64,000 nt of DNA, from the NCBI GenBank assembly GCA_946480915.1, contig CAMLLO010000002.1, positions 62,001-126,000 of the forward strand, given 5' to 3'. Both the position numbers and the translations under genes were made by a program. The DNA comes from an uncultured Sphingobacteriaceae bacterium (GTDB taxonomy: Bacteria; Bacteroidota; Bacteroidia; Sphingobacteriales; Sphingobacteriaceae). The notes under the pieces were generated by a model. That model searched no databases, had not been told where the DNA came from, and saw only the letters and a list, made by a program, of their open reading frames with translations. Shown one piece after another: positions 1-64,000 of this stretch (within the stretch, counting starts at the first letter, position 1; each line of letters begins with the position of its first letter).

Positions 1-332
1 ACTTAAAAACAATACCTGTTTCAAATAGTACTCACCAAACCAAAAGTACGGTCAGCGCGGCAGATCCAAAAGTTTTGAGCAACGTTAAAGTATATCCTAA
101 CCCGGTATCTGATCATTTGAATCTTTCTTACTTTGTCAATAAGGATTCTAATGTTACCATAAAGATCATGGATATTCTTGGCAATGAAGTAGCAACTTTA
201 CTATCACAGCGTCTTTCCGCAGGCGAGCAGATAAACTCTTTCCCTATTTCTTCGTCTCTGAATAGCGGATATTATTTCATCCGACTTATCGTTGGTAACG
301 AAACTATCATAAAGAGAATTTCTGTACTCTAA
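1..332 (+). CDS. C-terminal part of a T9SS-secreted protein (type A sorting domain), 5' truncated
   Basis: The reading frame is open from the first bases of the window, so the gene starts upstream. The TTG at 75 is internal. The visible 109 residues end in a typical type A T9SS sorting domain: the VYPNPVSD motif, then a beta-rich stretch with DILG and GYYFIRL, ending in a basic tail with IIKRISVL. This domain directs export through the type IX secretion pore and is removed or anchored at the cell surface. The catalytic or binding part of the protein lies outside the window, so its function cannot be stated. Confidence 0.85.
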   Translation, partial: LKTIPVSNSTHQTKSTVSAADPKVLSNVKVYPNPVSDHLNLSYFVNKDSNVTIKIMDILGNEVATLLSQRLSAGEQINSFPISSSLNSGYYFIRLIVGNETIIKRISVL

Positions 333-371
333 TACCATTCAGGCATATTTATTAATATCTATCTTCGCAGC

Positions 372-983
372 ATGAAAATTATTGCTGTGGGGCGTAATTA
401 TACTGAACACGCCAAAGAGTTAAATAACGAAGTACCGGTTGCACCTGTCATTTTCATGAAACCCGATACCGCGGTTTTAAAAGATAACAAACCTTTCTAC
501 CTACCTGATTTCTCCGCAGAGATACATCATGAAATAGAACTTGTTCTCAAAATATCTAAAGAAGGCAAGCATATTTCGGAAAAATTCGCTGCAAACTATT
601 TTGAGGAAATTGGTTTGGGTATCGATTTTACTGCACGCGATATCCAACAAAAACATAAAGAAAAAGGTTTGCCCTGGGAGATCGCCAAGGCTTTTGATAA
701 TTCTGCTCCCGTAGGTCGTTTTGTTAGTAAAACCACATTTGAAAATTTGTACAACTTAAATTTTCACCTGGATATCAACGGAAAAACTGTTCAAGCTGGC
801 AACACAAAAGACCTTCTTTTTTCGTTTGAAAAGTTAATAACGTTTATTTCCCAATATATCACACTTAAAAAAGGGGATTTAATTTTCACCGGAACTCCCG
901 CAGGAGTTGGTAAAATCTTTATTGGCGATAAGTTAACTGGTTATCTGGAAAACGAAAAATTACTCGACTTTGAAATTAAATAA
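372..983 (+). CDS. Fumarylacetoacetate hydrolase family protein
   Basis: A 203-residue, single-domain member of the FAH fold, which cleaves or isomerises acylpyruvate-type compounds in aromatic or keto-acid metabolism. The family landmarks are present in order: MKIIAVGRNY at the N-terminus, the metal-binding acidic cluster in HHEIELVLKI (residues about 56-65), GLGIDFTARDIQ (about 84-95), and GDLIFTGTPAGVG near residue 180. The length matches short bacterial members (acylpyruvase/YcgM type). Its exact substrate cannot be read from sequence. The end overlaps the next gene by 14 bases, which suggests cotranscription. A TATCTTCG box lies just before the ATG, one mismatch from the Bacteroidetes -7 consensus, so the leader must be very short. 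Confidence 0.9.
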   Translation: MKIIAVGRNYTEHAKELNNEVPVAPVIFMKPDTAVLKDNKPFYLPDFSAEIHHEIELVLKISKEGKHISEKFAANYFEEIGLGIDFTARDIQQKHKEKGLPWEIAKAFDNSAPVGRFVSKTTFENLYNLNFHLDINGKTVQAGNTKDLLFSFEKLITFISQYITLKKGDLIFTGTPAGVGKIFIGDKLTGYLENEKLLDFEIK

Positions 984-2697
984 AAAAGCATTTTTAACTA
1001 CCCTTCTAAGCTTAGCTCTTCATTTTAGTCTGTTTTCTCAGGACACCTTAAAAAGCATTAACTATCCGAAAGGATTCAGAACTCCTTTGGATTTAGCCCC
1101 ATCTCTGGCAGGTTCTTTTGGCGAAATAAGGAGTAATCACTTTCATTCGGGCCTGGACTATAGAACCAACCAGCGTGAAGGCTATCCTGTTTATGCTGTG
1201 GCCGATGGTTTTATATCCAGGTTACGCGTACAGATCGGTGGGTTTGGAAACGCTGTATACATAAGCCATCCGAATGGATATACCTCTGTTTATGCACACT
1301 TACAACGCTTCAATACAACGATTGCCCGTACGGTTAAAGATTTACAGTACAGACGACAGGCTTTTGATGTTGATTTTCCACTTGCTTCGATAGAAATCCC
1401 TGTTAAAAAAGGGGAGATCATTGCCTGGTCTGGCAATACAGGAGGTTCGGCCGGCCCGCATCTGCATTTTGAACTTCGTGACTCCAAAACCGAAGAAACC
1501 ATTAATCCACAGCTCTTTGGAATTAGAATCCCCGACAATGTTAAACCGGTGTTGACAGGCTTGTACATGTACCGGCTTAATAATTATCCATTCTCAGAAA
1601 ATACACCAAGTCAATACTTCCAGATTACTGGTTCCAATGGAATATATTCATTGAATAAAAACCCGATAATAAATTTCAATAACGATGTAGCCTTTGGTAT
1701 AGTTGCTTATGATCAGCAGGTGAGCGGTGGAAATAAAAACGGCGTCTATTCTATAGAATTACTTCTCGACGACAACACAATTTACACATCCGTATTAGAA
1801 CGTTTCGCATTTGAGAATAGCAGAGCCATAAATTCACACATTGACTACCCGGCATTGATATTACATGGCAAGACCGTTCAAAAAAGTTTTGCAGAACCCG
1901 GCAATCCGCTAAGAATATACAAGAGCCTTGTCAACAACGGAATCGTAAACTTGCAGGACGATGCCGTCCATAACTTGCAATACATTGTAAAAGATGTAAA
2001 AGGCAATACCAGTATATTGAACTTCCGAATCAAAAGAAATAGTCAATCTATAATTCCTCACAAAGAGAACGATGGAATAAAATGGATTAAATATTCGGAT
2101 TCAACCGTTTACGAAGCTAACAAAATGAAAATAGCTATTCCCAAAGGGGTACTTTATAGCGATATAAACTTTAAATACTCTGTAAATAACAGGATATTAC
2201 CAGGCGCTTTTTCGATCATCCATAATATACATACCCGCTTAATTCCTGTACATAAAAATTATCATGTGTGGATAAAGCCAGACATTTTGTTACCAGAAGC
2301 GCTTCAGGACAAAGCTGTCATTGTCGATACTCGTGGTATATACCAGGGGGGTAGTTACGAGAATGGTTTTATACGAGCCAGTCCGAGAACTTTCGGAAGC
2401 TTTTACATCAAACTGGACACCACCGCCCCCATTATACGACCGGTTAATATTGCCGATGGTAAATCAATGGCTGGCATTAGTAAAATAATCCTTAAACTTT
2501 CGGATAACCTGTCTGGCATTCGCTCCTTTAAAGGAACAATAGATGGGCAATGGGTACTTTTTGAATATGACTCAAAAACCGCCACTTTATGGCATACCTT
2601 TGAAGACAATCTAAATCCGGGAAAGCATTTATTGCAATTTATCGCAAGCGATATGAAAATGAATACCAGTACATATAACGCAACTTTTTACAAATAA
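970..2697 (+). CDS. M23 family metallopeptidase, exported
   Basis: A 575-residue protein with an N-terminal signal peptide (hydrophobic residues about 7-22, then FSQDT), so it acts in the periplasm. The LytM/M23 domain spans about residues 50-185. It has the zinc ligands in HFHSGLDY (H59, D63) and in GPHLHFE (H164, H166). M23 enzymes cut peptidoglycan cross-links, or act as regulators when degenerate; here the ligands are intact. The remaining 390 residues are beta-rich and Ig-like, including a run near residue 480 with DTTAPIIRPVN, and resemble the C-terminal parts of other Bacteroidetes M23 proteins. The start is TTG, inside the preceding gene. The next gene begins 3 bases after the stop. 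Confidence 0.9.
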   Translation: MKLNKKAFLTTLLSLALHFSLFSQDTLKSINYPKGFRTPLDLAPSLAGSFGEIRSNHFHSGLDYRTNQREGYPVYAVADGFISRLRVQIGGFGNAVYISHPNGYTSVYAHLQRFNTTIARTVKDLQYRRQAFDVDFPLASIEIPVKKGEIIAWSGNTGGSAGPHLHFELRDSKTEETINPQLFGIRIPDNVKPVLTGLYMYRLNNYPFSENTPSQYFQITGSNGIYSLNKNPIINFNNDVAFGIVAYDQQVSGGNKNGVYSIELLLDDNTIYTSVLERFAFENSRAINSHIDYPALILHGKTVQKSFAEPGNPLRIYKSLVNNGIVNLQDDAVHNLQYIVKDVKGNTSILNFRIKRNSQSIIPHKENDGIKWIKYSDSTVYEANKMKIAIPKGVLYSDINFKYSVNNRILPGAFSIIHNIHTRLIPVHKNYHVWIKPDILLPEALQDKAVIVDTRGIYQGGSYENGFIRASPRTFGSFYIKLDTTAPIIRPVNIADGKSMAGISKIILKLSDNLSGIRSFKGTIDGQWVLFEYDSKTATLWHTFEDNLNPGKHLLQFIASDMKMNTSTYNATFYK

Positions 2698-2700
2698 ACT

Positions 2701-3165
2701 ATGGCTGAATTAAAAGAAGGCGATACAGCGCCGCAATTTACCGCACAAGACCAAAACGGAGACACCATCTCTTTAGGTGATTTTAAAGGAAAGGATGTGA
2801 TTTTATACTTCTATCCTAAAGATGACACACCGGGATGTACAGCAGAAGCTTGCGACTTCCGTGATAATTATCAGTCGCTGCAGGCGCAGGGCTTTAATGT
2901 AATTGGAGTAAGCACAGATGATGAGACATCACATAAAAAGTTTGTGAATAAATACCAGCTTCCGTTTACCCTGATCGCTGATACGGATAAAAGTATTGTA
3001 GAAGCTTATGGAGTATGGGTCGAGAAAAACATGTACGGTAAAAAATACATGGGAACAGCAAGAAAAACTTTTATAATTGATAAAGAAGGAAAAATCAAAA
3101 AGATTATCGATAAAGTGGATACCAAAGAATCATCCAAGCAAGTTTTGGAATTACTAAACAACTAG
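2701..3165 (+). CDS. bcp: Thioredoxin-dependent thiol peroxidase (bacterioferritin comigratory protein)
   Basis: A 154-residue peroxiredoxin of the BCP/PrxQ group. It reduces hydrogen peroxide and organic hydroperoxides in the cytoplasm, using thioredoxin as donor. The signature PKDDTPGCTAEACDFRD places the peroxidatic cysteine at residue 46 and the resolving cysteine at 51, five residues apart as in PrxQ-type enzymes. The TARKTFIIDKEGKI segment is the usual late motif. Length is standard. It starts 3 bases after the M23 gene, so it is probably the last gene of the operon that begins at 372. A strong hairpin follows. Confidence 0.96.
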   Translation: MAELKEGDTAPQFTAQDQNGDTISLGDFKGKDVILYFYPKDDTPGCTAEACDFRDNYQSLQAQGFNVIGVSTDDETSHKKFVNKYQLPFTLIADTDKSIVEAYGVWVEKNMYGKKYMGTARKTFIIDKEGKIKKIIDKVDTKESSKQVLELLNN

Positions 3166-3169
3166 CTCG

Positions 3170-3206
3170 AATAAGCAATTGAATTAAATCAATTGCTTAT
3201 TTTCTT
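3170..3206. terminator. Bidirectional terminator between bcp and the T9SS operon
   Basis: A 13-base-pair perfect stem (3170-3182 with 3189-3201) and a 6-base loop (ATTAAA). It is followed by a T-rich run on the plus strand and preceded by A-rich sequence that serves the minus strand. It sits between two convergent genes and overlaps the stop codon of the minus-strand one. Confidence 0.8.
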
Positions 3207-5176
3207 TTAAAGGGAGCGGTTGAAGTAGTGATACTTGCCATCGGGTTTATTTTAACTACCTTAAACTCGGTTCTTCTGTTGAGTTGATGATCTTTTATAG
3301 AACATTTAACTCCGTCTCTGCAACGATTGAGCAGTTCTGTTTCGCCCAGACCAACTGCTGATAACCTTGACGATCCAACACCTTTTTTTACCAGATAATT
3401 TACCGCTGACTGTGCTCGTTTTTGCGACAACCATTGGTTGTAGACAGCTTTGCCTCTCGAATCAGTATGAGACCGAAGCTCTACGTTAATATTTGGCATA
3501 TTTGACATAAAAGATGCAACTTTATTTAATTCGGCAGCTGCATCAGGTCTGATACTCCACTTATTGAAATTATAATAGATATTTTGAAGTTTCACCATAT
3601 AGGTGTCGTCTTTCGCACGCTCAAGCTCAAACTTGACATTAAATACAGTTGATTCAGTAAGTCCGATAGTTGAAATACTACCTTCCTGTTTCGAATAATA
3701 TTGAGTCTGATTTCCGGTAATAATATATTCCATTTCGGGCTCTAAATCAAAATGAAACTTTCCCTGAACATCAGAAATTGTACTTACCTGCTGATTAGTG
3801 GTTCTATTTAAAAGAACCACTTCTACATTACTTAAAATGGTACCTGTTGACTTATCGCTTACTTCGCCATCAATGGCGAAAAACAAGGCCGTTTTCTGAG
3901 GAACGATATTGAATGTGTAAATATCATCTAATCCCAATCCTCCGGAACGGTTGGAAGATAAATAACCATTTAGATCATCGGTAAAAAGAATCCCGAAATC
4001 ATCGTTCGACGAGTTAATGGGTGCTTTAAGGTTTTCTGCCAGTTCAAACTCATTATAAGCTCCCACGGCGGTGAGAATGTCCAACCCTCCCATCCCAACG
4101 TGTCCTTTTGATGAAAAATACAAACGGCCATCCTTTCTGACAACAGGAAAAACATCATCATCCGAAGTATTAACGTTCGGCCCGCAATTTACCGGAGCGC
4201 CCCATGAACCATCGGCTTGTTTTTGAGAAGCATAAAGATCCATTCCACCACGGCCACCCGGCATATCGGACGCAAAATAAAGAATTGCACCATTTGGCGA
4301 TAAAGCGGGATGCTGAACCGAGTAACTGGCACTGTTTAAAGAAAGGGGCTTAGGTGCCGACCAGTCTGAACCACTTTTTGTGGCAAAGTATATTTTTTTT
4401 GTAGGAAATGGAGATTTCTTCTTTTTGCCTTTAGGTGATTCAGTCAGGGTGAAATAGACTGTATCTCCTGAGGCTGTAAACGCGGCTGGACCGGTATGAT
4501 ATTCCTGGTTTAAGCTCGGCATCAGGGAAACGTCGAACGATTCACCTTTTTTTGTCGCCTGGTATAATTTTAAATATGGATTTCCGGTCCACCCGTACAC
4601 TACCACTTTCTTCTTGTCTTCCGCACTTTTCAAAAACCACCTGTCAGAGGTAAAAACCAGGTTCTCCTTATATTTTACAGGCGAAAATTCAGAGTTTTCG
4701 CTATTTAAGGCTTTAGCATTTTCTATGTGGACATTTGGATCAGGATTTTCTGCCCACATTCTTCCAACTTCTGTAGAATTGGCAAAACGGGTTGCTTCTT
4801 CCATCATTGAAGGAAGTTTCTGCCCGTAGAGAAGGTAATTTTTCTTTGCTTCCTCAAACTTTCCGTTTTGCTTAAGAGCATCGGCATAAAACTTATAATT
4901 AACAGCATCTGCTCCAGGGAAAGTGAGAACTTTGGCGTACGCCTTTTCCGCACCTTTTGAATCATTTATAAACCGATAACAATTAGCGAGTTTTTGCGCT
5001 ACTTCAAGGCTTGGCTTTTTTTGCATCACCTTCTCATAAATAGCTAAAGCAAGCTTATAATCATACGTTTCATAGTATTTATTAGCTTGCTTGATGTTGT
5101 CAGAAAAGATATTCCGGGGAGCGAAATAAACAATAGAACAGATAAAAGATACTAAAACAATCTTTTTATATTTCAT
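3197..5176 (-). CDS. PorE-like OmpA family protein (TPR, beta-propeller, CRD, OmpA domains)
   Basis: A 659-residue exported protein with the domain order of PorE. TPR-like repeats come first (about residues 25-130), then PD40/WD40-like propeller repeats (about 160-420, with repeated SPNG..YFASD and VRKDGRLYFSS motifs). A carboxypeptidase-regulatory-like beta-sandwich follows (about 430-520), and a C-terminal OmpA peptidoglycan-binding domain (YYNFNKWSIRPDA; HTDSRGK; NRRTEF). PorE anchors the T9SS trans-envelope complex to peptidoglycan. The ATG at 5176 gives a clean signal peptide and is preferred over the TTG 12 bases upstream. It is the last gene of a four-gene operon, directly behind PorP/SprF, its usual partner. 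Confidence 0.9.
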   Translation of the reverse strand: MKYKKIVLVSFICSIVYFAPRNIFSDNIKQANKYYETYDYKLALAIYEKVMQKKPSLEVAQKLANCYRFINDSKGAEKAYAKVLTFPGADAVNYKFYADALKQNGKFEEAKKNYLLYGQKLPSMMEEATRFANSTEVGRMWAENPDPNVHIENAKALNSENSEFSPVKYKENLVFTSDRWFLKSAEDKKKVVVYGWTGNPYLKLYQATKKGESFDVSLMPSLNQEYHTGPAAFTASGDTVYFTLTESPKGKKKKSPFPTKKIYFATKSGSDWSAPKPLSLNSASYSVQHPALSPNGAILYFASDMPGGRGGMDLYASQKQADGSWGAPVNCGPNVNTSDDDVFPVVRKDGRLYFSSKGHVGMGGLDILTAVGAYNEFELAENLKAPINSSNDDFGILFTDDLNGYLSSNRSGGLGLDDIYTFNIVPQKTALFFAIDGEVSDKSTGTILSNVEVVLLNRTTNQQVSTISDVQGKFHFDLEPEMEYIITGNQTQYYSKQEGSISTIGLTESTVFNVKFELERAKDDTYMVKLQNIYYNFNKWSIRPDAAAELNKVASFMSNMPNINVELRSHTDSRGKAVYNQWLSQKRAQSAVNYLVKKGVGSSRLSAVGLGETELLNRCRDGVKCSIKDHQLNRRTEFKVVKINPMASITTSTAPFKRK

Positions 5177-5188
5177 TGGAGCACACAA

Positions 5189-6160
5189 TTAAAAGTAGCG
5201 TGGTGTAAGTAGCGCACTTTTTTTGTTTGCATTTAAGATTAAGCCTAAAGATATTTCATGTGTTCCATTTGTATAATCACCTAAATCGGAAAGAGAGTAA
5301 TCATACGAATAACCAACACGAAGATTTTTAAGAACAAATGCTTCTACCACACCTACCACCGAATTTTGGTTAAAAGTGCTACTATTCCAACTAGTTTTTT
5401 TCCACAAGTTAACACCCGTCCTGTATGAAGCTCCTAACCATACCGATTCTTTGACCAAAACAAATGAGTTAAGATCCACACTAGTAGGGCCTTTCGTATC
5501 TTCTTTGATTAAAAAGGATGGCTTTAATTTAAAGTTCGGATTGAGGTCAAATAAATAGCCGGCTGTTAAGAAATAATGTCTACCCTGCCTTGCAATAGTA
5601 TTTTTACCGACCTGTTGATAATTAATTGAATTAGATATCAGGTTCGTCGCAGAAAGTCCTGCATAGAATTTGGAATTACTATAATGCACTCCGGCTCTTG
5701 CATCAGGAACAAAATAAGTTTGTTTATTTGCAAAGTTTTCATCCGTTTCATCCTGTACCAGCGCATCAGCTGAGTTTAGAGTAAACTGTCCAACGCCGAT
5801 TGAAATACCTAAAGCCAGCCGTGCATCCTCTCCTACCGGAATGCGATAGGCATAATTTGCGTGTGCAGAAGTTTGTCTCTGTAATCCTGCTTTATCATTA
5901 ACCAGGGAGAAACCTAAACCTATCTTTTTGTCTACGCCAAAAGCTGCGTCAGCTATAAGCGACTGTGTTTTTGGAGCACCTTCAAAACCTGTCCATTGGT
6001 CGCGGTGGAGTAAACTAATGTTTTTAGTTTCACGATAACCAGCGTAGGCAGGGTTAATAACCAGAGTATTAAACATATACTGGCTAAATTGTGCATCTTG
6101 CTGAGAAAACGCGGGCTTTATGAGTATTAATAGAAAGGTGAGCGTTAAATATGGTTTCAT
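5189..6160 (-). CDS. PorP/SprF family type IX secretion membrane protein
   Basis: A 323-residue outer-membrane beta-barrel with a signal peptide (cleavage near PAFSQQ). The family hallmark directly after the signal is QFSQYMFNTLVINPAYAG, followed by HRDQWTGFEGAPKT. Later strands alternate hydrophobic and polar residues, and the protein ends in an aromatic residue (PRYF). PorP/SprF paralogues are usually coded beside T9SS cargo with type B sorting domains and help deliver or attach that cargo. That is exactly the layout here: the upstream gene codes such a cargo, and PorE follows 12 bases downstream. Confidence 0.93.
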   Translation of the reverse strand: MKPYLTLTFLLILIKPAFSQQDAQFSQYMFNTLVINPAYAGYRETKNISLLHRDQWTGFEGAPKTQSLIADAAFGVDKKIGLGFSLVNDKAGLQRQTSAHANYAYRIPVGEDARLALGISIGVGQFTLNSADALVQDETDENFANKQTYFVPDARAGVHYSNSKFYAGLSATNLISNSINYQQVGKNTIARQGRHYFLTAGYLFDLNPNFKLKPSFLIKEDTKGPTSVDLNSFVLVKESVWLGASYRTGVNLWKKTSWNSSTFNQNSVVGVVEAFVLKNLRVGYSYDYSLSDLGDYTNGTHEISLGLILNANKKSALLTPRYF

Positions 6161-6161
6161 A

Positions 6162-7415
6162 TTAATTCTTTTTAATCATTGTAATAAATCCTTTGAACAC
6201 GCGGGATTGATTCTCGATTGTTGCGGTTAATACGTAATAATAGGTGCCAGGTTGCAAATTACCACCATCCCAGGCAGTAGCGTTAGAATATCCTTTCGCA
6301 CTGTACACTTCATCTCCCCAGCGATTATAGATACTAAGTTTGTTATCTGGATACAAATCAATGTTATTGATCATCCAGACGTCGTTTTTATTATCTCCGT
6401 CGGGAGAAAATGCATTGTAAAACGTAAATGGATTAACCCCGCCAATTTCAGAGCTGAACGTAAACGGAAGATTATGAAATGGCTGTAATGCAGTGTACTT
6501 TATACTGGTATTTAATGATTCAGCACGAAGGTCGTCGCCAAAAGAACCACTTACCACTGTTGACGGCGCGGCTTTCTCCCATTTTAAGAAATTTGTCCAG
6601 TTTACCAGCTGTGTATAGTTGTTGTCGATTATTGAATTTTGATAAAAAGTAATGTCACAATTAGAGCTACCTGCGTTTTGTCCTAATATAAAATAATACT
6701 TATCAGACACGGTTTTTACATCGAATCGCTTCTTTGTTTTATCATAACCGGCATTTGTAGGATCATCGTTTATCAATGAGGCAGAGAATGTATTCGGAGA
6801 AGCATTTTCCGGCTTAATGTCTAAGGGACGGTAAAGGGGATTAATTCCGGGCAATACAGGGTTGGAGGTAGCGCTTCCAAGTGGAAAGAGATATGATGAA
6901 TTGGAGTTTGTGTTCCGAATCAAAGCTCCTTTCGCGGTAGTAATAAAACCGGTACCGGCAGTGCTGCTTGGATCTACATCACGAACAACAGCTCCGGAAC
7001 TTGGGTTGGTAATATGGATAGTATAATCACCAGCATCAAGGCGTCTATTTCCCAGAGATAAAATTCCGGCTACGTCGATGTCTGTTTTAAGCGCTTTATC
7101 TCCATTAGAAAGTGCTAAGCTTGGAAATACAATCCGGGAACCGGCAATTTCCTGAGAACCTCCCGAAAGGGCAACTGTTCCTTTAGATTGGTTGTCGAAA
7201 ACAACGGACGTTAGATCACTGTTGGTAAACGTTCCTGTAACTTCCAGCTTCCCATCATTCAAAACAGTCCCGTTCTTATTGATGAAATCACAAGAGACAT
7301 ATATCAGGCTGTTTTCGGATAAGGCTAGAGCGTTACCGGAGTTTACTAGTTGGGCGTAGCTGGTTGTGGAGAGCGATCCGCAAAAAGCCAAAACAAATAT
7401 TATTGACTTTTTCAT
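6162..7415 (-). CDS. T9SS cargo with gliding-motility-associated C-terminal (type B) sorting domain
   Basis: A 417-residue secreted protein. It has a signal peptide (about residues 1-21, ending SYAQ) and a repetitive beta-rich middle without a recognisable enzyme domain. The C-terminus carries the type B domain: FYNAFSPDGDNKNDVWMI, then LSIYNRWGDEVY, WDGG and GTYYYVLT. Type B cargos usually depend on a neighbouring PorP/SprF protein, and one begins 1 base downstream. The upstream collagen-like gene ends only 2 bases before this start. The protein is probably displayed on the surface as an adhesin or structural protein; that role is inferred from context. Confidence 0.88.
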   Translation of the reverse strand: MKKSIIFVLAFCGSLSTTSYAQLVNSGNALALSENSLIYVSCDFINKNGTVLNDGKLEVTGTFTNSDLTSVVFDNQSKGTVALSGGSQEIAGSRIVFPSLALSNGDKALKTDIDVAGILSLGNRRLDAGDYTIHITNPSSGAVVRDVDPSSTAGTGFITTAKGALIRNTNSNSSYLFPLGSATSNPVLPGINPLYRPLDIKPENASPNTFSASLINDDPTNAGYDKTKKRFDVKTVSDKYYFILGQNAGSSNCDITFYQNSIIDNNYTQLVNWTNFLKWEKAAPSTVVSGSFGDDLRAESLNTSIKYTALQPFHNLPFTFSSEIGGVNPFTFYNAFSPDGDNKNDVWMINNIDLYPDNKLSIYNRWGDEVYSAKGYSNATAWDGGNLQPGTYYYVLTATIENQSRVFKGFITMIKKN

Positions 7416-7417
7416 AA

Positions 7418-8977
7418 TTATTGAATTACAGTTACATTAAAAGCTAAACTAGCTGGCGCATACACCGCGCCTGAAAGATTATGAAGTTTAATTTCAACTG
7501 TATTCTGGCTAACAATTCTAGCGTATGCAATTAGTACTCCGTTAGGTAATTCTACCGTTGGTGAAACGGATACACTGCCTGTTGTTGCAGCACCTTGAAC
7601 AGTAAGAGTAACCTTTCCACTATTATTAGTGTTTATATTAGGCACTATATTCACATTTTTTGTGCCTCTCAATACCTGATTTATCGCTGTTCCTCCCTGC
7701 CCGATAATAACATCTCCATTTACTTCTAACTTTGCTCTTGGATCATTGGTATTTATACCAACGTTACCTACAGTCGTAGGGTCTATATTATCGCCTACTA
7801 AACGAAGTCGTTCAATATTAGCAGTTTTTAGTATTAAATCCTTATTATCCGTGGTTCCGATAAAAGCTGACGCCAAAGTTGAACCATTACCACTTAATGA
7901 CCATGCATTTGTAGGATTTATGGAAGTACCTGTACTAGTCCAGGCCCCATTTGATTTCTCCCAAATCGTATTTGTAGAACTATCAAAATACATATCGCCA
8001 TCAACAGCTGCTGCTGGGGAGCCGGCTGTAGGAGGAATTGTACCAGTATACCATTTGGCACCAGGAGACCCAGCAGGTCCAGTTAAGCCAATTGGGCCTT
8101 GTGGACCAGTTGCACCATCAGCACCGGCGGGGCCAGTTAAGCCAATCGGGCCTTGTGGACCGGTTGCACCATCAGCACCGGCGGGACCAGTTAAACCAAT
8201 CGGACCTTGGGGGCCAATTGCACCATCAGCACCGGCGGGGCCGGTTAAACCGATCGGGCCTTGTGGACCGGTTGCACCATCAGCACCAGCAGGACCTGTT
8301 AAGCCAATTGCGCCTTGCGGACCTTGAGGACCAGCAGGACCTTCAGGACCAGCGGGACCAGTTACGCCAGCAGGACCCTGAGGACCAGCCGGACCAGTTG
8401 CACCGGCAGGACCAGTTGCACCCTGTGGTCCTTGAGGTCCAGCTATTCCTGTTGTTAAATTTGCAACTGAAGACCAGCTGCTTGCTCCTCTTTTGTAAAC
8501 AGCTCCCGTAGTATTGTTAAGATAGTAATCACCTTCTTTTGCCCCGGCAGGTTCAGTAGCTGTTGCAGGTGGTGCAAGGCTTCCATTAAACCATGTTGCT
8601 CCAGCAATGCCAGGGATACCTTGAGGGCCAGTAGCACCCGCTACACCGCCAATCTCCGCCCAATTATCATCCTTCCAAACATTAAATGCTTTGTCATCAA
8701 TATTATAAATAAGCATTCCGTTATACGCTATATTTGAAATGGTTGGTGTCAATAAAGCATCCCGCTGCACCTCAGTGAGGCGCGGAATCAATAAGCCCTT
8801 TTCCGATGAAACAATATCCAAAATTGCTTTATCACTAGGGGTTGAAGTTCCAATTCCAACAGAACCAGTTTGAGCATTTGCAGCAAGCATTACGCCTAAA
8901 CAAAAAGCTAGGGCAAAAGAAAATCTGATTATTCTTTTGTTTGCATTGAGAGTGAAGGTGGGTAGAGATAGTCCCAT
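7418..8977 (-). CDS. Collagen-like surface protein with Gly-X-Y repeats
   Basis: A 519-residue exported protein (hydrophobic signal about 16-35, ending ANAQ). The N-terminal part carries a [16 protein letters not shown] motif common in Bacteroidetes surface and tail-fibre-like proteins. Two copies of a small WxxGxxPP..GDxYxx module flank a central triple-helix region of Gly-X-Y repeats (about residues 175-310). Within that region an 18-residue unit ([18 protein letters not shown]) is repeated about four times. The C-terminal 150 residues are non-collagenous and beta-rich. It has no recognisable T9SS sorting domain, so its export route is open. It is the first gene of the PorP-PorE operon and likely builds a fibrous surface structure. 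Confidence 0.85.
8076..8320. repeat. 54-bp tandem repeat within the collagen-like gene
   Basis: Four full copies of a 54-base unit (starting at about 8076, 8130, 8184 and 8238) plus a partial fifth. The copies differ at a few third-codon positions. Each unit codes 18 residues, so gain or loss of a unit keeps the reading frame and would change only the length of the collagen stalk. Confidence 0.85.
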
Positions 8978-9044
8978 ATTAGTTTAAGTTTTGATAAGAT
9001 GCGTTAATAATATTCGTTGCTTTATAATTAAGTATTTTAATATA

Positions 9045-9074
9045 CAAATATGCACTTCTACGATCCGTGCCAAA
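9045..9074 (-). promoter_or_regulatory. Promoter of the collagen/T9SS operon
   Basis: On the minus strand a TTTG (9071-9074) is followed by an 18-base spacer and CATATTTG (9045-9052), one mismatch from the Bacteroidetes -7 box TAnnTTTG. This puts the transcript start near 9038 and gives a leader of about 60 bases before the collagen-like gene. Confidence 0.6.
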
Positions 9075-9148
9075 TTAAGGTTGCACTTATTAACATATTA
9101 TTGTTAATAAAATGCTGTCCATCATTCCTCGCATTCCATTTTAATATT

Positions 9149-9156
9149 TACTTTTG
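9149..9156 (+). promoter_or_regulatory. -7 promoter box of the transketolase operon
   Basis: TACTTTTG matches TAnnTTTG exactly and lies 18 bases before the ATG at 9175. It contains the TTG that would otherwise be the longest start of the transketolase gene, so that TTG is very unlikely to be translated. No clear -33 TTTG is seen at the usual spacing. Confidence 0.55.
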
Positions 9157-9174
9157 CCGGATTATATACTTGAT

Positions 9175-10020
9175 ATGAACGCAGATATAAATAAATTAAA
9201 CAATATTGCTAAGCAGGTCCGCCGTGATATCGTTCGGATGGTTCATCAATGCCAATCCGGCCATCCAGGAGGTTCTTTAGGATGTACGGATTACCTGGTA
9301 GCCTTGTACTTCCATATTATGAATCATAAACCTGATTTTAACATGGATGGAACAGGAGAAGATCTTTTCTTCTTATCTAATGGACACATTTCACCTGTTT
9401 TTTACAGCGTACTTGCCCGTTCCGGTTATTTTGACATTAGCGAGCTAAGTACCTTCCGTAAGCTTGATTCAAGATTACAAGGGCATCCTACTACCCATGA
9501 AGGTTTACCAGGTGTGCGTATTGCATCAGGATCTTTAGGTCAGGGCTTGTCGGTGGCAATTGGCGCCGCTCTTAGCAAAAAATTAAACAAAGACAACTCC
9601 CTTGTCTTCTCTTTACATGGTGATGGAGAATTACAGGAAGGACAAATATGGGAAGCAGCAATGTTTGCCCCACATAATAAAGTAGACAACCTAATATCTA
9701 CCATTGATTTCAATGGCCAGCAAATAGACGGTCCCACAGAAAAAGTACTCTCCCTTGGCAATCTCAGAGCTAAATGGGAAGCATTTGGATGGGATGTAAT
9801 GGAGATGAACGGCAATGACATTCAGGACGTTATTCGCGGTCTTGAGGAAGCGAAATCCAGAGCATTTAAAGGCAAACCAATTATGATTTTAATGCACACC
9901 AATATGGGACATGGCGTGGATTTCATGATGGGATCGCACAAATGGCATGGTGTAGCTCCTAATGATGAGCAATTACAAGATGCACTATCGCAGCTTGAAT
10001 GTAGCCTGCAAGATTATTAA
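9175..10020 (+). CDS. Transketolase, N-terminal subunit
   Basis: A 281-residue thiamine-diphosphate-binding half of a split transketolase. This cytoplasmic pentose-phosphate enzyme moves two-carbon units between sugar phosphates. The family motifs are QSGHPGGSLGCTDY (about residues 26-39), the GSLGQGLSVAIGAAL glycine-rich stretch, and the ThDP/Mg motif GDGELQEGQIWEA followed by the aspartate-asparagine part (IDFNGQQIDG). The C-terminal pyrimidine-binding half is coded by the next gene 82 bases downstream, and the two form one enzyme. The ATG at 9175 is chosen because the upstream TTG lies inside the promoter box. Confidence 0.95.
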   Translation: MNADINKLNNIAKQVRRDIVRMVHQCQSGHPGGSLGCTDYLVALYFHIMNHKPDFNMDGTGEDLFFLSNGHISPVFYSVLARSGYFDISELSTFRKLDSRLQGHPTTHEGLPGVRIASGSLGQGLSVAIGAALSKKLNKDNSLVFSLHGDGELQEGQIWEAAMFAPHNKVDNLISTIDFNGQQIDGPTEKVLSLGNLRAKWEAFGWDVMEMNGNDIQDVIRGLEEAKSRAFKGKPIMILMHTNMGHGVDFMMGSHKWHGVAPNDEQLQDALSQLECSLQDY

Positions 10021-10102
10021 CCCTATCTCCTACACGGGGAATGCATACGTAAAAAACAATAAGACCTCTTTTTAATGGAGGATTATGTAAGATATCAGAT
10101 AA

Positions 10103-11062
10103 ATGAAAAAATACTCTTTTACAGAAAAGAAAGATACACGTTCGGGATTCGGAGCTGGTTTACTTGAAGCCGGAAAGAAAAACGAGAATGTAGTTGCCCT
10201 TTGCGCCGATTTAGTTGGCTCATTAAAAATGGAAGCTTTCATAAAAGAATTTCCCGAGCGCTTTTTCCAAATTGGTATTGCCGAAGCAAACATGATGTGT
10301 ATTGCGGCAGGTATGACTATTGGTGGCAAAATTCCTTTTACAGGGACGTTTGCTAACTTCTCTACCGGCCGTGTTTACGATCAAATTCGCCAATCAATTG
10401 CCTATTCCGACAAAAACGTTAAGATCTGCGCGTCGCATGCTGGTTTAACTCTTGGAGAAGATGGTGCTACTCACCAGATTCTTGAAGATATCGGAATGAT
10501 GAAAATGCTTCCGGGCATGACGGTTATTAACCCTTGTGATTACAACCAAACAAAAGCTGCAACCATCGCAATTGCAGATCATCACGGCCCAGTTTACTTA
10601 CGTTTTGGTCGTCCCGTAGTTCCAATTTTTACTGACCCTGATCAAAAATTCGAAATCGGTAAAGCATGGATGGTTAACGAAGGCGCTGATGTAAGTATTT
10701 TTGCTACAGGACATTTGGTTTGGGAAGCAATCCTTGCCGGAGAAAAATTAGCAGAGATGGGTATTGATGCTGAAATCATCAACATCCATACAATCAAGCC
10801 TCTTGATGAAGCAGCGATTTTAAAATCAGTTGCCAAAACAAGATGTGTTGTGACTTGCGAAGAACATAACCGTCTTGGCGGTTTAGGTGATAGCATTGCT
10901 CAGGTTTTAGTAAAGAATGATCCATTACCTCAGGAATATGTTGCCGTGAATGACTCATTTGGAGAAAGCGGTAAACCTGCCGATCTGATGAAGAAATACG
11001 GATTAGACAGTGAGCACATCATTCAGGCTGTTCAAAAAGTGATTGCCAGAAAGAATAAATAA
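10103..11062 (+). CDS. Transketolase, C-terminal subunit
   Basis: A 319-residue partner of the preceding subunit. It carries the pyrimidine-binding domain (FFQIGIAEANMMCIAAGM, with the conserved glutamate that activates thiamine diphosphate; FTGTFANFSTGRVYDQIRQSI; SHAGLTLGEDGATHQ) and the C-terminal transketolase domain (VVTCEEHNRLGGLGDSIAQVL). The two-subunit arrangement is common in Bacteroidetes, archaea and some Firmicutes. DXP synthase-like proteins share the fold, but a two-gene split with these motifs points to transketolase. A strong terminator hairpin follows 20 bases after the stop. Confidence 0.94.
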   Translation: MKKYSFTEKKDTRSGFGAGLLEAGKKNENVVALCADLVGSLKMEAFIKEFPERFFQIGIAEANMMCIAAGMTIGGKIPFTGTFANFSTGRVYDQIRQSIAYSDKNVKICASHAGLTLGEDGATHQILEDIGMMKMLPGMTVINPCDYNQTKAATIAIADHHGPVYLRFGRPVVPIFTDPDQKFEIGKAWMVNEGADVSIFATGHLVWEAILAGEKLAEMGIDAEIINIHTIKPLDEAAILKSVAKTRCVVTCEEHNRLGGLGDSIAQVLVKNDPLPQEYVAVNDSFGESGKPADLMKKYGLDSEHIIQAVQKVIARKNK

Positions 11063-11082
11063 ATTCTTTCTTAAACATATTA

Positions 11083-11118
11083 AAAAAGCTCTTATCTGAT
11101 AAAAGATAAGAGCTTTTT
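11083..11118 (+). terminator. Rho-independent terminator after the transketolase genes
   Basis: A 14-base-pair stem (11083-11096 with 11105-11118) and an 8-base loop (TGATAAAA), ending in a run of five T on the plus strand. It starts 20 bases after the stop codon. Confidence 0.85.
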
Positions 11119-11143
11119 AATTTATATAAACTTATTATTTTAA

Positions 11144-11174
11144 GATCTATAAGGTTTTAGAAACCTTATAGATC
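11144..11174 (-). terminator. Hairpin at the 3' end of ispG; possible dispersed repeat
   Basis: A perfect 14-base-pair inverted repeat (11144-11157 with 11161-11174) around a 3-base loop. It overlaps the stop codon of ispG at 11166. The minus-strand tail is A/T-rich but has no long T run. The core CTATAAGGTT resembles the hairpin at 51967, so it may be a member of an intergenic hairpin repeat family that also works as a terminator. Confidence 0.55.
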
Positions 11175-13196
11175 CTCTGTCTGAGCAACTGCATCGATCC
11201 AAATACCGTCTTCCTTTATAATATTTATTAATTCGTCCAATGCGAATTCGGTATTTACACTTTTTTTTACCACCTCTTTTCCCCGATAAAGCGTAATTTT
11301 CCCCGGACCGGTTCCAACATAACCATAATCTGCATCCGCCATCTCGCCGGGGCCATTCACGATACACCCCATAATCGCAATTTTTACCCCCTTTAGGTGG
11401 CTGGTACGACTTCTGATTAATTGCGTGGTCTCTTGCAGATCAAATAATGTGCGACCGCAGCTTGGACAGGAAATATATTCTGTTTTTGAAATCCTTGAAC
11501 GTGTGGCCTGCAGGATTCCAAAAGATGTACTTACAACTGTCTTTGTATCTATTTGAGGAGCATCCAACCAAATACCATCGCCAAAACCATCCACTAAAAG
11601 AGCGCCCACATCAGTTGCTGCATACAACTGGAACCTAGATTCTAAACTAACCGTTCCATCTTCCTGATTTGTGCTTCCAGACTCCTGATTGTTTTTAAAA
11701 TAACTTCTCTTGATAATAACAGGCACCTCAATTCCCATTTCATTCAGAAAAAAGAAAAACTGGCGCTGATCGGCCATACCATGCAACTCACAGGTTTCAA
11801 GCACAAATACGAGTGTATTATCCAGGTTAAGAGAATTAAAAAGGTCGGTTTTAATATCTGAAGCAGAGAGCGAAACAAGGTTAAGAGAGCTGTCTTTTCG
11901 CCCTGCATTTACGTATTCGGCTAGGGTAAAAAGAGGATGGCAATTACGATTATCTGAGAGAGTTTTCCATGTTGAATAATTATACAACTGCTTCAAATTA
12001 CCTGGCATCGAGAAGGATGGCAATTGATCGGCTAAATAAACAAAGTCGACCGATTGCTCGCCCATGTTATACTTATCCAGCAAAGCTGAATAAATGTATC
12101 CGGCATCGGACAGTGTTGCAGGATCTTTTAGGTTTTGAGTTGATATATCGACAATAACCCGTGGCACCTGATGACCGCCAATAAACGTATTTAATTCAGC
12201 AGACTGCCGCTTCTGGTATTCGTAGGGATTATAGTGAATTGTGGGTTGTGAGTTGCTGATTGTGGGTAGCTCGGCCTGGGCTGAAGCACGAAACTTGTAT
12301 CGTTCGGCTAAGGCAATAGCAACAGGCGCCTCGAATTCAGGTTCTTCAGTTAGGGAAACTCTGATAGTATCTCCTAAGCCATCCTCTAATAATGTTCCGA
12401 TACCAACTGATGATTTTATGCGGCCATCTTCCCCATCACCGGCTTCGGTAACACCTAAATGCAATGGATAATTCATTCCCTCCTTCTGCATTGTTTCCAC
12501 CAAAAGTCTGTAAGCCTGAACCATTACCTGCGGATTGCTGGATTTCATGGAAATTACAAGATTGTAGTAATTCAAATCTTCGCACATCCGCATAAATTCC
12601 ATAGCCGATTCGACCATCCCGCGGGGCGTATCGCCATAATAACTCATTATCCTGTCGGACAGAGAACCGTGGTTAGTTCCGATCCGCATGGCGGTGCCGT
12701 ACTCTTTGCATACCTTTACCAAGGGTGCGAATTTTTTATAAATACGTTCAAGCTCTGCCTGATATTCTGAGGGAGTATATTCCAGTTGATCGAAACGTTT
12801 TTTGTCGGCATAATTCCCCGGATTAACCCGAACTTTTTCGACGATCCGGGCGGCAACTTCCGCAGCATTGGGGGTAAAATGAATATCGGCAATCAGGGGA
12901 ACATCGTATCCGCGAAAGCGTAATTCTTTTTTTATCACAGCCAGATTGTGTGCTTCTTTTATACTCGGAGCAGTAATTCGAACATAATCGCACCCCGCAT
13001 CAACCATTCGGATGGTTTGTTCTACCGTTCCAATGGTATCCATAGTATCCGTGGTTGTCATACTCTGGATACGAATAGGATTATTGGCCCCTACGGGGAT
13101 ATTTCCAATTTGCACTTCGCGGGTTTGAAAACGGGAATATTCCGTTAAAGAATTACAATATTTACCTTTCAGCACTTCATTCGTTTCTGGAACCAT
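11166..13196 (-). CDS. ispG: 4-hydroxy-3-methylbut-2-enyl diphosphate synthase (long form)
   Basis: The 676-residue IspG/GcpE makes HMBDP from MEcPP in the MEP isoprenoid pathway, using a [4Fe-4S] cluster. It is much longer than the roughly 370-residue E. coli enzyme because an extra domain is inserted between the TIM barrel and the cluster domain, the form known from Bacteroidetes, Chlamydia and plants. The barrel begins with QIGNIPVGANNPIRIQSMTTTDT, and SVGIGTLLEDGLGDTIRVSLTEEPE closes it. The cluster cysteines are C577 and C580 (CPSCGRT) and C611 (GCIVNGPGEM), with the catalytic glutamate at 618. It is monocistronic, with its own -7 box. Confidence 0.97.
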   Translation of the reverse strand: MVPETNEVLKGKYCNSLTEYSRFQTREVQIGNIPVGANNPIRIQSMTTTDTMDTIGTVEQTIRMVDAGCDYVRITAPSIKEAHNLAVIKKELRFRGYDVPLIADIHFTPNAAEVAARIVEKVRVNPGNYADKKRFDQLEYTPSEYQAELERIYKKFAPLVKVCKEYGTAMRIGTNHGSLSDRIMSYYGDTPRGMVESAMEFMRMCEDLNYYNLVISMKSSNPQVMVQAYRLLVETMQKEGMNYPLHLGVTEAGDGEDGRIKSSVGIGTLLEDGLGDTIRVSLTEEPEFEAPVAIALAERYKFRASAQAELPTISNSQPTIHYNPYEYQKRQSAELNTFIGGHQVPRVIVDISTQNLKDPATLSDAGYIYSALLDKYNMGEQSVDFVYLADQLPSFSMPGNLKQLYNYSTWKTLSDNRNCHPLFTLAEYVNAGRKDSSLNLVSLSASDIKTDLFNSLNLDNTLVFVLETCELHGMADQRQFFFFLNEMGIEVPVIIKRSYFKNNQESGSTNQEDGTVSLESRFQLYAATDVGALLVDGFGDGIWLDAPQIDTKTVVSTSFGILQATRSRISKTEYISCPSCGRTLFDLQETTQLIRSRTSHLKGVKIAIMGCIVNGPGEMADADYGYVGTGPGKITLYRGKEVVKKSVNTEFALDELINIIKEDGIWIDAVAQTEDL

Positions 13197-13215
13197 GGAA
13201 ATTATTATGTGGTTA

Positions 13216-13223
13216 CAAAAATA
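13216..13223 (-). promoter_or_regulatory. -7 promoter box of ispG
   Basis: TATTTTTG on the minus strand is an exact TAnnTTTG match, 19 bases upstream of the ispG ATG. A TTTG lies further upstream but not at the usual spacing. Confidence 0.45.
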
Positions 13224-13262
13224 AGAAAAATGAGTATTAAAATTTAAGCATTAACAAACACT

Positions 13263-15209
13263 CTAAGCCAGCTTTACGTCCACAGCAGACGGAATTATGT
13301 TCTCTGTAACAGGCGTTTCTATCTTAACGCTTTCTAATGGTTGAATCTGACTTACGTAATCCTCGATACTTCCATCCACAAGGCAAATTTCAATAATTTT
13401 TCTTCCCAGAGGATGGAGGTCCGGAACCAGGTATTGCTTCAACTCTTTTTTAAAGAAACCAGTTAAAATTTCGGCGCCGGCATCGTATCCTTCGGGGCCA
13501 TTGTCTTTCTGCAGATCCACCTGTAAAAAGTGTTTCGGAATAGTTTGTCCGTCAATTTTTAAAGATTCAGGAGCATAGCCCAACAAAGCACATCGTGAGG
13601 CTGCAAGCGGTTCTTTTTTGAAGGTAACATTTCCTCTTCTTGATAAGTACTCTCTGGCGATCCACTGACCGCTAAAACCGACCTCATACGCTCCAATATG
13701 TTGATTTGGAATGAGTATGTATCGCGTAAGCGGAGTACTTAATATTTGTTCAAGAAGGAGATTTGCCTGATCTACTCTTAAGCCGGTTGCAAAGGGCCAG
13801 TAAGACCCCACTCCTTCGCTAACCATTCCGTTCCCGGTGCTAATTACACTCGGATTGGCGTGCCCTCTTGGAGCCACTAACCTCCAAAGCCAGGCTAAAG
13901 CAGGCGGCAACACATGAAATATGCCTATTATACCATATGTGGGATTTTCACGGGTACAAGGCGGAGTCCTGATTCCAAAGCTTCGGATATCTATTTCAAC
14001 AGGCACATCTATGGTATTCTGTACATGTTTGCGAGGCAAAACAACACGGGGATTTGGACAGGGTTTTCCCGGAGCATCCATGGTCGGCTCCCAAATCAGG
14101 CATGTTGCTTCGGGTTTACCATCAATGCTTAAAAACAATAAGGGTTCTTTGGGATGAATAGTCGCCCGTTCGATATCAGAATCAGTGCCATATTGAGTAA
14201 TGTGATTTATTCTTAAGAACCATCCGTATTCAGCATCTTTTACAACCAGTTTCCTCCCATTCTGTAAAGCTGGAAGAGCAAGAGCCATATCATCGGTCAC
14301 AGGCTGCAGTTCCGATTCCTCCTTTATTTCAAGGTAATACTTTTCATTGCTTTTAATATTGGTACCTAAAAGCAATCGGCCGTCCAATTCGCGGTGTGAG
14401 GCACAGGTCATTTCACTCTTACCACCCCCGCTGGCTCCTTCGTGCATAATTACAAAATCATTTTCGTATGGGGTTGTAACTTTAACAGCTGATGCATGAA
14501 GGGTTGTCCATCCCTCTTCTTCTCCAATGTTAAGTAAAACTCCATACACTCCCTTTTTAGCACTTGGTCCGGGATAAAGATTGTAGGCAAACATTTCATG
14601 CATCTTTTCAAGCCGGTTATGCACTACCACTTGTTTTCCGTTAAAATGCGTATGTCTGAAAGGAGGTACCACGTAAATAATCGCACGCGGTTTAAAGGCC
14701 TGCGGAATCTTACTTCTGGGAATAAAACCCTGTAGATCAGCAAGGCAGGTAGCAAAAAACCCGGCATTTCCCGGAGCTACCAAAAGGGAAGGATAACCAT
14801 TCTCATCACCGCCGGACATAAAAGGAACTAAAATCAATTCATCCTGTTGGGAAAGCCATTCGAAAGACTGCAGCCGTAGATCATCAAAACCGGCACCGTA
14901 ACGATTCTTAAAAGTCGGTTTATCCGTTGGCCTCTCGTCGGCAATAACCATACAATCAGGATCCCGGCGGCGTAAATATGGATCTGTGTAGTTTACTGAC
15001 ACCCCATTTTTGCATCGTACAACTGTCGCCTCAATAATTTTTCCATGCCCCGGCGTATCATAAGAAACCTCAAATATGTTGTCGATCATCCTACCAAAAG
15101 AAAGATCTATTAAATCTTCCCGACTTTCGGCTAATATAACTTCTTTAGTTTCGAGAATACTCTGTAGTTCTTTAGGTAGGATGAACTTTTTGAAGAGAGA
15201 TTTTTCCAT
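13263..15209 (-). CDS. DUF4914 family protein with a PEPCK/HPr-kinase-like P-loop
   Basis: A 648-residue cytoplasmic protein that I recognise as DUF4914, of unknown function. A phosphate-binding loop is visible at residues 257-265 (GASGGGKSE). It is preceded by LHASAVKV and a hydrophobic strand, which is the order seen in PEP carboxykinases (MHCSANV..., then GLSGTGKT) and in HPr kinase (GDSGIGKSE). A later GIFHVLPPALAWL segment resembles the FGVLPP region of ATP-type PEPCK. These likenesses are my own pattern reading. The protein could be a kinase or nucleotide-dependent enzyme of central metabolism, but no substrate can be assigned. It stands alone between ispG and the ferredoxin gene. Confidence 0.8.
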   Translation of the reverse strand: MEKSLFKKFILPKELQSILETKEVILAESREDLIDLSFGRMIDNIFEVSYDTPGHGKIIEATVVRCKNGVSVNYTDPYLRRRDPDCMVIADERPTDKPTFKNRYGAGFDDLRLQSFEWLSQQDELILVPFMSGGDENGYPSLLVAPGNAGFFATCLADLQGFIPRSKIPQAFKPRAIIYVVPPFRHTHFNGKQVVVHNRLEKMHEMFAYNLYPGPSAKKGVYGVLLNIGEEEGWTTLHASAVKVTTPYENDFVIMHEGASGGGKSEMTCASHRELDGRLLLGTNIKSNEKYYLEIKEESELQPVTDDMALALPALQNGRKLVVKDAEYGWFLRINHITQYGTDSDIERATIHPKEPLLFLSIDGKPEATCLIWEPTMDAPGKPCPNPRVVLPRKHVQNTIDVPVEIDIRSFGIRTPPCTRENPTYGIIGIFHVLPPALAWLWRLVAPRGHANPSVISTGNGMVSEGVGSYWPFATGLRVDQANLLLEQILSTPLTRYILIPNQHIGAYEVGFSGQWIAREYLSRRGNVTFKKEPLAASRCALLGYAPESLKIDGQTIPKHFLQVDLQKDNGPEGYDAGAEILTGFFKKELKQYLVPDLHPLGRKIIEICLVDGSIEDYVSQIQPLESVKIETPVTENIIPSAVDVKLA

Positions 15210-15367
15210 GTTATTGTATTTCTTACAAGGTGCCGGATATAGCTTTTGGAGCCTTTGTGAATATCAAGTTTAGATAATTTGAATCGGCTAAGAAATGATC
15301 TGAATCAAGGACTGAAAAATTAGCAAATTGATAAAAACTCCAGAACAAAGCCTTCGGAAATTGCTAA

Positions 15368-15463
15368 AAATTTATTTTTTTCGCCTACCTGGAGGAATTA
15401 AAAAATAAAGAAGTAGCTGAAACCATTGGTTTGTCGAGAATTGACTACTTTTCGATTACCTGA
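15368..15463 (+). pseudogene. Remnant resembling ECF sigma factor region 4
   Basis: An open stretch of 31 codons without a start codon. Its translation contains AYLEELKNKEVAETIGLSR, which looks like the helix-turn-helix of sigma-70 region 4 (the usual pattern is LEGLSNKEIAEILGIS). It stops at 15461-15463, overlapping the 3' end of the minus-strand ferredoxin gene. No upstream sigma domain is present, so at best this is a gene relic. The match is short and could be chance. Confidence 0.3.
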
Positions 15464-15672
15464 ATACTTTTTACCGGACAGTTCCTAGCAGCCGTTTTAT
15501 TGCTCTCGGCTTCATCAACCCCGACTAAAACAGTGTAAATTCCTTTCTTTTCCACCCCCTTAATCAGTGTACATTTTCCGTCTTTTTGTGAAATACGCCA
15601 CCTGAAGGGTGCAGCTTCTACACAAGCGTTACAACCGATACATTTAGATCGATAATAAATAATGCGAACCAT
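15445..15672 (-). CDS. Small ferredoxin (single Fe-S cluster)
   Basis: A 75-residue ferredoxin. The cluster motif is CIGCNACVEAAP (residues 12-23), with a distant CP near residue 64 that supplies the last ligand, so one [4Fe-4S] (or [3Fe-4S]) cluster is expected. The middle segment (residues 24-60) between the two parts is unusually long. Its start codon overlaps the stop of the U32 gene, so the two are translated together. This suggests that the ferredoxin feeds electrons to the U32 protein or helps with its cluster. Bacterial U32 enzymes of the RlhA/TrhP group are known to depend on iron-sulfur cluster supply. Confidence 0.85.
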   Translation of the reverse strand: MVRIIYYRSKCIGCNACVEAAPFRWRISQKDGKCTLIKGVEKKGIYTVLVGVDEAESNKTAARNCPVKSIQVIEK

Positions 15673-16910
15673 TAAACATCCACCAATTTATACAACCTGT
15701 CGGATGGCTGAATCTTCGTATTTATTGGAATGGAAAAGATCTCTCCTTTTTTGACGGTTTCTTTCGATATATTATCCACCCTTATTTCATCAACTACCAT
15801 CTGAATCAGTCCGGTAACAGGACCAGTAATAATTATTTCGTTGCCTTTGGAGAGTGTCTGCGCTTCTATTAAAAATTCTGCAGCACCTGCTTGTTTAAAA
15901 TAATTCAATCCTTTGCCGATGTAAATTTTTCGTTTAGTGGCTTTAGAGCCGTATTCGTTGCTCCACTCGCCCATTTTTCGGCCGAGATAATAACCATCCC
16001 AAAAACCGCGATTATAAACCGTAGCAAGTCTTGTTTTCCAGCCTTTTATTAGCTCAGAATTATAATTGCCATTATAATAGGCATTAATGGCTTCTCTATA
16101 ACACTTGGTTGTGGTATAAACGTAATCAGCACTTCGGCCCCGGCCTTCAATTTTAATAACTGATATGCCTGAATCTATCAGCTGATCTAAAAAATCTATG
16201 GTACAAAGATCTTTTGCCGACATGATATATTCATTATCGATTTCGTACTCTACACCTGTTTCTTTATCACTCACTATATAACTATGCCGGCAATTCTGAA
16301 TGCATGCCCCCCGGTTTGCCGAAGCAAAATCTGAATGAAGGCTTAAGTAACATTTTCCCGAAATCGCCATACATAAGGCGCCGTGCGCAAATATTTCTAT
16401 TTGCATTAGTTTTCCCGAAGCACCTGTGATGTTTTTTCTTTTTATCTCCCGGGTAATAGATTCCACTTGTTTGAGGCTCAGTTCCCGCGCTAATACAATC
16501 ACATCGGCATAGTCTGAAAAGAAATCGACCGTTTGAATATTCGAAACATTTGCTTGTGTAGAAATGTGAACAGGCATTTCCACCATTCGGGCGTATCTCA
16601 GCACCGAAGGATCGGCTGCAATAACAGCATTTACTCCATACTTTTTAGCTGCATCCACAATAGATTTCATAATATGCATATCGTGGCTATATATCATTGT
16701 ATTAAGCGTCAAATAACACTTCACATCAGCCTCCCGGCAAATGTTAACGATTTCCGGAATATCATTTATTATTAAGCTACTGCTAGATCTCACTCGCATG
16801 TTGAGTTGCTCCACCCCAAAATATATCGAATCTGCGCCTGCCTGAATTGCTGAACGCAAGGATTCAAATGATCCTGCGGGAGCCATCAGTTCCACTTTCT
16901 TCACTTCCAT
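15672..16910 (-). CDS. U32 family protein (TrhP/RlhA-like RNA hydroxylation enzyme)
   Basis: A 412-residue member of the U32 family. It begins with VELMAPAGSFESLRSAIQAGADSIYFG and carries the family signature EIFAHGALCMAISGKCYLS, then NRGACIQNCRH, with several conserved cysteines. Members once called collagenase-like peptidases include TrhP and RlhA, which make 5-hydroxyuridine in tRNA and hydroxycytidine in 23S rRNA. The C-terminal extension (about residues 325-412) fits the TrhP type. The ATG at 16910 is preferred over the GTG 18 bases upstream because the family N-terminus starts right after it. The ferredoxin gene overlaps by one base, which supports an Fe-S-dependent RNA-modifying role. 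Confidence 0.88.
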   Translation of the reverse strand: MEVKKVELMAPAGSFESLRSAIQAGADSIYFGVEQLNMRVRSSSSLIINDIPEIVNICREADVKCYLTLNTMIYSHDMHIMKSIVDAAKKYGVNAVIAADPSVLRYARMVEMPVHISTQANVSNIQTVDFFSDYADVIVLARELSLKQVESITREIKRKNITGASGKLMQIEIFAHGALCMAISGKCYLSLHSDFASANRGACIQNCRHSYIVSDKETGVEYEIDNEYIMSAKDLCTIDFLDQLIDSGISVIKIEGRGRSADYVYTTTKCYREAINAYYNGNYNSELIKGWKTRLATVYNRGFWDGYYLGRKMGEWSNEYGSKATKRKIYIGKGLNYFKQAGAAEFLIEAQTLSKGNEIIITGPVTGLIQMVVDEIRVDNISKETVKKGEIFSIPINTKIQPSDRLYKLVDV

Positions 16911-17018
16911 TTTTTGTCTTTTGCTCACAAAAGTTTACTTTTTTTACTTCAAAAAAAATGACATAGGTCAGTACCTGAATAAATACCAGTACTTAGCTTT
17001 GTACCGGAAATATCCCAA

Positions 17019-17792
17019 ATGATAACTGAAGCGAAAAGCAAAGAGATAAAAGAGCTTGGTTCTATCCTACTCGAAATTGGGGCCTTGCTTATGGTTTCGG
17101 GGGCAAGTACCGGAAGAGTTCGGAACACGATTGATAGAATAGCCGATTCGTTCGGATATAATGCAGAGATGCTGATCTCGCAACGTACGCTCATGCTTAA
17201 GATTTATGATAATGAAACAGATCTCTTTTTTAACAGCCTGAAACGTACTTCCGCACATGGAATTAACTTTTCGATAGTGTCCGGAATAAGCCGGATGAGC
17301 TGGTTAATTGTAGAACAAAAATGGACTGCAGATCAAATCAATCAGGAAGTAAAACGTTTAGCTGCATTACCGCATTACCCCAGAACGCTGGTTCTTATAT
17401 TGGTGGGATTAGCCGGTGCTGCCTTTTGCCGATTGGCAGGAGGTGAAATATTAGACATGCTTATGGTTTTTATCGGTTCCTTTACGGGATTGTTCATCAG
17501 ACAAGAAACCATAAAAATGCGTTTCAATCCGTACATGTGTGTATTTTTTGCTGCTCTTACTTCATCATTAATAGCAGGTATCCCGCTCAAATTTGGTAAC
17601 GGCTTAACTCATGAGCATGCTTTTGCTACGTCCGTTTTGTTTTTGATACCCGGGGTTCCTCTTATAAATTCATGCTCGGATATAATCGACGGGAACCTGC
17701 AAAACGGCCTTATTCGTGGGCTAAATGGCTTTATTATTTCATTTTCGATAGCCTTAGGTTTGTTAACTTCAATGTTTATTTATCAGTTTTAG
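17019..17792 (+). CDS. Threonine/serine exporter, ThrE N-terminal part (PF06738)
   Basis: A 257-residue protein. It begins with a cytoplasmic domain of about 110 residues that holds the family motif GASTGRVRNTIDRIADSFG (residues 29-47), followed by about five membrane helices from residue 125 (RTLVLILVGLAGAAFCRL, and later LFLIPGVPLINSCSDIIDG). In Corynebacterium ThrE, one chain exports threonine and serine by proton motive force. Many bacteria split it into this part and a small membrane partner, as here: the next gene starts 1 base after the stop. Confidence 0.9.
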   Translation: MITEAKSKEIKELGSILLEIGALLMVSGASTGRVRNTIDRIADSFGYNAEMLISQRTLMLKIYDNETDLFFNSLKRTSAHGINFSIVSGISRMSWLIVEQKWTADQINQEVKRLAALPHYPRTLVLILVGLAGAAFCRLAGGEILDMLMVFIGSFTGLFIRQETIKMRFNPYMCVFFAALTSSLIAGIPLKFGNGLTHEHAFATSVLFLIPGVPLINSCSDIIDGNLQNGLIRGLNGFIISFSIALGLLTSMFIYQF

Positions 17793-17793
17793 A

Positions 17794-18285
17794 ATGGAAG
17801 AACTGCTGCTGCTTGAAAAGGGAATGTGGTTTGGAACAGCCGCAGTTGGCTTTGCTGTTTTATTTAATGTACCCCGCAGAGCAATTGCACCGGTTTTTAT
17901 TTTGGGTTTGTTAGGCGGACTAAGTAAAACTATTTTGCTGCAGTTCGAGATAAATGTGATTGTATCAACGCTGGCCGGTGCAACGGTAATCGGTTTTTTA
18001 AGTATTCCATTTGCTCATAAAAGGCATGCCCCCCCTCCTATTTTTGCAATCCCGGCAGTTATTCCAATGGTACCCGGAATTTTTGCCTATCGAATGATGC
18101 TTGGTCTGATAAATCTTGCAGGTACAATAAATCCCGCAAACTACACCCAGATATTATCCGAAACGATTAACAATGGACTAAAAGTTATGCTCATTCTGAT
18201 GAGCCTGGCCGGCGGTGTAGGAATTCCGATGCTTATTACACGGAAAGATTCGGCCAAAGATATCCGATTTAGAAAGCGGCGCTAG
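17794..18285 (+). CDS. Threonine/serine exporter, ThrE C-terminal part (DUF3815 type)
   Basis: A 163-residue membrane protein with about five helices (including ATVIGFLSIPFAHKRH and PAVIPMVPGIFAYRMMLGL, a family hallmark). It is the partner of the upstream ThrE half and starts 1 base after it. The two chains probably form one amino-acid or small-metabolite exporter in the inner membrane. The substrate is inferred only from the family name. Confidence 0.88.
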   Translation: MEELLLLEKGMWFGTAAVGFAVLFNVPRRAIAPVFILGLLGGLSKTILLQFEINVIVSTLAGATVIGFLSIPFAHKRHAPPPIFAIPAVIPMVPGIFAYRMMLGLINLAGTINPANYTQILSETINNGLKVMLILMSLAGGVGIPMLITRKDSAKDIRFRKRR

Positions 18286-18296
18286 CGTACAATTGT

Positions 18297-18330
18297 TAAA
18301 AAAAGGCCGGTTATATAAAACAACCAGCCT
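18297..18330 (-). terminator. Terminator after the class II aldolase gene
   Basis: Read on the minus strand, a 9-base-pair stem with one U-G wobble (18322-18330 with 18304-18312) is followed by seven T. It lies between the convergent ThrE and aldolase genes. On the plus strand the wobble becomes a C-A mismatch and there is no T run. Confidence 0.65.
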
Positions 18331-18350
18331 GTGTATATAGGATTAATGAT

Positions 18351-19652
18351 TTACTCCTTTATGAATGCATGCCGTAACTCCTCTACCTGTTCGTTACTGA
18401 TAGGAACTAAATTCCCGATTGAGGCACACAACACTAAAGACTTCGCGCTAAATTCTGCCACTTCCAAATAATCAAAGGTTTGCAATAACTGATCGCCAGT
18501 AATCATTACACAAGCATTTTTAACAATTACCGCTGGATTGTGCCTGGCCACCAAATCGGGTATAATGGTTTCACTCTTAAAATGCGATCCAAAATCAAGA
18601 GAACTTACATCCTGTAAAAATATCCAGCTCTCCGGTATTGTACGAACGTTAAAAGCTACTCCAGTGACGGCAAAGGCCATCAGGTACGGTGATTGTGTAA
18701 GAATTATAGAATTAATCTCCGAGTGTTTTTTATAAATCTCCTGATGCAGATAGGTGGTTCGGCTTGGAATCTTTCCAGGTTCCCGTTCACCATCTCTGAT
18801 CTGTACTATGTCTTCGATCTTTAAATCCCAGCGGGGCACATCTGTTGGCGTTATCAGAAAATCATTTCCCCTCCAACGCGTTGAAACCGTCCCATAAGAA
18901 CTGATCATCAGGCCCTGCGTACATGCGCGATGGACAATATCGCAGATTTCGAGTCTTTTTTCCCGTTCGTCAGAGGAATAACTTACCTCTTTCATTTCTG
19001 GCAAAGGCTCGGGTACCTGCGATTCAAAAGCATCAATTTGCTCGTCGCTAAGATATTGAGGAGATCCTACAGCATTGCCATACAGAATTGTCCGGGCGCA
19101 AAACTCAAGTGTTTCAAAACGCTCGAAGGTATCCATCAAATCAGAACCACCCACCACTGTGCCGTGATTCTCCATAATGACTGCTTTAAAGCCCTTAGTA
19201 AATTCTATCGCAATTTTCGCTCCCAGCGCCTGGCTTCCGGGCAACTCGTATTCTGCATATCCAACCGGACCGCATATGCGTCTGGCTTGAGTTATTATAT
19301 TAGTATTGGGAGTTGTACGAACGATGCTAAAGGAAACCAATGCCGGAGGATGAGCATGAATAATCGCTTTTATATCTGGACGAATCTTGTAGATAGCGTT
19401 ATGAAAAGGAAACTCTGAGGATGGTTTATGACAGCCGTCGACACTGCCATCTTTTTTTACACAAACAATATCTGATGGCTTAAGCATGCCTTTATCAACT
19501 GCAGAGGGCGAGATCCAGATATCACCATTATCATCGATTATTGAAATATTGCCTCCGGATGTAGTTGTTAAACCTCGTCGGTAGATTCTGCTCATTACAA
19601 GGGCGATCTGATCTCTTGGGTGCATTAGGCGCGTGTTAAGAATCTCATTCAT
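18351..19652 (-). CDS. Tandem class II aldolase/adducin-like protein
   Basis: A 433-residue protein made of two class II aldolase domains. The first (about residues 10-205) is complete: TTSGGNISI, a catalytic-type glutamate in SSEFPFH (E80), the zinc histidines in HAHPP (H99, H101), and a third in ENHGTVVGG. The second (about 225-430) has lost the metal ligands: HAHPP is replaced by TQSPY, and the ENHG position reads KNACVMITG. It may act as a dimer-like structural half. The family includes fuculose- and ribulose-phosphate aldolases and epimerases; the substrate is unknown. A perfect FNR-type palindrome lies 66 bases upstream of the ATG, suggesting oxygen-linked control. Confidence 0.88.
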   Translation of the reverse strand: MNEILNTRLMHPRDQIALVMSRIYRRGLTTTSGGNISIIDDNGDIWISPSAVDKGMLKPSDIVCVKKDGSVDGCHKPSSEFPFHNAIYKIRPDIKAIIHAHPPALVSFSIVRTTPNTNIITQARRICGPVGYAEYELPGSQALGAKIAIEFTKGFKAVIMENHGTVVGGSDLMDTFERFETLEFCARTILYGNAVGSPQYLSDEQIDAFESQVPEPLPEMKEVSYSSDEREKRLEICDIVHRACTQGLMISSYGTVSTRWRGNDFLITPTDVPRWDLKIEDIVQIRDGEREPGKIPSRTTYLHQEIYKKHSEINSIILTQSPYLMAFAVTGVAFNVRTIPESWIFLQDVSSLDFGSHFKSETIIPDLVARHNPAVIVKNACVMITGDQLLQTFDYLEVAEFSAKSLVLCASIGNLVPISNEQVEELRHAFIKE

Positions 19653-19712
19653 TTCGCAAAACTTTTATGTTTTAATTCAAACAAAGGATGTAATTATTCT
19701 GAGACTTCCAAA

Positions 19713-19724
19713 TGATTAGCATCA
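19713..19724. promoter_or_regulatory. FNR-type operator TGAT-N4-ATCA (aldolase side)
   Basis: TGATTAGCATCA is a perfect TGAT-N4-ATCA palindrome. Its centre lies about 66 bases before the ATG of the tandem aldolase. It fits the E-T-I-S-R recognition helix of the regulator coded at 26621. Confidence 0.6.
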
Positions 19725-19800
19725 CGTTATAAAGCGATTTATATCTTGCCAACAACACTTTATGAAACAGGATAGCATCTGATACAATTAATCAGCCGCG

Positions 19801-19812
19801 TGATTAACATCA
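19801..19812. promoter_or_regulatory. FNR-type operator TGAT-N4-ATCA (coiled-coil gene side)
   Basis: TGATTAACATCA is a second perfect palindrome in the same 233-base divergent intergenic region. Its centre lies about 80 bases before the ATG at 19886. A near -7 box (TATTTTG) follows at about 19815. Confidence 0.6.
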
Positions 19813-19885
19813 TTTATTTTGATAATTGCAATCATCTCAGCCGTCGTTCTAATACAATAATTTCATCCTTTAATCGAAAAAAGAA

Positions 19886-20337
19886 ATGGAAACCAAAATA
19901 TATTCGTCTGCAGGCTTTTTGCATGCCTGTAGTGCCGAAGAATTGTATGTTATAACCAGACATTGGTTATCCGATATTATTTTTTTTGAACAGGAGATAA
20001 ATTTTTTCCAATCCTTAGTTCAGAATTATTTTCTTCCTTCCGGGGAGAGAGGTTTTGAAAAACTCCTACTTTATTATCCAGAAACATATCGCCAATGTCG
20101 GAAAACGGAAAGATGTTTTAAAAGACAGTCTTAATGCATCAAAATGAATTAAGTGCTATATTAGATAAAGACAATGCGGCAAAACACGATTCGTATAATC
20201 TTATACAATCGCAGATTGAAGCAGAATTATTTGATTTTATCAAGACCTACAGAAGCGTTAAACGGGAGCTGTTTAAAGCAAGTGAATATATTTGTAGAAC
20301 AAAATCAGAAAAGAGGATCTTCCTAACTCATCATTAA
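19886..20337 (+). pseudogene. Frameshifted coiled-coil protein, paralogue of the gene at 24839-25270
   Basis: Three reading frames together resemble the intact 143-residue protein coded at 24839-25270. The first (from 19886) contains ELYVITRHWLSDIIFFEQ, matching ELYLISKHWISDLEFFTR in the paralogue. The middle (about 20043-20144, another frame) reads as a lysine-rich helix. The last (from about 20134) has FIKTYRSVKRELFKASEYI, matching LLQIFKSVKQRVFKLTSERI. Two frame changes, near 20041-20060 and near 20134, are therefore needed, so the gene is broken unless the assembly has errors. The function is unknown. It retains an FNR-type operator upstream. Confidence 0.7.
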
Positions 20338-20339
20338 AC

Positions 20340-20747
20340 ATGAAAAAAATACTTTATTGTGGATTAATTGTAGGCATAAGTCTGTTTATTATCAGCTATG
20401 GAGGCTTATTTCTTGCAATCCGCTTTGTTCCTGAGCTGTTTGTAGTTTACAATAATCCACTATTCAATTCTGACGGAAGCAGGGATATTCTGTTTTATTT
20501 GCATGCCTTTATTATAAGCTTTGCCCTATCATGGTTCTGGGAGAGGTTCAAAACTCTTTTTTCAGGTCCATTTCTCCTCAGAGGTGTTGAGTTTGGGTTT
20601 GTTTACGCAATTGTCGCTTTATTACCTGTCATGTGGATTACCTTTAGCTCCTTAGATATTACCATTGTGATAGTTTTGAGCTGGTTTATTTACGGTTTTT
20701 TACAGGCGCTTGTCGCCGGAGTTATGTTTGCCAAGATAAATCCATAA
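20340..20747 (+). CDS. Small membrane protein of unknown function
   Basis: A 135-residue protein with about four predicted membrane helices (residues about 5-28, 52-68, 80-105 and 109-130) and no catalytic motif that I recognise. It begins 2 bases after the broken coiled-coil gene and so was probably cotranscribed with it, behind the FNR-type operator at 19801. I cannot assign a family. Context suggests a membrane protein made under low oxygen. Confidence 0.65.
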   Translation: MKKILYCGLIVGISLFIISYGGLFLAIRFVPELFVVYNNPLFNSDGSRDILFYLHAFIISFALSWFWERFKTLFSGPFLLRGVEFGFVYAIVALLPVMWITFSSLDITIVIVLSWFIYGFLQALVAGVMFAKINP

Positions 20748-20898
20748 TCGTTGAAAGCCATGTTGGTGCGAGTTCAAAAACCTACCTGGTTCTTAAGCCA
20801 TCAAGACTCATTCGGATCTATAATAGATCTTTGCGCATTTGTCGGATATGCAGATTTGAAGTAAGAGAAAAGCCGATTCTGCTACCAGCTTGTTATGA

Positions 20899-21504
20899 CT
20901 AATCTACCACCTTCATTCTCAAGTTAAATACCACGTTTAACTCATTGTTAGTTTGAATCATTCCCCCAATCTTTCGCGGAGGAATAATATTAAAATCAGA
21001 GAAATTTATTTGGCGAGTTCCGATCAGATTTACTACTTTTTCGCCTCCTGATAAAAACTTATAATCCACTTCTAAACGTCGCGTTACTCCAGCTAATTCA
21101 ATGGCCACTATCCCTTTTATCAAATCAGGTTTAAGATCCAGGTCAGGATACCGATTCAAATTTATAAACCTTATTGTCAGCTTTGGAAACTCTTTTGCCT
21201 TTAATGTTTTCCTCAAATCGCTTGTCATAATCGGATGATGGCAGTCAAAATTCCGGACATCCAGTATCAAAGAACCACTTATTGGAAAAGTTTCTTTATT
21301 TGCGTACTTATAAAGATATAAAGTGTCTGGATTCGCATAATTTGCTATTAGGCAAGTAAATTTATTAACATTGGTACTGCCATCAACTCTCAAAGAGCCA
21401 CCCTTCATAATAACCCATTTCGTTATTTGAGGCTTATTCATCTGACTATTGAAAGCAGAAAACAAAATAAGCATAAGAAGCAAAAGAGTTTTCTGAGGAA
21501 GCAT
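20899..21504 (-). CDS. YceI-like exported protein (divergent)
   Basis: A 201-residue protein with a hydrophobic signal (about residues 5-20) and the core pattern of YceI lipocalin-like barrels: WVIMKGGSLRVDGSTNVNKFTC near the N-terminus, then SLILDVRNFDC, DLRKTLKAKEFPKLTIRF, and a final INFSDFNI..P. YceI proteins bind polyisoprenoids or other amphiphiles in the periplasm, and some are induced by acid or osmotic stress. The ATG at 21504 is chosen over the TTG two codons upstream. It is more divergent than the second YceI at 22934 and follows the porin gene, separated by a strong terminator. Confidence 0.75.
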   Translation of the reverse strand: MLPQKTLLLLMLILFSAFNSQMNKPQITKWVIMKGGSLRVDGSTNVNKFTCLIANYANPDTLYLYKYANKETFPISGSLILDVRNFDCHHPIMTSDLRKTLKAKEFPKLTIRFINLNRYPDLDLKPDLIKGIVAIELAGVTRRLEVDYKFLSGGEKVVNLIGTRQINFSDFNIIPPRKIGGMIQTNNELNVVFNLRMKVVD

Positions 21505-21525
21505 ATGCAATATCTTAATTTACAC

Positions 21526-21565
21526 AAAAAAAGCAGGCCGACCCAGACCGACCTGCTTTTTTTTT
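21526..21565 (-). terminator. Terminator between the porin and the YceI-like gene
   Basis: A 12-base-pair stem (21526-21537 with 21552-21563) and a 14-base loop, flanked by long A and T runs on both sides. It is 12 bases beyond the stop of the porin gene. Confidence 0.85.
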
Positions 21566-21576
21566 GAAATATTTGA

Positions 21577-22893
21577 TTAAAAACCTACAACAGCTTGTAT
21601 TACGTATCCTTTAAATTCACCTCCATTGCGGTAGTCGGCGGCAGGTAAATTTTTGTATTGTTGTTTAACATATTCGCCTTTTAACAATATGTTATCAGTT
21701 AAGAACCATCCTGCGCTAAAAGCTATACGATCAACTTTTACATCCTGGGTATAAGTAATTGGAGCCGTTCCTGCTATGTTCATTGGCCTGTATTCTAAGA
21801 CATTGTACCTTGCACCTACAAAGAAATTCTCTGCAGCGCCAATTCTATAAACACCGTCAATCGCATATTGAGTTGCTTTTCTATCCTTTGCTTCAGTTTT
21901 AGTTCTTCCGTTTGCAACTTCATAAGTTCCGAAAAGCTCCAGGCCGTAAGCCTTAGCAAATCCATTTACCTGAACAGCGTCTACACGTTTGCTAAATCCC
22001 GGACTAACACGGCCAGATGTGAACTGATCAGTAGATTTACTTCCAGCTTTCTCCAAAACCATGAAGTAATTAGAACCGGTACGGTCGCCCGCATAAAGAG
22101 TGTTACCACCAGAGCTTTTATTTCCATAATAAGATCCAGAAAGGCGGACACGAACATCCTCAGTTAATTGTTTATCGAAGCCGGCTTTTAGATAAATCGC
22201 AGGTGACTTATGAATATCATTATCCTGAGCAGTTGCTATAAGGCTATCAATATTACCTTTTACCATACCGTTAGTAATTCCAACTAAACCAAAGAACCCA
22301 CTTGCCCTAACTAAAACCTCACCGCCAATTTCAGTTGTAAATGCATCCATTATATAGTTTTCGGCAAAAGGATTGTAGAGGGTGTGCCCACCATCAGATC
22401 TACGGAAATGCTGATCGCCGTAATTAATTTCCATGTGTCCGACTTTAATAGTTGTAAACTTCATGATATCATCCCATATCTGACCTTTGAAGGGAAGTTT
22501 ATCAAATTGAATATAACCGCCTTTAACCCATGTTTCGTTATGGTGACGAGATGATAAATAGCTGGTTAAATTTAAACGAATTCCTTCTGCCAATTGTACA
22601 TCCATGAACAAATTAGCGTTCGCAGTATTGAAGCCAGGAGTCATTTTGTATAAACCGCCTGACGTGTTTTCGTGCTTTAAGCCCTGAAATGATTGAGTAA
22701 AACCTGCACCCCATTTAATTTTGATATTCTCGAACGCTGCATTCGTGTCTTTTGCAGCTTCGAACACATTGATACCACTTTTATCGTAAGGTCTAAGATT
22801 TGAAACCTCGGTTTGTGCTTGTAGTGCAACCGGACTTACCAGTATTAAGGCAAGGGCAGCAGTTTTAAAAATGTTAGATAATTGAGTTTTCAT
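21577..22893 (-). CDS. Outer-membrane beta-barrel (porin-like) protein
   Basis: A 438-residue protein with a clear signal peptide (about residues 1-26, ending LQAQ) and alternating amphipathic beta-strands to the end, finishing in a C-terminal phenylalanine (QAVVGF) as expected for outer-membrane barrels. A family-specific segment reads KVGHMEINYGDQHFRRSDGG (about 150-170). It looks like a 16-18-strand porin, but no substrate-specific motif is visible. Its neighbours on both sides are YceI proteins on the same strand. Confidence 0.8.
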   Translation of the reverse strand: MKTQLSNIFKTAALALILVSPVALQAQTEVSNLRPYDKSGINVFEAAKDTNAAFENIKIKWGAGFTQSFQGLKHENTSGGLYKMTPGFNTANANLFMDVQLAEGIRLNLTSYLSSRHHNETWVKGGYIQFDKLPFKGQIWDDIMKFTTIKVGHMEINYGDQHFRRSDGGHTLYNPFAENYIMDAFTTEIGGEVLVRASGFFGLVGITNGMVKGNIDSLIATAQDNDIHKSPAIYLKAGFDKQLTEDVRVRLSGSYYGNKSSGGNTLYAGDRTGSNYFMVLEKAGSKSTDQFTSGRVSPGFSKRVDAVQVNGFAKAYGLELFGTYEVANGRTKTEAKDRKATQYAIDGVYRIGAAENFFVGARYNVLEYRPMNIAGTAPITYTQDVKVDRIAFSAGWFLTDNILLKGEYVKQQYKNLPAADYRNGGEFKGYVIQAVVGF

Positions 22894-22933
22894 GTTTTTA
22901 ATTATTATTAGTGAATATTTAATGATTAGGTTG

Positions 22934-23542
22934 TTATTTCTTTAGCTTTAATACAATATCAACAGTAACTTCATTGGCAACTTTTAATGCCCCCATCATA
23001 AAAGTTGGAGCTTTAATGTTGAAATCGGTCATTTTGATGGCTTTTGAACCTTTACAAATAAGTTCATCGCCGTCAATAGTATAATTTGTTTGGAGGGTAA
23101 CTGTCTTCGTTACTCCAGCTATACTTAAATTCCCTGTCGCTTTGATTACCTTTTGCTGCGGTACAACAGTGGCATCTATTAATTTGAAAGTGATCTTATT
23201 ATACTGTTCTGCTTTTAGTGCTTTATGAGCTCTCGTGGTTAGTAAATCTTCTTTACCCTTTAAATTAGCAACCGGAAGTGAAAAATTCAGAGAAGAAACA
23301 TCTGCCAGCTCATCACCTTTTAGAGTAAAGGTTCCATCACAACTGAAGGCGTTTGCAGTCATTATCCAGTCGTGAATGTTTGATGTTCCGTTTACCTTAA
23401 TAACAGAGCCGGAAGCGACCTTAAAGGGAGTTTGGGCCTGGACTGTTGATGTAAGAGCATTGAAGCTTAGTGCTAATATCAGGGTAAAAAGCTGACCTGC
23501 ACGATTTCTTAATTTACTGGCATTGACATTTAAAACTTTCAT
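22934..23542 (-). CDS. YceI family protein
   Basis: A 202-residue periplasmic protein with a signal peptide (about 15-37, ending VQAQ). The YceI barrel shows FKVASGSVIKVNGTSNIHDW, LNFSLPVANLKGKEDLLTTRAHKALKAE, ITFKL, LSIAGVTKTVTL and a final IKMTDFNIKAPT. YceI proteins carry hydrophobic ligands in a long tunnel. The gene heads a block followed by the porin gene. An exact TAnnTTTG box lies on the minus strand at 23578-23585, about 35 bases upstream of the ATG. Confidence 0.92.
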   Translation of the reverse strand: MKVLNVNASKLRNRAGQLFTLILALSFNALTSTVQAQTPFKVASGSVIKVNGTSNIHDWIMTANAFSCDGTFTLKGDELADVSSLNFSLPVANLKGKEDLLTTRAHKALKAEQYNKITFKLIDATVVPQQKVIKATGNLSIAGVTKTVTLQTNYTIDGDELICKGSKAIKMTDFNIKAPTFMMGALKVANEVTVDIVLKLKK

Positions 23543-23577
23543 AATATTTCATTTTGATTAGTGTATTTTCTTTAGCA

Positions 23578-23585
23578 CAAATCTA
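23578..23585 (-). promoter_or_regulatory. -7 promoter box of the YceI gene
   Basis: TAGATTTG on the minus strand is an exact match to TAnnTTTG, about 36 bases before the YceI start codon. No -33 element is visible. Confidence 0.5.
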
Positions 23586-23724
23586 TCCTTGACGCTGAGC
23601 ATATTGAATGATGTGGCGGGTTAAAAAAAATGATCTTAAACACTATTTTGAAGAAAAAATCAGAGCGAAAGCCAGCGTTAAAAAGAAATCAAATAAAGCG
23701 TCTGCATACAGAGCAATAAAACAA

Positions 23725-23760
23725 AAAGGAGATAAAAAGCTGCGAAGCCATCTCTCCTTT
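23725..23760 (-). terminator. Terminator after the universal stress protein gene
   Basis: An 8-base-pair stem (23753-23760 with 23725-23732) with a shorter inner stem in the loop. On the minus strand it is followed by a T-rich tail (TTTTTGTTTTATT). It lies just beyond the stop of the stress protein gene at 23794. Confidence 0.6.
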
Positions 23761-23793
23761 ATTAATTCTTTTCAGGTATGTGAACAGTAATTC

Positions 23794-24723
23794 CTATCGT
23801 GAATCATCCGGTTCGTAGCAATAATGATCAAGCTGTTCGTTAGAGAGATCGGCCACGTCTACGCTAAAATGGTTAGGAAGCACCAGTATGGGTATTTTAG
23901 AATTGTTTGCCATTTGCTTACTAACACTTGAATGGAACAATCCTTCAAAAAAGCCATATTGTTTATGAACAAGAGTCAATAAATCCGCTTTCCCCGAACC
24001 GGTGATCTGTAGCAATTCTTTCGAAATATTGGCGCCCTTAATATTTTTATATAAAATCTTAGGATGATCAGGAGGTAGTGACTCATAAACAGAATGTTTG
24101 ACAACTTTTTCCGAATCAATATCTGGTAAACCATAAGGAGAAATATGACTCACTAAAATTTCAGAGTCGCAGGCAACTGCAATTTCGCTCAGATACTTTA
24201 GAACTTTTGAATCGCTAAAGGTCAGGTCTGTGGCATAGGTTATTAAGCGAATTCCATTAAACTTCAAGCTTTCGGGCACCAGCAAAACCGGACATTTGAT
24301 ATTATCCAACACATCATGTGTATGGCTGCCAAATAGAAACCGTGATAAGCCGTTGGACTTATGAGAACCCATCATCACCAGATCAACACCCTTGTCCTTT
24401 ATAATATCTGAAACAACAACAGATAATTTCCCAAAATCGCTAATGCATGATATCCTCGGCTTAAATCCTGAAGCAGATTCTGCCGGAATACTTTCTTTCA
24501 TCCGCCTGGCGATCTCTTTCAGGTCAGCCAGACTTTCTTGCTTAAGAGCAAGATGATCTGCAATCGGCCAGGCAATTTGTTCTGCCATTGGCGCACTTTC
24601 TATAATTTCCAGAGCATTGCAAAGCAAAATATTAGCTTTTAGTTTCAAAGCCATTTGCAGTGCATATTCGGAAGCGGAATGAGCTCGTGTTGAAAAGTCG
24701 GTTAATAAAAGGATAGTTTTCAT
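23794..24723 (-). CDS. Tandem universal stress protein
   Basis: A 309-residue protein with two UspA domains (about residues 1-155 and 158-300). The first has the ATP-binding type motif MGSHKSNGLSRFLFGSHTHDVLDNIKCPVLLVPE, close to G-2x-G-9x-G(S). The second is degenerate (VHKQYGFFEGLFHSSVSKQMANNSKIPILVLP). Such tandem proteins are often induced at low oxygen, as in DosR or FNR regulons. Here a one-mismatch FNR-type palindrome lies about 60 bases upstream, and the FixL-like kinase operon lies 0.7 kb away. Confidence 0.93.
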   Translation of the reverse strand: MKTILLLTDFSTRAHSASEYALQMALKLKANILLCNALEIIESAPMAEQIAWPIADHLALKQESLADLKEIARRMKESIPAESASGFKPRISCISDFGKLSVVVSDIIKDKGVDLVMMGSHKSNGLSRFLFGSHTHDVLDNIKCPVLLVPESLKFNGIRLITYATDLTFSDSKVLKYLSEIAVACDSEILVSHISPYGLPDIDSEKVVKHSVYESLPPDHPKILYKNIKGANISKELLQITGSGKADLLTLVHKQYGFFEGLFHSSVSKQMANNSKIPILVLPNHFSVDVADLSNEQLDHYCYEPDDSR

Positions 24724-24777
24724 AACATCGAATTATTTTATGTACGTAAAAATCATTTATAATACATTAAATTACAA

Positions 24778-24789
24778 TGACTTAAATCA
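24778..24789. promoter_or_regulatory. Imperfect FNR-type operator upstream of the stress protein gene
   Basis: TGACTTAAATCA differs from TGAT-N4-ATCA at one base. Its centre is about 60 bases from the ATG of the universal stress protein, a similar placement to the perfect sites nearby. Confidence 0.4.
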
Positions 24790-24838
24790 CAATAACCAAT
24801 AACGTATCCACTCTCTCATAACATCTTCCGCTCCACAA

Positions 24839-25270
24839 CTAACTTGTTTGTTTTGAATTAATAGCCTTTATTCTTTCAGAAGTTAGTTTGAAAACACGTT
24901 GTTTTACTGACTTAAATATTTGAAGAAGAGCACCAATCTCGCGTTCAAGAAGGGAGTGAGTTTCTATGAGATTAAGCTCATAGTTGTGGTTAGCATTACT
25001 TATAAGTGGCTCAAGTAATGCAAGATAATTTGATACCTTTCTTTTGATCTCGGCATTTTGAGTTTGAAGATTTAACACATTCAGCTTCAGCTCAAGTAAG
25101 TTTTCACTTATTTCGTGCTTTTTCGATTGAGCCCAACATCTCTCAACCAGCTTCTGTAAGAAACTTAAATCCCTGGTAAAAAACTCTAAATCAGAAATCC
25201 AATGTTTGCTGATTAGATAAAGTTCCTGCAATTCTGCATTAAGCTGATTTTCTTCTATCACAGTTGTCAT
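24839..25270 (-). CDS. Coiled-coil protein of unknown function (intact paralogue of 19886-20337)
   Basis: A 143-residue, highly helical cytoplasmic protein without a recognised domain. Residues 14-45 (ELYLISKHWISDLEFFTRDLSFLQKLVE) and 100-135 (LLQIFKSVKQRVFKLTSER) are conserved with the broken copy at 19886, which marks them as functional segments. It is divergent from the FixL-like kinase gene, and a perfect FNR-type palindrome lies between them. I infer a role in low-oxygen or stress physiology from location only. Confidence 0.75.
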   Translation of the reverse strand: MTTVIEENQLNAELQELYLISKHWISDLEFFTRDLSFLQKLVERCWAQSKKHEISENLLELKLNVLNLQTQNAEIKRKVSNYLALLEPLISNANHNYELNLIETHSLLEREIGALLQIFKSVKQRVFKLTSERIKAINSKQTS

Positions 25271-25344
25271 GACGCTTTGTATTTATATCATCAAAATTCA
25301 TCGTTAATTACCGCGACTCCGATGACACCTGTCAATTTATTCTA

Positions 25345-25356
25345 TGATCTTTATCA
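25345..25356. promoter_or_regulatory. FNR-type operator between the coiled-coil gene and the FixL-like kinase
   Basis: TGATCTTTATCA is a perfect TGAT-N4-ATCA palindrome. Its centre is about 37 bases upstream of the -7 box TATATTTG of the kinase operon, whose second gene codes the matching FNR-type output domain. This implies autoregulation. It lies about 80 bases from the ATG of the divergent gene and could serve both. Confidence 0.65.
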
Positions 25357-25386
25357 GTTTTAGGTAATTTAAAACCAATCTTAATT

Positions 25387-25394
25387 TATATTTG
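25387..25394 (+). promoter_or_regulatory. -7 promoter box of the FixL-like kinase operon
   Basis: TATATTTG is an exact TAnnTTTG match. The usual -33 TTTG is missing at 18-20 bases upstream, as expected for an activator-dependent promoter. Confidence 0.55.
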
Positions 25395-25436
25395 CTTTAA
25401 TCGCATTGTAAATGAAAGTTATGTTTGTAAAAGTTA

Positions 25437-26624
25437 ATGGATAAGTCAAAACTGCTGAACGCAATAATCGAATCCGCAATTGATGGCATAATAACTATCG
25501 ATTCGCGGGGGATAATTGAAACGATGAATCCTGCTGCCTTAACTCTGTTTGGGTATCAGGAGATAGAAGTGAAAGGGGAAAATATTTCTGTACTGATGCC
25601 CGAGCCTTACAAAAGTGCTCACGATGGATACATACACAGATATCAGAGCACAGGAGAAAGGCGTATCATCGGCATAGGCAGGGAAGTTTTAGGCCTACGA
25701 AAAGATGGCTCAACTTTTCCTTTTCGGCTTGCTGTGAGTGAGGTTGAGTACGAAGACAGAAAAATATTTACAGGTTTTGTTCACGATCTTTCTAAAGAAA
25801 AGGAAGCAGAAGAAAGGTTGAAGAAATATACCGAGGAGCTGGAAGAAAAAGTAAAAAACAGAACTCAAAACTTAGAACATCTTATTGTTGAATTAGAAAA
25901 AGCCAGAGATGAGGCTAGCCATTCTTTAGAAAAAGAAAAGGAACTTAATCAGCTTAAAACAAGGTTTGTTTCGATGGCCTCACACGAGTTCAGAACCCCG
26001 TTAAGCTCAGTTCAGTTGTCGGCCTCCCTAATTGAAAAGTACCTGCAAAAAGCAGATTCAGGCAATATTTTAAAACATACCGGTAAAATAAAAAATTCTG
26101 TAGGCCATCTTACCGGTATTTTAAACGACTTTTTATCCCTCGAAAAACTGGAAGCGGGAAAAACACAGGTACAATTTCAGGAATTTGATCTGGTTAAATT
26201 TTCTGAAGACATAGTTGAAGAGATGCAGTTAATTTCTAAGCAGAATCAACACATTGTTTATCAGCATACCGGGGCTACAAGCCAGGTTTTTCTAGATCCG
26301 GCCTTACTAAAAAGCGCTGCTATAAATCTTGTTTCAAATGCCATAAAGTATTCAGGAGAAAACACTTTTATTGAGTTTAACTCGGAGGTGACTGAAAACG
26401 AAGTATACATCACTGTAAAAGACAATGGAATAGGTATTCCTCTTGAAGAACAGAAAAACCTTTTCGAACCCTTTTTCAGGGCCCATAACACCGGAAATAT
26501 CCCGGGAACGGGCTTAGGATTAAATATTGTAAAAAGATATGTTGAAATGATGGGTGGAGAAGTAATTTGCCAAAGCGCCCAAAATAAGGGAACAACAATT
26601 TCTTTAATTTTTAAAATAGAATGA
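25437..26624 (+). CDS. FixL-like PAS sensor histidine kinase
   Basis: A 395-residue soluble kinase. The PAS domain (residues 5-125) follows the heme-binding PAS of FixL closely: LMPEPYKSAHDGYIHRYQ, then IIGIGREVLGLRKDGSTFPF. By alignment from memory, H62 corresponds to the heme-ligating histidine of FixL (H200 in Bradyrhizobium), and R68 and R82 to R206 and R220, which sense bound oxygen. A coiled coil (125-172), HisKA with H183 (SMASHEFRTP) and HATPase (N-box NLVSNAIKYS, G-boxes DNGIGIP and GTGLGLNIV) follow. There is no membrane segment. The stop overlaps the next gene by 4 bases. It probably phosphorylates the regulator at 26621 in response to oxygen or another gas. Confidence 0.9.
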   Translation: MDKSKLLNAIIESAIDGIITIDSRGIIETMNPAALTLFGYQEIEVKGENISVLMPEPYKSAHDGYIHRYQSTGERRIIGIGREVLGLRKDGSTFPFRLAVSEVEYEDRKIFTGFVHDLSKEKEAEERLKKYTEELEEKVKNRTQNLEHLIVELEKARDEASHSLEKEKELNQLKTRFVSMASHEFRTPLSSVQLSASLIEKYLQKADSGNILKHTGKIKNSVGHLTGILNDFLSLEKLEAGKTQVQFQEFDLVKFSEDIVEEMQLISKQNQHIVYQHTGATSQVFLDPALLKSAAINLVSNAIKYSGENTFIEFNSEVTENEVYITVKDNGIGIPLEEQKNLFEPFFRAHNTGNIPGTGLGLNIVKRYVEMMGGEVICQSAQNKGTTISLIFKIE

Positions 26625-27688
26625 ACGCATCAAAGAAGACCGTACTTTTAATTGAAGACAATCAGGATATACGTGAAAGTACGGCAGAAATACTTGAATT
26701 AGCAGGTTTTACCGTATATACTGCCGAGAATGGCAAAAAAGGTGTTGAACTCGCTCAGTCGCGCACACCTGATATTATTTTGTGCGACATTATGATGCCG
26801 GAGCTGGATGGGTACGGCGTTCTTTACCTGCTGAGTAAAAATGCTAACACAGCAGACATCCCTTTTATATTTCTGACAGCAAAAGCTGAACGGACCGATA
26901 TGCGTAAAGGGATGGAAATGGGAGCGGACGACTATTTAACCAAACCTTTCGACGATATGGAATTGTTGAATGCGATAGAAAGTCGTTTACAAAAGAAAGA
27001 ACGGTCCATTAAAAATGCCGGAAATGCCGCTTCTCTAGAATCCTTACTTGATGAAGCCCGTTCTTCCAAATTATTGAATGAACTTTCTGTGAACAGCCGC
27101 ATCCGCGCTTATAAGAAAAAGCAGAACATTTACATGGACGGCGACCAGGCGCTAAACGTGTATCTGGTAAAAAGCGGAAAAGTAAGAACGTTTATGGTTT
27201 ACCAGGATGGACGTGAAATTGTAACGGGGATGTTTACAACAGGCGATTTTTTAGGATATGAAGCCGTGCTTCTAAACAAGCCGTATCCTGAAAATGCAGA
27301 AGCTCTTGACTCTGCAGAACTTCATCTGATACCTAGAAACGACTTTAATGCCTTGTTATTCAAAGATTTGGGAATTGCTAAAAAGTTCATAGAACTGCTT
27401 TCAGGCAATCTTCAGGAAAAGCAAGAGCAACTCTTAAAGCTCGCTTATAATTCTGTTAGAAAAAGAGTAGCCGACGCACTGATAGATTTGGCAAGAAAAT
27501 TTGCGGGAGCAACAGTAGAAACCTGCGAGATCAAAGTTTCACGTGATGATCTGGCCGCAATGGTTGGCACAGCAAACGAAACTATCAGCCGCACCCTGGC
27601 GGATTTTAAAGAAGAGAGATTAATTGAAAAAGAAGGCAGCATCATCAAAATCCTATCCCTTGAAAGATTAAAGCGAATAAAACAGTAA
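26621..27688 (+). CDS. Response regulator with CRP/FNR-type DNA-binding output
   Basis: A 355-residue fusion. The receiver domain occupies residues 5-125 (acidic pocket E12, D13; phosphorylation site D56 in CDIMMP; K108 in LTKPF). A CRP-like effector domain covers about 155-275. The winged helix-turn-helix (about 280-350) reads VSRDDLAAMVGTANETISRTLADFKEE. The recognition helix has E320, S323 and R324, the E-x-x-S-R set that FNR uses to read TGAT/ATCA, not the R-E-x-x-x-R of CRP. Only two cysteines are present (C55, C302), so no FNR-type iron-sulfur cluster is possible. Phosphorylation by the upstream kinase should replace that signal. The target sites in this window are listed separately. 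Confidence 0.92.
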   Translation: MNASKKTVLLIEDNQDIRESTAEILELAGFTVYTAENGKKGVELAQSRTPDIILCDIMMPELDGYGVLYLLSKNANTADIPFIFLTAKAERTDMRKGMEMGADDYLTKPFDDMELLNAIESRLQKKERSIKNAGNAASLESLLDEARSSKLLNELSVNSRIRAYKKKQNIYMDGDQALNVYLVKSGKVRTFMVYQDGREIVTGMFTTGDFLGYEAVLLNKPYPENAEALDSAELHLIPRNDFNALLFKDLGIAKKFIELLSGNLQEKQEQLLKLAYNSVRKRVADALIDLARKFAGATVETCEIKVSRDDLAAMVGTANETISRTLADFKEERLIEKEGSIIKILSLERLKRIKQ

Positions 27689-27710
27689 AAGTGATTAAGA
27701 TCACTTTTAC
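27685..27710. promoter_or_regulatory. Strong FNR-type operator upstream of ldh-hemN
   Basis: An 11-base perfect inverted repeat, GTAAAAGTGAT with ATCACTTTTAC around TAAG, with TGAT-N4-ATCA at its core. It begins at the stop codon of the regulator gene. Its centre is about 52 bases upstream of the -7 box at 27749, compatible with class I activation (near -61 to -66 from the start). It could also form an RNA hairpin at the end of the upstream transcript. Confidence 0.7.
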
Positions 27711-27715
27711 CTTTG
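27708..27715 (+). promoter_or_regulatory. Alternative -7 box overlapping the FNR-type operator
   Basis: TACCTTTG matches TAnnTTTG exactly but overlaps the right half of the operator. If used, this promoter would be blocked by bound regulator while the downstream one is activated. Confidence 0.35.
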
Positions 27716-27748
27716 ATTAGCCTCATACCCTGGCCCCGACAACCGCAG

Positions 27749-27756
27749 TACTTTTG
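27749..27756 (+). promoter_or_regulatory. -7 promoter box of the ldh-hemN operon
   Basis: TACTTTTG matches TAnnTTTG exactly, 18 bases before the ATG at 27775. No -33 TTTG is present at the usual spacing, consistent with dependence on the operator upstream. Confidence 0.6.
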
Positions 27757-27774
27757 TTATTAAACTAATGGAGT

Positions 27775-28791
27775 ATGAAAGCGGTTGCATACAGCAGTAA
27801 GATTTGCGAAAAAGAACTACTTATTAAGGCTAATAATAAGAAGCATGATATTACTCTGATATCGAACAGGCTCACCCTTGATACTATTTCTTACGCTAAA
27901 GGAAAAGATGCTGTTCTGGTTTTTTCCTGCGACGACCTTTCCGCCCCTATCCTTTCAAAGTTAAAGGAAATGGGTGTTAAATATATCTCCACCCGCTCTA
28001 CAGGAACAGATCATATTGATTTAAAAGAGGCCGAACGGCTTGGTTTAAAGGTTGGGAACGTCCCCGCTTATTCTCCCGAATCTGTTGCAGAACATGCAAT
28101 TACATTAATCCTTTCATTAGTACGAAACATTGTTGCCGCCCATAAGCAAATGCTGGAACATGATTTCAGCTTAAACAGTCTGGTGGGTTACACCATAAGA
28201 AATAAAACCGTTGGCATCGTAGGATTGGGACGCACGGGGCAAGCGCTCGCGCAAATCTTAACAGGTTTTGGGGCCAGAATTCTGGTAAGCGATACAGAAG
28301 ATGTAAGCGCCCTTTGTCAAACCTACGGCGCTACCCAGGTCTCTTTTGATGATCTTTTGAAACAATCTGACATCATATCCTTTCATGTACCCTTAAACGA
28401 TTCTACCCGTCATATGGTAAATGTTAAAACCATTGGCAAGATGAAAACCGGAGTAATTCTGATTAATGTTAGCCGTGGCGCTGTATTTAACAGCAAAGAG
28501 GTTCTTGAAGCCTTACAAAATGAAAAGATAAGTAAGCTTGGGATGGATGTGTATGAATTTGAACACAATGTATTCTTCTTTAATCACAGTAAAAGCCCGA
28601 TTGAAGACCCTTTACTTCAGGCATTTATAGATCATCCGAGAGTACTGCTAACTCCCCACATGGCATTTCTAACGGAAGAAGCTATCCATGTAATTTCCGA
28701 AAAAACCATTTCAAATCTTGACTCGTGGGAGGCCGAAAAAAACACGGCAAATGCCGGCCTGGACCAAGATACTGCTATTGTTTCCTGTTAA
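27775..28791 (+). CDS. ldhA: D-lactate dehydrogenase (2-hydroxyacid dehydrogenase family)
   Basis: A 338-residue NAD-dependent enzyme that reduces pyruvate to D-lactate, a fermentation step that regenerates NAD. The Rossmann motif is GIVGLGRTGQA (about residues 148-158). The catalytic arginine lies in NVSRGAVF, and the catalytic histidine in LLTPHMAFLT (about residue 299). The YEFEHNVFFFNHS segment before it is typical of the LdhA branch rather than of phosphoglycerate or glycerate dehydrogenases. It is first in an operon with hemN 12 bases downstream, behind the FNR-type operator, which fits induction at low oxygen. Confidence 0.9.
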   Translation: MKAVAYSSKICEKELLIKANNKKHDITLISNRLTLDTISYAKGKDAVLVFSCDDLSAPILSKLKEMGVKYISTRSTGTDHIDLKEAERLGLKVGNVPAYSPESVAEHAITLILSLVRNIVAAHKQMLEHDFSLNSLVGYTIRNKTVGIVGLGRTGQALAQILTGFGARILVSDTEDVSALCQTYGATQVSFDDLLKQSDIISFHVPLNDSTRHMVNVKTIGKMKTGVILINVSRGAVFNSKEVLEALQNEKISKLGMDVYEFEHNVFFFNHSKSPIEDPLLQAFIDHPRVLLTPHMAFLTEEAIHVISEKTISNLDSWEAEKNTANAGLDQDTAIVSC

Positions 28792-28803
28792 AGCATTTCC
28801 AGC

Positions 28804-30144
28804 ATGACTTCAGAGCTAATAAAAAAATATAACGTTGCAGCCCCAAGATATACAAGTTACCCAACTGTTCCTTACTGGGATGCCGACAGTTGGAATCGGA
28901 AACAATGGTTTGAATCGATCAAGAAATCTTACGCAGAAAGCTCTTCAGAGGGTATAAGCCTATACGTTCATTTACCTTTTTGTGAAAGTTTATGCACCTA
29001 TTGTGGCTGCAACACGAGAATCACAAAAAATCACAGCGTAGAAGAACCGTACATAAATGCTGTACTTAAAGAATGGGAAATGTACTGCAATGTGCTTGGT
29101 TGCCGGCCAGCAATAAAAGAGATCCATTTGGGAGGCGGAACTCCCACATTTTTCGCACCCAAACACTTAAAAAAGCTTATCGATGGAATTATATCGAAGT
29201 CGATATTAACCAGCGACGCAGAATTCTCATTTGAAGCGCATCCGGCCAATACTACAGATGAACATCTAAAAACACTGTACAATCTCGGATTCAGAAGATT
29301 AAGCCTTGGCATACAAGACTTTGACCCCAAAGTTCAAGAGATAATAAATCGAAAGCAGAGTATTGAACAAGTGGAACATATTACTAAATATGCCCGCTAT
29401 ATCGGATATAACTCGATCAACTTCGATTTGATTTACGGCTTACCGCTACAAAAAATTTCCAGCGTAGAAAATACCATAAAAGAAGTTATAAAGCTGATGC
29501 CTGACCGTATTGCATATTATAGCTATGCGCATGTGCCGTGGATTAAACCCGGACAACGAAAATTCACGGAAGCGGATTTACCTGCCGACGATGAAAAACG
29601 AGCACTATATGAACGAGGTTGTGAATTGCTTTCGCATGCAGGCTATAAGAACATTGGCATGGATCATTTTTCTTTACCCACAGACAGTTTATACAAGGCA
29701 TCAGAAGGTGGTAAGCTTCACAGAAATTTTATGGGTTATACTCATCAGTACACCAAACTTTCATTAGGAATTGGAGTATCATCGATTAGTGACAGCTGGT
29801 ATGCTTTTGCGCAGAACATTAAAAAGCTTGAGCTATACCTCGAAAAAATAGAACGTGGAGAATTTCCATTAATGAAAGGTCATATTCTAAGCGAAAGTGA
29901 TCTGGAGTCCCGAAGAGAGATCTTAAATATTATGTGTAAAGGGTACACTGATATGAGAAGGACCAATTCGCAATTGGTCAAACGTTTACTACCTCTGCGA
30001 AGAGACGATCTGATAAAATTCAATTACAGAACCCTTTACGTCACTTCCCTTGGAAAGAATTTTTTAAGAAATATATGTATGGCTTTTGACGAACGCCTTT
30101 GGAACAGTCCTGCCGATGATCAAACATTCAGTAAGGCAGTTTAA
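28804..30144 (+). CDS. hemN: Oxygen-independent coproporphyrinogen III dehydrogenase
   Basis: A 446-residue radical SAM enzyme that decarboxylates coproporphyrinogen III to protoporphyrinogen IX without oxygen. The [4Fe-4S]-SAM motif is PFCESLCTYCGC (C60, C64, C67). HLGGGTPTFF, FEAHPANTT and RLSLGIQDFDPKVQEIINR are the expected HemN motifs, and the N-terminal YNVAAPRYTSYPTVPYW is typical of true HemN rather than HemW. It is coded between ldhA and an unknown protein in one operon, so heme synthesis and fermentation appear to be switched together. Confidence 0.95.
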   Translation: MTSELIKKYNVAAPRYTSYPTVPYWDADSWNRKQWFESIKKSYAESSSEGISLYVHLPFCESLCTYCGCNTRITKNHSVEEPYINAVLKEWEMYCNVLGCRPAIKEIHLGGGTPTFFAPKHLKKLIDGIISKSILTSDAEFSFEAHPANTTDEHLKTLYNLGFRRLSLGIQDFDPKVQEIINRKQSIEQVEHITKYARYIGYNSINFDLIYGLPLQKISSVENTIKEVIKLMPDRIAYYSYAHVPWIKPGQRKFTEADLPADDEKRALYERGCELLSHAGYKNIGMDHFSLPTDSLYKASEGGKLHRNFMGYTHQYTKLSLGIGVSSISDSWYAFAQNIKKLELYLEKIERGEFPLMKGHILSESDLESRREILNIMCKGYTDMRRTNSQLVKRLLPLRRDDLIKFNYRTLYVTSLGKNFLRNICMAFDERLWNSPADDQTFSKAV

Positions 30145-30167
30145 TTGAACTTTAATTGAATATAACA

Positions 30168-31952
30168 ATGAGCCACAGTTTTCACATCCCGGTTTTAGGA
30201 CTCGGATTTTCAATTGACACCCCACTTAAAGTTGCCAGATACGGCATATCTTCTGTTGTCTCTGTTGTAGATGATGAACTGATAGAACGGATGCGTCAGC
30301 ATCATTCGGAGAAAAACAAGCTACCTTTTTTGCCCATCAAAAAAACAGATGAGGACCACAGGGCCAAACGGATTACCGCCTATCTTAACTTATTAAACAC
30401 TTTGGTAGACTTACAGGTTACAGAGTTAAAGAGGCGTGAATTTACACCTGAATCAGACCTTACCCGGTACTTTGATTTACTGCCTGATGACTCAAAGCAG
30501 AAACAGGCATATAATGAAATGCTACTTGAAACTGACTTAAGTCAAAAAAAAATCCTTCAGGAAAAACTGAGATCAAACCTTCAAAAAGGCTCTATAGAAG
30601 TAAACATTATGTCTAAAGTAGACAAAATGAACTTTGGAAAAGATGGCATTTCAATCGGCGACAAATTTACAGATGCCCTTGCATCGTTAAGAGGCTTTGC
30701 GGAAAGCGATCTAAGTTCTTCTCTTATCCTGTCAGCAGGAATGAATCCACGGCTTTACAGCTATCTGGCAGAGTTTGATTGCTTTAATCCAAAAGTAGAT
30801 TCTGTTTTAAAGAAAAAGATCGTGTTAAAGGTGAGCGATTTTAGATCCGCTTTAATACAGGCCAAGTTCCTGGCAAAAAAAGGACTTTGGGTACACGAAT
30901 TTAGAATTGAATCGGGCTTAAACTGCGGAGGTCATGCCTTTGCCACGGAGGGCTATTTGCTGGGCCCTATCCTTCAGGAATTTAAAGATAAACGCACGGA
31001 GATGACCACCGAGCTTTATGGAATCTACAAGGCATTTCATAAAACCGAAGGTGAAATTGACGTTGAACAGCCTTCTACCAGGATATCTGTACAAGGCGGA
31101 ATAGGAACTGCCGAAGAGAACACTTTTCTGCAAAGGTATTACAACCTTGATGGAACAGGCTGGGGAAGTCCTTTTCTGCTGGTTCCGGAAGCAACAAACG
31201 TTGACAAAGATACGCTCAACCTGTTGAAGGATGCTACATCAAAAGACTTTTACATAAGTGGAGCTTCTCCATTGGGTATTCCGTTTAATAATTTCCGAAA
31301 AAGTACCGCCGAAATTCAACGACTTGACAGAATAGCAAAAGGCAGACCGGGCAGTCCTTGTAATAAAAAATTTTTGGTTTCGAATACTGAATTTACTACT
31401 GAAGCCATTTGTACTGCATCTCGCGAATATCAGAATTTGAAAATAAAACAACTTCAGGCGGCACAGCTTTCAGCGGAACAGTACGACTTTCAATTCAAGC
31501 AGGTAACTGAGAAGCTATGTTTGTGCGAAGGACTATGCTCCTCGGCGTATATTAAAAACAACATGCTTAAAGCGCGCGAAAACCCGGCAGTAGCTATTTG
31601 CCCCGGGCCAAATACAGCATTCTTTTCAGGCATTTACTCCCTTGATGAAATGGTGAAGCACATATATGGTAAACTTAACCTGCTCAAAAATGTCAATCGT
31701 CCTAACATTTTCATCAATGAACTTAAACTATATGTAGATTATCTTAAAAAGGATATCGAGAACAGTGCGCAAGAAATGACGGATAAAAAGGTTCAGCAGC
31801 TTGAACGTTTTAAAGAACAATTGCTTAATGGAATAGAATATTACCACCAGCTTTTTCCAAACATTCAAAAGTTCTGTGAATCGTGCAGCAAAACTTTCCA
31901 ACATGAGCTTAGGAGTTTAGATGCTCAAATTCAGCAGCTACAATTGAATTAG
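30168..31952 (+). CDS. Conserved protein of unknown function in the ldh-hemN operon
   Basis: A 594-residue protein without a signal peptide that I cannot assign to a characterised family. The N-terminal strand-loop VLGLGFSIDTPLKVARYGI and later GLNCGGHAFATEGYLLGP and RISVQGGIGTAEE look like phosphate- or flavin-binding turns of a TIM barrel, as in glutamate synthase or nitronate monooxygenase; this is only a visual likeness. The C-terminal third has cysteine clusters (CLCEGLC near residue 445, C-P-G-P near 480, CESC near 570) that could hold a metal or Fe-S cluster. The ATG at 30168 is preferred over the TTG at 30156. It lies 23 bases behind hemN, so it is probably a low-oxygen redox enzyme. 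Confidence 0.75.
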   Translation: MSHSFHIPVLGLGFSIDTPLKVARYGISSVVSVVDDELIERMRQHHSEKNKLPFLPIKKTDEDHRAKRITAYLNLLNTLVDLQVTELKRREFTPESDLTRYFDLLPDDSKQKQAYNEMLLETDLSQKKILQEKLRSNLQKGSIEVNIMSKVDKMNFGKDGISIGDKFTDALASLRGFAESDLSSSLILSAGMNPRLYSYLAEFDCFNPKVDSVLKKKIVLKVSDFRSALIQAKFLAKKGLWVHEFRIESGLNCGGHAFATEGYLLGPILQEFKDKRTEMTTELYGIYKAFHKTEGEIDVEQPSTRISVQGGIGTAEENTFLQRYYNLDGTGWGSPFLLVPEATNVDKDTLNLLKDATSKDFYISGASPLGIPFNNFRKSTAEIQRLDRIAKGRPGSPCNKKFLVSNTEFTTEAICTASREYQNLKIKQLQAAQLSAEQYDFQFKQVTEKLCLCEGLCSSAYIKNNMLKARENPAVAICPGPNTAFFSGIYSLDEMVKHIYGKLNLLKNVNRPNIFINELKLYVDYLKKDIENSAQEMTDKKVQQLERFKEQLLNGIEYYHQLFPNIQKFCESCSKTFQHELRSLDAQIQQLQLN

Positions 31953-31986
31953 TTTGATAGGTGGTAATAATTCAAGCAATGAGAAG

Positions 31987-32538
31987 CTAAACCCTTAAAC
32001 AGCTTTTCTGCAACACGATTGTATCAATCCACTGTTGCTGTTTTTCAGGACTAAAAAAACGTGAAGGAGTCTCCAGTTTACAAACGCGGAGATTCCTTTT
32101 TTTACAATAATCTGCAATCAGGCTACTCTTAGCTTTGATATTCGGAGCGCCGTTAAACGTTTTCCTGGTGAAGTAAACGGCCTTTAAATTCGGTAAGCTG
32201 TCAATTAAGGATACAACATCCTTCCACTCTTGTACATGACTATCTATATAGGAATCATCTACATTTCCTTCTTCGCCTTCGGGTACATCAAGGGCATCAA
32301 TTAAGTCTGCAAAATCAATTTTGTATTTTCCCATAAACTCGCGTTTCTCTAAAAGCGTGGCTTCTTTAAGAGAATCGAGTCCCCAGCATTGCGGCAGTAA
32401 ATGCCATAGAAAACTCTTCGCTCTTCCATAAAAAAAATCCGGAGCCTCTGCGCTATCAGCGCTAAAATTGCCCAATATAAGAATTTCTGTTTTTGGACTA
32501 GCCTGATATTGTCTGAACTTATTTAAGATGATTGGCAT
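31987..32538 (-). CDS. Uracil-DNA glycosylase superfamily protein
   Basis: A 183-residue protein with the start of the UDG fold: TEILILGNFSADSAEAPDFFYGRAKSFLWHLL, comparable to LGS.PG...YG.p.N.FW in the hypoxanthine/uracil-DNA glycosylase group. A later FTRKTFNGAPN and the C-terminal LETPSRFFSP correspond to the second conserved region. Such enzymes remove deaminated bases, but the catalytic residue cannot be fixed here, so activity is uncertain. The ATG at 32538 is preferred over the GTG at 32562, because the GTG overlaps an exact -7 promoter box (32562-32569, minus strand). Confidence 0.7.
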   Translation of the reverse strand: MPIILNKFRQYQASPKTEILILGNFSADSAEAPDFFYGRAKSFLWHLLPQCWGLDSLKEATLLEKREFMGKYKIDFADLIDALDVPEGEEGNVDDSYIDSHVQEWKDVVSLIDSLPNLKAVYFTRKTFNGAPNIKAKSSLIADYCKKRNLRVCKLETPSRFFSPEKQQQWIDTIVLQKSCLRV

Positions 32539-32561
32539 ATATGGATTAATTCTGCTTGTCA

Positions 32562-32569
32562 CAAAAATA
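32562..32569 (-). promoter_or_regulatory. -7 promoter box of the UDG-like gene
   Basis: TATTTTTG on the minus strand matches TAnnTTTG and overlaps the upstream GTG codon, which argues for the internal ATG as the true start. Confidence 0.45.
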
Positions 32570-32652
32570 GATTAATTATTATGGGGTGCGCTCGTTTCTG
32601 TTTTTATAATTTGCATTAGCGTATTTAAATTCATCTCAGAGCGACTTTAGCA

Positions 32653-32660
32653 TATTTTTG
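32653..32660 (+). promoter_or_regulatory. -7 promoter box of the lipoprotein gene
   Basis: TATTTTTG matches TAnnTTTG, about 70 bases upstream of the lipoprotein ATG. No -33 element is seen. Confidence 0.4.
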
Positions 32661-32729
32661 ACCATTGATAGATATCCAGCATTTTCTTAATACAGGTTCT
32701 GTAACGATTGAAGCGAGTTATACGTCTTA

Positions 32730-33317
32730 ATGAAAACAAACCTTTTCATGAGAAAAATATTCTGCCTCCCCGCCTTACTATTATTAATTGTCGCGGCCTG
32801 CAAAAAGGACGAAAGCCCCTATTTAGATATAGATAAAGCATCCGCACAGATGAGCCGGAGTTTTTATTATCATGAAGAAAATCTCACAATAGCACAAACT
32901 TATGTGCAACATATAAACCACTCAGGTAAGTTTGATATAGATGGAAACCTTGTTTTAAATTTCAATATCCCGTTCAAAAATGGAAGAGATGAGGTCACCT
33001 TTATAATAGAGAAGGATAAAATAAAAAGGGGTATTATTGGAACCTATGAAATAAACACGTCAATAGTCGCCGATGTTACAGCCTTTTATGTATATCGCTT
33101 AACTACATCTTCTTCAAGCAGGCTTTTACCGGAAAGCTCAACAGGAGTGTTAACAATAACCGGGTACGATAGTGAGTCTAAAACCTTAACGGGAAATTAC
33201 AGGCTTACAATTAATAGTTTTAACGATCCAGCTTCCATTGCGCTGCCTAATATTAAAAAAACAACCACGTCTGTTTCAGGCATCTTCGAAAATGTTAAAC
33301 TAAAAACTACAGAGTAA
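32730..33317 (+). CDS. Predicted lipoprotein of unknown function
   Basis: A 195-residue protein whose N-terminus is a lipoprotein signal: a hydrophobic stretch, then LIVAAC and KKD, so it is lipidated at cysteine 24 (or 18 if the ATG at 32748 is used, which gives a more typical signal length). The mature part is beta-rich with no motif I recognise. It has no operon partner: the next gene is convergent and ends 13 bases downstream. Confidence 0.7.
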   Translation: MKTNLFMRKIFCLPALLLLIVAACKKDESPYLDIDKASAQMSRSFYYHEENLTIAQTYVQHINHSGKFDIDGNLVLNFNIPFKNGRDEVTFIIEKDKIKRGIIGTYEINTSIVADVTAFYVYRLTTSSSSRLLPESSTGVLTITGYDSESKTLTGNYRLTINSFNDPASIALPNIKKTTTSVSGIFENVKLKTTE

Positions 33318-33329
33318 GGAAGAAGAAAC

Positions 33330-34616
33330 TTATACTCCTTCCACGATCACGGCGTCTAAATTTGGAGCGGCTACATAGTTTCCTTTAGTTTTCTGTTGTA
33401 CATAGCTGTTGATGATGTAAATCAATACTATAGCAACAATCATAGAAATGATCACGACTAAACCTAAGGTATCGTAATGGTCTATTTTGCCGCTGCTTCT
33501 CTGCACAACTATTAATCCGGCAATAGCCGAAGCAACACCACCAGAAAATTGCTGTACAGATGAATTAATGCTCATAAATGCTCCCCGGTCCTGCGGTTCA
33601 GGAATGGCTGTCATGAGTGCAGAAGCAGAAATCATTCGGGAAGAGATACCCACAAAAAGAACAACATTTATAGAGATTACCATCCACAAAGGTGTAATTC
33701 CTAAGCTGGTATAAATTGCTACCATGACCATACTGATAATAGAACCTGCAAAAAACACCTTAAATTTTCCTATTCTATCACTTACTTTTCCAATTAGGGG
33801 ACCAAATATTATAGAAAACACACCGGTAACACCATAGAGTATTGGTAATTGATCGCGGGTTAAACCCATATTGTTTATTCCGAATGCAGTCCCGAAAGGC
33901 ATCAGCATAAAGCCTCCGGTAGCCAGGCAGGTGGTTCCAACAAAGGCTTTTAGATAATTAGAATTCGAAACTGTTTTAAACATGTGCTGAAAAGGATGAC
34001 GATCAGATTTAAATTTAAGATGCTCGGTAACGGGTTTCAAATACAGTAAAATAAAAAGTCCGAGGAAAATTCCGAAGCCAGCAATCATCCAGAACGGGGC
34101 GTGCCATCCGAAACTATTTGATAATATTAGTCCCACAGGTAAGCCAAAAATCTGGCTGGCAGCGAAGGCAGACTGAACAAATCCCATTACCCTGCCGCGC
34201 TGATCGAGTCGGAACAAATCGCTGATAATAGCAAAACTCACTGAGCTAATAACGCCCCCAAATATACCGGTTACAATCCTGGCGACAAGTAAGAGCGGAT
34301 AGGTTGGAGCGATAGCGCAAAGTAGAGTACCAACGATAAATCCCGTATAAAAGAACAACAAGAGTTTTTTCCGGTCAAACTTATCTGCAAAGCCGGCGGC
34401 TAACACTCCCGATGCTCCGGCGCTAAAGGCATAAGCCGAAACAACCAGCCCAAACTGCGAAGTAGTAATATGTAACTCTTCAAGAAGTCGCTCACCCAAG
34501 GGTGAAAGCACCATAAAATCGAGAACGATAGTAAATTGTAGAGACGCTAAGATCGTTATTACGAACACCTGATATTTCGAGAATCCACTCTCGTTACCTG
34601 CTTGGATATTGTCCAT
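33330..34616 (-). CDS. MFS transporter
   Basis: A 428-residue inner-membrane protein with 12 predicted helices. The MFS loop 2-3 motif appears as AGFADKFDRKKLLLFF (about residues 77-92), and loop 8-9 carries GPLIGKVSDRIGKFKVF. The N-terminal VLDFMVLSPLGERLLEEL resembles the sugar- or drug-efflux branch (DHA1). The substrate is unknown. It stands alone, with no regulator beside it. Confidence 0.88.
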   Translation of the reverse strand: MDNIQAGNESGFSKYQVFVITILASLQFTIVLDFMVLSPLGERLLEELHITTSQFGLVVSAYAFSAGASGVLAAGFADKFDRKKLLLFFYTGFIVGTLLCAIAPTYPLLLVARIVTGIFGGVISSVSFAIISDLFRLDQRGRVMGFVQSAFAASQIFGLPVGLILSNSFGWHAPFWMIAGFGIFLGLFILLYLKPVTEHLKFKSDRHPFQHMFKTVSNSNYLKAFVGTTCLATGGFMLMPFGTAFGINNMGLTRDQLPILYGVTGVFSIIFGPLIGKVSDRIGKFKVFFAGSIISMVMVAIYTSLGITPLWMVISINVVLFVGISSRMISASALMTAIPEPQDRGAFMSINSSVQQFSGGVASAIAGLIVVQRSSGKIDHYDTLGLVVIISMIVAIVLIYIINSYVQQKTKGNYVAAPNLDAVIVEGV

Positions 34617-34785
34617 TTGATAGGTTTAAATCAATAATACTGAAATCATAATACAACTTTCCCAAGAAAGACCGATGCAGATCTTCCGCTTCAAAACACG
34701 CCAAAATTGAGCCCAAATATATTAAATGACGGCGCTTTTTTTTATTTAACAAAACGGCGAACTATAACGAGCAGACCTAACACTT

Positions 34786-34811
34786 AAAAGTCAGCACCAT
34801 GGCTGACTTTT
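34786..34811 (-). terminator. Terminator after the SYLF gene
   Basis: A 10-base-pair perfect stem (AAAAGTCAGC with GCTGACTTTT) around ACCATG, 22 bases beyond the stop of the SYLF gene on the minus strand. Confidence 0.6.
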
Positions 34812-34832
34812 GAATGAGTTTTAAGAGAAGAT

Positions 34833-35498
34833 TTAAAAATTTCTTAAAGCTTTTTTGAGTTCAACCACTTCTGTCTTTGTCGACTTTTTCGCATTAAAAA
34901 TAGAAGACGGCTTATATCCTACTTTGTAAAAGTTTTTATTAGCACTGTCATCTGCAGAAAGTCGTGATCCGTCTAATGCAATTCCGGCGAACAGCCCTTT
35001 GCTTCTGGAATATGAATACACTTCAGCATCAAGGTCAATATCAGTGTTGGCAGATGAACTTCTTCCTACGGGTCCCGCCGCAACTGAGACATCTCCACCA
35101 ATGGTAAATTCACCTTTTTCAAGACTAGACAAAGCAGTTCCTTTTATAAATACCAGTACCAGATCAATTGCCTGAACACCAGCCTGAAACCCAATACTTC
35201 CTCCTGTTAAAGTAACAAAAACTGGATTACTCCAGGTTCCATCAGCCTTTTTAACCATAGCAACACCTTTACCTCTTTGTCCTCCAATTCCTAATCCGGC
35301 TTTCACAAGGTTTGGAATAATTACAACACCCTGGGCTTTTTGCATAAGCCTGGATGACATATCTCCTTCCATTCCCGTAAACGACTTTAGTACTGCTGTT
35401 GATTTTTGTAATTTTTCAGTCTGTTGCTTTTGGCCGAATGACACCGTTCCTATAAATAGAAAAACCAATAGCAGACTCATAATTTTTAATGTTTTCAT
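34833..35498 (-). CDS. Exported SYLF (YSC84) domain protein
   Basis: A 221-residue protein with a signal peptide (about 1-22, ending VSFGQ). The rest is a SYLF domain: AQGVVIIPNLVKAGLGIGGQRGKGVAM, then FVTLTGGSIGFQAGVQAIDLVLVF, and VSVAAGPVGR. In eukaryotes this domain binds phosphoinositides. In bacteria it occurs in exported, possibly membrane-associated stress proteins of unclear role. It has no operon partner. Confidence 0.9.
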   Translation of the reverse strand: MKTLKIMSLLLVFLFIGTVSFGQKQQTEKLQKSTAVLKSFTGMEGDMSSRLMQKAQGVVIIPNLVKAGLGIGGQRGKGVAMVKKADGTWSNPVFVTLTGGSIGFQAGVQAIDLVLVFIKGTALSSLEKGEFTIGGDVSVAAGPVGRSSSANTDIDLDAEVYSYSRSKGLFAGIALDGSRLSADDSANKNFYKVGYKPSSIFNAKKSTKTEVVELKKALRNF

Positions 35499-35713
35499 GG
35501 CGTTAAGTTTATTTATTTGCTCAAATCGCTCAAAATTTATGCCGCGATAAATAAATCCAGAGGGCCTCTTGTACCTAATTCATCTAAATAAATTGCATCA
35601 AAAACATCCGATTTAAACGCGGTGTTGCAAAGATCAAAAACGGAACGCCAGCCGGCTGGAGCTCATACTATTCGACAGCGAAGACAACCTTTATCTTTCT
35701 ATTCTTTTAAGTC

Positions 35714-36933
35714 TTAGGGACTCTTCCCAAGCTCGATAACCGTAATTTCGGGCCATATACCAACTCGACCAGCAAATCCTAAAAAGCCAAATCCTCTGTT
35801 TACATATAAATATCTATGTTGGTACCTGGCTAAGCCGGCCCAGTTTGGATATCTGTATTTTACGGGACTCCATTTAAAGCCAAACAATTCGATGCCGAAC
35901 TGCATGCCATGTGTATGCCCGGATAATGTAAGATGAATATTCTGCGGATGATTCTTCACTTCCGCATCCCAGTGTGAAGGATCGTGCGAAAGCAGTATTT
36001 TAATAATGTCGGGATCTAATCCTTTTAAAGCCTTATTCAGGTCGCCTCGCTGTCCAAAACCAAGACCCCAGTTTTCAATTCCCACTAAAGCAATACTCTG
36101 CCCGTTTTTTTCAATTTGTATATGCTCGTCCAATAAAAGCCTAAAACCCAGTTTTTTATGATTTTCCTTCAATGAGATAAGATTATTACCTTTCTGTTCT
36201 ATGCTGTCCCACTGTTTGTAATCACCATAATCATGATTCCCAAGAACTGAAAACTTTCCTGACTTAGCTTTAATCTGCTTAAAAACAGGAATCCATGGTT
36301 CAATTTCAGAGGCTTGGTTATTCACAAGATCTCCTGTAAACACAAACAGATCTGATTTTTGAGCATTTATCAAATCAACACCTCTTTGCACACCTTCACA
36401 CTATCAAGGCTCCCGGCATGTATGTCTGAAATTTGAGTAATAGTGAATCCCTCAAAAATTTCAGGTAAATCTTTAAAAAATAGCTTTGTCCGCCTCACTT
36501 TGTAATGATACTTCCCCCTGGTTGTCCCAAAGACAAAAAAGAAAAAAGGAATTGCTGCGAGGATTAAGCCTATTTGACTGACGATTGGCGAACGCGAAGG
36601 GTGAAACCCTATAATTCCCATAAGTATCCGATAAATATCTTCTGCAAAAAGAGCAAATACGAATACCGTTTTCGTCACGAATAGCGTCAAAAAAGCATTA
36701 AAAACCGTATTAAACAAAAGTGTGAACTTTCTAGTAGGAATGGCTTTGTAAAAATTGATAACAAATGCGAACAGTACTGTGCCACTAACAAGCCAAAAAC
36801 TAAGGTGTATAATAAATCTATGTCCTTCAGGAACAGAAATAGTAACAGTTCTTACACCCTGAAAAACATACCAATCTAACAAAAACGAGATAAGTGTAAG
36901 AAGTGTAACCGGTAAATAACTTATGCGGCGCAT
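35714..36933 (-). pseudogene. Membrane-anchored metallophosphoesterase, interrupted by a frameshift
   Basis: Two adjacent frames make one calcineurin-like phosphoesterase of about 405 residues. The first (36933-36370) has several membrane helices and ends with the first metal motif ITQISDIHAGS. The second (36391-35714) carries the remaining motifs FTGDLVN, GNHDYGDY, SHDPSHWD and GHTHGMQ. Removing two bases from a GTGT stretch on the minus strand (36390-36393) restores a continuous frame (SVKVQRGVDLI). The break is therefore a GT duplication in the strain or an assembly error. If intact, it would be a YkuE-type phosphoesterase acting at the membrane. Confidence 0.85.
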
Positions 36934-37050
36934 ATGGCAATTTATAAATTTATTGATAGTCTAAAATGATCTTACCTTAGATGACGATTTAGCCAGAATA
37001 ATATCCTGAGATTATGTTTCTTTGTTTACTGATAGGGTACAGTTCAGAGC

Positions 37051-37263
37051 ATGGAACAAAAAAACAATCCGCTGCACGGCAAAACGTTGGAAATGATTTT
37101 AAATTATCTTGTAGAGCAATACGGATGGAAAGAACTGGCCCGACAGGTACGTATTAACTGCTTTATAAGTAATCCGAGTATAAAATCAAGCTTAACTTTC
37201 CTGCGTAAAACTCCCTGGGCCCGGCAAAAAATAGAGGAACTATATCTTAAATCCAATAAATAA
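37051..37263 (+). CDS. VF530 family DNA-binding protein (DUF2132)
   Basis: A 70-residue protein covering the whole VF530 domain: [21 protein letters not shown], then [31 protein letters not shown]. The Vibrio homologue has a DNA-binding-like helical structure, but no regulon is known. It is a single gene. Confidence 0.92.
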
Positions 37264-37333
37264 GCTCCAAATACTCACTAAAATTTTACAAAATATATGT
37301 TCTGGTAAAGGGATATTTGCCTGACAAGAACAA

Positions 37334-38656
37334 ATGATGAGTAAAAAAACCGCCCTGCTGCTAAGCCTTCTATTCGTATCCGTTTCTGCACTTCCGTCAG
37401 CATATTATGTTGCTGTTGATGGGAGCGATCAGAATCCCGGAACCCTTAGACAACCCTTTGCCACCGTTCAAAACGCTCAACGCTTTGTAAACGCCGGCGA
37501 CACAGTTTTTATACGCGGTGGTAAGTACATGATGCAGGAATCTCAAATCGCAAGAAAACAGGGTATTTATTCGTACGTGACAGATTTAAATAAGAGTGGT
37601 AGCGAAAATGCCAGAATTAACTACTGGGCATATCCGGGAGAAACACCTGTGTTTAATTACACCAATGTGAAGCCTTCCACCCGGGTCATAGCGTTTTACG
37701 TATCAGGTTCTTATATTCATTTGAAAGGCTTAGAAGTTGTGGGTGTGCAGGTTACCCTTCCGAATCATACGCAGTCAGAAAGTTTTGAAAATCGCGGAAG
37801 CAATAACATCTATGAACAACTCAGTATGCATGATAGCCAGGCCATCGGATTTTACCTGATATCCGGGTCAAACAACCTGATTCTGAATTGCGATGCCTAT
37901 AATAATTACGACTACACCTCAGAAGGGGGAAAAGGCGGCAACAGCGATGGATTTGGCTGTCACGGGAAAAAAGGCGATGTAAACAACGTTTTTAGAGGAT
38001 GCCGTTCCTGGTTTAATAGCGACGACGGCTATGATTGCATCAGCTCCTTTGAGCCTGTTGTATTTGAAAACTGCTGGGCAATGTATAACGGATACTCTCC
38101 AGCATTTAAAAGTCTGGCAGATGGAAACGGATTTAAAGCAGGAGGCTATGGTGCCAGAGCAGTCAAGGATCTTCCAAATCCAATACCAAGAAATACCATT
38201 CGCTTCTGCCTTGCTGTTCGAAATAAAGCAAATGGGTTCTACTCAAACCATCACCTTTCTGGTAGCAACTGGTATAATAATTCGGCCGCTTATAATGCCG
38301 TCAACTTTAATATGCTGAACAGGCTTGAAGACAACAAAACTGATGTTCCAGGATATGGACATGTCATCAAAAATAATCTGGGATTTATGGCGAAAAGTAA
38401 GGAAGTAGATAAATTGAATTTTGATCTGTCTGATATAAAATTCAATTATTTCAGTTTAGCAGTGACTGTTGATACAAAAGATTTCCTGAGTACTGACGAA
38501 GCAGAGCTTTTTAAACCCCGAAAAGCAGATGGGAGCTTGCCTTACACTAATTTCCTCCGCTTGAACAACACTAGCGATCTGATTGACGCGGGAGTTTCTG
38601 TAGGTTTTCCTTATAAAGGCAAAAATCCTGACCTTGGTTATTTGGAGAGCAAATAA
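37334..38656 (+). CDS. PL9-type pectate lyase-like secreted protein
   Basis: A 440-residue protein with a signal peptide (about 1-21, ending ALPSA) and a right-handed parallel beta-helix. The PL9 hallmarks are GGNSDGFGCHGKKGDVNNVFRGCRSWFNSDDGYDCI (calcium-binding aspartates) and GNGFKAGGYG, whose lysine is the catalytic base in Pel9A. It should cleave polygalacturonan or a related uronan outside the cell. No SusC/SusD pair or transporter lies near it, and it has no T9SS domain, so it is a solitary enzyme, possibly for plant-derived polymers. Confidence 0.88.
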   Translation: MMSKKTALLLSLLFVSVSALPSAYYVAVDGSDQNPGTLRQPFATVQNAQRFVNAGDTVFIRGGKYMMQESQIARKQGIYSYVTDLNKSGSENARINYWAYPGETPVFNYTNVKPSTRVIAFYVSGSYIHLKGLEVVGVQVTLPNHTQSESFENRGSNNIYEQLSMHDSQAIGFYLISGSNNLILNCDAYNNYDYTSEGGKGGNSDGFGCHGKKGDVNNVFRGCRSWFNSDDGYDCISSFEPVVFENCWAMYNGYSPAFKSLADGNGFKAGGYGARAVKDLPNPIPRNTIRFCLAVRNKANGFYSNHHLSGSNWYNNSAAYNAVNFNMLNRLEDNKTDVPGYGHVIKNNLGFMAKSKEVDKLNFDLSDIKFNYFSLAVTVDTKDFLSTDEAELFKPRKADGSLPYTNFLRLNNTSDLIDAGVSVGFPYKGKNPDLGYLESK

Positions 38657-38781
38657 TCAATAATTTTTCTCCGAATATCTCAAATGTTTTTCCTTGAAGT
38701 TGATTGACTCATCAATTGAAGACCGGACAATTGGAACAGTAATTGTATTAACAAAGAGATTTAAAATAAAATCTATCAATT

Positions 38782-39225
38782 ATGGAAACTACTGAAGTAA
38801 AAAGAGAAGTACTGAACGACCTTGTTCAGATTAATAACGACAGGATTGAAGGCTATCAAAGAGCCATTAAAGAGTTGAAAAATGGTGATGCGGATTTAAA
38901 GGAGCTGTTTTCTAGTATGATATCGGAAAGCATCCAATACAAGTCACAACTCGTTTCTGCTGGTGCCGAAGCTGATAATGACACAACCAATAGCGGTAAA
39001 ATTTATCGTGCCTGGATGGATGTAAAAGCTGTCTTTACAGGACATGATCGAAAAGCCGTTTTGTCTAATTGCGAATTTGGTGAAGACGCAGCACAAAAAG
39101 CATATAATACTGCACTTAATGAAGAAAATCTCCCTTCAGATATTAGAGCGTTACTTTCTCAGCAAAAACAAGCTCTGAAAGCCTCTCATGATAGAATTAA
39201 GATGCTACGCGATTTTCAAGATTAA
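38782..39225 (+). CDS. PA2169 family four-helix-bundle protein (DUF2383)
   Basis: A 147-residue soluble, all-helical protein. The conserved start LNDLVQINNDRIEGYQRAIKELKN and the C-terminal LSQQKQALKASHDRIKMLRD are typical of DUF2383, a ferritin-like bundle without a clear metal site, common in stress-response regions. A TTGAT/ATCAA inverted repeat with a 6-base spacer lies about 75 bases upstream; the spacing differs from the FNR-type sites, so its meaning is open. A strong terminator follows. Confidence 0.88.
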   Translation: METTEVKREVLNDLVQINNDRIEGYQRAIKELKNGDADLKELFSSMISESIQYKSQLVSAGAEADNDTTNSGKIYRAWMDVKAVFTGHDRKAVLSNCEFGEDAAQKAYNTALNEENLPSDIRALLSQQKQALKASHDRIKMLRDFQD

Positions 39226-39253
39226 TTTTCTTTTACAATTGTAGCAAATCCTT

Positions 39254-39284
39254 AAGCATAGTTTAAAAGCTATGCTTTTTTTTT
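39254..39284 (+). terminator. Terminator after the DUF2383 gene
   Basis: An 8-base-pair stem (AAGCATAG with CTATGCTT) followed by a run of T, 28 bases after the stop codon. Confidence 0.9.
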
Positions 39285-39350
39285 GAATATCATGGAGATC
39301 AACTCTCCGCGCTAAAAAATAATGGATGAATTTAAATAAATAAAAAGCAT

Positions 39351-39404
39351 AAAAAAAGCCTTCAAACGGGGAGGATGAAGGCTTTTAACTAACCAATTAT
39401 AAAC
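39351..39404 (-). ncRNA. Candidate small RNA 1 (own promoter, about 55 bases, ends in a hairpin)
   Basis: On the minus strand a full promoter is present: TTTG (39437-39440), an 18-base spacer, and the exact -7 box TATCTTTG (39411-39418). A transcript starting near 39404 would run through a 25-base leader and end in a 10-base-pair hairpin (39377-39386 with 39354-39363) with a 13-base loop containing CCTCCCC, followed by seven T. No start codon with a usable frame is present. The unit is nearly identical to the one at 39763-39851, and the stems differ by one compensatory base pair, which supports a structured RNA. The C-rich loop could pair with G-rich ribosome-binding sites. Confidence 0.6.
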
Positions 39405-39410
39405 CTGACA

Positions 39411-39440
39411 CAAAGATACAATTTTTGTTATAATTCCAAA
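39411..39440 (-). promoter_or_regulatory. Promoter of candidate small RNA 1
   Basis: TTTG-N18-TATCTTTG, a complete match to the Bacteroidetes housekeeping promoter pattern. Confidence 0.65.
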
Positions 39441-39580
39441 AATTATTCAAAATAAATATTGAATTTTTAACAGATCAACCCTTTCATTAACTAACAAATA
39501 ACAAAAAGCTACGAGATAAGACATTAGAAAAGGAATGAGTTATTAATGAATATCTATAAAATTTCCAGGGATAAGAAACA

Positions 39581-39645
39581 AAAAAAACCTTTGCTGATTC
39601 AGCAAAGGCTAGATTATATTTGGATAGTTTGGTTTTTAAATATAC
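39581..39645 (-). ncRNA. Possible third, diverged small-RNA-like unit
   Basis: The same layout as the two units beside it: TTGTATATTTA in the promoter position (the -7 box is imperfect), a leader of about 30 bases, and a 9-base-pair hairpin (39588-39596 with 39600-39608) followed by seven T on the minus strand. The leader sequence is not conserved, so this could simply be a terminator. Confidence 0.3.
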
Positions 39646-39762
39646 AATTTATTACGAAACTCCCAAAATAGAACGAAAAATAGATTGAAAATCAAAAGAG
39701 TCGTAATTAAAAACAAGAAAACTATAGTGCTACTAAGCTGATTTCGGGAAAGGCGTAAAACA

Positions 39763-39815
39763 AAAAAGTCTTCAAACGGAGAGAATGAAGACTTTTTAAC
39801 TAACCAATTATAAAC
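39763..39815 (-). ncRNA. Candidate small RNA 2 (paralogue of candidate 1)
   Basis: The promoter is TTTG (39848-39851), 18 bases, TATCTTTG (39822-39829), the same as for candidate 1. The leader shares GGTTTATAATTGGTTAGTTA with candidate 1. The terminal hairpin (39787-39797 with 39763-39773) has the same 13-base loop length, with CTCTCC replacing CCTCCCC. One C-G pair of candidate 1 is a T-A pair here, so both sides of the stem changed together. Six T follow on the minus strand. Confidence 0.6.
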
Positions 39816-39821
39816 CTGTTT

Positions 39822-39851
39822 CAAAGATACAAACTTTATGATAATTTCAAA
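39822..39851 (-). promoter_or_regulatory. Promoter of candidate small RNA 2
   Basis: TTTG-N18-TATCTTTG, with the same spacing as the promoter at 39411-39440. Confidence 0.65.
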
Positions 39852-39938
39852 AAATATTAAATGAAATTATCAAGTTTATAGCCATGTAAAGCAAATGTTA
39901 CATTTTTACAAATCCAATTAATAGTGCATCAATGAAAT

Positions 39939-39989
39939 AAAAGGCGAGAAAATCTCTTTCACTTTCCGAAAGAGATCTTCTCGCCTTTT
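39939..39989 (-). terminator. Large terminator hairpin after the glycine-zipper gene
   Basis: A 22-base-pair stem with a single mismatch (39939-39960 with 39968-39989) and a 7-base loop, 27 bases beyond the stop of the gene at 40016. A T-rich tail follows on the minus strand. Confidence 0.75.
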
Positions 39990-40015
39990 CTACAAAACGT
40001 ATAAATTATGATTGA

Positions 40016-40507
40016 TTATTGAATACGTCCTGTTCTTCTATCTTTATCCCTACCGATTACATAACCAGTTCCCGCGCCTATTAAACCACCAATTACCGCT
40101 CCTCTGGCGTCTTTCTTATCGATCAGGATTCCGGTAACTGCACCTGCACCAGCACCAATGGCGGCTCCTTTGGCAGCATGACTCCATCCTTTTTTTCTGG
40201 TAGCTTGTGGCTGAGAGTATGTATAAGTTTCTGACACCCCTTTAACGTAGGTACGTCTTCTTGGAGCAGAATTAGACGCATAGATAACTCTTTCCCTTAT
40301 TGGTTGAGCCTGTTGCAGAGCTAATATACGTTCTCTTTCTTCGGCTATTTCGGTTTCCTTAGCTTCTGCGCGTTGAAAACTATCAAGTTTTAAGCTATCG
40401 CGGATTTGTCTGAAAGCCTCTTGTCTTAATTGCGAACTCGTTTTCGAGTTGTTATTGCAAGCTGCGAATGTCGCGGCTATCGCAATAATCATTACGATTC
40501 TTTTCAT
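40016..40507 (-). CDS. Lipoprotein with glycine-zipper domain
   Basis: A 163-residue protein with a lipoprotein signal (hydrophobic 4-15, then FAAC at 17). A charged helical middle (about 25-70) is followed by a glycine-zipper of YMGG/OmpA-like type near the end (AAKGAAIGAGAGAVTGILIDKK, then GAVIGGLIGAGTGYVIGRD). Glycine zippers of this kind associate with membranes. The role is unknown; it is most likely an envelope stress lipoprotein. It stands alone. Confidence 0.85.
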   Translation of the reverse strand: MKRIVMIIAIAATFAACNNNSKTSSQLRQEAFRQIRDSLKLDSFQRAEAKETEIAEERERILALQQAQPIRERVIYASNSAPRRRTYVKGVSETYTYSQPQATRKKGWSHAAKGAAIGAGAGAVTGILIDKKDARGAVIGGLIGAGTGYVIGRDKDRRTGRIQ

Positions 40508-40996
40508 ACTAAAAAATTATTATTGTGCGTGTGTATTATTTTTAACGCTCATATATAAGGCTTATTATACATTCTTAAATATGTCGCGTATAAAAAACAC
40601 ATTCAAAAACTGATCCAAACTTTTAAGATTACCTATAAAATGTCGAACAGATCTTAGAACCAGATACCCTCGGTCTAGCCATCATTTTGTGATCAGAAAA
40701 GGCCACAAGGACTGATGTCTTTATCAATTCGCTTTCTAACAAGACTCCAATTTATCCCTCTCCAAACCAAAAAAACCGCGGTTACTTTCCATTTATGCTA
40801 AGTAATTCTTACCTTTGTGATAACGGAATACAAAACACTATTCTTTTGGCTGCTAATCAAATTTGATTAAAAATTCACCACGTCGCTAATCCGTTGCCTC
40901 TCGGGAATTATTTCTAAACCAGCTCATCTTCTGTGCAAACGGGAAATATCTGAACTGAGGAAATCAGTGGAAGGAGAATAAATAAAAATTAATATC
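40508..40996. other. 489-base intergenic region: upstream of the glycine-zipper gene and long leader of the 61-residue gene
   Basis: The left part holds the (unidentified) promoter of the minus-strand lipoprotein gene. The right 180 bases are probably the transcribed leader of the plus-strand gene at 40997, starting behind the exact -7 box at 40810. A perfect 16-base palindrome (TAATCAAATTTGATTA) lies at 40854-40869 inside that leader. Nothing else is evident. Confidence 0.5.
40810..40817 (+). promoter_or_regulatory. -7 promoter box with a leader of about 170 bases
   Basis: TACCTTTG matches TAnnTTTG. The next start codon is 180 bases downstream (40997). No better box lies closer to the gene. 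Confidence 0.45.
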
Positions 40997-41182
40997 ATGG
41001 CGAAATCTCAGGCGACTTTCATGAAGAAGCAACTCGAAAAAAACAGGCAAAAAAAGAAAGAGGATAAAGAACAACGCAAGTTAGATCGTCAACAGAATTC
41101 AACAGGTGGTGATTTGGAAAACATGATGGCTTATGTTAATGAATTCGGGGAAATAACCTCAACTCCTCCAGAAAAGAAATAA
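40997..41182 (+). CDS. Small charged conserved Bacteroidetes protein (cold-shock-protein-associated type)
   Basis: A 61-residue, lysine-rich protein: MAKSQATFMKKQLEKNRQKKK, then a short acidic region with DLENMMAYVNEFGEITSTPP. This matches the N-terminal extension found in many Bacteroidetes cold-shock proteins, here as a stand-alone protein without the RNA-binding cold-shock domain. GGAAGGAG lies 20 bases upstream of the ATG, and a long leader precedes it, as in cold-shock mRNAs. A role in RNA or ribosome physiology is inferred, not shown. Confidence 0.8.
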   Translation: MAKSQATFMKKQLEKNRQKKKEDKEQRKLDRQQNSTGGDLENMMAYVNEFGEITSTPPEKK

Positions 41183-41201
41183 GTTATTAAAGCTTTATTA
41201 G

Positions 41202-41233
41202 AAGACCGCTACATATTGTGACGGTCTTTTTTT
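41202..41233 (+). terminator. Terminator after the small charged protein gene
   Basis: A 7-base-pair stem (AAGACCG with CGGTCTT) and a run of T, 20 bases after the stop. It also lies 10 bases past the end of the convergent ROK gene. Confidence 0.8.
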
Positions 41234-41242
41234 ATGCCCTCT

Positions 41243-42106
41243 TTAAGCCCATAAATCTGCTGCTCCAATCAAAGTAGCATCGGGCCCCAAAATAGCTTGT
41301 CTAATCGGGATGTTGATATTTTTTTCAGCAAGACGATCTTTAACATGAGGAATAAACAGTTCCCATGCATGGTTTTTGCCGCCTATAACAATCAGTTGCG
41401 GCTTGTACAAAGTAATTTGTTGGATTAAGAACTTAACAAAGTTTTCTCCATATTCATTAAAAACCAGTTGGCCTATTCCGTCATCTTGGGTTGCCAAATT
41501 AGCTAAATCACGGATATTGTCGATTTTCTTACCTGTAAATTCTTCATAACGCCTTGTAATCCATCCCACGCCTAAATAATCTTCAGCAATAGAGTCTTTA
41601 AATGGAACGTTCCAAAGCTTCAAATCTTCGGATTGACCGTCATGATACCTTGCTGTACCGAATCCGATATTTAGTGTATAGCCAAGTATACTTGAAAAAC
41701 CTCCTTGTGCGCAACCTGAATAGACCTCACCCTGCAACAAACATGCGCTATTATTTTTCATCAGAATATTTTTCGGAGAAATTCTCAATTCAGCAGCCAG
41801 TAGTTCTTTGACATTTAGACCGTACAGTGCTTCGAATTTATTCTGGTTTTTCATTAACGAAATGCCCTTTTCGTAATCGCAAGGACCCGTCATACCGATA
41901 CCAATTTTAACAACAGAAATATTATTCAAATCTGCACATTTCTTAATGGCAGCCGCCCAGCCGCTAATGATTTTTTCGGGAGAAGCGTGTGTATCCACAT
42001 ACTCGAATACGCAACTTTCGGGTATTACAAAATTCGTTTCCAGGTCAACCAATCCGACGTTAATACCAGGCGCTAATATTTCAGCTGCTAAAACATTACT
42101 ATTCAT
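41243..42106 (-). CDS. ROK family protein (sugar kinase or regulator, divergent)
   Basis: A 287-residue ASKHA-fold protein. ROK-like elements are IGIGMTGPCDYEKGI (about residues 67-82), LMKNNSACLLQGEVYSG (the ND..A..LGE region with a serine in place of the aspartate, about 115-131), ILGYTLNIGFGTARY (phosphate loop) and a C-terminal QLIVIGGKNH. The usual N-terminal DxGxT motif and the zinc-binding CxCGxxGC are absent, so a catalytic role is uncertain. Members phosphorylate hexoses or N-acetylhexosamines. It stands alone. Confidence 0.75.
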   Translation of the reverse strand: MNSNVLAAEILAPGINVGLVDLETNFVIPESCVFEYVDTHASPEKIISGWAAAIKKCADLNNISVVKIGIGMTGPCDYEKGISLMKNQNKFEALYGLNVKELLAAELRISPKNILMKNNSACLLQGEVYSGCAQGGFSSILGYTLNIGFGTARYHDGQSEDLKLWNVPFKDSIAEDYLGVGWITRRYEEFTGKKIDNIRDLANLATQDDGIGQLVFNEYGENFVKFLIQQITLYKPQLIVIGGKNHAWELFIPHVKDRLAEKNINIPIRQAILGPDATLIGAADLWA

Positions 42107-42421
42107 ATTAAAGGTTTATAAACATTGCATTTCACTCAGAATAACAAAATAGACTTATTCTGGCAATAATGAAGCACATACAAAATCTTTCATTTCGAAT
42201 GATCTTATAATCCCCTCAATCGTATAAATTAAGCTTCGCTTAATACGAAGAACAAGAGAAAAGGATTCAAAAAAAACTTTGGGTCAAGCGGAAAAAAAAG
42301 AGAGTTTATTTCCAGCGTTATATTAACTTGCTATACATGAAACGCAATCATCAGGGGAAAATAGGATACTAATCCCTGAGGTCTGATAACCTGATCGAGA
42401 TCCTAGACATTTGAAGTCTGT
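42107..42421. other. 315-base intergenic region between the ROK gene and a receiver gene
   Basis: It must contain the promoter of the minus-strand ROK gene and the 3' end of the receiver transcript. The only structure seen is a small hairpin (ATTAAGC-TTC-GCTTAAT, 42228-42244, extended by CGTA/TACG). No open frame or clear -7 box is evident. Confidence 0.4.
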
Positions 42422-42793
42422 TTATTCAACTAATTGTAAATTATAGGCTTTTTCGACCAACATCGTTAAACTGTCGAGATCAAAAGGTTTAGGCAAGGCC
42501 AAATCAGCACCTGCTCGTTTAGCTAGACTCTCAAAATCGTTGTTTGCAGTCAAGTAAATCACAGGAATTCGAAAAAATTCAGGGTGTCTTTTAATCTCTT
42601 GGGTAGCTTCAATCCCTCCCACGCCCGGAATCCAGTTGTCCATGATTATTACCGAAGGATTTGCATTCTCAACCTTATTAATAATATCATCCACATTATA
42701 GCTTTTGATCACATCCCAACCGGAATCTGTTAAGGCGTACTCAAGTATATCTAAGATATCTAAGTCATCATCACACACAAGAATTCGCTTCAT
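42422..42793 (-). CDS. Single-domain response regulator
   Basis: A 123-residue receiver domain and nothing else: acidic pocket D8-D10, phosphorylation site D52 (IIMDNWIPG), T82 region (YLTAN) and K102 (LPKPF). It has no output domain, so it probably relays phosphate or acts through protein contacts. No kinase gene is adjacent, and the partner is unknown. Confidence 0.92.
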   Translation of the reverse strand: MKRILVCDDDLDILDILEYALTDSGWDVIKSYNVDDIINKVENANPSVIIMDNWIPGVGGIEATQEIKRHPEFFRIPVIYLTANNDFESLAKRAGADLALPKPFDLDSLTMLVEKAYNLQLVE

Positions 42794-42950
42794 TAGAGTT
42801 TTGTAAGAGCCATTGATATTAATACCGTTAATTTCTATTTTTTGTTTTCATAACATGCAAAAACCATACCTCAATTTCTATAGAACTCTAAAAAACAAAT
42901 ATTTATGGGCAAAAAAAATATTTTTTTTCGGCAACATTCTTAAAAGAGTT

Positions 42951-42978
42951 TCCGTAGAAAAAACCCATACGGAGGTTT
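42951..42978 (+). promoter_or_regulatory. Possible structured ribosome-binding site
   Basis: TCCGTA (42951-42956) can pair with TACGGA (42968-42973), covering part of the strong Shine-Dalgarno GGAGG at 42971-42975. An alternative stem AAACC/GGTTT (42961-42965 with 42974-42978) uses the same bases. Both are short. This could modulate translation of the gene at 42982. Confidence 0.3.
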
Positions 42979-42981
42979 ACG

Positions 42982-43182
42982 ATGAACATAAAAGATATTA
43001 GAGAAACAAACCACTATGTTGTGTTTAGGATTGGTGCTGATACAGACATAAAAAATGGAAGAATTAAGATGGTTGAAAAAGCGCTTAAATCGCTGGAAGA
43101 AAAAGAGGATTATATTGCCTGTCTGGCCCTTTTAGATGCTTTGCATTGCCAACAACCAGAAATCCAACAAGCTATTGCTTAA
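42982..43182 (+). CDS. Small protein of unknown function
   Basis: A 66-residue, mostly helical soluble protein that I do not recognise. Support for it being real comes from a strong Shine-Dalgarno (GGAGG, 7 bases before the ATG), which is rare in this genome, and from a clean terminator 3 bases after the stop. It is single and divergent from the lone receiver gene. Confidence 0.6.
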   Translation: MNIKDIRETNHYVVFRIGADTDIKNGRIKMVEKALKSLEEKEDYIACLALLDALHCQQPEIQQAIA

Positions 43183-43185
43183 TAG

Positions 43186-43216
43186 TTAAAGAAGCGACAA
43201 AATACCGCTTCTTTAA
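43186..43216 (+). terminator. Terminator after the 66-residue gene
   Basis: An 11-base-pair perfect stem (TTAAAGAAGCG with CGCTTCTTTAA) and a 9-base loop, starting directly after the stop codon. Confidence 0.75.
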
Positions 43217-43299
43217 GAAAACAAGTTGCGACTCCGATTTATTAACTCGGGTCACCTTAATTTTTATTGCTAGTATCCGAAGTACTAACAAAGAACTAG

Positions 43300-44445
43300 T
43301 TACTGATTATTAGTAGGCTCTATATCATTGTCTACTTCCAGCTTTTCTTTTACTTCTTCAGTTTGTATACGAAGTTCGGGGACATTCATTGGGCTCTCAG
43401 GTGGCAGTTCGTCACCTAGCAAGACTCCCCAATGTTTAAATATGGTAGATCTGTCGAAAGTTACTTTTACTATAGCAATCAATGGCAATGATAAGAACAT
43501 GCCTGAAATCCCCCCAATGCTACCTCCAATAAACACGCCTAATATCGCTGCTAGGGCATTTATTTTAACTTTTGAACCCACTATACGAGGCATCAGAATA
43601 TTATTGTCGAGAAACTGAACAAAGGCAATAGTTCCCAGTACAGCAAGAATTGGCCAAAGTTCATCGGATGATGTGAGTGTGAGCAGTACCCCAATCACAT
43701 TGCCTATCAAAGCGCCTACATAAGGTATAAGATTAAGAAAGGCAAAAATTACCGCAATTAACAAGGCATGCTTAATACCAATAAGCAACAAAATTCCACC
43801 TAATAATACAGTAATGTATGTTATTTGGATTAACAGGCCCAATAAATAGCTTTTAATAATCACTTTGGTTTCGAGCATCGCCTCACGAACTTTTGCATGA
43901 TTCTCTTCCGGAAACCACAAAAAGACAAAACGCACTAATAGATTTTTATAGAATAGGATCAGATAAATATAAATTGGAAGCAGGCCCACAAAAATAAGAG
44001 TAGATGTTACTGATCCTGCCGCACCTGTAAGCAGATTACCTCCAAAATTCAACAGCTTATTGGCCTGCTCGTCTAATAATTTAACTTGTTCCTGCGTTGA
44101 AAAATCACTTATTTCATTAATCCATCGGCTTATTGAATTAAGATGTTTCCATACATTTTTCTTTATTTCGGGAAAATCTGCAATCAGGGAAGACACCTGC
44201 GAAGAAAAAAACCACACGACTCCGGCCACAGCAATTGCTATTAGAAGTATTGAAAGGAAAATTGAAAGTGCATTCGGAATTTTCCTTCGTTTAAAAAAGT
44301 TATACACCGGCAGTAACATAATACTTATGAAAAAAGCCATAAGCACGGGCATAATGATCTCTCTTCCGATTACAATCAGATAACCAAGTAGTACAATTCC
44401 CAATAGTTCGATGGACCGACGAACGGTTACGGGCATTTCTCTCAT
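43300..44445 (-). CDS. AI-2E family transporter
   Basis: A 381-residue inner-membrane protein of the AI-2E/PerM family, with about eight helices: three near the N-terminus (about 10-85), an amphipathic region (90-140), then helices from about 145 on. The hallmark near the C-terminus is FLNLIPYVGALIGNVIGVLL (about 235-255), followed by QFLDNNILMPRIVGSKVKINALAAILGVFIGG. Members export varied small solutes or act as Na/H antiporters; the name reflects E. coli TqsA, and the substrate here is unknown. It stands alone. Confidence 0.93.
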   Translation of the reverse strand: MREMPVTVRRSIELLGIVLLGYLIVIGREIIMPVLMAFFISIMLLPVYNFFKRRKIPNALSIFLSILLIAIAVAGVVWFFSSQVSSLIADFPEIKKNVWKHLNSISRWINEISDFSTQEQVKLLDEQANKLLNFGGNLLTGAAGSVTSTLIFVGLLPIYIYLILFYKNLLVRFVFLWFPEENHAKVREAMLETKVIIKSYLLGLLIQITYITVLLGGILLLIGIKHALLIAVIFAFLNLIPYVGALIGNVIGVLLTLTSSDELWPILAVLGTIAFVQFLDNNILMPRIVGSKVKINALAAILGVFIGGSIGGISGMFLSLPLIAIVKVTFDRSTIFKHWGVLLGDELPPESPMNVPELRIQTEEVKEKLEVDNDIEPTNNQ

Positions 44446-44540
44446 ATGAATAATTTTGTAAACACGATTAGGGCTTCTTATCTGTTGATTATAAAAGGTA
44501 ATGCGCCGGAAAAAGTTTTCAGGATAGTTTTAAAAGAAAA

Positions 44541-44585
44541 CACTCCAAGCTGTACCAGGGCCAAAGCTTGGAGTGAAAATTTTGT
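44541..44585 (-). terminator. Terminator after proBA
   Basis: An 11-base-pair stem (CACTCCAAGCT with AGCTTGGAGTG) followed on the minus strand by TTTTCTTTT, about 20 bases beyond the stop of proA. Confidence 0.75.
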
Positions 44586-44603
44586 CTCATTAAAACTGTA
44601 AAA

Positions 44604-45851
44604 TTAAGCTCTTATTTGCCCATTTCCTTTTACAACCCATTTATAACTGGTGAGCTCTTCTAAACCCATCGGCCCGCGAGCATGAAGTTTCTGTGTACTT
44701 ATTCCTATTTCAGCTCCAAGTCCGAACTGGGCACCATCTGTAAAAGCTGTAGAAGCATTTGCATATACTGCTGCTGCATCTACAGCATTTAAAAATTTCT
44801 CTATTGATTCCGCATCTTCAGAAATTATCGCTTCGCTATGTTTAGAACTATAATTAGCAATGTGTTCTAAAGCTTGATCAAGACTTTTCACGGTTTTAAC
44901 AGACATTTTATATGCAAGAAACTCTGTACCAAAATGCTCTTCACTGGCTTGTTGTAATAAATTCTGAGGATAGCTTTGCTTCAACACTTCGTATGCCTGC
45001 GCATCGGCAAAAATTTCTACATCCGACTTAATCAATAGTTCTGTAATTGCCGGCAAATCATTTAACCGGCTTTCATGTATTATAAGACAGTCGAGAGAAT
45101 TACAAACACTTACCCGACGGGTTTTACTATTGTTGATGATAGCTTTTCCTTTTTCAACATCACCGCTTTCATCAAAATAGGTATGCACAATTCCAGCTCC
45201 AGTTTCAATTACCGGTACTTTTGCATTTTTACGTACAAAATCTATCAAACCCTGGCTTCCGCGAGGAATAATCACATCTACAAACCCAACCGCATTAAGA
45301 AGAGCTTCTGTAGCCGCTCTGTCGGGAGGAAGAAGTGCCGCAACGCCTGTATCAACGCCGTGTTTTTTTAATACTTTGTGAATTACAGCAATAATAGCCT
45401 CGTTAGAATAGGAAGCATCGCTTCCTCCCTTTAATATGCAGGCGTTGCCCGTTTTAAAGCATAAAGCAAAAACATCAAAGCTTACGTTCGGCCGGGCTTC
45501 ATATATTACACCGATAACTCCCATCGGAACGCTTACTTTTTTTAATTTCAAACCATTATCAAGATTCTTTTCTAAAAGCACCTTTCCTAAGGGGGATGGA
45601 AGATTTGCAACATTTTTAATATCCGCGGCAATGTCGTGAATCCTTTGTTCAGTAAGTTTTAAGCGATCATACTTAGGATCATCACTGTTCATTCGATCCA
45701 GATCTTTCTGATTTTCGGCAAGTATTGCTGGAATTTGCTTAACGGCTTCTTCGGCCACATCAAAAAGAATTGTATTTACTTTTTCTTTATCAAGCAGTCC
45801 TAAAGAACGACTCGCTCTCTGAACGTTTTTAAATATATCCTGTAATTCCAT
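44604..45851 (-). CDS. proA: Gamma-glutamyl phosphate reductase
   Basis: A 415-residue NADPH-dependent enzyme that reduces glutamyl-5-phosphate to glutamate semialdehyde, the second step of proline synthesis. Motifs: [34 protein letters not shown] (about residues 110-145), [31 protein letters not shown], and the catalytic cysteine in [14 protein letters not shown]-terminal [25 protein letters not shown] is typical. The ATG at 45851 is used; the TTG at 45860 lies inside proB. The proB stop codon ends 1 base before this ATG, so the two are translationally coupled. Confidence 0.97.
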
Positions 45852-45852
45852 T

Positions 45853-46941
45853 TTAAGCAATATCGGAGTTTAAAAATAAATAATCGTAATGAACTAATGG
45901 TTTCTGTTTTTTCTGACCAATGCGCTCAGCTGCTTTATCAGAACTGTACTCTGCAATTCCTAAGCCCACTTGCTTTCCGTTTTCATCAAGCAATTTAATG
46001 ATATCGCCCTTCTGAAAATCTTCATTAATTTTTATAACTCCTACCGGAAGCAAGCTACTTGCCTTTGAAGACATTAAGGCCACTTTTGCACCTTCATTTA
46101 TCAAAACAACACCTTTGGCATAATTTGCTGAGTGAGCGAGCCATTTCTTTTTTCCTGATGCAGTTTTTTGAGGAACGAAACGGGTATTTACTACCTTTTC
46201 TCTCAACAGGTCAGGAATAATATTTTCTCTCTTTCCGTTAGCAATGTGAACGGCTATCCCCAATTGAGCAACTTTATGTGCCATGTTTGATTTGGTCACC
46301 ATTCCTCCTCTGCCAAATTGAGATTTATTCGTCGTTATAAAAGACGAGAAACCGCTCGTGGAAGCACCAACTTCTTTAATAACTTCAGATTTACTATCCT
46401 TTGGATCGCCGTTATAAATACCGTCTACATTGCTTAAAATAATCAATGCGTCGGCATTAAGCATGGAAGCTATTAAACCCGCAAGCTCATCATTATCGGT
46501 GAACATCAACTCTGTAACCGAGATCACATCATTTTCATTCACAACGGGAATTACATTGTGCTGCAGAAGAATATTAAAACAGTTCTTCATGTTCAAGTAA
46601 TGGAGTCTGTCACGAAAATCCTCTTTTGTAACCAGCACCTGCGCACATACTAAATCCTGCTTTTCAAAAAGCTCTGAATATTTATTAATGAGTTTAACCT
46701 GACCTATCGACGCAAAAAGCTGACGGGTTGCCACAGCATCGTATTTATCCGATACGTTTAAAAGGCTCCGACCGGAAGCAACTGCTCCGGATGAAACCAG
46801 AATCACCTCCTTACCCTGCTTTTTAATTTCAGAAATCTGGCCCACTAACGCTGCCATTCGTTCGAAATCTGGCAAGCCATTTTCTTTGGTAAGCACATTA
46901 GAACCTATTTTTATAATGATGCGTTTGTATGATAAAGCCAT
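45853..46941 (-). CDS. proB: Glutamate 5-kinase with PUA domain
   Basis: A 362-residue enzyme that phosphorylates glutamate in the first, normally proline-inhibited step of proline synthesis. The amino-acid-kinase domain covers 1-255 ([22 protein letters not shown] with VILV preceding; [45 protein letters not shown]). A C-terminal PUA domain (about 270-350) has the motif [28 protein letters not shown]. It heads the proBA operon. Confidence 0.97.
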
Positions 46942-47082
46942 AATAAAAGAAAAGGTGAAATTAAGAAGATAAGGCGAAAGGATGAAAGGTGATTTTATAA
47001 AACAAAATCTTTTATTAACAGGCTGAATAACCTTGGGTTTCTTGTCCTGTGTTCATTTATACATAACAAGAAGAATCAGGAG

Positions 47083-48216
47083 CTATATCTCCATAAAATC
47101 TTTGTTTAACAAGGTCCGGGTTTCAGTATATTTCAGCCCATGCGCTACCGCGACAGCCTTATAAGTAACATAACCATCCAAAGTATTGATTCCTTTGCAA
47201 AGAGCCTCATTTTCTAAACAAGCTTGCTTGTATCCCTTATTTGCAATTTGCAGCGCATATGGAACAGTGACGTTTGTTAAAGCGATGGTTGAGGTGCGGG
47301 GAACGGCGCCAGGCATGTTTGCCACAGCATAATGAACTACATTATGTTTAATATAAATTGGACTATCATGCGTCGTTGCTCTATCAATGGTTTCAACACT
47401 TCCGCCCTGATCGATAGCGATATCGACTATTACAGAACCGGGCTCCATTGATTTTACCATATCCTCGCTAATCAACTTTGGAGCTTTTGCGCCGGGAATT
47501 AGAACTGCGCCGATAACCAGATCAGATTCTTTAACCGCTTCAGCAATATTAAACGGATTCGATATTAAGGTTGAGATCCGACAATCAAAAATATCATCTA
47601 ACTGACGCAAACGATCGGGATTTGAATCCAGTATAGTAACTTCGGCACCTAGCCCAATGGCTATTTTCGCGGCATTCGTTCCTGCAACACCACCACCGAT
47701 AATAGCTACCTTTCCTCTTCGCACTCCAGGAACACCCGACAGGAGAATTCCTTTTCCGCCATCGGTCTTTTCCAGAAACTGAGCGCCAACTTGTGCAGAC
47801 ATACGCCCGGCAACTTCGCTCATTGGGGTCAATAAAGGCAAAGATCCGTTGGCCAATTGCACCGTTTCATAAGCAATGCCGACCACCTTTTTATCAGTAA
47901 GAGTTTTGGTCAATTCCGGCTCGGCAGCTAAATGCAGGTAGGTAAACAAAATAAGTTCGTCGCGAAAAAATTGATATTCGCGTTCGATGGGCTCTTTTAC
48001 CTTCATTACCATCTCTTGTTCCCAGGCTTCCTGGGCAGTCTCAACGATAAGAGCCCCGGCCTTCCGATAACTCTCATCTGAAAATCCCGAACCGAGTCCG
48101 GCTCCCTTCTGGATGAAAACGTCATGTCCGGAGTGCACAAGATGCACCACTCCCGCGGGAGTCATAGCAACTCGATTCTCGTTATTTTTAACTTCGGCGG
48201 GGATTCCAATACGCAT
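47083..48216 (-). CDS. ald: Alanine dehydrogenase
   Basis: A 377-residue NAD-dependent enzyme that interconverts L-alanine and pyruvate plus ammonia. The N-terminal [34 protein letters not shown] and the Rossmann motif [28 protein letters not shown] (about 172-199) are diagnostic, as are [12 protein letters not shown] and the length. NAD(P) transhydrogenase subunit A is related but longer and has membrane helices. A one-mismatch FNR-like palindrome (48269-48282) lies about 59 bases upstream; I consider it weak. Confidence 0.97.
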
Positions 48217-48282
48217 GAAAGTTGATATCTTAAGTATACAACTGTATATAAATTATCTTGTTTTAGGGTTGAGATACATCAA

Positions 48283-48975
48283 TCAAAACACAAGTTTATA
48301 CCCAACTCCTCTTACATTAATAATTTGCACTTCAGGATCCGCGGATAAATGCTTTCTTAATTTGGTTATAAAGACATCCAGACTACGGGCATTGAAAAAA
48401 CTGTCGTTCCCCCAGAGCGTTTTGAGTAATACCTCCCGTTTTAGGATTTCCTGTTTATGCAGGCATAAAAGTTTTAAAATTTCGCTTTCGCGGGATGTTA
48501 ATACTACGACCTGAATTCCCTGCACAATAAAATTTTTATGGGAATTGAAGGTTAAACTTCCGATAGAAAAAACATCAACTGAAGGTTGTGAAACAACAGG
48601 AAGAATTCTGTCGCTGCTTAACAATACCTGAATTCTCACAATCAGCTCCTCTACGCTGAATGGTTTTTTAAGATAATCATTTGCTCCAGCTTCAAACCCG
48701 GCTACTACATCTTTTGGTTGTGCACGGGCAGTAAGAAAGATGATCGGCGTTTTTTTATCCATCTTCCTGATTTTAGCAGCAACCGCGAAGCCATCCATTA
48801 CAGGCATCATAATGTCGAGCACTAAAATATCAGGTTTGTTCTTTTCGTATTCTTTAATTACAAGTTCTCCGTTAGCGCAAATTACAACATCGAAATTTCT
48901 TTCTTCAAGACTTTCCCTTACAATGTGGGCTAAGGCCAACTCATCCTCGGCTAGTAGAATTCTCGGTTTTATCAT
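48283..48975 (-). CDS. OmpR/PhoB family response regulator
   Basis: A 230-residue regulator with a receiver domain (about 1-118: acidic pocket E10, D11; phosphorylation aspartate in LVLDIMMPVMDGF; K in KKPFSVEEL) and a winged-helix DNA-binding domain (about 130-228: LTSRESEILKLLCLHKQEILKREVLLKTLWG, and later VDVFITKLRKHLSADPEVQIINVRGVGYKLVF). It overlaps the disrupted kinase gene by 4 bases and is its cognate regulator. The regulator itself appears intact. Confidence 0.95.
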   Translation of the reverse strand: MIKPRILLAEDELALAHIVRESLEERNFDVVICANGELVIKEYEKNKPDILVLDIMMPVMDGFAVAAKIRKMDKKTPIIFLTARAQPKDVVAGFEAGANDYLKKPFSVEELIVRIQVLLSSDRILPVVSQPSVDVFSIGSLTFNSHKNFIVQGIQVVVLTSRESEILKLLCLHKQEILKREVLLKTLWGNDSFFNARSLDVFITKLRKHLSADPEVQIINVRGVGYKLVF

Positions 48976-50478
48976 GAGTTGGAAGGTACAGAAATGATAA
49001 ATTCGCTTCCCTTATTCAGTTCGCTTTTAACTGATACAGTTCCACCATGCTTTTCAATAATATACTTTACATAGCTTAATCCTAAACCTGTGCCTTTTAC
49101 ATTATGAATATTGCCTGTGGGAACTCGGTGAAACTTTTCAAAGATTTGGTTTAATTGAGATGATGGAATACCGATACCCTTGTCAATGATTGAAATTTTC
49201 ACATACTTGCCATCAGCGTAACAGTTTATTGAAATATCGACCTGATCTCCAGAATATTTTATAGCATTATCAACTAGGTTGGAAACTGCATTTCTAAAAT
49301 GAACAGGATCTGCCTCCAGATATTTTACAGAGGATGCGTTTTTGTATGTAATATTTAATGCCTTATCCGAATGGTTCTTAAATGATTCGATAATATCAGT
49401 CATTAGTTCATCCATTTCTATCTTTTCTAAAGAAAGCTGTATATCTTTTTTCTCATAAGAAGCCATATGAAGCACTTTAGTAACCAAATCATTCAGTCGG
49501 TTTAATTCCTTACGGGATGTCTCGAGATAACGAATGGTTTTTTCTTTATCCTGCAAAGCATTAAAATTTTGCATGCCTTCTACTGCCGCTGAGATGATAG
49601 CTATGGGGGTTTTCAACTCATGAGTCATGTTGTTGATAAAATCATCTTTCATTTCGGCGAGGCGCTTTTGCTTTAAGATGATTACGAATAAATAAATGTA
49701 GGCAACAATTGTATTAGTATTAAAGCTACCGACCAAAATATAGGACCCAGTATTTGAGAAATAAGAATATCCTCAGCAGATCTATAGGAGGCGTTAACCC
49801 AAAGCTTGTTTCCATGAGGAATACTTGCATAATAAGAAAGACCACCCGGTTGATATTCTAAATGCTCTGTTTCGCCTATTTCATAATGTGTGGACGGCTT
49901 ATCGGGGCCGCATCTAAAATTAAGTTTTATCTTATCCTTAAACTCACCCATCCTGGCTTTTAACAATGCCGTTTTTAAGTGTTTTAAATTCTGACTGTAT
50001 CACCCCGATTCGAAACAAACTCACAAAAACTCTTTTTAATGGTGAACAAGCTATCAAATATCCTTATTGCTCTTTCGTCCTTTATTATCTTTTTCAATTC
50101 TGTAGGCCTTCGAACAGGTAAATATAAACTCGCCCTTCCTATGCGTCTTCTTAGCTTAAAATTTTTGTTCAATGGCTTGAACTGATTGGTGTCTGAAACT
50201 TCTAACGGATAGATACTCAGAGAATCGGGCAAAATACTGAATCTCACCTCAACCCTTTTATATGCAGATTGGAATTCCCTGCCTACCGAAATTAAAATTT
50301 CACGATTTTGTTCATTACGACGATTAAACAAAGCCCAGTTAAGGGCATTACTTGCTTTGCTACCTACTACCTCAGCGTTATCATAGAATACATTTAACAT
50401 CAATTTAAACTGGGAATAAATAATCCCAAGCATTGAAAAGGTAATCAGGATAAAGATAAAGGTGAGTTTCTTTTTCAT
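48972..50478 (-). pseudogene. Membrane sensor histidine kinase, broken by two frameshifts
   Basis: Three minus-strand frames together make a kinase of about 500 residues. The N-terminal part (50478-49984) has a membrane helix and the start of a periplasmic sensor region. The middle (49966-49682) continues the sensor and enters the second membrane helix (FWSVALILIQLLPTFIY). The C-terminal part (49736-48972) finishes that helix and holds HisKA (NNMTHELKTP) and HATPase (NLVDNAIKYS, DKGIGIP, GTGLGLSYV). The second break lies in a TTTA repeat on the minus strand, near 49690-49700: one more 4-base unit would restore the frame. The first lies near 49993-50002. Confidence 0.85.
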
Positions 50479-50591
50479 ACATTACATTTGTTGATGTGAA
50501 TGTAGAGCAGAAAAATAGATTGTAATGAATCTGTTAACATACGTTAACATTAAATAAGGAAAATCAACATAGGATAAGATTAGGAGTACTA

Positions 50592-50623
50592 AGATTTGAC
50601 AAATTCTAAAAGTTGTCAAATCT
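50592..50623 (-). terminator. Hairpin after the DUF2130 gene; possible dispersed repeat
   Basis: An 11-base-pair perfect stem (AGATTTGACAA with TTGTCAAATCT) around a 10-base loop, 21 bases beyond the stop. There is no strong T tail, so it may be a repeat element that also stops transcription or stabilises the 3' end. Confidence 0.5.
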
Positions 50624-50643
50624 ATAAACAGATTATCACAGAC

Positions 50644-51891
50644 TTAATCTAACAACAAATCCGTTTCATCCAACAAATTCATCTGAATCGTATCACTTCC
50701 TGCAATTCCTTCAACAGAACCACGGATATGTGCGGCGTTTAGTAAAACTTTATCTAACTGCTTCTCACGCGATTTCCATAATCGTTCCATTGCTTCGCGT
50801 TCTTTCTGAATCGACAAGCGCATGCTCATAAAGCCTTCACGTATGGCTTTCCATTGTTCGTTAAATTCCGAACTGGTAAGATAATCATACATCATATGCA
50901 TTTTATCGCCTTTATTATCCTGGGATTTAGAAGCGTTAAATAATTTAACGATACTATCGCGAAGCACGTAAGCGACCGCCTTAACTTCATCAAAAGAACA
51001 AATCCAAACACCGTCTTTCTCGCCGAAGCAATCCATCCCTTTAGGATAGCATTGGGTAACAATTACAGCTACATCAACACCGATACCGCGCATATCTTTT
51101 TTAAGCTTTTCAATCCAATCATTTGAGAAATCTTTTGTTCGCTTACTTTCGAAAATAATACGACCGCACTCCTGTCCATATTGATTACGGACCGTCTGAA
51201 TACAGTCTGCACCTCGCACACCTTTACCCACCTCAGAAATAATATCAAAAGGAAAATTGCTTCGCAATAGCTCCTCCAGAATCAACTCCTGAACTTCTCC
51301 TTGTAGCTGCATTGAACCTTGTTCGGCTTTGCGCTTCATTTCCTCAGCTAATTTTTTTTGATCATCGAGCTGCTTTTCCAACTCGCGAACCTTAAGTTGG
51401 AACTCGGTTTCTTTGAGGGTATTTTTCTCTTGTTCCTGCTTTCTAATCTGCTCAGACAGTTCGTTGCGTTGTTCCTGCAGTTTACGCTGAAGCTGAATTT
51501 CGAGCTCTTCTTCGCGTGTTTTAAGAAGTTGTTCTTTTTTCAGGAATTCAAGCTCCTGCTGACGGGCCAGCTTCAGTTTTTCTTCAGTATCTTTATTTGC
51601 TGCCTCTAAAAGCTGTACTTTATTTTGGAAATCCTGAGAAATGGTTTTGCGAAGGTTCTCTTCCAGGGTGAGCTTCAAAGACTGCTTTTCGTGTTGCAGC
51701 TTTTTATCAAATTCTTGTAGCTGTAACTGCTCGCGGTTGCTGAACTCTTCTAATTTTTTTTGGTATTCCTCTTCCTTCTGCTTTGTGAAAGAAACCATTT
51801 TTTCACGCAGCTCTTTCTTATACTCCTCAGTCATAGCCTCTTCAATAGGAAAAGTATGACCACATCCCGGACATTTTACTTCTGTAGACAT
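50644..51891 (-). CDS. DUF2130 domain protein with coiled coil
   Basis: A 415-residue protein: a small zinc-finger-like start (CPGCGHTFPIEEA, C7 and C10), a long glutamine/glutamate-rich coiled coil (about 20-205), then the DUF2130 domain (QGEVQELILEELLRSNFPFDIISEVGKGVRGADCIQ, GRIIFESKRTKDFSNDWIEKLKKDM, DVAVIVTQCYPKGMDCFGEKDGVWIC). That domain has the alternating strand-helix order and conserved acidic and lysine residues (ADC, ESK) of restriction-endonuclease-like folds, so a nuclease is possible. The function is not established. It stands alone. Confidence 0.9.
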   Translation of the reverse strand: MSTEVKCPGCGHTFPIEEAMTEEYKKELREKMVSFTKQKEEEYQKKLEEFSNREQLQLQEFDKKLQHEKQSLKLTLEENLRKTISQDFQNKVQLLEAANKDTEEKLKLARQQELEFLKKEQLLKTREEELEIQLQRKLQEQRNELSEQIRKQEQEKNTLKETEFQLKVRELEKQLDDQKKLAEEMKRKAEQGSMQLQGEVQELILEELLRSNFPFDIISEVGKGVRGADCIQTVRNQYGQECGRIIFESKRTKDFSNDWIEKLKKDMRGIGVDVAVIVTQCYPKGMDCFGEKDGVWICSFDEVKAVAYVLRDSIVKLFNASKSQDNKGDKMHMMYDYLTSSEFNEQWKAIREGFMSMRLSIQKEREAMERLWKSREKQLDKVLLNAAHIRGSVEGIAGSDTIQMNLLDETDLLLD

Positions 51892-51966
51892 TTAATAAAT
51901 TTGAAATTTGAAGATAATAGAAATATTCCGCTTTGCGGAGGAAGGATGAGATTTGCTTATAAATTT

Positions 51967-51998
51967 AACCCTATAAGGTTCGGAAAGCTTATAGGGTT
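51967..51998 (-). terminator. Hairpin after the 115-residue gene; resembles the one at 11144
   Basis: An 11-base-pair perfect stem (AACCCTATAAG with CTTATAGGGTT) and a 10-base loop, 12 bases beyond the stop of the minus-strand gene at 52011. It shares the CTATAAGGTT core with the hairpin at 11144-11174. Confidence 0.55.
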
Positions 51999-52010
51999 AT
52001 AAAAGCTGGA

Positions 52011-52358
52011 TTAACGACCTATCTCTAGTCCGATAGCTTTTGCGATCATAGCCATTTTACTTAGCCATGTTTTCAATAACTGTTCTTTCCCTTTGGGATA
52101 TTTAACCGTAATCAAATATTCGCTCTTATCAACAGATGTTGAGGAATTAAGGAAATCAAATGGAAGTGTGTTATCTAAATACTTTCCGAAATTATGCTCA
52201 AGGGCTATTGAAGCAGCTTTGATTGTCCCTGATGTCCACTCCTCCTGCTCATAAAGCTCTAAAATCTCTTTCTCAGGGCGATTAACCAATAAAGCAAAAT
52301 CGTCTGCAGACAAGCCCTGGTCATACGCCACCCCTTTCACAATCTTCCCAAAATGCAT
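52011..52358 (-). CDS. Small protein with possible helix-turn-helix, unknown function
   Basis: A 115-residue soluble protein. Residues 3-60 (GKIVKGVAYDQGLSADDFALLVNRPEKEILELYEQEEWTSG) have the helix spacing of an XRE-like helix-turn-helix, and the C-terminal part (YLITVKYPKGKEQLLKTWLSKMAMIAKAIGL) forms a strand and helices. I do not recognise the family. It may be a small DNA-binding protein; this is inference from shape only. Confidence 0.65.
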   Translation of the reverse strand: MHFGKIVKGVAYDQGLSADDFALLVNRPEKEILELYEQEEWTSGTIKAASIALEHNFGKYLDNTLPFDFLNSSTSVDKSEYLITVKYPKGKEQLLKTWLSKMAMIAKAIGLEIGR

Positions 52359-52533
52359 TCTGTAAAATTTAAAAACCCATCAAAAATCACACTTATTTTC
52401 AACCCGCAGAAAGCAAAGGTGAAAATCCCCTTTAGTGTTTATACTAAGATAAACATTTTCTGATTAAAAGAAGTTTCAATCTGAATTTTAAACAAAAATA
52501 ACTTTTCACAAACAAATCGCAGTTTCCAAAACA

Positions 52534-53115
52534 TTAAACGTTTATAATGGTGGTAAACTGGTTTAAGTTCGTTTCTTCGTTATATAAATAATAGAATTGG
52601 TTTGAGAATTTAGCCATTATAAGCAGACCATAATGCTCAAGTAAATTAGAGTTGCTGGTTACTTTTGTAATGGGATATTCTTCAATTTCAAATACTATGC
52701 GGTTTTCATTTTTAATAACGGCATAAAGATTTGAGATATCATCTTCATAGATCTTAATTTTTTCTCCGATGTATTTTTTTTCTAAAGGCCAGGATAATGG
52801 AGGCCAGCTGGTATAATTGTTCAGATAAAATTTACGCCCTTTATCGCTCTTAGTTATTTCAATTGCCCTGCCATTGATGCACACCGATATAATTGTTGTA
52901 TCTGCGTTTGAGTGTTTAACAGCATTTGTTAAAAGCTCGATCAGAATTTGCTTACAATTACTGATCTTAAAAGCATATTGTTCTGATGGAAGGTGGATTT
53001 TCAGATATGAAATAATCTCATTCAACAAAGGATACATTGCTAGTGAATCATTGCTGAAAATAAATTCTTTTTTTATTTCAGTCATAGTGGCGAGAGTATC
53101 TTTATGCAAAAACAT
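52534..53115 (-). CDS. ATP-binding (HATPase, anti-sigma-kinase-like) protein
   Basis: A 193-residue protein with a GHKL-type N-box at about residues 57-70 (ILIELLTNAVKHSNA), as in RsbW/SpoIIAB partner-switching kinases. The usual G1 box (D-x-G-x-G) is not clear; KSDKGRKF is the nearest, so ATP binding may be altered. The last 90 residues are not typical of RsbW. Its start overlaps the STAS gene by 14 bases; a second ATG (53085) would avoid this. With the STAS and REC-PP2C genes it forms a partner-switching operon. Confidence 0.78.
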   Translation of the reverse strand: MFLHKDTLATMTEIKKEFIFSNDSLAMYPLLNEIISYLKIHLPSEQYAFKISNCKQILIELLTNAVKHSNADTTIISVCINGRAIEITKSDKGRKFYLNNYTSWPPLSWPLEKKYIGEKIKIYEDDISNLYAVIKNENRIVFEIEEYPITKVTSNSNLLEHYGLLIMAKFSNQFYYLYNEETNLNQFTTIINV

Positions 53116-53428
53116 CGGGCTCTGTATTATAAACTTTAAACACTTTGTTCATTCTGATAAGGCTAAAAAGATTATTAATATCCTTATTCAGGTCTACTAC
53201 AGAAACATCGCCCTGCTTTGACATTGCATATTTTAATGTTGAAACGAGCGCTCCTAAAAAAGAGCTGTCGACGTATGCAACTTCACTAAAACTTACCATT
53301 AAATTGGTTTTTCCCTGGTCGATTAAGCTGAACATTTCAGTTTTAAACTGATCAGATACATCAAGGTTCGCCTCCTTAATTTTGATTTTCACTAAAAGAT
53401 ATCCGCTTCTGGAGAGTGTTTCAATCAT
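53102..53428 (-). CDS. STAS domain protein (anti-sigma-factor antagonist type)
   Basis: A 108-residue STAS domain. The phosphorylation-site motif is YVDSSFLGALVSTLKYA, with serines 55 and 56 after D54, corresponding to the DSSGLG motif of SpoIIAA. The unphosphorylated form should bind its partner kinase or another target; the REC-PP2C phosphatase coded just upstream would reset it. The gene sits 11 bases after the phosphatase gene and overlaps the HATPase gene. Confidence 0.9.
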   Translation of the reverse strand: MIETLSRSGYLLVKIKIKEANLDVSDQFKTEMFSLIDQGKTNLMVSFSEVAYVDSSFLGALVSTLKYAMSKQGDVSVVDLNKDINNLFSLIRMNKVFKVYNTEPDVFA

Positions 53429-53439
53429 TGTGTATTATT

Positions 53440-54579
53440 TTAATTCTTTTCGATAAAAATTAAGCTGCAATCGTCTACAAACCCTTTACTGTTTTCGGTA
53501 GAAAAGGTTACATTTTTTATTAAATCAAAACTATCCTCCTGGCCCACTACAATTTTCATTTTTTTGAAAAATAAATCATAATCGCTTTTCTTTCCTTCCG
53601 GAGTTTCAAAATCTATCAATCCATCAGATACGACAATGAGCTGATCGCCAGTATTTAGTTCAATAATTTTTTCATCGTATTGCCCATCAGATAAAACCCC
53701 TAGTAATAAACCAGAAGATTCAACAGAAAGACACTGCTTTTCGGCAGCCTTATACCATACCAGGGGTAAATCTCCGGCACCCGAATAATGCACTTTTCCG
53801 GTCTCATGTTCGATCATAAGTAAGGATAAAGTGGACAATACATCACCAAGAACTGTATCAAGAACAATAACACGGTTTATCTTATGAATTATGCTGGCTG
53901 TAGATAAATCGCCGTCAAAAACACATAAGCGGATAGCAGATCGTATATAACTGAGGAAATTGAAAGAGAAAAACCATGCTCCCCATTTTTTCCCCATTAC
54001 ATCTCCCAGAATAACGAACGTATATTTTCCGTCAATTTGGATGAAATCTATAAAATCCCCTCCCGGGCAATCTTCAAACGATTGATATAAAAATCTCAAA
54101 TCAAACCCTTTTATGTCTGGAGTTTGAGCGGGTACAGACCTTAGGTTCAATGCTTCAGCGGCTATTCGGATTTCCTGTATGGATTTCTCGTGCTGCCGCC
54201 TTATGTTACTTATGATATTATTGATTTTCGATACAACCATTGGGATGGGAGTATCCTTATGAATGTAGTCAACCACCTGCATATCCAAGCCTTTTTGCAT
54301 ATGCTCGGGATCGGTAACAGAGGTGAAGAAAACAAAGGGAATAGTTCGCCACCGTTTATCCCGCAAAACTATTTTCCTGAATTCGAATCCGTTGATAATT
54401 GGCATTTGAAAATCAGAAAGTATGATATCCGGAGTTTCCTGCTGCAGAATGTCAATAGCCTGAACTACAGAGCTTGCCATCATACATTCAAAACCTTCCC
54501 GGCGTAACGCATTAGAAATCACCTGAAGAATAAACCCTTCATCGTCGAGCAATAGGATTTTCTTGAATTTATCTGACAT
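53440..54579 (-). CDS. Response regulator with PP2C (SpoIIE-type) phosphatase domain
   Basis: A 379-residue fusion: receiver (about 5-125; D14, D15; phosphorylation D56 in IILSDFQMPI; K104 region in VDYIHKDTP), a short linker helix, and a PP2C-type serine phosphatase (about 155-379; CPGGDFIDFIQIDGKYTFVILGDVMGKK, GAGDLPLVWY, VVSDGLIDFETPEGKK, FVDDCSLIFI). This is the RsbU/SpoIIE role: phosphorylation of the receiver tunes dephosphorylation of a STAS protein, which is coded next. Its start overlaps the end of the membrane gene by 11 bases. Confidence 0.92.
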   Translation of the reverse strand: MSDKFKKILLLDDEGFILQVISNALRREGFECMMASSVVQAIDILQQETPDIILSDFQMPIINGFEFRKIVLRDKRWRTIPFVFFTSVTDPEHMQKGLDMQVVDYIHKDTPIPMVVSKINNIISNIRRQHEKSIQEIRIAAEALNLRSVPAQTPDIKGFDLRFLYQSFEDCPGGDFIDFIQIDGKYTFVILGDVMGKKWGAWFFSFNFLSYIRSAIRLCVFDGDLSTASIIHKINRVIVLDTVLGDVLSTLSLLMIEHETGKVHYSGAGDLPLVWYKAAEKQCLSVESSGLLLGVLSDGQYDEKIIELNTGDQLIVVSDGLIDFETPEGKKSDYDLFFKKMKIVVGQEDSFDLIKNVTFSTENSKGFVDDCSLIFIEKN

Positions 54580-55171
54580 GTTCTGATTTATTAATTTTGC
54601 TTATCGAAGTAATGAACAAATATACTCCGCTAAAGACAATTAATAGGGCTATTAGATCCATAAGTGTAACTCCATCATCCGACGTAAAATAGAAAATCGT
54701 AAACATTTCGAAATATGGTGGAGCCGGCATGATTATCATACCAAATCCGAGTGCTATTAAAATGAGTGCTATAACCAGTACAGAGCCTTTTACAAGCTTG
54801 TCCATAAACACAATTTTTTTCGAAACTTTACTGTCTAACTGGTATTGAGAAAGAAGTATTTCAAGATTGTCGGCTAATTCTAAGCGACTTACATTCGAAT
54901 CATCAAGCTGTTCGAATTCCTTTAAGCTTTTGGAAGATATTTCAACCCTGGCAACCGCTAAATTAAACTTAACCTTTAATTTGTTGACAGCTTCGCTATC
55001 TAGACTGCTTGATTCAAGTAAATCCAGCAATTCATCTAGCTTTTCATCGATAGAAATCTTCTCCTGATCGAGTTTTCGGAAATCTTCAATTTCCTCATCT
55101 AACGACTTTCTTTTTTCCAAGGTAGCTTTAATTTTTATTGTATATTCCCGACTTATATGCCATGTATCCAA
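54569..55171 (-). CDS. Membrane protein with coiled coil, first gene of the partner-switching operon
   Basis: A 200-residue protein: a cytoplasmic coiled-coil part (about 10-125) and two membrane helices near the C-terminus (about 128-150, SVLVIALILIALGFGMIIM, and 170-190, LIALLIVFSGVYLFITSI). No known domain was recognised. Its operon position, overlapping the REC-PP2C gene, suggests that it tethers or signals to the phosphatase at the membrane. Its start codon is only 11 bases from the start of the divergent glycosyltransferase gene. Confidence 0.75.
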   Translation of the reverse strand: MDTWHISREYTIKIKATLEKRKSLDEEIEDFRKLDQEKISIDEKLDELLDLLESSSLDSEAVNKLKVKFNLAVARVEISSKSLKEFEQLDDSNVSRLELADNLEILLSQYQLDSKVSKKIVFMDKLVKGSVLVIALILIALGFGMIIMPAPPYFEMFTIFYFTSDDGVTLMDLIALLIVFSGVYLFITSISKINKSEHVR

Positions 55172-55182
55172 TTTTTGAATAA

Positions 55183-56103
55183 ATGAGAAAGGTTTCTGTA
55201 ATTACTGTAAACTTCAATCAAGCTTCAATTACCGAAGATTTACTTCAATCGCTCTCATCAAACAATCACTATCCATTCACTGAAATTATTGTTGTTGATA
55301 ATGGAAGCACTATAAATCCGGTTCCAGAATGGACAGTTAAGTATCCTCATATTTGCTTTATACGGTCAGAAAGGAATTTAGGTTTTGCAGGAGGAAATAA
55401 TCTTGGGATACAAAAGGCAACTGGAGATTATCTGTTTTTTATAAACAACGATACCGAAATCACCGACGGCCTTATAGATAAACTGGCAAGTGTTTTAGAT
55501 ACGCACCCCGAGGTGGGAATGGTCTCTCCTAAAATAAAGTTCTATGACGCACCCCAAGTACTTCAATATGCGGGGTTTACAAAGATGAATTATTTTACCG
55601 CGAGAAACGCCTGTATCGGGTATATGGAGAGTGACAACGGCCAATATGACGCAACAGGCGGACCAACGGCCTTTGTTCATGGTGCCGCAATGATGGTAAA
55701 AATAGAAGCTATTCAAAAGGCCGGCCCAATGGCCGAAAATTTCTTTCTCTATTATGAAGAAATGGACTGGTGCGAACGGATTAAAAGAGCCGGTTACACA
55801 ATTTGGATGGAACCGGAAGCTGTAATCTATCACAAAGAATCGATGTCTGTCGGCAAGAAAAGTGCATTGAAAGAGTTTTTTATGAACCGCAACCGGATTT
55901 TATTTATCAGACACAATGCCTCTGCTTTTGCAAAAGTTGTTTTTAGTTTACATTTTGGCCTTTTGGTAATTCCCCGGAATACAATTCAATATTTGAAAGA
56001 TAAAAGAACAGATCTGTTAGCGCAATTATTAAAAGCTGTCTGGTGGAATATCACGCATAAAAAAGACAGCACAGATTTGGGCTATCCACTTCAAAAAATT
56101 TAA
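55183..56103 (+). CDS. Family 2 glycosyltransferase (rhamnosyltransferase type)
   Basis: A 306-residue GT-A enzyme. The nucleotide-sugar site is VSVITVNFNQASITEDLLQSL at the start, then VVDNGSTINP, RSERNLGFAGGNNLGIQKATGDYLFFINNDTEI (DxD-type metal motif NDT), and FFLYYEEMDWCERIKRAGYTIW later. These are marks of the dTDP-rhamnosyltransferase-like group. It likely builds a surface polysaccharide or glycolipid. The stop overlaps the next gene by 1 base. A near -7 box (AATTTTTG) lies within 11 bases of the ATG. Confidence 0.92.
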   Translation: MRKVSVITVNFNQASITEDLLQSLSSNNHYPFTEIIVVDNGSTINPVPEWTVKYPHICFIRSERNLGFAGGNNLGIQKATGDYLFFINNDTEITDGLIDKLASVLDTHPEVGMVSPKIKFYDAPQVLQYAGFTKMNYFTARNACIGYMESDNGQYDATGGPTAFVHGAAMMVKIEAIQKAGPMAENFFLYYEEMDWCERIKRAGYTIWMEPEAVIYHKESMSVGKKSALKEFFMNRNRILFIRHNASAFAKVVFSLHFGLLVIPRNTIQYLKDKRTDLLAQLLKAVWWNITHKKDSTDLGYPLQKI

Positions 56104-57275
56104 TGGAAATAATATACTGGCTATCCATCTTTATAATTATTTATACCTTTTTAGGATATGGATTTATTCTTTACCTCCTGGTAAGGATAAGACGCATGAT
56201 AAAAGGAAAAAGGTTAATTTCTGGTGTAAATTCCGATACACTCCCTACCTGTACACTGATAGTTGCCGCCTATAATGAAGAAGGATTTATTACTGATAAA
56301 ATAGCTAATACATTAGCATTGGAGTATCCGGAAAGCAAATTAAAATTTCTGTTCGTTACAGACGGATCGGATGATTCAACTCCGGATATCATCAGTCGGT
56401 ATCCTCAAATAAAACTTCTGCACAGTTCAGTGCGCAATGGAAAAATTGCGGCTGTACACCGGGCAGTAAAAGAGGTGGATACAGATATTATTGTATTTAC
56501 CGATGCGAATACTTTTTTGAATGTTGATGCATTAATTAATATCAGCCGACATTACAGCGACCCGAATGTAGGCGCTGTAGCCGGAGAAAAACGGATAATG
56601 ATGGGCGAAGAGGCAGATGCCAGCGCTGCAGGGGAAGGATTTTACTGGAAATATGAATCGACCCTTAAGAAGTGGGATTCTGAGCTCTATTCTGTTGTGG
56701 GCGCTGCCGGTGAATTATTTAGTGTCAGGCGAAATTTATACCAACCCGTTAGCGAGGAAAGTATTTTGGATGATTTTATGATTTCGATGCGCATTGCTGA
56801 GAAAGGTTATCGCATTATATACGAGCCAGAGGCATATGCTATTGAAACAGCGTCAGAAAATGTGACAGAAGAACTCAAACGAAAGGTCAGAATTGCGGCT
56901 GGCGGAATCCAATCGGTAATCTGGCTTAAAGGCTTGTTCAATATCTTCAGATACGGAGTTCTAAGCTTCCAATATATCAGTCATCGTGTTTTACGCTGGA
57001 CCCTCACACCTTTTCTTTTGATTTTGGTGTTCATATTAAACATCCTTCTTGCACTGCAGACTAAAGAAATACTCTATCTGATTCTTTTAGGAGCCCAGGT
57101 ATTATTTTATACCCTGGCTTGGTTTGGCTACCTGCTTGAAAAGAAGCATTTACGAATTAAAATCCTGTTTATCCCCTATTATTTTTGTGTAATGAACTAT
57201 GCGGTGTTAGCCGGTATCATTCGCTTTTTCAGGAAGCAACAAGCTGCTTCATGGGAAAAGGCAAAACGGAAATAA
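56103..57275 (+). CDS. Membrane-bound family 2 glycosyltransferase
   Basis: A 390-residue processive-type GT2: an N-terminal membrane helix (about 2-28), the GT domain (TCTLIVAAYNEEGFITDKIANTLAL; FVTDGSDDSTPDI; IIVFTDANTFLN; GEKRIMM; LDDFMISMRIAEKGYRIIYEPEA) and C-terminal membrane helices (about 305-370). It lacks a clear QxxRW motif, reading KRKVRIAAGG instead. It is translationally coupled to the preceding glycosyltransferase and probably works in the same envelope glycan pathway. Confidence 0.9.
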   Translation: MEIIYWLSIFIIIYTFLGYGFILYLLVRIRRMIKGKRLISGVNSDTLPTCTLIVAAYNEEGFITDKIANTLALEYPESKLKFLFVTDGSDDSTPDIISRYPQIKLLHSSVRNGKIAAVHRAVKEVDTDIIVFTDANTFLNVDALINISRHYSDPNVGAVAGEKRIMMGEEADASAAGEGFYWKYESTLKKWDSELYSVVGAAGELFSVRRNLYQPVSEESILDDFMISMRIAEKGYRIIYEPEAYAIETASENVTEELKRKVRIAAGGIQSVIWLKGLFNIFRYGVLSFQYISHRVLRWTLTPFLLILVFILNILLALQTKEILYLILLGAQVLFYTLAWFGYLLEKKHLRIKILFIPYYFCVMNYAVLAGIIRFFRKQQAASWEKAKRK

Positions 57276-57420
57276 TTTCGAACTGAGCAAACAAAATCTG
57301 ACAGGTGCTGTTGTAAACCTATTTCGGGACTTTTATTTTATTTACGTATTTCGATCACACTCCTTATACACCACCGTTAATAAGCATATTTTTTTTGAAT
57401 ACTTAATCTAACAATCATAA

Positions 57421-58902
57421 ATGATTCTTATTGTTGATGACAAGCCAGAGAACATTTTTTCCTTAAAAAAAGTACTTGAACTACATAAATTCGAAGTTGA
57501 TACGGCCTCGTCGGGCGAGGAAGCATTAAAGAAGATCTTAAAGAACACCTATGTTCTGATAATTCTGGATGTACAGATGCCCGGGATGGATGGGTTCGAG
57601 GTTGCGGAAACTATATCCGGATACAGTAAATCAAAGGACATCCCAATAATTTTCCTTTCGGCGGTAAATACAGAAAAACAGTTTATTAAAAAAGGATATG
57701 CTTCAGGAGGCATGGATTACGTCACAAAACCCGTGGATCCTGATATCCTGCTTTTAAAAGTAAAGACATTTTACAAGCTGTATGAACAGAATCGGGAGTT
57801 AAATGACATTCAGAAAATATTACGGGAGGAAATTGAATTCAGAAAACAGGCACAATCAGAATTAAGAGAGCGAAATCAGGAACTTCGTTCTATTCTGGAA
57901 TCTATTCCGCAGATTGCGTTTACAGCTAAAAGCGATGGCGTTCTTGAATTTGTAAATCAGCATTGGTTTGAATATTCCGAAAATGAAGAAGAGTTTCCGG
58001 AAAACCATCCGGAAAATGAATCCATTTACAAAAATTGGGAGAATGCTGTTGCATCCGGTACCCCGCTTGAGATGGAAGTTAGACTAAAAAAGCTAAATTC
58101 CCAATCGTACCACTATCATTTACTGCGTGCCAGCCCTGTAATTGAAGAGCAAAAAATAATGAAATGGGTGGGCACTTTTACCAACATTGAGGACCAAAAA
58201 CAAGGCGAAAAAAGAAAGGATGAATTTCTTAGCATTGCCAGCCATGAGCTTAAAACACCTTTAACCAGTATTAAAGCTTATATGCAGTTGCTGGACAGAG
58301 CCCTAGAGAATCAGGATCCATCTGATGAATCGCGAAAATATCTCAATAGAACCCAAATTCAACTACAGAAACTTCAGGGCCTGATTGCCGATTTGCTGGA
58401 CATCTCAAAAATTGAAAGCGGGAAGCTCCATTTCAATAAAAAGGTTTTTGACTTTGATACGTTACTCGACAATGCACTGGATATCATCAGGCAAACCAAC
58501 CCCGATTATAATATTATCAAAACGGATATCAGCACTGCAACTATTTATGGCGATGATATGCGTATCGAGCAGGTAATTTTAAATTATCTTACAAACGCTA
58601 TTAAATATTCGCCCGACTCGAAAAACATAGAGGTGTCGACGGTGATTAATAACGAAAACAAGTTAGTATTTACAGTTAAAGATACCGGCGTAGGAATCCC
58701 CAAAAACAAGCAGAACGAAATATTTAGAAAATTCTATAGGGTTGAGGAGAATTCGCACCGTTTTCAAGGCTTAGGAATAGGACTGTACATATGCTCTGAA
58801 ATAATACGACGGCACAATGGTACTGTGGGTGTCGAAAGTGCGCCAGACAAAGGTTCAAAGTTCTATTTCACCTTGCCGCTTAGCGATCAATCTTTCTATT
58901 AA
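57421..58902 (+). CDS. Receiver-PAS-histidine kinase
   Basis: A 493-residue soluble kinase with an N-terminal receiver (1-120; D6, D7; phosphorylation D50 in IILDVQMPGMDGF; K in TKPVDPD), a coiled coil, a PAS domain (about 148-265), HisKA with H275 (SIASHELKTPLTS) and HATPase (N-box NYLTNAIKYS, DTGVGIP, GLGIGLYI). The receiver may be the input from another kinase. The next gene, a large hybrid kinase, starts 5 bases downstream, so both belong to one phosphorelay. Confidence 0.93.
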   Translation: MILIVDDKPENIFSLKKVLELHKFEVDTASSGEEALKKILKNTYVLIILDVQMPGMDGFEVAETISGYSKSKDIPIIFLSAVNTEKQFIKKGYASGGMDYVTKPVDPDILLLKVKTFYKLYEQNRELNDIQKILREEIEFRKQAQSELRERNQELRSILESIPQIAFTAKSDGVLEFVNQHWFEYSENEEEFPENHPENESIYKNWENAVASGTPLEMEVRLKKLNSQSYHYHLLRASPVIEEQKIMKWVGTFTNIEDQKQGEKRKDEFLSIASHELKTPLTSIKAYMQLLDRALENQDPSDESRKYLNRTQIQLQKLQGLIADLLDISKIESGKLHFNKKVFDFDTLLDNALDIIRQTNPDYNIIKTDISTATIYGDDMRIEQVILNYLTNAIKYSPDSKNIEVSTVINNENKLVFTVKDTGVGIPKNKQNEIFRKFYRVEENSHRFQGLGIGLYICSEIIRRHNGTVGVESAPDKGSKFYFTLPLSDQSFY

Positions 58903-58907
58903 ATTTC

Positions 58908-61900
58908 ATGAATAAACTTTTTAACAAACTTTCCTTTCCTGGCAAACTAATGCTACTGGGAGTTTTCCCCCTGGTTTTTCTGATTTATTTTGCCATTCAA
59001 ATAATCCATGAAAAACAAGAGCGGGTCAAAATAGTCAAGAGTGTAATTTCAAGCATTAAGAATTCTATAATAGTCAGCAAAGCAGCGGCAGATTTACACA
59101 AAGAACGCAGGTACAGCTTCGGGTATGTTTTAGACAAAAACACCTCAGCAGAACTAATACTTCAGCGCAGTAAAACAGATGCACACTTAAGTGATCTGGA
59201 AAAAAATTCCGGTCAATTATTTGAGTGTTTCGCCAAGTTTAGTATGCTTAATGAGCTTGATCAGAAAAGAACTTTGATCCTGAAAAAGCAGCAATCAGTT
59301 CAACAGGTTTTAGATTATTATAGTAATGTTCTCGACCGGATACATTCGTCATATAACATCTCCGTAGAAAATATTCCTTACCTAAAATCGATAAATGACG
59401 AGCTCACAGGGCAGCGTTTAGCATTTAATCTATTGAATCACCTTGGAGTAACACGCAGCAAAATATACTTAGCTGCGGTTAACAGGTCTTTTACAGATCG
59501 AACTTTTGATGACATCCAAAAATCTTTGGCACTTGCACTTTCCTATCGTGATGAGTTTAATGCCAAAGCCAGCAAAACTGCCATTGCCGGTCTCGACAAA
59601 GTAAATAAATCTAAACAGTCGAAATATGTAAATAATATTCTTCAGGAAATCCGGAGTAATAACAAGCTCCCCGAAGATTTCGATGCCGAAGGATGGTGGC
59701 TTACAACAGGTTCTATAATAGACGACATTCTAAAGATACAGGCAGCACAAACTGAAACAACAAAGGCATTAGCTGAAGACATTCTTGAAGACGAAAACAA
59801 CAATCTTCTGTTGACTATTACTCTACTTGCATCAATTATAGTTTTGGTGATTGCGATGATTTTGTTTACGATAAAAAACATCACCAATATATTAAATGAA
59901 TTGAGGTTAGCCGCCGAAAAAATTGCTCTTGGCGAAAGTGGCACTGAGCTCGAAATAACAACCAATGATGCAATAGGCAGTCTTTCAAAATCTATCAAAG
60001 TAATTGATGTAAACAATAATCTGCTTGCAAGTGCTGCTGATTCGATCGGAAAAGGCAATTTCGATATTACAATAATCCCGAGAAGCAAAGGTGATATTTT
60101 AGGAAGTGCAGTTGCCAAAATGAAAGATGACTTACAGAGATTCTCGGAAGAAAGCGCTGAAAAAATCTGGGTCCAAAGCGGCTTAACTTCGATCAACAAC
60201 GCCGTAAGAGGCGAAAAAACCATACAAGTTTTAAGCACAGATGTGCTTAATTGTATAGCGAACCAGGTTAATGCACATGCGGGACTGCTTTATATCAGCG
60301 AGCACGAACTTTTACATTTCACTGCCGGATTCGCCATTTCGAACAATTACAAAGCTCCGGAGACATTGCGCATTGGAGAAACCTTGATCGGTGAAGCTGC
60401 TAAACAAAGAAAGATTCTACACCTGCAGGATGTTCCTGAGGATTATCTAAAAATAAGCTCGGCAAGTGGTGAGGCAGCGCCCAAACACATTTTAATAATC
60501 CCTTTAACTCATAATTACCTGATAGAGGGAATTATAGAAATTGGATCGCTGCATCCGTTCTCGGACGCCTCCATTAAATTATTAGAACAGGCGGCCCATA
60601 ACATTGCAATTGCCATTCATACCTCTAAAAACAGGGCAAAAATGCAGGAGCTTTTGGAAGAAACTCAGGCCCAGGCCGAAGAGCTACAGGCCCAGCATTC
60701 AGAACTCGAAAGCCTGAATACAGAATTAGAGGCCCAGGCCCAAAAGTTACAGGCATCTGAAGAAGAACTAAAAGTTCAGCAGGAAGAATTGTTACAGGCT
60801 AATCATGAGCTGGAAGAAAGAAGTAAAACGCTGGAAGACAAAAACCAACTTATTGTTGAAAGAAACCTCGATATTCAGAAAAAAGCGGAAGAGCTGGAAC
60901 TTAGCACAAAATATAAATCCGAATTCCTGGCAAATATGTCGCATGAATTAAGGACACCCTTGAATTCAATTCTTCTGCTTTCAAGATTGATGTATGAAAA
61001 TCCGGAGAAAAACCTGACAGACGAACAAGTTGAGTATGCCCATGTGATTCAATCATCAGGAAATGGTTTGCTTGCGCTTATTGATGAGATATTGGATCTT
61101 TCTAAAATCGAATCGGGTAAAATGGATTTGGAGTATGCAGAGGCATCGGTCAAAGAAATTGCCACTGATATGAAATCCCTCTTTGCCCCTATTGCCAAAG
61201 AAAAAAATTTAGATCTTAGAATTAACCTGAATCCTGATTTACCGCAAAAAATCAACACAGACAAGATGCGATTGGAGCAAATCATTAAAAATCTCTTATC
61301 GAACGCACTTAAATTTACATCCAAAGGCAGTGTTGATTTAGCAATATCTTTAAGCAATGACCCGATGATGATCACATTTTCGGTGAAAGATACAGGGATC
61401 GGAATTCCCGAAGAAAAACAGCAACATGTATTTGAAGCATTCCAACAAGCAGACGGTTCGACCAGAAGAAAGTTCGGGGGCACCGGCCTGGGGCTTTCTA
61501 TCAGCAGAGAACTCACAAAATTATTGGGGGGAGAGCTGAACCTTGCAAGTAAGGAAGGCGAAGGCAGCGAGTTTACACTAACTATCCCGGTAATTAAACC
61601 CGAAAAAAAAGAACAGGCAACATCTGTTTTGCCGGCGAAACCGCTGCAGCCAGTTCCAGAAAATACTGCGATAAAAAACCGGGTGAAATATACTGTCAGT
61701 TCTATTCCTCAAGAAATCCCGGACGATCGGGACGCGCTGACTGAAAACGACAAGGTAATTTTGATAATAGAAGATGACACGAACTTTGCTAAAGCTCTAC
61801 TGAATTATACCCGAAAGGCCGGTTATAAAGGACTGGTTGCTGTACGCGGCGACGAGGGCATCGAAATGGCCACCTTGTATAATCCGCTTGCTATTTTGCT

Positions 61901-62930
61901 CGACATTCAGTTGCCCGTAAGAGACGGATGGGAGGTGATGGAAGAGCTAAAATCGAACCGCTTAACAAGACACATACCCGTTCACATTATGTCGTCTTTG
62001 GAAGCAAAAAAAGAAAGCCTGATTAAAGGAGCTGTTGATTTTATAAACAAGCCTGTTGCCATGGAACAGATGCCGCAAATGTTTCGGAAGCTTGAAGACG
62101 CATTAAACAGGCATCCTAAAAAAGTACTAATTATCGAGGAAAACCCTCAGCATGCCAAAGCGCTGGCCTATTTCCTAGAAACGTTTAATGTAAATTCTGA
62201 AATAAAAAATTCAGTATCCGAAGGGATAACTACTCTCTTAAAAAATGATGCTGAGTGTGTTATTCTTGATATGGGCATCCCCGATCAGAACGCATACGAA
62301 ACTTTAGACAGCATTAAAAAGAATCCCGGACTGGAAAACCTTCCGATCATTATTTTCACCGGAAAGAATCTGTCTAAAGCTGAAGAAACACGGCTGAAGT
62401 ATTATGCAGATAGTATTGTGATGAAAACAGCACACTCGTACCAGCGAATATTGGATGAAGTTGCCGTTTTTCTTCATTTGGTGGAAGAAATGAAAGCGGA
62501 TTCAAATCTTAATCCACCACGGAACATATTGGAGCTAAATGAGGTTTTGAGCGGCAAAACTGTTTTAATAGCAGATGACGATGTGAGGAACATTTTTTCG
62601 CTGACCAAGGCACTTGAACCATTAAAGATGAAAATACTCTCGGCAACTGATGGACGCGAAGCCTTAAAGGTACTTGAGGATAACCCGCAAACAGATGTTG
62701 TATTAATGGACATGATGATGCCTGAAATGGACGGTTATGAAAGCACGAAAAAGATCAGATCCAATCCTAAATTCAAAAACCTGCCAATATTGGCCGTCAC
62801 AGCAAAAGCAATGGTAGGCGATCGCGAAAAATGCATCAAAGCAGGCGCCTCCGATTATATTTCAAAACCGGTAGATATCGACCAGCTGATATCACTTTTA
62901 CGGGTTTGGTTGTATTATAAAGCAGTTTAG
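58908..62930 (+). CDS. Large hybrid histidine kinase (NIT-like sensor, HAMP, GAF, HisKA, three receivers)
   Basis: A 1340-residue membrane kinase. In order: membrane helix (about 13-35), a helical periplasmic sensor of NIT type (about 50-285, with KAAADLHKERRYSFGYV), second membrane helix (298-322), HAMP (322-410), GAF (about 421-575), long coiled coil (580-670), HisKA with H679 (NMSHELRTPL), HATPase (about 780-905), then three receivers with phosphorylation aspartates D999, D1121 and D1268. The middle receiver has lost the conserved lysine region (MKTAHSY) and may be degenerate. NIT sensors respond to nitrate or nitrite in other systems; here that is only a possibility. Confidence 0.92.
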   Translation: MNKLFNKLSFPGKLMLLGVFPLVFLIYFAIQIIHEKQERVKIVKSVISSIKNSIIVSKAAADLHKERRYSFGYVLDKNTSAELILQRSKTDAHLSDLEKNSGQLFECFAKFSMLNELDQKRTLILKKQQSVQQVLDYYSNVLDRIHSSYNISVENIPYLKSINDELTGQRLAFNLLNHLGVTRSKIYLAAVNRSFTDRTFDDIQKSLALALSYRDEFNAKASKTAIAGLDKVNKSKQSKYVNNILQEIRSNNKLPEDFDAEGWWLTTGSIIDDILKIQAAQTETTKALAEDILEDENNNLLLTITLLASIIVLVIAMILFTIKNITNILNELRLAAEKIALGESGTELEITTNDAIGSLSKSIKVIDVNNNLLASAADSIGKGNFDITIIPRSKGDILGSAVAKMKDDLQRFSEESAEKIWVQSGLTSINNAVRGEKTIQVLSTDVLNCIANQVNAHAGLLYISEHELLHFTAGFAISNNYKAPETLRIGETLIGEAAKQRKILHLQDVPEDYLKISSASGEAAPKHILIIPLTHNYLIEGIIEIGSLHPFSDASIKLLEQAAHNIAIAIHTSKNRAKMQELLEETQAQAEELQAQHSELESLNTELEAQAQKLQASEEELKVQQEELLQANHELEERSKTLEDKNQLIVERNLDIQKKAEELELSTKYKSEFLANMSHELRTPLNSILLLSRLMYENPEKNLTDEQVEYAHVIQSSGNGLLALIDEILDLSKIESGKMDLEYAEASVKEIATDMKSLFAPIAKEKNLDLRINLNPDLPQKINTDKMRLEQIIKNLLSNALKFTSKGSVDLAISLSNDPMMITFSVKDTGIGIPEEKQQHVFEAFQQADGSTRRKFGGTGLGLSISRELTKLLGGELNLASKEGEGSEFTLTIPVIKPEKKEQATSVLPAKPLQPVPENTAIKNRVKYTVSSIPQEIPDDRDALTENDKVILIIEDDTNFAKALLNYTRKAGYKGLVAVRGDEGIEMATLYNPLAILLDIQLPVRDGWEVMEELKSNRLTRHIPVHIMSSLEAKKESLIKGAVDFINKPVAMEQMPQMFRKLEDALNRHPKKVLIIEENPQHAKALAYFLETFNVNSEIKNSVSEGITTLLKNDAECVILDMGIPDQNAYETLDSIKKNPGLENLPIIIFTGKNLSKAEETRLKYYADSIVMKTAHSYQRILDEVAVFLHLVEEMKADSNLNPPRNILELNEVLSGKTVLIADDDVRNIFSLTKALEPLKMKILSATDGREALKVLEDNPQTDVVLMDMMMPEMDGYESTKKIRSNPKFKNLPILAVTAKAMVGDREKCIKAGASDYISKPVDIDQLISLLRVWLYYKAV

Positions 62931-62931
62931 T

Positions 62932-63303
62932 ATGAACAAACATATTTTGATCATCGACGATGATTCAAAAAACATTTTTGCTTTACAAGCATTTTTGAAA
63001 GCTAAAAAGTTTTCCTGCATCTGTGCCACCAACGCCGCAGAAGGTATTTCGTTGGTAAAATCTGGTGAGCCAATTGGCATAATCCTTATGGATATGATGA
63101 TGCCTGACATGGATGGCTATGAAGCGATATCAGCAATCAGGGCGGACGATCAAATCGCTTCAATCCCTGTTATAGCAGTAACCGCCCAGGCAATGGTCGG
63201 CGATAGGGATAAATGCCTGAAAGCCGGCGCCAACGGATATATATCTAAACCGGTAAACATCGACCAATTATTGATACTTATTAAAGAGCATTTAAAAGAA
63301 TAA
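62932..63303 (+). CDS. Single-domain response regulator of the hybrid kinase cluster
   Basis: A 123-residue receiver (D9, D10; phosphorylation aspartate in IILMDMMMPDMDGYEA; K in ISKPVNID). It starts 1 base after the hybrid kinase and closely resembles that kinase's third receiver (MMMPxMDGYE, AMVGDRxKCxKAGAxxYISKPV), so one probably arose from the other by duplication. It is likely a shuttle or final acceptor in this relay. Confidence 0.92.
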   Translation: MNKHILIIDDDSKNIFALQAFLKAKKFSCICATNAAEGISLVKSGEPIGIILMDMMMPDMDGYEAISAIRADDQIASIPVIAVTAQAMVGDRDKCLKAGANGYISKPVNIDQLLILIKEHLKE

Positions 63304-63307
63304 CAAT

Positions 63308-64000
63308 TTGGAACACGGGCCCATACAAGATAAAGATTTAGAAGTTCTATTAAACGATTTATTTGAGAAATATGGCTACGATTTTACCGATTACTCAAAA
63401 GCGTCGATAAAGCGAAGAATAAATCGTCTGTTCTCGTTAGACAGGTTTCCGAGTTTTGCTGAGTTCCGGTATCATCTTAAATCTGACGAATCTTACTTTA
63501 AGCGGTTTATAGAGCAAATTACTGTTACTGTTACCGAAATGTTTCGAGATCCCTCATTTTATAAGATTTTGAGAGAACAGGTTTTACCTGTGTTAGGGAC
63601 CTATCCGCATATTCGTATATGGCACGCCGGATGCTCCACAGGCGAAGAGGTTTATTCAATGGCGATCTTACTAAAAGAAGCCAATCTGTTTGAAAAATCG
63701 TTAATATATGCAACCGATATAAATCAGGCTGTTTTAGAAAAAGCGAGCAAAGGTATTTTTGCATTGGCAAACATGAAACAATATTCTGAAAACTATATTT
63801 TATCGGGTGGTAAAGAAGATTTTTCGAAGTATTATACCGCAATGTATGATAAGGTTAAGTTCGATGAAGACTTAAACCGCAAAATGATCTTTTCAATGCA
63901 TAACCTTGTATCAGACCGTTCATTTAACGAATTCCAGTTAATTTTATGCAGGAATGTTCTGATCTACTTTGACAAAGCCCTACAAATCAACGTTTTCAAA
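63308..64000 (+). CDS. CheR-type protein-glutamate methyltransferase, 3' truncated
   Basis: At least 231 residues, open to the window end. The CheR N-terminal helical domain (LNDLFEKYGYDFTDYSKASIKRRINRLF) is followed by the SAM-binding domain (VTEMFRDPSFYKILR; IRIWHAGCSTGEEVYSMAILL; IYATDINQAVLEKASKGIF; LILCRNVLIYFDKALQ). The start is TTG at 63308, 4 bases after the receiver gene. No ATG lies in frame between upstream stops and the conserved N-terminus. In Bacteroidetes such genes are usually followed by a CheB-type methylesterase and serve signalling clusters rather than flagellar chemotaxis. Confidence 0.88.
   Translation, partial: MEHGPIQDKDLEVLLNDLFEKYGYDFTDYSKASIKRRINRLFSLDRFPSFAEFRYHLKSDESYFKRFIEQITVTVTEMFRDPSFYKILREQVLPVLGTYPHIRIWHAGCSTGEEVYSMAILLKEANLFEKSLIYATDINQAVLEKASKGIFALANMKQYSENYILSGGKEDFSKYYTAMYDKVKFDEDLNRKMIFSMHNLVSDRSFNEFQLILCRNVLIYFDKALQINVFK

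Follow-up and report, generated by a model that had tools for sequence, protein, structure and literature searches.

The window, the whole 64-kb stretch of DNA analysed here, contains a composite promoter layout whose spacing is precise and widespread in related bacteria. The composite is 65 bp long and is made up of two FNR-type boxes 22 bp apart and a Bacteroidota -7 element, TAnnTTTG, 57 bp from the start of box 1. The layout probably serves to activate low-oxygen genes, under the control of a heme-based oxygen sensor and a regulator that merges a receiver with an FNR-type domain (REC-FNR). There is good reason to think that the window carries the central part of a two-component regulon that responds to oxygen and would operate by the mechanism proposed below. 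No description of this promoter layout was found among the papers listed in searches of the PMC open-licence library.

A reading made from the sequence alone (the sequence-only reading) reported four perfect TGAT-N4-ATCA palindromes and one with a single mismatch, all intergenic, within 8 kb, and this observation is confirmed. The perfect sites start at 19713, 19801, 25345 and 27692 and the one-mismatch site at 24778, with intergenic status defined relative to the listed ORFs accepted as genes. Four of these coordinates are as first given, and the fifth was given as 27691. A scan of the whole window adds three perfect sites that the earlier reading lacks. Two are within ORFs (2862 in ORF 2701-3165 and 33413 in ORF 33330-34616) and one, 15296, is intergenic and upstream of a DUF4914 gene. 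The cluster holds four of the seven perfect sites in the window; the shuffle mean is 1.80 and none of 100 shuffles reaches seven. When up to one mismatch is allowed, there are 50 sites against 42.2 expected, and 13 of 100 shuffles contain 50 or more. A lone one-mismatch match therefore carries little weight.

The clustering of the palindromes, taken alone, is suggestive. If sites were as dense as in the genome of the nearest relative, which has 244 in 5.5 Mb, seven of them in the window would have p ~0.026 and four within 8 kb anywhere in 64 kb would have p ~0.012. This last value and the three perfect sites elsewhere in the window, two of them within ORFs, fit a reading in which the cluster arose by accident, from palindromes that match by chance or belong to an unrelated repeat. 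That reading is highly improbable, however, given the fixed 22- and 57-bp geometry before orthologous genes in dozens of species.

The conserved spacing between box and -7 element is the decisive evidence for the sites. In 80 related loci, a box starts 57 bp upstream of TAnnTTTG in 92 cases, compared with a mean of 0.33 cases at other spacings (57 and 35 left out). A second box is found 22 bp downstream of the first in 74 cases, compared with a mean of 0.94 at other distances. With two or fewer mismatches, these loci and the window contain 182 matches to the composite and 0 to the reversed pattern. A set of 12 genomes contains 102 composite matches and three reversed matches. Across the class, with no more than one mismatch, the composite is present in 77 of 119 genomes and the reversed control has 0 matches in every genome. 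When the -7 element is shifted by 5 bp, only two of the 119 genomes contain a match, and there are three reversed-control matches. A box and a -7 element at free spacing give 69 matches in eight genomes against 15 for the reversed pattern; nine of the 69 have the exact 57-bp spacing (by-eye count). Several of these nine are the already known sites of ldhA or the 598-aa gene. A single palindrome is rejected as the functional unit; the unit is the box pair at a fixed distance from TAnnTTTG.

Table 1. Positions of boxes, -7 elements and genes in the window.
Feature	Position	Strand	Details
Box 1, ldhA-hemN promoter	27692..27703	+	TGATTAAGATCA; composite 27692-27756, 0 mismatches
Box 2, ldhA-hemN promoter	27714..27725	+	TGATTAGCCTCA; 22 bp downstream of box 1
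-7 element, ldhA-hemN promoter	27749..27756	+	TACTTTTG; 57 bp from box 1 start
D-2-hydroxyacid (lactate-type) dehydrogenase	27775..28791	+	PF00389/PF02826
hemN, oxygen-independent coproporphyrinogen III oxidase	28804..30144	+	TIGR00538, 411 bits (cut-off 325)
598-aa protein	30156..31952	+	matches neither a Pfam nor an NCBIfam family
Box 1, coiled-coil gene promoter	25345..25356	-	composite 25292-25356, 1 mismatch
Box 2, coiled-coil gene promoter	25323..25334	-	TGACAGGTGTCA on minus strand
-7 element, coiled-coil gene promoter	25292..25299	-	GAATTTTG, 1 mismatch
143-aa coiled-coil-type protein (description from the earlier reading)	24839..25270	-	no Pfam family
Box 1 before broken coiled-coil paralogue	19801..19812	+	composite 19801-19865, 2 mismatches, both in -7
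Box 2 before broken coiled-coil paralogue	19823..19834	+	TAATTGCAATCA
YceI promoter box	23631..23642	-	TGTTTAAGATCA, one mismatch
YceI-like protein	22934..23542	-	PF04264
Solitary perfect palindrome	19713..19724	.	no partner box or placed -7
One-mismatch palindrome before Usp gene	24778..24789	.	no partner box or placed -7
Perfect palindrome before DUF4914 gene	15296..15307	.	no partner box or placed -7
FixL-like PAS histidine kinase	25437..26624	+	best PDB match FixL, E 8.8e-34
REC-FNR regulator	26621..27688	+	receiver, cNMP_binding and HTH_Crp_2 in one chain (Pfam)

The sequence-only reading placed all five clustered sites in one regulon. The sites at 27692 and 25345 belong to the layout (Table 1), and 19801 with its partner 19823 matches it weakly. 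The sites at 19713 (aldolase) and 24778 (stress protein, Usp) are rejected as members, as is 15296 (DUF4914); each has neither a second box nor a placed -7 element. These three solitary sites may well be chance matches. In the nearest relative, no box like 24778 precedes the Usp gene. The partner boxes at 27714, 25323 and 19823 and the one-mismatch site at 23631 are absent from the earlier reading.

In relatives, a box occupies the same place upstream of ldhA, and in Pedobacter-type loci the 598-aa gene has a separate box promoter. Site 25345 had been placed before the FixL-like operon, but it fits mainly the coiled-coil gene, which runs divergently on the minus strand and is the likely target of the 25345 and 25323 pair. 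Toward the FixL operon the fit is weak and poorly placed. A box with no more than one mismatch is found at -110 to -60 in six of 80 kinase genes, and a perfect box at -91/-92 is confined to the window and its nearest relative. Conserved autoregulation of the FixL operon through an upstream box is rejected as weak. In the YceI promoter, the -7 element (TAGATTTG at 23578-23585) has a spacing of 57 from the box at 23631, and no second box is recognisable. The box position is kept in six of seven YceI orthologues, the window counted. The gene behind it is the first of a run (20899-23542) of YceI, a 438-aa protein without a Pfam family, and YceI.

In the 80 related loci, a ccoNO-like gene is downstream in 49 of the 81 composite rows that do not precede a known gene; an example, from locus L076, scores above the cbb3 subunit I/II and ccoN/ccoO cut-offs. 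A scan of 56 downstream ORFs recovers 2-hydroxyacid dehydrogenase (eight), FixS (seven), COX1 (four), DoxX (three), Usp and Crp-type HTH (two each), and HypA, NiFe hydrogenase small subunit and E1-E2 ATPase (one each). The genes downstream of the composite include low-oxygen genes, namely ccoNO, FixS/ccoS, hemN, hydrogenase and Usp. In relatives, cbb3 oxidase genes are found under TGAT-N4-ATCA-type boxes, as in a FixK/FNR regulon. Inspection of the window ORFs by eye revealed no cco gene. A low-oxygen regulon with FNR-type boxes, as first suggested, is supported by the FixL-like PAS domain and by the many microaerobic genes downstream in relatives. Its description as local holds for the clustering near the FixL genes and not for its extent, as in relatives the layout also stands before cbb3 oxidase genes and other genes.

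The kinase PAS domain, aligned with the FixL structures 8js5/1dp6, is FixL-like, with the predicted heme residues kept. In an alignment of the window kinase and 79 relatives (the L063 kinase, whose match starts too late, is left out), all 80 sequences contain His62 and Arg82, which align with the FixL HD-Y and GR positions, and the phospho-acceptor His183. His62 is taken here to be the FixL heme-ligand His and Arg82 the regulatory Arg. The NCBIfam FixL equivalog, NF041777, scores 178 bits, under its cut-off of 850, and the PAS domain aligns from position 123 of this 485-position model. The kinase gene adjoins a full-length REC-FNR gene in 40 of 43 genomes with a strong kinase match; in four of these 40 pairs the kinase half alone is aligned and the FixL-type PAS is not covered.

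REC-FNR has the recognition helix ETISR. Asp56, Glu320 and Arg324 are present in 64 of 64 readable REC-FNR sequences and Ser323 in 63; the other 17 of 81 proteins are unreadable (gaps), probably where guessed starts hit a stop, and are left out of these counts. The only two cysteines, at positions 55 and 302, do not make up the N-terminal Cys cluster and one central Cys of a [4Fe-4S] FNR. Of the CRP-type NCBIfam models shown, FixK (NF050806) scores best, with 96.6 bits against a cut-off of 300.

In the proposed mechanism, falling oxygen would remove the ligand from the heme that the FixL-like kinase (25437-26624) is predicted to carry. The kinase would autophosphorylate and pass the phosphate to Asp56 of REC-FNR (26621-27688). 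REC-FNR would then occupy, as dimers, the two FNR-type boxes, whose centres are 22 bp apart and predicted to be ~62 and ~40 bp upstream of the transcription start. Such centres, near -40 and -62, would match the positions typical of class II and class I promoters, a likeness to E. coli-type FNR. Bound REC-FNR would contact RNA polymerase, whose Bacteroidota primary sigma factor would sit on the TAnnTTTG element at its fixed place. The targets activated would be the lactate-type dehydrogenase, hemN, the coiled-coil-type protein and the YceI proteins in the window and, in relatives, the cbb3 oxidase and the genes for its assembly.

Of 63 genomes that encode a full-length REC-FNR, 59 contain the composite; of 56 that do not, 18 contain it. 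The exceptions with REC-FNR are G014, G093, G101 and G115, at one mismatch. Among the genomes without full-length REC-FNR, the composite is found in 16 of 33 that have only other FNR-like matches and in two of 23 without any FNR-like match; three regulator classes are used because the FNR query also matches REC-FNR proteins. The Fisher p value for the association, 5e-13, overstates independence because the genomes are related. The best 17 candidates per genome were scored in the protein search, and absences are therefore uncertain. This distribution agrees with the earlier proposal that the regulator at 26621 reads the motif, and this regulator is the likely reader of the layout boxes. The nearest relative encodes three REC-FNR paralogues and one Cys-rich FNR, and with several FNR-type regulators the cognate pairing is therefore not unique.

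A separate [4Fe-4S]-type FNR encoded elsewhere could be the main reader of the boxes, with REC-FNR binding other sites or acting as a minor partner. The 247-aa FNR of the nearest relative, with its Cys-rich N terminus, is consistent with this, as is the composite in the genomes with only other FNR-like matches. Furthermore, a Cys-rich FNR gene adjoins the composite in five of eight examined REC-FNR-less genomes (of 18 with the composite). These standalone FNRs (L203, L206, L207, L213 and L222) have several N-terminal Cys and the recognition helix ET-x-IR; they share with REC-FNR the adjoining promoter composite but are without a receiver domain. Judging from the cysteines, they perhaps sense oxygen themselves through an Fe-S cluster. 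A separate main reader is nevertheless unlikely. The composite is commoner with REC-FNR, and of the 80 loci around FixL/REC-FNR genes, 73 contain it with two or fewer mismatches and seven do not. In the nearest relative, the helix of the Cys-rich FNR is ETVFR, unlike the ETISR of its REC-FNR.

Both regulators may share one DNA layout and act jointly or successively at different oxygen levels, a reading held tentatively. It is favoured by the composite adjoining both kinds of regulator and by an Alphaproteobacterial precedent: in PMC4999443, FnrN has an Fe-S cluster and FixK has none, and FnrN sites are described as taken over by FixK. The differing recognition helix in the nearest relative argues against it. 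This reading overlaps the preferred one, control through the FixL-like kinase and REC-FNR, and the confidences in the readings do not sum to one. On balance, there is a slight preference for one rigid low-oxygen promoter grammar across the Bacteroidota class, in which lineages swapped the sensor (FixL kinase with one-piece receiver-FNR versus self-sensing Fe-S FNR) and the layout stayed fixed.

The layout would provide a sequence rule that predicts low-oxygen genes from DNA alone in a very large bacterial class. Through its fixed geometry, the unusual sigma factor of Bacteroidota would be linked to the sensing of oxygen, and activator action at TAnnTTTG promoters becomes directly testable.

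The E-x-x-S-R recognition helix and the TGAT-N4-ATCA core are taken to be likenesses to E. coli-type FNR. Unlike that protein, REC-FNR has an N-terminal receiver and no Cys cluster, and direct Fe-S oxygen sensing is therefore not expected; the window contains no match to the strict TTGAT-N4-ATCAA. The box core also presumably resembles the FixK/FNR box. Like the FixL-FixJ-FixK systems of rhizobia and Caulobacter, the system here has a predicted FixL-type heme PAS kinase, and the relatives' boxes precede cbb3 oxidase genes (fixNO/ccoNO) and FixS. The final regulator here also belongs to the CRP/FNR family and is predicted to have no Fe-S cluster; FixK is described as having none (PMC4999443). 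Unlike in those systems, receiver and FNR-type domain form one protein, which is no FixK trait, and the kinase partner has cNMP_binding and HTH_Crp_2 domains in place of the LuxR/GerE-type HTH that follows the receiver in a separate FixJ. The FixJ-to-fixK transcription step is absent, and the boxes are paired at 22 bp and stand at a fixed distance from the Bacteroidota TAnnTTTG. The FixL/FixJ/FixK cascade would here be cut to one step through protein fusion.

The four perfect TGAT-N4-ATCA palindromes and the one-mismatch site that the sequence-only reading assigned to a local low-oxygen regulon of the regulator at 26621 are all present and all lie between genes, with one start amended from 27691 to 27692. 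The observation of a cluster stands. The window contains seven perfect sites against a mean of 1.80 in shuffled sequence, and none of 100 shuffles reaches seven. The relatives recovered point to a Sphingobacteriaceae-like bacterium as the source of the window, and genome-wide tests were made on the genomes of relatives. Desertivirga xinjiangensis has 244 sites in 5.5 Mb, and its copy of the regulator is 85% identical to that of the window; at this site density, four sites within 8 kb somewhere in a 64-kb window have a p of approximately 0.012. Clustering by itself is therefore only moderate evidence.

In the best 80 of 442 related stretches, each with up to 10 kb of flank per side, the boxes mostly keep a fixed position. 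Counting the window, 50 of 69 ldhA genes, 50 of 63 genes for a 598-aa protein and six of seven YceI genes have a box with no more than one mismatch 60-110 bp upstream. In most of these cases the best box starts 57 bp from the start of a TAnnTTTG element, and the intervening sequence varies; a few cases have 35 or 56 bp or no such element. PMC7366714 gives TAnnTTTG as the consensus of the -7 element for the primary sigma factor of Bacteroidota. When genes are ignored, TGAY-N4-RTCA and TAnnTTTG are found 57 bp apart 92 times, compared with a mean of 0.33 at other spacings (57 and 35 bp left out). There are nine cases at 35 bp, as would be expected where only the second box matches, and seven at 56 bp. 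A second, degenerate box follows at 22 bp in 74 cases, compared with a mean of 0.94 elsewhere. With the -7 element centred at -7, the two box centres would fall near -62 and -40, about where FNR classically binds in class I and class II promoters.

The composite of both boxes and the -7 element was written as TGAY-N4-RTCA-N10-TRA-N6-TCA-N23-TANNTTTG. With up to two mismatches it has 182 matches in the 80 loci and the window, and the reversed pattern has none; 67 of the 80 loci contain it at one mismatch or fewer and 73 at two or fewer. These counts are no independent test, as the pattern was derived from the same loci. In 12 genomes there are 102 matches compared with three for the reversed pattern. 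A mostly independent scan covered 119 genomes, D. xinjiangensis included, from its class (Bacteroidia in GTDB). The composite is present in 77 at up to one mismatch and is perfect in 50, with no reversed match in either scan. With the -7 element shifted by 5 bp it is found in two of the 119, with three reversed-control matches. In some genomes a single box pair fits on either strand, with the roles of box 1 and box 2 exchanged between the two sides; such a pair could serve two divergent promoters.

In the window, three composites are found at up to three mismatches, compared with a mean of 0.075 in simulated sequence (see table).

Sites, genes and other features (window coordinates unless a genome or locus is named)
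Feature	Position	Strand	Remark
Composite	27692	+	0 mismatches
Composite	25292-25356	-	1 mismatch
Composite	19801	+	2 mismatches
Box before YceI gene	23631		1 mismatch; 57-bp spacing kept; no recognisable second box
Palindromes	19713, 24778, 15296		partner box and placed -7 element both absent; 15296 perfect, between genes, outside cluster
Palindromes	2862, 33413		perfect, within ORFs, outside cluster
Small-protein genes	19886-20134; 24839-25270		first one broken
598-aa protein gene	30156-31952	+	
Bidirectional box pair	G018:C94:14473-14568		matches 14473-, 14504+
Bidirectional box pair	G084:C54:35907-36002		
Adjoining receiver-like and FNR-like ORFs	G070:C1:1599611-1600658		141 and 232 aa
REC-FNR paralogues, D. 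xinjiangensis (G001)	C11:959957; C25:179023; C11:933907	-; -; -	full-length
Short ldhA-slot genes	L134:1578-2006; L135:1578-2009		

Within the 80 loci, 81 composites (up to two mismatches) do not precede the window's own genes. A ccoNO-like gene is downstream in 49 of these, spread over 49 loci; one example passes the NCBIfam cut-offs as a cbb3 oxidase with subunits I and II fused. Among the others, as judged by N-terminal sequence, is a P-type ATPase for heavy metals whose metal-binding domains are arranged as in CcoI/FixI and whose family-level scores are under the NCBIfam copper cut-offs; a Crp-type regulator, an acetyl-CoA hydrolase, Usp and DoxX also occur. A second sample comprised 60 composites in loci L126-L152 and L173-L202; it leans to close relatives, and a few may be paired with the wrong ORF. 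Among the 25 of 57 families listed, the 56 downstream ORFs scanned include 2-hydroxyacid dehydrogenase (eight), FixS (seven), COX1 (four), DoxX (three), Usp, alcohol dehydrogenase and Crp-type HTH (two each), and NiFe hydrogenase small subunit, HypA, E1-E2 ATPase and AcetylCoA_hyd_C (one each). In L126 the downstream gene is hemN, above cut-off. The rest are in many cases small ORFs or ORFs with no name.

In Pedobacter-type loci the gene between the regulator and hemN is often short (approximately 142-151 aa in the examples listed), and the short form occupies the ldhA slot in 53 of 66 related loci. Its product retains segments of a D-2-hydroxyacid dehydrogenase but lacks the NAD domain, and it ends in a Cys-rich tail such as GKCVGKACCCQN. 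C-x3-5-CC(C)Q is present in 41 of the 53 short forms, and CC(C)Q in none of the 13 full-length ones. Two small window proteins, previously called coiled-coil, are encoded downstream of box pairs; the broken gene has a 149-aa relative, open throughout, in L001. The 598-aa protein matches no Pfam or NCBIfam family, and occurs in 62 of the 80 loci (63 with the window); its gene either belongs to the ldhA-hemN run or has a box promoter to itself.

The regulator (REC-FNR) combines a receiver that carries Asp56 with a cNMP-type domain and the recognition helix ETISR. The PAS domain of the neighbouring kinase matches FixL (E 8.8e-34), and 80 of 80 kinase sequences, window included, keep the His and Arg of the putative heme site as well as the phospho-acceptor His. 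A strong kinase match occurs in 43 genomes of the class-wide sample, and a full-length REC-FNR adjoins it in 40, read by eye; in four of the 40 pairs the kinase half alone aligned. In one genome, two adjoining ORFs next to the gene for a FixL-like kinase give receiver-like and FNR-like matches; REC-FNR may be present there in unfused form. The three paralogues in D. xinjiangensis carry the helices ETISR, ESVSR and ESLSR.

The composite is found in 59 of the 63 genomes with full-length REC-FNR compared with 18 of the 56 without (odds ratio 31, Fisher p 5e-13, a statistic that ignores kinship). Divided further, genomes with only other FNR-like matches have it in 16 of 33 cases and those with none in two of 23. 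Eight of the 18 were examined: in five, the gene of a standalone FNR whose N-terminal part holds several cysteines lies beside the composite, and in the other three no Cys-rich FNR gene was found within the short loci. One Cys-rich FNR is encoded in the nearest relative, at another place in the genome. The findings are most simply reconciled by a single promoter layout that two kinds of sensor would read. This is comparable to the Alphaproteobacteria, where FixK (no Fe-S) and FnrN (Fe-S) share sites, according to PMC4999443.

The low-oxygen regulon proposed from the sequence alone was right in kind, wrong for several sites and underrated as a finding. In the open-licence literature searched, no account of the fused FixL/REC-FNR system and its promoter layout was found. 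The window system represents a modified FixL/FixJ/FixK scheme, in which FixJ and FixK, otherwise separate, are fused, combined with a rigid Bacteroidota promoter layout.
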